From: a virus
IMG/VR virus record: IMGVR_UViG_3300001450_000322
Location: 1-23,425 of that record
Length of the DNA stretch: 23,425 nucleotides
Reading direction: 5' to 3' (one strand)
The notes under the pieces are model-generated. The model searched no databases. It was not told the origin of the DNA and saw only the letters and a list, made by a program, of their open reading frames with translations. The position numbers were made by a program, and so were the translations under genes. Positions 1 to 23,425 of this stretch are shown one piece after another; position 1 is the stretch's first letter; the number at the start of each line of letters is the position of its first letter.

Positions 1-3000
1 GTGAACGAGTTGGTGGCTGAGACTGAGGACGTAATGAGCTTGATTTTTGACGATCCAAAGATCGATCCTTTCAGCACAAGCATGGAGACCATAAGACGGC
101 AGATACAAGATCGTACTGGATATGCTGATGAGTATCTGGACGAACAGCTTGCTAAAGAGAAACTTTCCGAAATTGACTTGAAAGCGATCTACAAAAATGT
201 GGAAATATATGTGCCATCTAAGGCTGGCACGCTCGAATTGGAGGAACCCAATAACTTTGCGCTGGAAGACCCACAGAATCCATATCAGGTAGTCATCCCT
301 GAAATCGTAGGGGGTATGAAGGGAACTACTGTGGTCCGAGGCAAATCCGAGCAGCAAGTAAAAGATCTAGCCGCTGAAGTAACATTTGACGCAGTAGAAA
401 AGGCAAGCGGAAAGTCAATAGATATGATGGCTGAGTTGCCACTTAGGCGCCCAGATCAGGCTGCGCCCGCCACCATACAAGTAATGATCGATGAGGTGAT
501 GTACCACAACGATGTACTGAGGAGCCAAGGCCACGACAGAACCCATCCTGAATGGATACACCACATCACATGGCAGAGTGGAGAACAAAGTGCAAAGCAG
601 TATGGCAAGAACAACAATGAACACACGCCTAACGCCACCCTACGATATGGTAAACTGCGTGATATATATGACGAAATATATCCAGAAGATGCAGGGTATG
701 CTTCCCACAAAACCATATTCGAATCTAACGACTCCGAGGCAATGGCATTGGTGATAACGAATCCAGGGGGATGGTCAAAACAATTTTTCGGTGATGGCCA
801 ATATCCTAGTGCATATTGGAAAAAGAAACGGATAAACGGACAAGTTGTGCTTGCCATGGATGGTGGAAAAGTTGTGCCACTTGCTAACTCTCCAGCACAC
901 GCCGGAACTGAACTCGTTGTGTTCGTTCCGACCGAGAAAGCGGCTGAAGGCTTTTACAATGAGCAGTTCGACAAAAGGAAGATTCCAGAGACCCTAAAAA
1001 ATCTGTTTGATAGTGAGCCTAATGATTTGGGCATGAAGAAGTTGGAAAATGTATCAATGCAGTTCTCTGATGGTGCATCCCATATCACTCGTCAAAAAAT
1101 GTTTAATAAAAAAGGTTTAGATTATGTTGAAAAAGGACTTGGACTCAAAGGCCATGTCGGTGACTTTGTTCACTATGAAGGTAGCGACTGGGTAGACAGC
1201 AAGGGTGCAACCAAACCCGAAGGTCAATTGTATGTACCGGATGATATGTTTGGTGTATTCAAAAACCTTGGTGTGACTATCCAAGAATATAAGCACAATA
1301 GTACTATGTCTGGACCAGAAAATGGCTTGCTAATGGTAGAAGCGCCCTGGGTAGGGGGTGAGAAGTCGTGGAGAAACTCTCTGGCCCCTATAGAGCAGAT
1401 GACTATGAAAGATTGGGAAGGGGCTCCGGGGGATCATCTCAAAAGGATGGACAGGAGAAGGCAGCAAGAGGTGTTACAGCTTGCCCAAGCTAATCCAATT
1501 ATGATGAACGCCCTTGAGCCTATTCATAGTGGTGGCCTGGGTCTACATCAAGCTGCGTTTGATGAGCGTGGTAGGTTGCGAGACCAGCCATGGTTTGACA
1601 CTGGTGAATGGATACCCACAGAAGGCGAACACGGAATATTTTACCGGCGTGGCATTAACCACTACCTAGAAGAATTCCAGAAGCATGTAAGAGCAGTACG
1701 ATCAGATTCAGGGAGTACGGAGTTCGTTGCTGCAGACGAGCCGTTTGAAATAGCTATAGAGGAAGGGGGAATGACAAGGCTCCGTCCTGGGTGGGAACAA
1801 TATTTCCAAAACAGAGTGTCTAGCGATGCGCACGATATATGGGAGATGAAGCAAAACGAACTGATCTTCCATGTCATAGCAGAAGCATATGAATGGCGGA
1901 GCCGTGGGCAAGTGGCCAACGTGTCGGAGCTAGACAATATATTATCCAGGGCGGAAAAACTCAGGACGCACCTTGAGCCGGTAGTAGGAGAACAGGGCAA
2001 GCAGATAAATGTGGCTGAGTGGTTTGACAGGCGAATTTTAGGACATCCACTGCTGAGGTTGTACAGCCTAGCAAAGGAGCACCCAGACAATCCATACTTC
2101 TCACGCGACCTCATGGATAAGGTCGGCGGAATGTCTTGGATATCTGAAGCCATAGACGATATGGTACATACAGCCGAGAACTGGACTGATTCTATGGCTC
2201 CGCCGAATACTGTGTCCCTTCATCTAATGGAAAGGCTTATGGGATACGCCTATGTTGAAGACGCTGGTGGTGGACTCCATCTCAAACTAGATAGCTATTA
2301 TGCACAGTTGTTTCACAGACAACCCAGTTATGATTTAGACTATGACCCAGAAGGTCATAGTTTGTGGCCTGGTCAATGGAAGACAAATGATCTTATAAGA
2401 AACACATTTCCGTTCAGTTCAACTGACTGGCAAGCGACAATAATGGACATGGGAGGTGGAGAGTATACCCCAAGAAAATATGAAGAGATTGTTGCCGGAC
2501 TCGACGATCCTCAATTTGCTCCTAACCCTGATGGTAACGGTAGTTACCAAATGTTCAACGATCATGGCCGTGCGAGATTTGAGGCGTATCGTGAGTATTT
2601 AGCGGTGAAGGATCCCGAACAATTGGCCGGAGAGTTAGCACTACGAGGCCAGGGCGCAGATCGACAGACCTTTGCAGAAGCAGACCATAAGGCGAGGGGT
2701 GGAAGTTTAGATGACTTTGTAGCATCGCCTGGACCCGCATTAGATCCTGAGATTGTAGCCAGAGATGGAGACTACAACGAAGCAGTACAATATGCGAGCA
2801 TCATGCGCCAAGTTCAACAATCTAGCCGAGACCCCTATGAAGCTCTATCAGAGAGTGGCTCAAAAGCAAGGATGGCCCCAGAGAACGATCCTGCGATAGG
2901 TCTCGGTGGGCCAGAGATAAATACTCCCGCTCAGTTGACACCTATGATTCAAGCTCTTCGGCAGCAACCTGTGTGGTCATCATCAATGAATCGTTATCTG

Positions 3001-6000
3001 GGAGACATGGAGCTTTTCAATCCATACGGAAATTATGAATCCGTAGTGGGAATAGCGGCCAATGGCGAAGTTATGGGTGAAATCCCTAATGGTGAGGTAG
3101 CGTTAGACCAGGAGAATTTGGGGCTAGGCTATGGACACGACAACTGGGCCGATGCGAATGGCGGCCCACTGTCGTTAAACCACAGGCCATTTGGCGAAAG
3201 ACAGGGGACTATTGCCGGAGAGGAAAGCACTATCGCCCTGAACCCTAGCAAGAATGCATTCGAGCAAGACCTGGTAGTGTCTGATCGTCCTCCGATAATG
3301 ACAGGGGGACCAGCAGAAGGCCACATAGATGAAAGCACAGTAGAGCGCCTTTCAGCCATATATCGTGCTGCTAAATACCCAGAAACGAAATCAGAAGCAT
3401 TGCGAAGAACAGACATTCCAGGACTCCAGAATAAACGCAGTGGCATGGCCCCCAACTACATCGAGAGTGGGCGAAGCATGGGTGAGTTGAATGACACCAG
3501 AGAGGTGCAAGAATGGTTACTAGAAAACCATCCTGAGATCTGGGAAGTTGAGACGCAGTCTGGTGGCATATCAGGGAATAACAGAACTGTGCATAGCAAA
3601 ACAACTGAGAAGTTAGCGGCCAGGGCGCTCAATCCTGGACATCAATCTATAGGCATTAAAAAGGATCTCACGGGCTCACGACCAGTGATTGGACATGTTG
3701 TTGATGGAACGAATCGGTCGCATGAGCCTAGCTGGGATCGATGGCATGCTGCGTGGCCATCGACTAAAGCACTTAGCACAGAACAAATAATGAACCAGTT
3801 GGCCTCAAGGGCAGGGCTTGATTTGATGCAAAATGCGAATCAGCGATTGAAGAGTGAACGGGGGCTGGGGTATCGTGGAGCCACCAAAGGAGTTGCCAAT
3901 GATTATGCCCTGCGTTCAGTCATCACAGCACTGCGCTATGATCCGAAGGTTGAAACCCTTGAAGATGCTATACGTCAAATTGCAGCACGCAAATCCATTG
4001 TCCCATCTGGATACATGGTCACGCTACCCAAAAGATACTTCCCCCATACAAGTGAGCAGTTCGATGAGTCTGGGTTCTTGGGCCACCCTGGACTTGCAGA
4101 AAGCATCCTAAAGCACGATGTGGATCTGCGTAGCTTGCCATGGGAGAAGCACGAAGCAGAACTGGAATCCGGGGGACTAAGCGCCGTACAAAATAATGTT
4201 GCCAACTTTGCAGATGTCGTAGATCAAATACGCCCTCTTTATAAACAATATATGAACAACGCCCGACAGGTATATGGGGACGCTTATGATCCTTCTTCGA
4301 TACAAGTGTGGAAAGTCAACAGCAGCAAGCCTCTCGTAGAAGGGTATGAGGATAGGTTCCCAATAGGCGAAGCTATTGGAGATAAGGCGGCGCTCAGTGA
4401 CGATCATCTGTCCTATGAGTTAGTCGGTGGGGGCAGCTTACAGGAGGCACATCATTTTAATCAGATGGTTCCGGATGGAAGTCAAGAGATGTTTGACCAT
4501 GAGTTGCAATCTGGCAACCCTCTGCTATATGCGATTGAAAAGGCAGCCAACGGCAACATAGAGTTCTCAGTGGCAATGTCTCAACATCGAAGCAATAGCC
4601 ACTCCATTCTGCCGGAAGAGATATACCAAAGCATGGCAAGAGAGAACATGAAAGTTGAACATCCATTGTTCTGGAACAATAGTGGCGATGGCCTACCCGA
4701 ACATATGGCGCGTTATGAAAAACAGTTGTTTGCGGAAAAGACACCTGTGAACCAGATAGAGGTATATTTGAAGGAGCAGCTAACGGCTACAGAGTATCTC
4801 GATCCAGAAGACCCATTGAGAGAATGGAGTGTGGGCGATGGCTTCAATGACGTTACAATGGCTTTCCCGGAGGAGATTTTTCCTGGCGGAGAGCTAGGTG
4901 ATCCAGCCTACTTCACAGCAGCACAAGCTTACTATGCGCTAGATCAATTGGCTCGTTTACAGGCGCTCAACCCCCAGATGCAAATATATAGGAGCGGTAA
5001 CGCTCCAGGGCAGTCTCGTAAAATATCCCCTGATGACCCCATGTCCGTAGTAGCGTTGAGTTACCAAAAAGGTGATCTATCTGCTGAGGTGAACACCTAC
5101 AGGCAGTGGTTGGAAGTAATGGGACCGGACATAACAAATCTGCTTCTAGCTCACCAGAAAGGCTGGAACCTCTATGATGGCAGCAAGTTTCGTGCTATAG
5201 ATGCATACCCCGGTGGTAATGGCGAAGGCTTCATCAAACAACCGCTAGAGGATCTCTCCTCAATACCCGAATACGTCAACAAGGTTTTAGCAGAGTTGGA
5301 CAAGCTAGAACCGCTAGATCATGTGGGGTCAAAACTGGGCGAGGTGAGTTCGACGGTCACAGACAGGCTGTACTATGTATTACAAAACTGGGAACAGGTG
5401 GTCGCAGAGCTTGGAGGTACAAATACTGGCATCAAGATCACCCCAGAGCTTGAGGCTAGGTACAGAGAAACGAAAGGGCGGCAACCTGATCTGTGGGGTA
5501 CAGGCATCTTGGCCCCTGGCGTATTAGAGGCCATGGGAGAAGAAGAGGAAGGCGATGAAGGTGGTGGGCTGACTGGACCAGCGGCACTGATTGCTGCAAT
5601 GGCTCTGAGTAGGGGCAAGTTCAAGGGTCGTAAGCCAAGTTCCACCAGGAAACCTAAACTCGCTGGGCCTCCAGGTGTAACTCCAACTCCAGGTGTAACT
5701 CCAAGTCTCGGTAAAACTGTAATGGAAAACCCTATCCCCAAGCGTGGTATCTTCCGAAAGGCTGGAAAGAAGACCAAGACGAGTCCTAGAGCTTCTGCAC
5801 ATGAGCGCAACAAACGTCTGACAGAGATAGAGGGAGCTTTAGACTATTTGGAACAACGGCCAGAGGCGAATCAGATCTGGACCCCAAACTCCAGACAGGT
5901 GTTTGATCGCACTGGGTTTGATCCGGACTATCGGATGCGACTCGGCGAGGACACTGTGAATCCATCTACCGGTCAGAAAAAACGCACAAAGAACATTGGG

Positions 6001-6915
6001 AAGATGGTAAGCAGCGATAGGATGCAAAATGTATTGGACAGACAGGTTCTGCTAGGTCTTCCAAGGGGCGGCCGAGGCTTCTACAATTTGGAGCCAATCA
6101 AAGCAGAAGTCGAAACCATGAACACGATCATGTCGTTTGATGATTTCGTAGCTGCTACCTCGGCGGCATCTGCTCAAAATCCAATCATGCAAGAATTGGC
6201 CGGTGGCTCTATACTGATGTATGCAACAGTAAACGACATCCCATATGAAGCTGCACGGGCGGCTATGATCGAGCAGTTCAAAGAGTTTCCTAGCATCCGA
6301 AGGCCAATGTTCAACGAAAATCATGGCCGGACATTCGATCAGTATTTACTCACTAAAGATATACAGCCAAAAAGTACAGCATCTGGCGGCCGTAAGATTC
6401 CAACCTATTTCAAAGCGAAGCTCGGTGAAGAGTCTGGAAAACGTGGAACTCTTGACACCCATATGCAGAAAGGCATTATTGGGCCTGTGGGCTATGAGGG
6501 TATGATTGAGGATCTTACCGGTCAAGAATACACAGACATAGAAAAGGCAGTGTACGCAAAAGGCTCAGAGCGTTTAGGGATCCAAAGCAACCAGTACCAA
6601 GCAGGGCAATGGATAGGCGCTGGACCAATGAGTGGGCTACAGTCACCACAGGGCGATTACGTCCAGCACACAGAGGACATGATCCTCTACTCAGCTATCG
6701 TGACAGGACACGACACATCACCCAAGGGGCTGAAGGAATATTTCAGGAAAGTTCTCGACGGAGAAACTTTCTTCGTGCCATGGTATAGACAGGGGTCACC
6801 CATAATGGAGGATGGCTCCTTGCATCCAGCGGTAAAGCTAATGCTAGCCGGTGTAGCTGCAGATGAGATAGCAGAACAGTATCCAGAAACCAAACAACTT
6901 AACGGAAGGTTATAG
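1..6915 (+). CDS. Giant probable virion-associated protein, 2304 aa, with a DUF7178-like C-terminal domain
   Basis: The frame opens with GTG at base 1, so the true start may lie before the window. I cannot assign most of the protein. It is soluble-looking, rich in Asp, Glu, Gly and Met, and I found no cysteine in 2304 residues. An acidic stretch (about 1846-1856) is followed by a short hydrophobic segment (about 1859-1869), a basic Ser/Lys/Pro-rich linker and two copies of the hexad PGVTP[TS] (1891-1902). The C-terminal part (about 2020-2220) contains FVAATSAASAQNP, then LDTHM at 2151-2155, then SERLG followed by QAGQW. I associate this order with a phage domain of the DUF7178 type, from memory. 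Its size and its place before the lysis genes suggest an internal or ejected virion protein, which is inference. The gene ends 2 nt before the next. Confidence 0.72.
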   Translation: MNELVAETEDVMSLIFDDPKIDPFSTSMETIRRQIQDRTGYADEYLDEQLAKEKLSEIDLKAIYKNVEIYVPSKAGTLELEEPNNFALEDPQNPYQVVIPEIVGGMKGTTVVRGKSEQQVKDLAAEVTFDAVEKASGKSIDMMAELPLRRPDQAAPATIQVMIDEVMYHNDVLRSQGHDRTHPEWIHHITWQSGEQSAKQYGKNNNEHTPNATLRYGKLRDIYDEIYPEDAGYASHKTIFESNDSEAMALVITNPGGWSKQFFGDGQYPSAYWKKKRINGQVVLAMDGGKVVPLANSPAHAGTELVVFVPTEKAAEGFYNEQFDKRKIPETLKNLFDSEPNDLGMKKLENVSMQFSDGASHITRQKMFNKKGLDYVEKGLGLKGHVGDFVHYEGSDWVDSKGATKPEGQLYVPDDMFGVFKNLGVTIQEYKHNSTMSGPENGLLMVEAPWVGGEKSWRNSLAPIEQMTMKDWEGAPGDHLKRMDRRRQQEVLQLAQANPIMMNALEPIHSGGLGLHQAAFDERGRLRDQPWFDTGEWIPTEGEHGIFYRRGINHYLEEFQKHVRAVRSDSGSTEFVAADEPFEIAIEEGGMTRLRPGWEQYFQNRVSSDAHDIWEMKQNELIFHVIAEAYEWRSRGQVANVSELDNILSRAEKLRTHLEPVVGEQGKQINVAEWFDRRILGHPLLRLYSLAKEHPDNPYFSRDLMDKVGGMSWISEAIDDMVHTAENWTDSMAPPNTVSLHLMERLMGYAYVEDAGGGLHLKLDSYYAQLFHRQPSYDLDYDPEGHSLWPGQWKTNDLIRNTFPFSSTDWQATIMDMGGGEYTPRKYEEIVAGLDDPQFAPNPDGNGSYQMFNDHGRARFEAYREYLAVKDPEQLAGELALRGQGADRQTFAEADHKARGGSLDDFVASPGPALDPEIVARDGDYNEAVQYASIMRQVQQSSRDPYEALSESGSKARMAPENDPAIGLGGPEINTPAQLTPMIQALRQQPVWSSSMNRYLGDMELFNPYGNYESVVGIAANGEVMGEIPNGEVALDQENLGLGYGHDNWADANGGPLSLNHRPFGERQGTIAGEESTIALNPSKNAFEQDLVVSDRPPIMTGGPAEGHIDESTVERLSAIYRAAKYPETKSEALRRTDIPGLQNKRSGMAPNYIESGRSMGELNDTREVQEWLLENHPEIWEVETQSGGISGNNRTVHSKTTEKLAARALNPGHQSIGIKKDLTGSRPVIGHVVDGTNRSHEPSWDRWHAAWPSTKALSTEQIMNQLASRAGLDLMQNANQRLKSERGLGYRGATKGVANDYALRSVITALRYDPKVETLEDAIRQIAARKSIVPSGYMVTLPKRYFPHTSEQFDESGFLGHPGLAESILKHDVDLRSLPWEKHEAELESGGLSAVQNNVANFADVVDQIRPLYKQYMNNARQVYGDAYDPSSIQVWKVNSSKPLVEGYEDRFPIGEAIGDKAALSDDHLSYELVGGGSLQEAHHFNQMVPDGSQEMFDHELQSGNPLLYAIEKAANGNIEFSVAMSQHRSNSHSILPEEIYQSMARENMKVEHPLFWNNSGDGLPEHMARYEKQLFAEKTPVNQIEVYLKEQLTATEYLDPEDPLREWSVGDGFNDVTMAFPEEIFPGGELGDPAYFTAAQAYYALDQLARLQALNPQMQIYRSGNAPGQSRKISPDDPMSVVALSYQKGDLSAEVNTYRQWLEVMGPDITNLLLAHQKGWNLYDGSKFRAIDAYPGGNGEGFIKQPLEDLSSIPEYVNKVLAELDKLEPLDHVGSKLGEVSSTVTDRLYYVLQNWEQVVAELGGTNTGIKITPELEARYRETKGRQPDLWGTGILAPGVLEAMGEEEEGDEGGGLTGPAALIAAMALSRGKFKGRKPSSTRKPKLAGPPGVTPTPGVTPSLGKTVMENPIPKRGIFRKAGKKTKTSPRASAHERNKRLTEIEGALDYLEQRPEANQIWTPNSRQVFDRTGFDPDYRMRLGEDTVNPSTGQKKRTKNIGKMVSSDRMQNVLDRQVLLGLPRGGRGFYNLEPIKAEVETMNTIMSFDDFVAATSAASAQNPIMQELAGGSILMYATVNDIPYEAARAAMIEQFKEFPSIRRPMFNENHGRTFDQYLLTKDIQPKSTASGGRKIPTYFKAKLGEESGKRGTLDTHMQKGIIGPVGYEGMIEDLTGQEYTDIEKAVYAKGSERLGIQSNQYQAGQWIGAGPMSGLQSPQGDYVQHTEDMILYSAIVTGHDTSPKGLKEYFRKVLDGETFFVPWYRQGSPIMEDGSLHPAVKLMLAGVAADEIAEQYPETKQLNGRL
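5671..5706 (+). repeat. Tandem 18-bp coding repeat (PGVTPT linker)
   Basis: CCAGGTGTAACTCCAA occurs at 5671-5686 and again at 5689-5704, a period of 18 bp, encoding two PGVTP[TS] hexads. It lies in a Pro/Lys/Ser-rich stretch separating the long N-terminal part from the C-terminal domain and looks like a flexible interdomain linker. Confidence 0.75.
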
Positions 6916-6917
6916 AC

Positions 6918-7226
6918 ATGAACATCACAGACGTTATGCAAGCTGTGGTGCCATCAGCCAAGGGGCTAACACTAGTTACAACCATGACCGCAGGTGCTTT
7001 TATGGCTGGAGTGGGTGCAGTACTCGGCTGGGGCGATTACAGTGGGCTACCGGCTAAGGTTTCGGCCTTAGAAGAACGAAGCATCCGAGCCGATTCAACA
7101 ATACAATATTTGACTGAAGGTCTAGAGGAGGCCAGAGAGGAAAGACAGAACATCCTCTGCCTGGTCAGGCTCACCGCTACCGGTGAAGTTCTCAGTCCAC
7201 TGGAGGTTACCGAAAGATGTCCTTAA
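6918..7226 (+). CDS. Small membrane-anchored coiled-coil protein, possible lysis accessory
   Basis: 102 aa. An N-terminal hydrophobic segment at about residues 16-40 (Gly/Ala/Val-rich, ending near LGWGDY) is followed by a charged helix at about 46-75 (SALEERS to EEAREER) with heptad-like spacing. Two cysteines lie in the C-terminal tail (ILCLVR and the final ERCP). GGAAGG lies just upstream of the ATG, and the end overlaps the holin gene by 10 bp. The position directly before the holin suggests a role in lysis or membrane association. One TM plus a coiled coil would also fit a spanin-like or minor structural role, so no function is assigned. Confidence 0.7.
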   Translation: MNITDVMQAVVPSAKGLTLVTTMTAGAFMAGVGAVLGWGDYSGLPAKVSALEERSIRADSTIQYLTEGLEEAREERQNILCLVRLTATGEVLSPLEVTERCP

Positions 7227-7633
7227 CAGGCCCGTTAGGATTCATATCAAAGCTCATCCAGCCAGTCACCGAACTGGTGGACAAATTACATACAAGCGAT
7301 GATGAGAGATTAGAAGCGAAGTCGGTGCTGCTCAACATGCAGACAGCTTTGATGACGCAGACTCTCGATTATGAGAAGCAAATTGCTAACGCTCAACGAG
7401 ACATTATCGTGGCAGAGTCCACTGCCAACTCATGGCTCACACGCACATGGCGCCCCATCACTATGCTGACCTTTGTTGCGCTGATTGTCATCAGCCAATT
7501 TACAGGAATGGAGATTCCACCGGATCTATGGTTCGTTGTGAAGCTCGGACTAGGTGGATACCTGGGTGGCCGATCAGTTGAAAAATCTGTGGGCAGTATC
7601 GTTCAGGTAATGAAATCCAAGGAGCAAGTATAA
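7217..7633 (+). CDS. Holin, GTA_holin_3TM type
   Basis: 138 aa. An amphipathic N-terminal part is followed by a Gln/Lys-rich helix (about 40-66), then ESTANSWLTRTWRP, the Glu plus W-R-P signature I know from the GTA-release holin family, then hydrophobic segments at about 81-97 and 104-119. Holins of this type permeabilise the inner membrane so that the endolysin can reach the cell wall. It is coupled by a TAATG overlap to the M15 peptidase gene, the expected partner, and overlaps the preceding membrane-protein gene. The length suits the family. Confidence 0.82.
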   Translation: MSLTGPLGFISKLIQPVTELVDKLHTSDDERLEAKSVLLNMQTALMTQTLDYEKQIANAQRDIIVAESTANSWLTRTWRPITMLTFVALIVISQFTGMEIPPDLWFVVKLGLGGYLGGRSVEKSVGSIVQVMKSKEQV

Positions 7634-8103
7634 TGTACGAATGGCCAGGTGGGTTCAGGCTGACCTACTTCAGCCCCAATGAGTTTGACCGCCCAGAGTT
7701 GATGGACAGGGATTTCTTGTTGTCCCTGGATAGGCTGAGAGAGCGATGTAAGTTCCCGCTAACCATTAACGATGACGCCCGAAACACTGAGGACTTAGAG
7801 AGAATCTACGCAAAAGAAATCCTGAAAGGCGAGAGCTATCCGAAGACCTCTAGTCATTTGCACATGGGAGCCACAGCAGTCAGGGCTGTAGACATCGAAC
7901 CAGCACTGCCCAAGTCAGGAGACGGTAGTGACCTACCTTTAGAGCAGAGGGAACTGGAGCTTACATACCAGATTCTACATATGTGGAAGGAAGGAAGGTG
8001 GCCGAAGTTGGGTCTCGGTATTGAGACGGGCCACTGGCACATTGATGACACCCCAAGATTGGGGTCCAAACGCCCAGCATTCTGGGTAGCAGTTTCACGT
8101 TAA
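7633..8103 (+). CDS. Peptidase M15-type endolysin
   Basis: 156 aa. The zinc-peptidase pattern is visible as SSHLHMGA (73-80), RAVDI with Asp87, and GHWHID at 134-139. These match the His, Asp and C-terminal WHxD ligand layout of M15 (D-Ala-D-Ala or L-Ala-D-Glu peptidase-like) proteins. In phages this family cleaves peptidoglycan cross-links at lysis or is carried in the tail. AAGGAGC precedes the start, and the ATG overlaps the holin stop, so the two are likely co-translated. There is no signal peptide, consistent with holin-dependent release. A virion-associated wall hydrolase is the alternative, but the holin pairing favours lysis. Confidence 0.85.
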   Translation: MYEWPGGFRLTYFSPNEFDRPELMDRDFLLSLDRLRERCKFPLTINDDARNTEDLERIYAKEILKGESYPKTSSHLHMGATAVRAVDIEPALPKSGDGSDLPLEQRELELTYQILHMWKEGRWPKLGLGIETGHWHIDDTPRLGSKRPAFWVAVSR

Positions 8104-8117
8104 AAAAAGGAAGCATT

Positions 8118-8177
8118 ATGCCTAAGAAGAAAACGAAATCCGGTAAGATCAAGACCATGCCATATCCAAGGAAGTAG
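8118..8177 (+). CDS. 19-aa highly basic mini-protein
   Basis: ATG at 8118 opens MPKKKTKSGKIKTMPYPRK and stops at TAG 8175-8177. An A-rich stretch with AAAGG lies 8 nt upstream, a reasonable ribosome binding site for so short a frame. Nine of 19 residues are Lys or Arg. Very short Lys/Gly-rich peptides are common in environmental phage genomes. It could bind nucleic acid or be condensed with DNA, or the frame may be fortuitous. Evidence is limited to start, stop, Shine-Dalgarno and composition. Confidence 0.4.
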   Translation: MPKKKTKSGKIKTMPYPRK

Positions 8178-8198
8178 GAGATATGATTTAGTAGCTTA

Positions 8199-9500
8199 AT
8201 GGCTAGACAAAATGCATGGACCGAGGCTGAAGATAAATTTCTGCGAGATTGTGTTAAGCGAGGGTTAAAAAACCCACAGATCGTCATTGCCTTTGGGTCG
8301 AAATTTGGCCCAGAAAAACGAGGCAAGGCAGCGATCACCAAGCGTCGTTCAGATACCTGTAGTGATATTCCTACCTTGAGAGGAAGTGGTTATCTGGTGC
8401 CGGAGATGGTCAAGCCGGACGAAGATGTCCATGTCAATGTCGCTGATGGCGAAGAGACGGGTAAGGTTCATGTGCTGGCAAGTCGTAGCATCAAAAATCC
8501 TGAAATGCTTTTTGAGAAGTCCGGTTTAGATCCGGAGAAATGGGAGCTTGTCCCCGGTGAACATACAATTAAAAAGTGGGATGTTCCCATGCGTATCAAG
8601 GAAGAGCCATTGGTCATCCCATGCTGGTATGTTGCCATCAAGGTTCGCTTGAAATATGAACACACAATGTTGCCAATTCCTATTGTGTTTGAGATGCCGA
8701 CACGCGCAAAGAACATAAAATCTGTGCATCGTAGTATTACCACTAGCGTACACTTTTCCGACGTACACTTCCCACATCAAAGCACTGAGTCTGTCGAGAT
8801 CCTCTATCAAATTCTAGACGATCTAGAGGATGTAGAGTTCGTAGCAGACCAGGGAGACACGCTCGACTGTCAAGAAATCTCTGCCTTTCCTAAAGATCCG
8901 GAGAAAAGAATTAGCCTCAAGGAAGAGGTCATTATGGGGGCAGAACATTTTGCTACTGTTTCCCAGTTAGTTCCCAATGCCGAAAAGATATGGTGTGAAG
9001 GCAACCATGAGGATCGGCTGCGAAGACTAATATGGAGTCTAGCAGACAAGCGACAAGCTGGAGAGATACTAGCGTTGGACTCAATCAGGCAAGCTTTACA
9101 ATGGGGGAGTATGCTAGGGCTTGATAGCCTTGGCTGGGAATCGATACCCTATCCGAAGCATCACCTCTTGAACAACCGATTGATTGTTTGTCATGGCGAA
9201 GTTGCCAGACAAGGAAGTGGGCAAAGTGCTAAAGCCGAACTGAAGAAGTTCTCCAAGAGTGGTATATCAGGGCATACTCACAGAGTGGAGTATTATGGAG
9301 AACGAACTTACGATGGAAGCATTGGATGGTGGGGGTTAGGATGTCTCTGCGACATTACTAATGTTCAGTACACCAATCATCCTAACTGGCAACAGGGGTT
9401 TGCTGTGGTGAACTGGAGTCCAGACAAAAAGACCTACAGTGTAGAGAGGGTTCGCATTCACGATGGCAAGGCAATCTTTCGTGGCAAAACTTATGGATAA
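8199..9500 (+). CDS. Calcineurin-like metallophosphoesterase with N-terminal Myb/SANT-like helices
   Basis: 433 aa. Residues 1-50 (WTEAEDKFLRD, then a basic helix) resemble a SANT/Myb-like DNA-binding segment. A middle part (about 98-170) with WELVPG and KWDVPM is a lead-in that I have seen in phage metallophosphoesterases. The catalytic part shows all five calcineurin-type motifs: DVH 188-190, GDTLD 219-223, GNHE 268-271, CHGE 331-334 and GHTH 358-361. Such enzymes bind two metal ions and hydrolyse phosphodiesters; the substrate here (nucleic acid or nucleotide) is unknown. The nearest AGGAG is 18 nt from the ATG, so the start is less certain than the function. The stop lies at the base of the hairpin that ends the opposing transcript. 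Confidence 0.87.
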   Translation: MARQNAWTEAEDKFLRDCVKRGLKNPQIVIAFGSKFGPEKRGKAAITKRRSDTCSDIPTLRGSGYLVPEMVKPDEDVHVNVADGEETGKVHVLASRSIKNPEMLFEKSGLDPEKWELVPGEHTIKKWDVPMRIKEEPLVIPCWYVAIKVRLKYEHTMLPIPIVFEMPTRAKNIKSVHRSITTSVHFSDVHFPHQSTESVEILYQILDDLEDVEFVADQGDTLDCQEISAFPKDPEKRISLKEEVIMGAEHFATVSQLVPNAEKIWCEGNHEDRLRRLIWSLADKRQAGEILALDSIRQALQWGSMLGLDSLGWESIPYPKHHLLNNRLIVCHGEVARQGSGQSAKAELKKFSKSGISGHTHRVEYYGERTYDGSIGWWGLGCLCDITNVQYTNHPNWQQGFAVVNWSPDKKTYSVERVRIHDGKAIFRGKTYG

Positions 9501-9530
9501 AAAAAGGGCCAGTTCCTAAGAACTGACCCT
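9501..9530 (-). terminator. Rho-independent terminator for the leftward block
   Basis: AGGGCCAGTTC (9505-9515) pairs with GAACTGACCCT (9520-9530) around a 4-nt loop, with one C:A mismatch. On the minus strand the hairpin is followed by seven T residues, the classic intrinsic terminator form. It therefore ends the leftward transcript arriving from 9573. Read rightward there is no T-run, so termination of the phosphoesterase transcript here is less certain. Confidence 0.82.
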
Positions 9531-9532
9531 CC

Positions 9533-9578
9533 GACTAGACGCCTTTACCGCAACTATATTGTGGAGTATGCTCTAGTC
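9533..9578 (-). repeat. 7-bp inverted repeat in the leftward 3' UTR
   Basis: GACTAGA (9533-9539) and TCTAGTC (9572-9578) are perfect inverted copies enclosing 32 bp. The right arm overlaps the stop codon of the small HTH gene. In RNA it would form a long-loop stem just before the terminator, perhaps a 3'-end stabiliser, or it may be chance. Confidence 0.4.
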
Positions 9579-9776
9579 TATTTTCGGCCAAGGTGATCGC
9601 TTTGGAGATGTCAATCTTGCCATTACAACCTCTGGTATGGGATTGTCACCATTAAGCCATCTTCTGACAGTTCTCTCATTTCTCCACATGACTTCCCTAG
9701 CAAACCTTGTTGCTGATAAGCCAGACTCTTCAATCCTAATTTTCAGGATCTCTTGTGGTGTAGGAATCGATATCAT
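9573..9776 (-). CDS. Small helix-turn-helix protein, Cro/CI-like
   Basis: 67 aa. TPQEILKIRIEESGLSATRF, then AREVMWRNERTVRRWLNGD and IPEVV follow the helix layout of Cro/CI-type XRE domains, with the second helix pair over about 21-42. There is only one domain and no dimerisation tail. AAGGAA precedes the ATG, and the start shares the TAATG junction with the HD-hydrolase stop. It is the last gene of the leftward block, just before the terminator. It may regulate an early promoter or its own block. Its last-gene position is unusual for a master repressor, so a Cro-like or host-directed role is equally possible. Confidence 0.72.
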   Translation of the reverse strand: MISIPTPQEILKIRIEESGLSATRFAREVMWRNERTVRRWLNGDNPIPEVVMARLTSPKRSPWPKID

Positions 9777-10528
9777 TATGTGTTCCTTGCAGGGGATTCG
9801 GATCTCAACGTGTCAATCGCCCTGTCGTATCGCTCCTCTAGGCTCTTGGGGATACCACCCCTGCCCCTGTTGTCGTGAAGGTCAGCGAGCTTGACCATGC
9901 TCAGTGGTCTAACGTGGGCAGTATTGTCGTGACCCCAAGAAGAATAGGTCTTACCCTGGGGGCCAGTCATGGCAGGTCCAAAGTTGCCGACACGCCTAAT
10001 GTACCTGTCATAGGTCTCGTAGTGTTCGCCATCTTCCTTTCTTGCATGGGTGATGGCTTCCACCATACTGACCACACGCTTGAGGTCTTCCTGGTCTCTC
10101 CAATCAACCTCGTAAGCCGTCGTGTGATACACCATGTTAGCTAGGTGATAGTAGGTAAGTCCTGGGGTGTCTTCCAAGACATCGTGCATCCAGGCCACAG
10201 AGATCAATTCGGCATGGAGTTTTTGGCGGTCATCGTAATCGATGCCATAGGTAGTAATCTCTCCAGGCCTCTTGCCCTCTAAAGGATACTGCTCGTCTAG
10301 CATCTCTTGGGTGTAGGCTACTACCCTTCGTACATGGTCAATGTAGGGTTCACCACTTTTATCTACCTGGCCTTCGTGCACTGCCTCTGCCAGTGCCTGG
10401 GCATAGAAAGGGAACTGGGAAACGTGAGTCAGTTTCGTGCTGATAATCAGATTGATCTCATCAGCATTCTTGTGCTCGCCTGTGTAGTACCGGTGTTCCT
10501 TGAGTGTATCTTCGTGTCGAGTAGGCAT
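9776..10528 (-). CDS. HD-domain hydrolase of RelA/SpoT (ppGpp hydrolase-like) type
   Basis: 250 aa. The HD signature is complete: His51, His65 in PYIDH, WMHDVLEDT with His115, Asp116, Glu119 and Asp120, and KLADLHDN at 213-220 supplying the late Asp/Asn. The order and local sequence (DKSGEPYIDH, then HDVLEDT, then KLADL) match the hydrolase half of SpoT and the small MESH1-like hydrolases, which remove the 3' pyrophosphate of (p)ppGpp. No synthetase domain is present. An insert around 70-105 and a longer stretch between the HD and KLADL elements make it larger than minimal hydrolases. AGGAG lies 6-7 nt before the ATG. A different nucleotide substrate cannot be excluded. Confidence 0.8.
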   Translation of the reverse strand: MPTRHEDTLKEHRYYTGEHKNADEINLIISTKLTHVSQFPFYAQALAEAVHEGQVDKSGEPYIDHVRRVVAYTQEMLDEQYPLEGKRPGEITTYGIDYDDRQKLHAELISVAWMHDVLEDTPGLTYYHLANMVYHTTAYEVDWRDQEDLKRVVSMVEAITHARKEDGEHYETYDRYIRRVGNFGPAMTGPQGKTYSSWGHDNTAHVRPLSMVKLADLHDNRGRGGIPKSLEERYDRAIDTLRSESPARNT

Positions 10529-10570
10529 GTCTTTCTCCTATTGTATGAAGGATTTCAATACTGAAAAGTA

Positions 10571-10584
10571 AGGGCAATTGCCCT
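10571..10584 (-). repeat. Perfect 14-bp palindrome upstream of the HD-hydrolase gene
   Basis: AGGGCAATTGCCCT reads the same on both strands. It overlaps the methyltransferase stop codon and sits 43 nt before the HD-hydrolase ATG. As RNA it forms a 5-bp hairpin with a 4-nt loop followed by TTACTTTTC, so it may be a weak terminator. As DNA it could be an operator. A near-copy lies at 16220-16233, also ahead of a leftward gene. Confidence 0.6.
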
Positions 10585-12013
10585 AGTAATCAAGCTCTGC
10601 TATTTGACATCCAATCCATTGCGCTACGTTTACTGTCACAGCATTGCCACATTGCTTGTATCGCTGTGCATCTGAGATCGGCACTTCCACACCGGCATCC
10701 GTTATGCCGATAGCTGTGTGGTTGTCGGGGAATCCCTGGAGACGCTCACATTCTTTCGGAGTTAATCTCCGAGGCACTGTGCCTACATAGTATGTGAGTT
10801 CATTACCGGCGTTGGCTCCTGGTCTGCTTGTCCCAGCACCACTGGCGAGCAATGGGCCAACGTCCACATGGTGTGTCTCAGCGCTTGAGATATAGTTTTG
10901 CAGCTTGGCTCCCGGTTGTGCCAACAATGACCCAGCGGTCTGTCCATCACCACCAACCAATCTGACCTCATGCCTATCGTTCTGCTGGAAGGCTACTGCA
11001 TGTGGACCCCTGGATATGAGCGTGGGCATCGTTTCCGTTTCTTCGATGTACGGATCCCTTTGCGCATTCTTGCCAGCATTGAATGCACTTCTGTCTATGA
11101 CCGTGGGCGGCTTGTGATGGAACAGGCCAGGAACATCACCCGCACATAGGGTTGGGCTAGGATCTCCTTCCTTGCCAATTCCGACCCCTTGCCGATTCAG
11201 CGCAGACTTTTCTGTTGTGCGTGTGGCGTTGCGTAAATCTAGAGGCACTACCAGATCTACATCAGTGCCCTTGTGTTGAACAGCACGTTGGGTGCTGGCA
11301 ACCTCACTTGGTTTGTAATTGGAAAAGCCACCACCCCGATAAAAAGCTGGAGCTATTCTGACGGGTCTGACGCTATCCGTCGGTCCAGAGCCTCTTCTAG
11401 GCTTTTCGGAATCTCCTTCCCCCTGTCCTGCGCTCTCCGCTTGATTCCCTTGCAAGCCTTGGCGCTCAAGAAATACTTCGGGTGTGGGTCCGTCTCCAGA
11501 ATATCCGATAATGAAGACTCGACGCCTTCGTTGGGGGACACCGAAAAATCTGCTGTCCAGCACTCGCCATTGTGCACTGAACCCCAACTCTTCCAAGCCC
11601 CGGAGTACGAAGGCAAAATCTTTTCCTTGGTTAGAGGAAAACAAGCCAGGGACATTTTCGATAATGCACCATGTGGGAGTAAGCTCACCAAGGATGCGAT
11701 GGAACTCATTCCAGAGTCCACTCCTTTCTCCAGAAAGTCCCTTACGATTCCCTGCCACTGATAAGTCCTGGCAGGGGAACCCGCCATGGATGAGGTCTGG
11801 TCTTTCAAGAACATGTCTTCCTGCATCGTTGTCTCCCCCGACGCTTCTAACGTCTTCATAGATTTGTGTGTCCGGCCAGTTCTTGCGTAATACGCTCCTG
11901 GCATATTTGTCGTACTCTACTTGCCATATTGTTTTAAAGCATTGTGTTTTTTCGAGCCCCATGTCCAGGCCACCTACTCCTGAGAACAGGGATCCGACAG
12001 TCATAGGCTTCAT
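10583..12013 (-). CDS. DNA (cytosine-5) methyltransferase
   Basis: 476 aa from the ATG at 12013, chosen because GGGAG precedes it and it forms a TAATG overlap with the upstream stop. The frame could be read up to 12073 but has no better start. Motif I is SLFSGVGG (8-15), motif IV GGFPCQDLS with catalytic Cys81, motif VI ENV (119-121), motif VIII QRRRR (161-165), motif IX RLTPKECERLQGFPD near 430, and motif X KQCGNAV near 460. The enzyme transfers a methyl group from SAM to C5 of cytosine in a specific site. The long segment of about 185-425 is the target-recognition region, so specificity is not predictable. With no partner endonuclease visible, it is probably an orphan methyltransferase protecting phage DNA. 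Confidence 0.95.
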   Translation of the reverse strand: MKPMTVGSLFSGVGGLDMGLEKTQCFKTIWQVEYDKYARSVLRKNWPDTQIYEDVRSVGGDNDAGRHVLERPDLIHGGFPCQDLSVAGNRKGLSGERSGLWNEFHRILGELTPTWCIIENVPGLFSSNQGKDFAFVLRGLEELGFSAQWRVLDSRFFGVPQRRRRVFIIGYSGDGPTPEVFLERQGLQGNQAESAGQGEGDSEKPRRGSGPTDSVRPVRIAPAFYRGGGFSNYKPSEVASTQRAVQHKGTDVDLVVPLDLRNATRTTEKSALNRQGVGIGKEGDPSPTLCAGDVPGLFHHKPPTVIDRSAFNAGKNAQRDPYIEETETMPTLISRGPHAVAFQQNDRHEVRLVGGDGQTAGSLLAQPGAKLQNYISSAETHHVDVGPLLASGAGTSRPGANAGNELTYYVGTVPRRLTPKECERLQGFPDNHTAIGITDAGVEVPISDAQRYKQCGNAVTVNVAQWIGCQIAELDY

Positions 12014-12198
12014 TATTTTCTCCCACGGTGAAGGGTGCTGCAATGTAGCGAACAGTACTTTCGCTTGAGCCATCGCTTCCAGGTTTCATTTTTCGCCTTC
12101 TTATACTCTATGTCACAGGCAATACACCTCTTCGCAAGCATTGAAGGCGGTATTTTTGGGTCTGTTTTTTTAGGTCTTCCCGGTGGCCTAATCATCAT
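12013..12198 (-). CDS. 61-aa basic zinc-finger protein
   Basis: RCIACDIEY followed about 20 residues later by KYCSLHC gives two CxxC pairs (C-I-A-C and C-S-L-H-C with a nearby His), a likely Zn ribbon. The N-terminus is proline- and lysine-rich (RPPGRPKK, AT-hook-like). It overlaps the RusA-like gene by 11 bp and ends in the TAATG that starts the methyltransferase gene. Small CxxC/YCSxxC proteins occur in phage replication regions, sometimes related to HNH recognition domains, but no HNH core is visible. DNA binding is an inference from the fingers and charge. Confidence 0.62.
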   Translation of the reverse strand: MMIRPPGRPKKTDPKIPPSMLAKRCIACDIEYKKAKNETWKRWLKRKYCSLHCSTLHRGRK

Positions 12199-12562
12199 TC
12201 GGCTCTAGCCTTATGTAGAGTCTTTGATTTTTTCGATCTATCTGTTGGGTTGGCATTTTTTTCCATTCAAGAACGTCTGGGCCATCGTCTACAATGTACC
12301 CATTCAGTGTCAGCCAGTCGAGTGGCCACTTCAGCCTAGCAAACAAATTGTCGTGGTCCATCTTGTTCCATAGATAAAAATCTGCAGCTATGTATACCTT
12401 CTCCATGGGTGGATCTTCGTGAGGTCGGTGGAGGATATCTGCAACGCCCATCCACAAATCTTTTTTTGATTTTTTTGTGCGCCAATGCCACCGGCTGTTA
12501 GCGATGTTTGGTGGTAAAGGGAATGCCAAACCAACGATGCCGCCTTTGTATTCTATACTCAT
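12188..12562 (-). CDS. RusA-like Holliday junction resolvase
   Basis: 124 aa from the ATG at 12562, which overlaps the upstream stop (TAATG) and has a purine-rich AAGAGAGA stretch before it. The longer frame reaching 12781 lacks a comparable start. FPLPPNIANSRWHW is the N-terminal RusA-type strand and Pro/Asn motif. DHDNLFARLKWPLDWL with VDDGPDVLEW supplies the acidic residues (Asp-x-Asp-Asn and Asp-Asp) that bind metal in this family, and QIDRKNQRL completes the fold. RusA-family enzymes cut four-way junctions made during phage recombination and replication. Neighbouring exonuclease, SSB and HNH-like genes support a recombination module. Confidence 0.85.
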   Translation of the reverse strand: MSIEYKGGIVGLAFPLPPNIANSRWHWRTKKSKKDLWMGVADILHRPHEDPPMEKVYIAADFYLWNKMDHDNLFARLKWPLDWLTLNGYIVDDGPDVLEWKKMPTQQIDRKNQRLYIRLEPNDD

Positions 12563-12810
12563 TAATTGTCTCTCTTCATTTCTTCTACCATTTGAATGCA
12601 ATAGGCGAGACTGTCTGGAGAGTTGAGGCGTGGCAATGGGAACTCTGGACCCACAACCACAGTGGTGGGTTGTCCTGTGTGCGCCATGGCTTGTATCTGA
12701 TGCAGTTCTGCCAAGGCATAACGCATCGTCATCATGTGGGATGCCAGAACTAATGTCCCACCGGTCAAAATATAAAAACATATTCTAGCTACTCTGTCTA
12801 AATCAATCAT
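12562..12810 (-). CDS. Small single-pass membrane protein
   Basis: 82 aa. A hydrophobic N-terminal segment at about residues 8-24 (ARICFYILTGGTLVLAS) is followed by a mostly polar helix and a Pro-rich part, VVVGPEFPLPRL. AAGGAG sits 5 nt before the ATG. The start overlaps the stop of the HNH-like gene by 8 bp and the end forms TAATG with the resolvase gene. No family recognised. An early phage inner-membrane protein with the C-terminus inside or outside is all that can be said. Confidence 0.68.
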   Translation of the reverse strand: MIDLDRVARICFYILTGGTLVLASHMMTMRYALAELHQIQAMAHTGQPTTVVVGPEFPLPRLNSPDSLAYCIQMVEEMKRDN

Positions 12811-13126
12811 GTGATCTCCTTGTCCATAATTCCTGGTAGTGTTCTGCTCTGTCTCTTACTGATTGTTTGGTCCTTCCATATTTTTTTTCAAACTTTTCCT
12901 CTGGCAGTTCATCAAAGTCCTTATGTGCCAAAAATTGAAGAGGTACTATGTCCTGGTATGTACCCCCTGCTCCTCTTGATTTCATGTGTGCATTGTGAAT
13001 AGAAACAACTTTGCAAGTAAGCTCACAGGGCAAGGTGCGAATCCAAGCAATGCGTTCCTCGCTGTGCCAATGCTTTAGAAAGCGTTCCTTTTTTCTTTCA
13101 CGTTTGCGTTGCTTTGTAGATTTCAC
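12803..13126 (-). CDS. HNH-like nuclease or Zn-binding recombination protein
   Basis: 107 aa, GTG start one base after the upstream TAA. A strongly basic N-terminus (KSTKQRKRERKKER) precedes LPCELTCK, IHNAHMKSRG, and GTYQDIVPLQFLAHKDFDEL. The spacing Cys-x3-Cys, His-x-x-His, then IVPL and a His recalls phage HNH/Ref-like proteins, where the histidine near the middle is catalytic and the PL...H part holds the metal. The usual C-terminal Cys pair is absent, so activity is uncertain. It lies within the recombination block. Alternative: a non-catalytic DNA-binding protein. Confidence 0.6.
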   Translation of the reverse strand: MKSTKQRKRERKKERFLKHWHSEERIAWIRTLPCELTCKVVSIHNAHMKSRGAGGTYQDIVPLQFLAHKDFDELPEEKFEKKYGRTKQSVRDRAEHYQELWTRRSHD

Positions 13127-13127
13127 C

Positions 13128-13544
13128 TTATCTTTCTAGTTTACTGAGCGTGTTGTAATGATGTAAAGCGTGAGCATCCCACTCAAGTTCACTCTTCACT
13201 GCCCAGTAGTCACTGCGTAGTCTCTCTCTATTCTCTATGGCCACTGCCATCCCTTTAATGTGATTAGCATACCGAGGGTCAGCACGACTGAGGCGATCAA
13301 GTTTAGCTTCGGATAAATTTTGGCTAGCATTGATGGTCGAGATCTCACTGCCGATTCTGGCTAGCAGGATTTTCCTTTCATGGTCCATCTGGAAAGCGAC
13401 ACCTTCGGCCTCAGCTTTTTTTCTTCCTATGACTTCGAGCTTCTCGATATTGGCGTAAGGTGAGGTGGTATAGTTGCTGTCTATGAGTTCCCTCACTACC
13501 CCTGGGACACCATTTGTCCCAGGGGCTTGATCTTCGTAACTCAT
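13128..13544 (-). CDS. Unknown mostly helical protein next to SSB
   Basis: 138 aa. Not recognised. The region of about 30-138 is charged and largely alpha-helical by composition, with KLEVIGRKKAEAEG, then LSEAKLDRLSRADPRY, and a C-terminal Trp-containing helix. No cysteine, membrane segment or catalytic motif is seen. It starts in the TAATG that ends the SSB gene and is followed by the HNH-like gene with a 1-bp gap, so it is co-expressed with recombination genes. Since no annealing protein is otherwise evident, it could be an accessory of the exonuclease/SSB pair, but that rests only on position. Confidence 0.68.
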   Translation of the reverse strand: MSYEDQAPGTNGVPGVVRELIDSNYTTSPYANIEKLEVIGRKKAEAEGVAFQMDHERKILLARIGSEISTINASQNLSEAKLDRLSRADPRYANHIKGMAVAIENRERLRSDYWAVKSELEWDAHALHHYNTLSKLER

Positions 13545-14056
13545 TAAAACGGAAGATCGTCTGTGACTGGAGCCAAGTCCAAGGCTTTAATGACCGCCTC
13601 ATTAGACGTTGGCTTGGGTGCTTCTTTAGGTGGTGGAGTCTTAAGCACCTGAAACAAGCTGTACTGGCGCTGAGGGTTCTTAGCCGACGCCCTCTTGCCC
13701 AGAAACTCAAAATAGACATACTCGTCTCGGTGTTCATCTTTGACCAAGGGCTTGTCATTGTTGTCTTTCATTGTAGCAAAATTCATTGACACGTTGCACC
13801 TACTACCAGGCTCAATCTTAACGTTGTTTTTGTCGGTTAAGTTATCGCTAGTTTTGAACACCTCTAGCTCAACGTTGGGTCCATAGTCTTTCTCCCAAAT
13901 GTCTACCACCTTGCCATGGATAAATGCGTGGCCGTCGGCTGGCCACTTAACAAATGGTGCTGTGGTAAAGTTGGATGTGCCATTGTCAGTGGCGGCACCC
14001 TGGGAGTCACCCAATTCTGTGGCCCCTTGTTGTTTCAACTCGTCTATATAGCTCAC
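13544..14056 (-). CDS. Single-stranded DNA-binding protein
   Basis: 170 aa, GTG start within a TAGTG overlap with the exonuclease stop and preceded by GAGGGGA. The C-terminus ends TDDLPF, the acidic tip plus Pro-Phe typical of SSB proteins, which recruits partner proteins. The centre (about 42-140) has alternating strands consistent with an OB fold, and the tail (about 140-160) is Pro/Lys-rich and flexible. SSB coats unwound DNA in replication and recombination. Overlap with a PD-(D/E)XK exonuclease gene is a common phage arrangement. The fold is inferred; the tail is seen directly. Confidence 0.8.
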   Translation of the reverse strand: MSYIDELKQQGATELGDSQGAATDNGTSNFTTAPFVKWPADGHAFIHGKVVDIWEKDYGPNVELEVFKTSDNLTDKNNVKIEPGSRCNVSMNFATMKDNNDKPLVKDEHRDEYVYFEFLGKRASAKNPQRQYSLFQVLKTPPPKEAPKPTSNEAVIKALDLAPVTDDLPF

Positions 14057-14943
14057 TATTTGTTCCCCTCTGTTGAAGTAACAATTCCCTCTGCGAAAAT
14101 CTGTCGTGTTGGTGTCTTGCCTTTAAATGTACTCGTCTCTTTCAGAAATTTTGTCATAAAGTCTGCTGCCCGAAACGTCCTATATAAATGCTGGTGCTGA
14201 TCAGGAGCAATTTCATGGAGTGTTGCCTTGTTAGGCTCGACATGAACTAGCCCTAGCCTCTCAGCGTAAGATCGATGGAAAGGAATGACCTTGCCTTCCC
14301 ATACTTGGGTGGCTCCTTCTTGCACTACTTTCTTGCTGACGATAGCGAACTCAGCATTCTGGTAGGCGATCTGCTGGATAGCATGTTCTGGGTAGATCCC
14401 AGAGCTTGTCTTGTAATCAAGAATCCAGGTCTGACCATTGGAGTCAATTTCCCATAAATCCAATGTGCCAGCATAGTTTAAGGTTGGGTTAAAAATCGTC
14501 ATCTCTGTCGCTAGGGGCTTACTATTTCTTTCTTGGAGAAATTTGGCGGCAGCCCTTGAGCAAGCCAATTCGTCCTCGGTGAGATCTTCTGGAATTGGGT
14601 CACCATTCACCAGTGCTTCCAAGGTGTTGTGGACGGCAGTTCCTCTGGCACCAGCCGCATCTCTCTTAGAGTCCGGATGCGATTTCAGAAGTTTGATTTT
14701 GTCCTCTTGGGTGGGCAGATCTTTCCATAAATCAATGTGGCGCACGGCAAACTCAGCTACCATTTTTGCCTTCCAAGCAGCCAGCCAAGGTTTGGCGATT
14801 CCACCACCAGTGATAGATGTGGTCCTACGATAGTGCTTGCCAGCGATGTGGTAGCCATAGCGATCTAACTTGACATCAACAGTGTCAGCACTCTCTAATT
14901 CTTCTTTGATTCCTGCGATAAAGTCTTTTTGCGGATTAGTCAT
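14056..14943 (-). CDS. PD-(D/E)XK exonuclease, RecB/Cas4-like
   Basis: 295 aa. The nuclease motifs appear in order: RGTAVH (His105), ATEMTI (Glu147), GTLDLW (Asp162), LDYKTS (Asp176, Lys178) and QQIAYQNAEF (the Q-x-x-x-Y motif, 190-199). This is the full RecB-type metal site with the accessory Gln/Tyr. Enzymes of this class resect DNA ends to give single strands for recombination. The next gene is SSB, with a stop-start overlap. AGGAG precedes the ATG. No Cas1 or Cas2 is nearby, so a phage recombination exonuclease is far more likely than a Cas4 adaptation protein. Confidence 0.88.
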   Translation of the reverse strand: MTNPQKDFIAGIKEELESADTVDVKLDRYGYHIAGKHYRRTTSITGGGIAKPWLAAWKAKMVAEFAVRHIDLWKDLPTQEDKIKLLKSHPDSKRDAAGARGTAVHNTLEALVNGDPIPEDLTEDELACSRAAAKFLQERNSKPLATEMTIFNPTLNYAGTLDLWEIDSNGQTWILDYKTSSGIYPEHAIQQIAYQNAEFAIVSKKVVQEGATQVWEGKVIPFHRSYAERLGLVHVEPNKATLHEIAPDQHQHLYRTFRAADFMTKFLKETSTFKGKTPTRQIFAEGIVTSTEGNK

Positions 14944-15148
14944 TTGAATCTCCTGAATATGGTGGAAGGATGGGACGAAATAGATCTGCTACTTTTTGGT
15001 AAAGTTCGGGAGTGTCCACCCTACTACATATCAAGTGGACACTGTCTCCTAATGCGACAGTGATCAGATGGTCTGATTCTGTTCTACTCAGGGTTGCTTT
15101 GATCTTGTCATCTGTCTGAAGGTGAACGTAGACGTTGCTAATAGACAT
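14936..15148 (-). CDS. Small unknown protein, 70 aa
   Basis: The start at 15148 is chosen because AAGGGG lies at proper spacing and the upstream gene ends just across it with an 11-bp overlap. The longer frame to 15235 has no such site. The predicted pattern is beta-strand-rich: VYVHLQ, IKATL, HLITVALG, VHLICSR, then a helix TPELYQKVADLF and a Pro-rich end. No motif recognised. It overlaps the exonuclease gene by 8 bp, so it is likely co-expressed and may be a small modulator. Confidence 0.62.
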   Translation of the reverse strand: MSISNVYVHLQTDDKIKATLSRTESDHLITVALGDSVHLICSRVDTPELYQKVADLFRPILPPYSGDSND

Positions 15149-15404
15149 TGGGTGACCCCTTAGAAGCCTTCGGCCCAGGAAGCGACCTTCTGGAGCTTTC
15201 GCTTTCCATCTCTCCATAGGGCCACCCAATGCCATAAAAATCTAACAGTGCTTCGATGCTTATTAAAAATGTGAAGAGACATGTTGCTAGTAGTATTATT
15301 GTGAAGATCGATCCAAACACAGCAAGTGTTGTGGTGATATCGGAAACCATCAAGCATCCAAATGCGATGGCTAAGACCCTGCCACTAAGCTTTATGAACA
15401 ACAT
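15138..15404 (-). CDS. Two-helix membrane protein, 88 aa
   Basis: Two hydrophobic stretches, about 6-30 (LSGRVLAIAFGCLMVSDITT) and 31-58 (VFGSIFTIILLATCLFTFL), precede a polar basic tail with SSRRSLPGPK. GTAGGGAGAG lies directly before the ATG, a convincing Shine-Dalgarno. It is the first gene after the tandem RNA hairpins at 15428-15477, so its translation or that of the downstream exonuclease module could be controlled there. No family is recognised; small early membrane proteins in phages often act in superinfection exclusion, but nothing here shows that. Confidence 0.66.
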   Translation of the reverse strand: MLFIKLSGRVLAIAFGCLMVSDITTTLAVFGSIFTIILLATCLFTFLISIEALLDFYGIGWPYGEMESESSRRSLPGPKASKGSPNVY

Positions 15405-15427
15405 ATACTCTCCCTACGAAGGTGTAA

Positions 15428-15477
15428 GCTTCGGACGAAAGCCCAGAAGCACTAATCGGACGAAAGCCCAGACTAGT
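15428..15477 (-). ncRNA. Tandem bulged hairpins with an identical apical core
   Basis: Two 13-nt cores (minus strand TGGGCTTTCGTCC) lie at 15458-15470 and 15433-15445. Each core can form GGGC/GUCC around a UUUC loop with one bulged U on the 5' side. The flanks differ but pair: ACTAGTC with GATTAGT in hairpin A (15451-15477), GCTTC with GAAGC in hairpin B (15428-15450). The two hairpins abut with no spacer. On the minus strand the imperfect pairs are G:U; on the plus strand the same positions become A:C mismatches, so the leftward RNA is the one that folds. This looks like a protein-binding or antiterminator-like RNA element ahead of the membrane-protein and exonuclease genes. Confidence 0.6.
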
Positions 15478-15493
15478 CGGTGAGAATTTTCAA

Positions 15494-15534
15494 TAGGGGT
15501 AACCGATCTCCCCTAGAGACTCCCAATGTGGGAG
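15494..15534 (-). terminator. Two weak hairpins after the zinc-ribbon gene
   Basis: CTCCCA (15520-15525) pairs with TGGGAG (15529-15534) across 3 nt, and AGGGG pairs with CCCCT across 10 nt between about 15494 and 15513. They follow the stop of the leftward gene at 15550. No long T-run follows, so this is at most a partial terminator or pause site before the tandem hairpins. Confidence 0.35.
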
Positions 15535-15549
15535 CCTTTCATCGTTTAT

Positions 15550-16155
15550 TTAGTTAATGTATCCCATCATATTATCTAGCTTGTGCTTCTCTTCTGCCTC
15601 AAAAATAAAAGTGTAAAGCTCATCTTCGCTGACCAACTCATATGCTTCGTCTAGTCTCTTGTCGAGTGCATCTCTTTGGCCTTGGGGTATGTACTCCCCA
15701 TTCACACGACCATCATTGATGAGTATTGTTTTGCCACCACCATTGGAAAGATGAGGCTGAAAGGCCTTGTCTAGACATCTGTGGCCATTCTGGTTGTGCC
15801 ACACCTGTGTAGAGAAGCCATCGTCTGGATGCCAGTTGAAATTCAAAGCCTGAAGCTCGTACACCCAAGCCTCTACATCGCCAGAGCTTTTCAGTGGGCT
15901 AAAGGCAAATTCCCAAGCCTCGACCTCTGCTCTTAGTAAGGATTGGTTGTGATTGAACCTTTGGTCTCCAAAACCTTGTTTGCATGGAATGCAGACTTTC
16001 TTATTTGTCGTTCCATGGACATAGTGAATCTTGTCGTAGTCTTTACAGCCGAACTCACCACCACGCTCATTGTCATATGTAACGTGAGGGATGATCGTCC
16101 CACATATCCCACACTGTACGTCATTGGGGTTGGTTTCTTGTGCTGTTGTAGTCAT
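15550..16155 (-). CDS. Zinc-ribbon protein of unknown function, 201 aa
   Basis: The N-terminal part has QCGICGT (Cys15, Cys18), FGCKDYDKIH (Cys37) and VCIPCKQ (Cys55, Cys58), a likely Zn ribbon or treble-clef-like finger. The remainder is Trp/Glu/Asp-rich (EAWEFAF, EAWVYELQ) with an acidic helical C-terminus ending LDNMMGYIN. AAGGAAAG precedes the ATG. It is the first gene of the leftward block, right after the divergent control region, so it is probably the earliest made. Early position plus a nucleic-acid-type finger suggests regulation or host takeover, which is inference only. Confidence 0.7.
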   Translation of the reverse strand: MTTTAQETNPNDVQCGICGTIIPHVTYDNERGGEFGCKDYDKIHYVHGTTNKKVCIPCKQGFGDQRFNHNQSLLRAEVEAWEFAFSPLKSSGDVEAWVYELQALNFNWHPDDGFSTQVWHNQNGHRCLDKAFQPHLSNGGGKTILINDGRVNGEYIPQGQRDALDKRLDEAYELVSEDELYTFIFEAEEKHKLDNMMGYIN

Positions 16156-16212
16156 TTGTTTCTTTCCTTAATTGAAGGTGTTTTTGTAACACATCAAAAT
16201 TTACGAAGAAAA

Positions 16213-16242
16213 CTAGGATAGGGCAATAGCCCTCGCACCTAG
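16213..16242. repeat. Nested inverted repeat containing the AGGGC/GCCCT palindrome
   Basis: CTAGG (16213-16217) pairs with CCTAG (16238-16242), and inside it AGGGC (16220-16224) pairs with GCCCT (16229-16233) around AATA. The core differs by one base from the palindrome at 10571-10584. On the minus strand it is followed by TTTTCTTC, so it might act as an operator, leader hairpin or terminator. Confidence 0.55.
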
Positions 16243-16273
16243 ATTTATTTTGGTGACAGAGTTATATAACAAT

Positions 16274-16383
16274 GTCCCCTGTCGGCAGTAGATGCCTGTC
16301 CGCTGTGTTCAAGAGAACCGACTGGAGCCTAGAACTCCGGGAAGCGACAGGGGCACTTATTCAATGCTTTTCTAGGAGGCAGT
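16274..16383 (+). ncRNA. Structured 5' leader with a loop-to-Shine-Dalgarno pseudoknot
   Basis: CCCCTGTCG (16276-16284) pairs perfectly with CGACAGGGG (16345-16353), closing a 60-nt domain. Inside are GGCA/TGCC (16284-16287 with 16293-16296), GTTC/GAAC around AAGA (16307-16318), and TGGAG/CTCCG (16323-16327 with 16335-16339). The last holds a 7-nt loop CCTAGAA (16328-16334). That whole loop is complementary to TTCTAGG at 16370-16376, which overlaps the start of AGGAGG (16374-16379) before the initiator ATG at 16384. Pairing would block ribosome access. It resembles a riboswitch or autogenous translational control element, but I recognise no known class. Confidence 0.55.
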
Positions 16384-17037
16384 ATGATTGTGAAAATTAC
16401 CAACTGGGATGTCTTCCAGCATTACCAGAACAGAAGGCCGCCGTGGATAAAGTTACACAGGCAGCTACTTGAAAATAGACACTGGCATCAATTGGGTTCT
16501 GACGCTAGCAAGTTGCTAGTGGAGTGTTGGCTCATCGCTAGCGACAACAGCGATGGCACTATCCACGATGAGCTAGAAGATTTGGCATTTCGGTTGCATC
16601 GTGATGCAACGACAATCTTGCCATTACTGCAAGAGCTTGTGGGACATGGGTTTATACAGATTGAGACTGATGATGCTAGTGAGGTGCTAGCAGAACGCTT
16701 GCAGGTTGCTGTACCAGAGACAGAGGGAGAGGGAGAGACAAAGAAGAGAGAGAGAGTTGTATACTCAGAATCTTTTGAAGAGTTGTGGCAGATACATCGA
16801 AGTGGAAGCAAAAAGAATGCACTCCCTTATTATAAAAAGGCAATAAAGATAGTCAGCCATGAGGAGTTAAAGGATGCTCTGTTGAAGTACACAAGAACAT
16901 TCAGCAAAGACTTCAAGGGTATGCATCTGTCTAGGTGGCTGAAAGATGAACGGTGGGAAGAACAAGAAGGTACTGGTCAGGCCACTACCTTTTTAACATT
17001 GCAGGGTTGGTCACCTCCAGCATTACAGGGGAAATAA
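16384..17037 (+). CDS. Phage replication initiator (replisome-organiser type)
   Basis: 217 aa. The N-terminal region (about 15-95) runs WIKLHRQLLENRHWHQL, then SKLLVECWLIASDN, DGTIHDELEDLAFRL and LLQELVGHGFIQI, the winged-helix layout of phage replication initiators. A Glu/Gly/Lys-rich linker (about 112-124) follows. The C-terminal part (about 128-200) has SFEELWQIHRSGSKKNALPYY and MHLSRWLKDERWEE, typical of helicase-loading replication proteins. AGGAGG lies 4 nt before the ATG and is covered by the putative leader pseudoknot. The stop overlaps the helicase start (TAATG), supporting initiator-helicase pairing. The origin may lie inside this gene. Confidence 0.78.
   Translation: MIVKITNWDVFQHYQNRRPPWIKLHRQLLENRHWHQLGSDASKLLVECWLIASDNSDGTIHDELEDLAFRLHRDATTILPLLQELVGHGFIQIETDDASEVLAERLQVAVPETEGEGETKKRERVVYSESFEELWQIHRSGSKKNALPYYKKAIKIVSHEELKDALLKYTRTFSKDFKGMHLSRWLKDERWEEQEGTGQATTFLTLQGWSPPALQGK
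16504..16756 (+). other. Possible replication origin: GCTAGYR repeats and a purine tract within the initiator gene
   Basis: Five GCTAG[CT][AG] heptamers start at 16504, 16515, 16537, 16675 and 16686. The outer four form two pairs, each spaced exactly 11 bp, about one helical turn. A 41-nt tract at 16716-16756 has only two pyrimidines and codes for the linker between the two protein domains. Repeats followed by a skewed tract inside the initiator gene recall the lambda ori. Caution: both pairs encode a similar peptide (DASxxLxE), so coding may explain part of the repetition. Confidence 0.35.
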
Positions 17038-17906
17038 TGAAAAATTTAACGAATGCAGATTATTTAAAAGAGTTTGCCATAAGGCAGACGGCAGAACCAG
17101 AAGCAGTGCCAACGCCCTTTCCCTCATTAAATTCCATTCTAAGGGATGAGGGCGGTGGCATAGGTACAGCCAAAGGGTGGGTCGGAATCATAGCTGCAAA
17201 TCCGGGGCACTTCAAATCTGTGCTAGGCATTAACTTCTGCGCAGAGGCTATGAAGAAAGGTATGCCCACTGCGTATGTGAGTTTGGAAATGTCTGACAAT
17301 CAAATTGCATCCAGAGCTTATGCGATTATTTCTGGACAATCGGTGGCACGTTTGGAGAGTGGTAGTTTTTCGCCAAAGACATTTGAACTTGCGTCTGGTG
17401 AGGTGATGAAGATGCCACCTCTCTATTGTCCAGAGAGAGTTTCCACCCAGTGGGAAGATGTGGTTGATTTTGTGAAGGTCTGCCATGAGGAACACTCTGT
17501 AGATTATTTCGTACTCGACTACATCCAGCTTACGGCCATAGGTGGCAGTGAGAGCATAGTAGAGGCGATATCAAATGTGACCACTGACCTTCGAGCATGG
17601 GCAGTCAACAACAGGGTGTGCGTGATTATTCTGTCACAGTTTAACCGAAGGACATCTTCGGATTATACGCAGCCACCTCGAAGTCAGGGACTTCATGGAT
17701 CTCAAATCTTGGAAGCCTCAGCCGACTGGATAGCCTTGGTTGACCACAGCAGAGTCAAGAGGGAAAACAATAGATGTCTCTTTTGGCTGTGTATCGATAA
17801 GAACCGCCATGGTGTTTCTCAGATTTCCATTCCTGTCGAAGTGAGCTATGATACATTAAGAGCAAGAGAATGTTTAGAGGATGAACTGAATGAATTTATC
17901 AAATAA
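17037..17906 (+). CDS. DnaB-like replicative helicase, RecA fold
   Basis: 289 aa from the ATG in the TAATG junction at 17035-17039, with AGGGGAAA before it. Motifs: Walker A region AANPGHFKS (53-61), the YVSLEM strand with Glu84, the Walker B equivalent FVLDYIQL (158-165), ILSQFNRR (198-205) and DKNRHG (254-259). These are the DnaB family H1, H1a, H2, H3 and H4-like elements. It lacks the N-terminal DnaB domain and is shorter than bacterial DnaB, as in many phage helicases. In the Walker A motif the glycine before Lys60 is replaced by Phe59. It should unwind DNA at the fork after loading by the preceding gene's product. Confidence 0.86.
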   Translation: MKNLTNADYLKEFAIRQTAEPEAVPTPFPSLNSILRDEGGGIGTAKGWVGIIAANPGHFKSVLGINFCAEAMKKGMPTAYVSLEMSDNQIASRAYAIISGQSVARLESGSFSPKTFELASGEVMKMPPLYCPERVSTQWEDVVDFVKVCHEEHSVDYFVLDYIQLTAIGGSESIVEAISNVTTDLRAWAVNNRVCVIILSQFNRRTSSDYTQPPRSQGLHGSQILEASADWIALVDHSRVKRENNRCLFWLCIDKNRHGVSQISIPVEVSYDTLRARECLEDELNEFIK

Positions 17907-18162
17907 ACCTGACCTGATTTTACGAGACATCAAGCGATCAGTTAAGGAAGGTTACTTTGATCGAAGAAGGGATCCGGATTACAGACCTTCCGAACTAATG
18001 ACCACTAGCGTCGAAGATTTGTTGGTCGCTGTAAACTTGATGTCTGATGCGGAGAGACGTAGATATCTAGGTAGGATCGGAGAATTTCCGAGGGACACAG
18101 GTACATCTTTGTCCGGTGAGACAAAAAAAACAAACAGGAAGAAGAGGTGGCTGGCAAGGTAA
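17890..18162 (+). CDS. Unknown basic protein, 90 aa
   Basis: The start overlaps the helicase gene by 17 bp. The sequence is charged: RDIKRSVKEGYFDRRRDPDY near the N-terminus, a helical middle SVEDLLVAVNLMSDAERRRYL, and a basic end KKTNRKKRWLAR. There is no membrane segment or cysteine. GTG of the next gene lies within its last codons. No family recognised. Its position between helicase and terminase genes suggests a replication or packaging accessory, without direct evidence. Confidence 0.6.
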   Translation: MNLSNKPDLILRDIKRSVKEGYFDRRRDPDYRPSELMTTSVEDLLVAVNLMSDAERRRYLGRIGEFPRDTGTSLSGETKKTNRKKRWLAR

Positions 18163-18494
18163 GATCTATAGATGGCGATGGGGCGCACAGGCTGATATGC
18201 GCCGTGTTGGAGCATTCAATCAGAGACATGCGAAGCAATGGAGAGAAGTCAGTAACGATAGTGAGCTACGATGACTTTGTCACTGCAACTGTGTGGCTAG
18301 GCAGCAACCAGGCGTGGGATTGGTTTGACCATTGCAGTTTGGATCAATCGAGAGCGTTGTTGGTGCTGGATTGGCAGAAATATGCTAAGAAGATTCTGCT
18401 TAGTAATTATAGAAAGTTGAGTGAAAACCAGATAGAAATACTGACAAAGGGTGTAGCAGCACTAGAGGAAATTCAACGGCAGACCAGCCGATAG
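18147..18494 (+). CDS. Unknown helical protein, 115 aa
   Basis: GTG start with GGAAGAAGAG just upstream and a 16-bp overlap with the previous gene. Segments: HRLICAVLEHSIRDM, TIVSYDDFVTATVWL, QAWDWFDH, LLVLDWQKYAKK and LSENQIEILTKGVAALEEI. It is mostly helical with five or so aromatic positions and no catalytic motif. Not recognised. It is the last gene before the 76-nt gap ahead of the terminase genes. Confidence 0.6.
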   Translation: MAGKVRSIDGDGAHRLICAVLEHSIRDMRSNGEKSVTIVSYDDFVTATVWLGSNQAWDWFDHCSLDQSRALLVLDWQKYAKKILLSNYRKLSENQIEILTKGVAALEEIQRQTSR

Positions 18495-18570
18495 AGATGC
18501 ACTGATAAATAACGCTAGCAGGAGGCTAGCACTATGCTAGACAAGAATCATTAAAACTTCGGTAGCTCCG
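18495..18570 (+). promoter_or_regulatory. Gap with a Shine-Dalgarno-presenting hairpin and a 6-codon minicistron
   Basis: GCTAGC (18514-18519) and GCTAGC (18525-18530) form a 6-bp stem around AGGAG, so the strong AGGAGG lies in the loop and stem top. Eight nt later ATG 18534-18536 opens MLDKNH and stops at TAA 18552-18554. The terminase small-subunit frame starts downstream at GTG 18571 without its own Shine-Dalgarno. This may be a leader minicistron feeding re-initiation, or the remains of the true start in another frame. Confidence 0.5.
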
Positions 18571-18966
18571 GTGAAGAAAAAAGCACCGAAAAAGAGGGCC
18601 AAACCTAAAGCCAAAATGGCCAAGCAGCCACATGGTGGAGCCCTGAAGGTTGGCAACCCTGGCAATCGAGGTGGTGGCACAATTACCACTGAGCTACGGC
18701 AGACACTGAAGGGTGATTTGGAACTCGCTCGCCTTCGGGTGGTAGAGATATTGGCAGATACTGATGCCGAGAATAGAGACATCATTGCGATCTTCGACAA
18801 GCTCGCTAAATACTCCATTGGTGAGAAAAGGGACGCTGTGCTTGTCGATGTTGAACTACTCAACGAGTTCTTCAATGTGGTGCAAAGATTTGTGTCCACA
18901 GATGAAGAACTGAAAGAAATACGGGAGGCTTGGCTTGAAATTCTCGCCAAACGTCTTAGAGCCTAA
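18571..18966 (+). CDS. Terminase small subunit-like protein
   Basis: 131 aa from GTG 18571, but the start is uncertain: the frame is open back to 18541 and the only good Shine-Dalgarno serves an ATG in a different frame. A very basic N-terminus (KKKAPKKRAKPKAK) leads to VGNPGNRGGG, a motif I associate with DUF5681-type and terminase small-subunit-like phage proteins. It then has helical segments including ELARLRVVEIL, DIIAIFDKLAKY and a C-terminal acidic helix. It overlaps the large-subunit gene by 32 bp. In this role it would bind phage DNA at the packaging site. The call rests mainly on that position and the motif. Confidence 0.68.
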   Translation: MKKKAPKKRAKPKAKMAKQPHGGALKVGNPGNRGGGTITTELRQTLKGDLELARLRVVEILADTDAENRDIIAIFDKLAKYSIGEKRDAVLVDVELLNEFFNVVQRFVSTDEELKEIREAWLEILAKRLRA

Positions 18967-20620
18967 CCGCCTACGGCAAGCAGCGGTCATGTCTGAGTAC
19001 AAGGAGTTCGGCAAGACAATCACTGTGACTCCACACACTGAGTACCAGGAAGACCCAATTGGATGGATGCGTGATAAGCTTGGGATACCTGAACACACCA
19101 TACGTTGGTCAATGAACCCTAACTACAAAGATTATAAGTGGGATGGCACCGCTGACCCCATGGTCAGTGTACTCGATGCACTAGTCAAATGGGAGAACGT
19201 GGGAGTCGAGTCCGGCACAGGCACAGGCAAGACATTTCTCGGTGCTGCCATCGTGCTATGGTTTCTCGCTGTGTGGGAAGACTCGGTCGTAGTGACGGCT
19301 GCCCCGAAGCTTAACCAGTTGACTAAGCATTTGTGGAAAGAGATAGGAGCACTGTGGCCTCGCTTTCAGAGTCACTTTCCAGCAGCAGAACTCTTGGCAT
19401 CTGGAGTCATTAGGATGAGACCAGCTATTGAAGACCGAGAGACATGGGCAGCCACAGCGTTTGGTTGTGGAGTGGGTGCCGAAGAGGCATCTGCTACCAA
19501 GGCACAGGGATGGCACGCACCTCACATGTTGATATTGACCGAGGAGACACCAGGAGTTCATCCAGCTATCATGGTAGCATTTGAAAACACCTGTTCAGCA
19601 CCTCACAACATCCGGCTGGCCTTTGGCAACCCAGACTTTGAGGAAGATGAACTCCATCAATTCTGCCTGAACCCTGGAGTACGCCACATCCGAATCTCTG
19701 CTTTGGATCATCCGAATGTCGTTACCGGTGATGCGATGACCGTGCCTGGTGCTGTCAGTACTCCTGCTATCGCCAGAAGAGAGACGTTGTATGAGCATAT
19801 CCCCCAGATGTATCAAAGTAGAGTACGGGGCATTTCACCGAAGCAAGCAACCGGTGTGGCGCTGAACTATGTGGAGGCAGACCATTTAGAGCATTTCGAT
19901 GATACAAACATGAGAAAGCAAAAGTGGCCGATGTACGCAGGGATAGACTTCGGAGCTTGGAGGTTCAGCTTCGTGCTAGCAACGGCAGACAGGGCAAAGC
20001 GTCTACACATCATCGAAGACTTCTTCTCGCAACAAGAAACATTGAGTAAGAGGGCAGAGACAATCGTAGAAATGTTGCAACGCTATGATGCTCCGGAGAG
20101 TACGCCAATCTGGGGAGACTCTGCTAACCCACAAGATATTATGGAAATCAATGAAGCATTTAGAAAGCTCAAGGTACGCTACCGGGTGCGCTCAGTGGCA
20201 AAGGTGTCTGCTGAGGGTAAGCCATTCAGGGCAGCATGTGTAGAGCGTCTTAACGATCTCCTCGGACGCAGGGCTTTGCTCTTTGATCGTGATCTTGGGT
20301 TGCACAGCCAATGGCAGAAGGGAGCATCAGTAGCTAGCCAAGGCCGCCTGATGCGAGAGTCTCGGTTGCTCTGGGAGATAAGGCAGTGGCGATATCCAGA
20401 CAAGAAAGAAGGTCAGGCACAGCGACAGGATCCCTCAGACGATAGTGCTGATGGAGCCGATGGGATAGCTGCCTTGAGATATTTAGTCATGTCTTGGTGG
20501 AAAGGAGCACAGTACGAAGCAGTGCCGGAGAAGACGCAGCCCAATCGAGACTTCGGGTTGGAGGAAAAACTAGATCGCATAGCAAAATACAACACCAGAC
20601 AGGAGCGATACCCATGGTAA
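18935..20620 (+). CDS. Terminase large subunit
   Basis: 561 aa. TTG at 18935 is preceded by GGGAGG at good spacing; the alternative ATG at 18989 lacks one. ATPase: Walker A SGTGTGKT (93-100), Walker B MLILTEE (198-204) with Glu203 as the likely catalytic residue, and coupling motif LAFGNP (228-233). Nuclease: GIDFG (Asp338), WGDSA (Asp396) and DGADG (Asp508), the three acidic residues of the RNase H-like fold. The enzyme translocates DNA into the prohead through the portal and cuts the concatemer. The Walker B aspartate is replaced by Thr202. The end overlaps the next small gene by 7 bp. Confidence 0.95.
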   Translation: MKFSPNVLEPNRLRQAAVMSEYKEFGKTITVTPHTEYQEDPIGWMRDKLGIPEHTIRWSMNPNYKDYKWDGTADPMVSVLDALVKWENVGVESGTGTGKTFLGAAIVLWFLAVWEDSVVVTAAPKLNQLTKHLWKEIGALWPRFQSHFPAAELLASGVIRMRPAIEDRETWAATAFGCGVGAEEASATKAQGWHAPHMLILTEETPGVHPAIMVAFENTCSAPHNIRLAFGNPDFEEDELHQFCLNPGVRHIRISALDHPNVVTGDAMTVPGAVSTPAIARRETLYEHIPQMYQSRVRGISPKQATGVALNYVEADHLEHFDDTNMRKQKWPMYAGIDFGAWRFSFVLATADRAKRLHIIEDFFSQQETLSKRAETIVEMLQRYDAPESTPIWGDSANPQDIMEINEAFRKLKVRYRVRSVAKVSAEGKPFRAACVERLNDLLGRRALLFDRDLGLHSQWQKGASVASQGRLMRESRLLWEIRQWRYPDKKEGQAQRQDPSDDSADGADGIAALRYLVMSWWKGAQYEAVPEKTQPNRDFGLEEKLDRIAKYNTRQERYPW

Positions 20621-20970
20621 GAAAAAAGCCAAGGACCGAAAAGCAACTCAAAAGAACAGCAAAGAGGCAATTTGAAAGAGCGAAGGCTGAATACGCCAAC
20701 AAGGTAACAACAGTGACAGATGTGAAGAAGATTCTAACAAGCTATCACGATCACATGATTAACCCCCGATTGGAGTTCCTAGAGGAGTACGTCATGTACA
20801 AGCGCATGAGACCATGGGAGAAAGCATATTACCGTTGGTTAAATTGCAAGGCGTGGTTTAAGGCACGTTATCGGACAATACAACGCAGTGTGTATGCTAG
20901 AAGGTGGGGAAAAGAGAACTCAGCAGCACTAGATCGCATGTCGAAAGGAGAGACTATCGAAAATGACTAA
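20614..20970 (+). CDS. Unknown strongly basic protein, 118 aa
   Basis: ATG 20614 is chosen because AGGAG lies 8 nt upstream and the start overlaps the terminase end; the same frame open from 20494 lies inside the terminase gene and is ignored. It is rich in Lys and Arg (RKKPRTEKQLKRTAKRQFER) with aromatic helices (YVMYKRM, YYRWLNCKAWFKARY). Basic small proteins between terminase and portal genes are common, but no family is recognised. It could bind DNA or the packaging complex. Confidence 0.62.
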   Translation: MVRKKPRTEKQLKRTAKRQFERAKAEYANKVTTVTDVKKILTSYHDHMINPRLEFLEEYVMYKRMRPWEKAYYRWLNCKAWFKARYRTIQRSVYARRWGKENSAALDRMSKGETIEND

Positions 20971-21250
20971 TGGACTGAGCAAAGCCAGCAATCTGCCCAC
21001 GATCACCATAGGCTTTGCAGTGGCGGTACTGGCAGCTACATGGGTAACGTCGGCCAAATTCTCCGACATACAAGATAGCATCCAGGCGAATCAGGTTGAA
21101 TTGCAGGATCTCGGTGACAGAAGCTCTAAGTATATTGGAGTGTCCGGTCTACTCACCAGGCGTTTGGACGAGTTGGAGGCAAGGGTCACCAAACTGGAGC
21201 TTGATATGGCTGTATTGCAGTCCCAACTCCAGGCGGTGCTGTCCAGATGA
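20963..21250 (+). CDS. Membrane-anchored coiled-coil protein, 95 aa
   Basis: A hydrophobic segment at about residues 12-30 (LPTITIGFAVAVLAATWV) is followed by long heptad-like helices (VELQDLGDRSSK and LTRRLDELEARVTKLEL, then LQSQLQ). It has the same TM-plus-coiled-coil architecture as the protein at 6918-7226 but a different sequence. The start overlaps the previous stop (ATGACTAA) and the end overlaps the next start (ATGA). Function unknown; a membrane-linked assembly or lysis-timing role would be speculation. Confidence 0.66.
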   Translation: MTNGLSKASNLPTITIGFAVAVLAATWVTSAKFSDIQDSIQANQVELQDLGDRSSKYIGVSGLLTRRLDELEARVTKLELDMAVLQSQLQAVLSR

Positions 21251-21471
21251 AAGCGAAGATCCACATCAATCAGCACAAGATCAGGAGCAATGCCAAGACT
21301 GGAGAACGTGAGCCAGTCATTACAGTGAAGACATATAAAAGCAACGAGTATGCAACGTATGTTACCATTGATGGTCCATCGAAGGTGGTCTACTCTCCGG
21401 ACAAGCCGCTGTCTTGTGGTGCCAAGGTATGGATCGAAGCTGAGTATGAGGACGTTGAGGTCGGACAGTGA
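21247..21471 (+). CDS. Small conserved-looking phage protein, 74 aa
   Basis: Beta-strand-rich: KIHINQHKI, PVITVKTYKSN, YATYVTIDGPSKVVYSP and CGAKVWIEAEYEDVEV. The INQH, VKTYKSN and LSCGAKVWIE elements look familiar to me from uncultured marine-type phage genomes, where such small proteins lie between terminase and portal genes, but I give this only as recollection. No catalytic motif. It begins in an ATGA overlap and ends in a GTGA overlap with the next gene. Confidence 0.62.
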   Translation: MKAKIHINQHKIRSNAKTGEREPVITVKTYKSNEYATYVTIDGPSKVVYSPDKPLSCGAKVWIEAEYEDVEVGQ

Positions 21472-21779
21472 GGTGGCCATGGGTCAGCAGGATAGCTTAC
21501 GATTTATTGCTAGATGAGCGTGACCGGCTAAGAGCCAAGAACGACAACTGGGAAGACCATGTACGAAGAGTGAAACGCAAGGAGAAAGGTATGACTGAGC
21601 TACCAGCAGAAAAGAAGGTGCCACTAGAGCCAATCCCCGGTGAGATAGAGCGTATCATACAAAAGTTCGGTAGTGAGGCCACCCGGCAAGGGGTCCGCAA
21701 CAACGTGTTGATGGCTCGACACCGACAAGGCCAGCCTTGGAGTAAGATACAGCAAACCTTGGAAAACAGCCTTGATTAG
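21468..21779 (+). CDS. Small charged coiled-coil-like protein, 103 aa
   Basis: GTG start inside the previous stop (GTGA). It begins MRWPWVSRIAYDLLLDERDR and continues with a charged helix up to KRKEKGM, then a Pro/Glu region, VPLEPIPGE, and a helical end IQKFGSEATRQGVRNNVLM. The WPWVSR opening followed by a short helix is a layout I have seen in small phage proteins near portal genes. No function assigned. It overlaps the HTH gene that follows by 8 bp. Confidence 0.6.
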   Translation: MRWPWVSRIAYDLLLDERDRLRAKNDNWEDHVRRVKRKEKGMTELPAEKKVPLEPIPGEIERIIQKFGSEATRQGVRNNVLMARHRQGQPWSKIQQTLENSLD

Positions 21780-21999
21780 ACTTTCACCAAGAGAGCGACA
21801 AGTTGTTGTGCTTCTTGGAGGCGAGGGTTTGACATACAGACAGGTGGGAAACAGGCTAGGCATTTCGTCTCGAACAGTCGAGACCTATGCTCGACGCGTC
21901 TTGCACAGATATCCTAATAGCAAAAAGCCACAAGCAGCCATCACTGAGATCTACTATACCTTTGTAAGTGTACCCACTGACAGTGGAACCTCTGACTGA
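21772..21999 (+). CDS. Stand-alone LuxR-type (GerE) helix-turn-helix protein
   Basis: 75 aa, TTG start overlapping the preceding stop. LSPRERQVVVLLGGEGLTYR, then QVGNRLGISSRTVETYARRV matches the four-helix LuxR/GerE DNA-binding domain, including the characteristic G-[IL]-S-x-[RK]-T-V-E recognition helix. No receiver or autoinducer domain is present. Proteins of this size are DNA binders only. Here it could act as a late-gene regulator, or the HTH could be a packaging-DNA recogniser. The TTG start and weak Shine-Dalgarno make the exact beginning uncertain. Confidence 0.72.
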   Translation: MIRLSPRERQVVVLLGGEGLTYRQVGNRLGISSRTVETYARRVLHRYPNSKKPQAAITEIYYTFVSVPTDSGTSD

Positions 22000-22032
22000 C
22001 CTGGGCGAGTATGAAGTGTTATTTTCTTAACT

Positions 22033-23425
22033 ATGGCATCCATACTAAATACCACAGTTACGTCCAGCGGGCATCATGGTGGCGAGGGTTTTCCTTCGCA
22101 AACAGAGAATCAGATGGATGGATCGCAAGAAGATCCTAAGTCTTTAGCCAGGGATGTCGCTGATTTTCACCGGAAAGGACTTGATCGTCGAAGGTTTCAC
22201 GACCTGACAGCCGAAAAGTACATGATCCACATAGATGGAGAAGGCGATAACCAGTGGGCTGACCTCTACAATGGTGAGAGGATACAGATCCCTCACAACT
22301 TGTCTGGAGTGCCGAGAGCACAGAACAATCTATTGCGTCCAATTGTGGACAACATGGTGGCTTACCACTCAACGATGCCTTTCAGGTTTGTTGTAGAGAC
22401 AAGACCAGACCGCCAGTCCAGAGAGTCCGGAGCTATCGACCAAGCATTTGCCAACTACATTGCTCATCAGCAGGATCTAAATGCATTATTCACCGAAGCA
22501 CTGTACATGGCTGCTGCCTATGGGCACTGTCCTATACATGCATTCTGGAGAGATGACGTACACTATGATGCATACCAGCCAGTACACGCTGAGGGTATGC
22601 AAGGACCAATGCGTGGAACGATTGATTGTTTTGTAGGGGATCCGTTCGATACAGTATATGCAACCGGCAGTACTAGAGGATCAGTGGAAAGAATGTCTTA
22701 TGGTCGAGTGGTAGGGGCCGAGGGTGTACGACAAGCATTTCCAGATATACCTAATATAGAAGGTTCAACGAAGCTAAATTCCAGTAGTCGGTTTCAGCGC
22801 ACAGTTCGTAAGTGGATGCAAGCCGGGAACTCAATACATGGCACAGCAGCCCAGATGAGTGGACTAGATGGCGAAGAGCTAATCGCACTTGTCTATAGAG
22901 AGATAGCTCCGGGTGTCGATCTACGATATCCATATGGACGCTTGACGATCGTAGCATTGAATGGTAGTGCATCTACAGACCCAGCAGACGCCTCTGGTAG
23001 AGGTTCATCTTCAGGGTTTGGTAATGCCATCACGCTACATGATGGCCCACTGCCTGGTGGAACATTCAGCGCTGTGCAAGTCTATGGTAGCAATCGGTTT
23101 GATGATGTACTCGGAAAGCCATTTGTCGCAGACCTTGATGAAGACCAAGTACAGCTAAACCAGCTAGAAACACTGGTCAACGAGTTTGTCAGAAGAAGCG
23201 TTAGGGCTCCACTGGTCACTGCCGGAGTGATTGGTGATGACTCAGCAGCTTACATGGATGACGGAGAGATTGAGATAGATCCGAACTCTAGTTTTTTACC
23301 TCAATACTTAGAGCTACCCTATAGGCACATACCATTGCTAGAGAACAAGATATCTCGGCTAGAGACAGGTTTGTTCCGCAAAGGCGGCTGGCAAGCTGCA
23401 TCTAGGGGAGAATCCAGATCAGGAG
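22033..23425 (+). CDS. Portal protein, 3' end outside the window
   Basis: At least 464 codons open to the window edge. The call rests on gene order (terminase large subunit, small genes, then this) and on portal-like features: an N-terminal segment ending SGVPRAQNNLLRPIVDNMV, ALYMAAAYGHCPIHAFWRDD, FVGDPFDTVYATGS, and a long helical region around NQLETLVNEFVRRS before LPYRHIPLLENKISRLETGL. The portal forms the dodecameric vertex ring through which the terminase pumps DNA. No clear Shine-Dalgarno precedes the ATG at 22033; the frame is blocked upstream by a TGA at 22012. Start certainty is lower than identity. Confidence 0.8.
   Translation, partial: MASILNTTVTSSGHHGGEGFPSQTENQMDGSQEDPKSLARDVADFHRKGLDRRRFHDLTAEKYMIHIDGEGDNQWADLYNGERIQIPHNLSGVPRAQNNLLRPIVDNMVAYHSTMPFRFVVETRPDRQSRESGAIDQAFANYIAHQQDLNALFTEALYMAAAYGHCPIHAFWRDDVHYDAYQPVHAEGMQGPMRGTIDCFVGDPFDTVYATGSTRGSVERMSYGRVVGAEGVRQAFPDIPNIEGSTKLNSSSRFQRTVRKWMQAGNSIHGTAAQMSGLDGEELIALVYREIAPGVDLRYPYGRLTIVALNGSASTDPADASGRGSSSGFGNAITLHDGPLPGGTFSAVQVYGSNRFDDVLGKPFVADLDEDQVQLNQLETLVNEFVRRSVRAPLVTAGVIGDDSAAYMDDGEIEIDPNSSFLPQYLELPYRHIPLLENKISRLETGLFRKGGWQAASRGESRSG

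Follow-up and report, generated by a model that had tools for sequence, protein, structure and literature searches.

Why would a phage place a folded RNA directly in front of a gene for replication initiation, and what is the role of a hairpin loop in this RNA that is complementary to the ribosome-binding region of the same gene? The question is raised by IMGVR_UViG_3300001450_000322, a 23.4-kb phage record that we analyzed over its full length (positions 1 to 23,425; here, the window). The gene at 16384 to 17037, on the plus strand, matches PHROG 26426 (E value of 3.7e−14), PHROG 270, and PHROG 186 (E value of 2e−7), with the labels replication protein, replication initiation protein, and DnaD-like helicase loader. 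We refer to it as the initiator gene, and it is the presumed target of the leader described below. It is followed directly by a rightward gene for a DnaB-like helicase (17037 to 17906), while an open reading frame at 15550 to 16155 runs leftward, divergent from the initiator. The 228-nt gap between this leftward open reading frame and the initiator contains the folded leader. No match to a sigma-70-type promoter was found upstream of the leader.

The divergent promoter region also holds a palindrome, GGGCAATAGCCC (16221 to 16232), which is conserved as GGGCAGTTGCCC at 750 to 761 in a second phage, L017, where it lies within the −35/−10 spacer of a leftward promoter-like site. The palindrome is perhaps a repressor operator.

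A predicted four-way junction in the leader

The structured leader RNA comprises 83 nt of the plus strand (16274 to 16356, the ends being placed according to the fold) and is predicted to form a four-way junction. It is closed by the helix P1, the core of which consists of 9 bp between CCCCTGTCG (16276 to 16284) and CGACAGGGG (16345 to 16353); the predicted fold extends P1 to 11 pairs by adding G16274-C16356 and T16275-A16355 across a bulged C16354. Three hairpins are enclosed by this stem: P2 (16285 to 16306), whose inner pairing is the least certain in the predicted folds, P3 (16307 to 16318; GTTC-AAGA-GAAC), and P4 (16322 to 16340; CTGGAG-CCTAGAA-CTCCGG). The linker J3/4 (CGA, 16319 to 16321) joins P3 to P4, and the linker J4/1 (GAAG, 16341 to 16344) leads from P4 back into P1. 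The loop of P4, L4, has the sequence CCTAGAA (16328 to 16334). One strand of P2, AGTAGATGCCTGT (16287 to 16299), is a 13-nt, 92% inverted match to a coding stretch of the initiator (16457 to 16469); we gave this match no weight, since nothing corresponding to it is listed for L017.

Is such a fold exceptional by itself? The minimum energy of the segment from 16268 to 16410 is ordinary, with a z score of −1.22 and 21 of 200 shuffles equally good. Moreover, a loose descriptor (a stem, a hairpin, and a loop able to pair with downstream sequence over 6 nt or more) returned 448 rows, several of them per place, from both strands of 597 kb, and it flagged six places in the window, one of which is the leader. 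The descriptor is thus too permissive to be of use for finding homologues. The geometry of the leader alone is unconvincing, and the case for it rests on the position of the complementary sequence at the Shine-Dalgarno sequence and on conservation in L017.

The loop of P4 is complementary to the Shine-Dalgarno region of the initiator

All 7 bases of L4 are complementary to TTCTAGG at 16370 to 16376, a target that overlaps the Shine-Dalgarno sequence AGGAGG (16374 to 16379), itself complementary to the 3′ end of 16S rRNA. The ATG of the initiator is at 16384, and in the window and L017 alike (TTCTAGG at 908 to 914 in the latter) 7 nt lie between the target and the start codon; the linker from the leader to the target measures 13 nt in the window and 11 nt in L017. 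The 9-bp stem, the three hairpins, the 7-nt loop, and its counterpart at the Shine-Dalgarno sequence, all of which had been described in the original prediction, are present in the sequence, and the observation of a folded leader with a loop complementary to the Shine-Dalgarno sequence is confirmed.

How readily would a match of this length arise by chance? When leader hairpin loops were compared with the 20 nt preceding the start codon, a 7-nt match occurred in 4 of 1,480 swapped combinations of leader and Shine-Dalgarno region (39 representative leaders, with the two window/L017 swaps excluded) and in 6 of 2,000 mononucleotide shuffles of the window leader. The chance of a 7-nt loop match is hence about 0.3%, close to the initial estimate by which a coincidence had been called unlikely. 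Among the 39 representative leaders, a 7-nt match between a hairpin loop and the Shine-Dalgarno region is found only in the window and L017, and the next best match has 5 nt.

The computed energy of the duplex between L4 and the Shine-Dalgarno region is −7.6 kcal/mol; in this computation, the program formed 6 of the 7 possible pairs. For pairing with the ribosome, we used what we take to be the letters of the 16S 3′ end. On this assumption, the Shine-Dalgarno sequence of the window binds 16S rRNA with −10.2 kcal/mol, which is stronger than the loop duplex, and in L017 the two energies are about equal (−7.3 kcal/mol for 16S rRNA and −7.6 kcal/mol for the loop).

Compensatory changes in a second phage

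From an alignment search with the N terminus of the initiator, we kept the 80 best of 587 viral loci. The search for homologues, which had been proposed along with the original prediction, led to one independent homologue, L017 (IMGVR_UViG_3300031605_001085), the initiator of which is 56% identical to that of the window. Its leader (815 to 896) likewise precedes the initiator and is predicted to form the same four-way junction (z score of −2.80; 2 of 200 shuffles equally good), with P2 longer by 1 nt. The elements CGA, CCTAGAA, GAAG, and TTCTAGGAG are identical to the letter in the two phages amid an otherwise diverged leader.

Because MAFFT misregisters P1 and P3 of the two leaders, we counted the pairs helix by helix in a script, with a register that we chose ourselves and with P2 excluded. 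Across P1, P3, and P4, 20 pairs could be aligned. In L017, both partners differ, with pairing preserved, in 11 of these, a single partner differs in 2, and 6 are unchanged; the last one, an A·A in P1, is broken. P1 accounts for 11 aligned pairs (7 changed on both sides, 3 the same, and the broken one), P3 for 4 pairs (3 changed on both sides and 1 the same), and P4 for 5 pairs, none of them broken (a double change in 1, a single change in 2, and no change in the other 2); one outer pair of P4 in the window has no counterpart in L017. We also shuffled the L017 leader and simulated descendants of the window leader with unconstrained stems, holding the three invariant motifs fixed in both procedures. 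None of 2,000 shuffles kept the fold, and it was present in 7, 1, 0, and 0 of 1,000 descendants at 30, 40, 50, and 60% change per site, respectively. The fold has been kept despite compensatory change and is lost in shuffles and simulations, which argues that the stems are maintained as RNA. Judged from these two sequences, then, the leader stems evolve as RNA, and their preservation by compensatory change in a homologue agrees with what the original prediction had anticipated.

The independent lineages that carry the fold number two, the window and L017. The match between the loop and the Shine-Dalgarno region is conserved on both sides and invariant across these two phages, so that covariation neither proves nor refutes this pairing. 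A sister contig is identical to the window over all 6,651 bases compared and is therefore uninformative as a homologue. L016, the next closest among the relatives listed, has an initiator 59% identical to that of the window and lacks a leader of this kind. L017, for its part, conserves neither a second antisense segment nor an upstream target.

Two other features of these records deserve mention. At 163 to 229 on the minus strand, L017 has a subthreshold match to the hammerhead type II ribozyme (28.8 bits against a cutoff of 37; E value of 0.095). GCTAGC-type repeats are present inside the initiator gene of the window (16504 to 16692), L017 (1043 to 1230), L016 (1290 to 1475), and L003 (4841 to 5020). 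By their sequence, these repeats appear iteron-like, and the replication origin perhaps lies inside the gene, as it does in gene O of phage lambda.

Searches for further copies

Rfam contains no match to the window leader, in line with the earlier remark that no known riboswitch class was recognizable. When 16150 to 16450 was scanned at E values up to 10, the only hit was a weak match to a nematode snoRNA at 16408 to 16430, which lies inside the initiator gene and was taken as chance. An identity of the leader as tRNA or tmRNA was rejected as well.

No third copy of the fold was found among the best 80 of 587 and the best 80 of 576 relatives of the initiator. At the level of DNA, the window leader showed no similarity in phages and only one 25-nt match in plasmids (E value of 4), and the L017 leader had only one weak match in phages (E value of 0.8). 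Among the matches listed, pattern scans of viral contigs gave only the sister contig and L017, and searches with the helicase and the divergent gene gave the sister contig alone. In bacterial and archaeal genomes, a pattern scan produced six matches, none of which has the fold (predictions judged by eye), and with the initiator profile 147 pattern matches in bacterial and archaeal genomes included no relative. A search of the open literature produced no paper on the leader element among the matches listed.

Other RNAs in front of related initiators

What occupies this position in related phages? After repeats and leaders shorter than 100 nt were dropped, 150 rows left 100 distinct leaders, which regular expressions divided into 43 of class A (GGCTAG...GAAAAG), 4 of class B, and 53 others. 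By eye, L105, L123, L140, and L143 among the 53 are class A-like; L021, assigned to class B by the expression, proved on inspection to lack the class B hairpins, which leaves 3 leaders in class B.

Class A leaders are related to the int-alpA RNA of Rfam: all 16 class A loci in the Rfam scan match int-alpA at E values not exceeding 1.9; for 9 loci the E value is 0.03 or lower, and 3 loci reach the gathering score. RNAs resembling int-alpA are located directly 5′ of the initiator in L022, L030, L049, L067, L068, L083, L085, L087, and others. Rfam classifies int-alpA as an sRNA; in the literature searched, one paper names it, in a table and a single sentence, and no stated function was found.

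Do class A loops also match their own genes? With the 15 distinct loops taken from 40 class A members, the match between a loop and its own downstream sequence has a mean length of 5.5 nt, compared with 3.3 nt for swapped combinations, and none of 2,000 permutations reached the observed sum, although the class A sequences are related and this figure is therefore not a clean probability. In the case of 11 loops, no more than 4 of the 14 swapped loops equal the own match; in the case of the remaining 4 (L022, L033, L068, and L083), between 6 and 14 of the 14 swapped loops match equally well or better, the missing match of L068 being due to the shortening of its loop by the regular expression. 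Some leaders have such matches at two sites, as is the case in L087 (CCCTTT/AAAGGG and TTCACC/GGTGAA).

Class B (L060, L071, L090, and L008) has a GCTGGT...CCAGT..GCCAAC-type core as in C4 RNA, with the two hairpins in reverse order relative to C4 and a run of T after the closing stem. The L008 leader (938 to 1018) has a z score of −4.92. No Rfam C4 match was obtained for the class B leaders tested at E values up to 5 (L008, L060, and L071).

A general test of complementarity between leaders and ribosome sites drew on 79 of 82 leaders (the 80 best of 587, L008, and the window; L034, L041, and L044 were lost at the start-codon step). Its 39 representatives gave 4.97 versus 4.64 nt, an excess so slight that not every initiator leader can be taken to have such an element.

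Comparison with C4 RNA, CI RNA, and other known systems

The closest precedent for the leader, of similar dimensions and not named in the original prediction, is found in the C4/CI antisense RNAs of phages. According to the respective papers, loop b′ of C4 partly covers a ribosome-binding site and loop a′ confers specificity (PMC5320573), and the CI RNA of P4 is processed from an untranslated transcript of the replication genes, is complementary to flanking sequences, and shuts those genes off through premature transcription termination (PMC4825925). The annotation of the P1 record lists a C4 RNA of 77 nt, with a2 (7 nt) 3 nt past C4 and b2 (8 nt) 10 nt before icd, both complementary to segments within C4. 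The energies of these duplexes are −7.3 and −8.6 kcal/mol, compared with −7.6 kcal/mol for the loop and Shine-Dalgarno region of the window. In P4, an Rfam C4 match lies at 8420 to 8507 on the minus strand, within the stretch annotated cI, and from this position we infer that it is the CI RNA.

Like the C4 RNA of P1 and P7 (RF01695), the window element is structured, measures about 80 nt, and lies in the 5′ portion of the transcript that it would control. C4 has 7- to 8-nt segments complementary to sequences just downstream, one of them near a ribosome-binding site, and the window leader likewise contains 7 nt of complementarity to the ribosome-binding region (7 and 8 nt in P1 C4). However, C4 consists of two hairpins on a long closing stem and the window leader of a four-way junction; C4 has two antisense segments with upstream targets a1 and b1, whereas the window has one clear antisense loop and no upstream copy; and C4 controls icd/ant, whereas the window element precedes a replication initiator. 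As regards upstream target copies corresponding to a1 and b1, only CTAGG at 16213 to 16217 was found in the window, and no CTAG is present upstream of the leader in L017 (680 to 868). By eye, TGCCT (16293 to 16297) could pair with AGGCA (16377 to 16381) beside the first site, and no such match was seen by eye in L017. No covariance match to C4 was obtained in the window at 16150 to 16450 (E values up to 10) or in L017 (E values up to 5); the same Rfam library does detect C4 in P1 and P4. With the size, position, and complementarity of a C4-type RNA but another fold and sequence, the leader would work like C4 without being a member of this family.

The leader would share with the CI RNA of P4 its location in a transcript of replication genes, shares its complementarity to a flanking sequence, and differs from it in its fold and in the site of complementarity, CI acting by termination (PMC4825925) and the window loop being complementary to the Shine-Dalgarno sequence. 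Complementarity to the Shine-Dalgarno sequence suggests translational control, unlike in P4. The int-alpA RNA (RF02996) also resides directly 5′ of related phage initiators and has loops complementary to downstream sequences, but it has its own fold and the conserved letters GGCUAG and GAAAAG, and neither the window leader nor L017 gave a covariance match to it. In pseudoknot riboswitches that sequester the Shine-Dalgarno sequence, such as SAM-II, a loop or strand pairs with this sequence; the window leader differs from these by having no Rfam match, no metabolic gene, and no evidence for a ligand. By analogy, the C4 RNA of P1 and the CI RNA of P4 would be its nearest working analogues.

A probable brake on replication

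We hypothesize that the leader holds down translation of the initiator by pairing of L4 with the Shine-Dalgarno region, with a logic like that of C4 and CI and either in cis or in trans, and on balance we lean toward this explanation. L4 would present CCUAGAA and pair with UUCUAGG, thus covering the first bases of the Shine-Dalgarno sequence and excluding ribosomes. Both modes of action are possible: in cis, the pairing would form within the same mRNA as a pseudoknot; in trans, the leader would be cut out and act on other copies of the mRNA, which could serve copy control or immunity. For the proposal to hold, the leader would have to be transcribed in the form drawn here, and the pairing would have to form and to repress. 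At the level of sequence, it is based on the complementarity, the compensatory conservation of the fold in a second phage, and the invariance of loop and Shine-Dalgarno sequence. From these data, the conserved RNA leader is real, its loop is probably one that blocks the Shine-Dalgarno sequence, and the leader is probably a brake on replication.

Could the leader instead be the operator of a protein? The initiator or another phage protein might bind the junction or the elements CGA, GAAG, and L4 and so stabilize or break the lock between loop and Shine-Dalgarno sequence, comparable to the autogenous control of T4 gp32. The invariant unpaired letters of the junction, CGA and GAAG, which are conserved besides the loop, would suit a binding site, and the gene encodes a replication protein of a kind that, judged by its family, binds DNA. 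However, nothing here indicates protein binding, and L016, with an initiator 59% identical, lacks the element, which is awkward for autoregulation by the initiator itself; we regard a protein operator as rather unlikely. We consider it very unlikely that a small molecule stabilizes the junction and the pseudoknot between loop and Shine-Dalgarno sequence. A compact junction with invariant unpaired nucleotides would fit a riboswitch, and the geometry of riboswitches that sequester the Shine-Dalgarno sequence resembles that of the window leader, but Rfam has no riboswitch match, the invariant unpaired letters outside the loop amount to only 7 nt, and the two examples, the only ones, both precede phage initiators and hence a replication gene. 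The switch proposed in the original prediction therefore stands as a closed leader with several hairpins and a loop matching the Shine-Dalgarno region before a replication initiator; its control by a ligand finds no support, and nothing points to a ligand.

The sequences CCTAGAA and TTCTAGG also form an inverted repeat, and they might be CTAG sites in DNA that are bound by the initiator or a repressor, with the RNA fold being incidental. The region of the window leader contains four CTAG, and the iteron-like GCTAGC sites in the initiator gene are often 11 bp apart. The leader sites, however, are without the GCTAG flank seen at the iterons, in L016 iterons occur without any CTAG in the leader, and the compensatory changes in P1, P3, and P4, together with the failure of shuffled and simulated leaders to keep the fold, need an explanation at the level of RNA. 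We thus rejected DNA iterons as the source of CCTAGAA/TTCTAGG, and protein-bound DNA sites in general appear hardly probable. That a foldable leader acquired its loop match by accident and has no function would agree with the modest energy z score of the window (only −1.22) and with how common the loose geometry is, but given that the loop match has a chance of about 0.3% and that L017, though diverged, has the same fold and match, mere coincidence is extremely improbable.

A role of the leader in immunity is suggested by analogy with the known systems. No match to an integrase or resolvase was found in the window record or a 45-kb relative, both possibly incomplete, so that lysogenic immunity gains no independent support from these records.

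Translational repression through L4 would make the leader a known kind of control, the antisense or pseudoknot control of a key phage gene, exerted by a fold that is absent from Rfam. A broader and more tentative idea is that, across this broad group of phages, the position before the initiator is a slot for interchangeable RNA cassettes, filled by an RNA of the int-alpA type, a reordered C4-like RNA, or the four-way junction. Each of these would match the region where ribosomes bind in front of its own initiator and thereby set the specificity of an RNA-based replication license or immunity. If this is true, the window carries a cassette fold missing from Rfam. Irrespective of such cassettes, a conserved RNA brake acting on a replication initiator would carry RNA-based control of replication or immunity beyond P1 and P4, with a fold other than those of C4/CI and int-alpA and the same logic of complementarity, and it would point to a role for the int-alpA RNA that can be tested.
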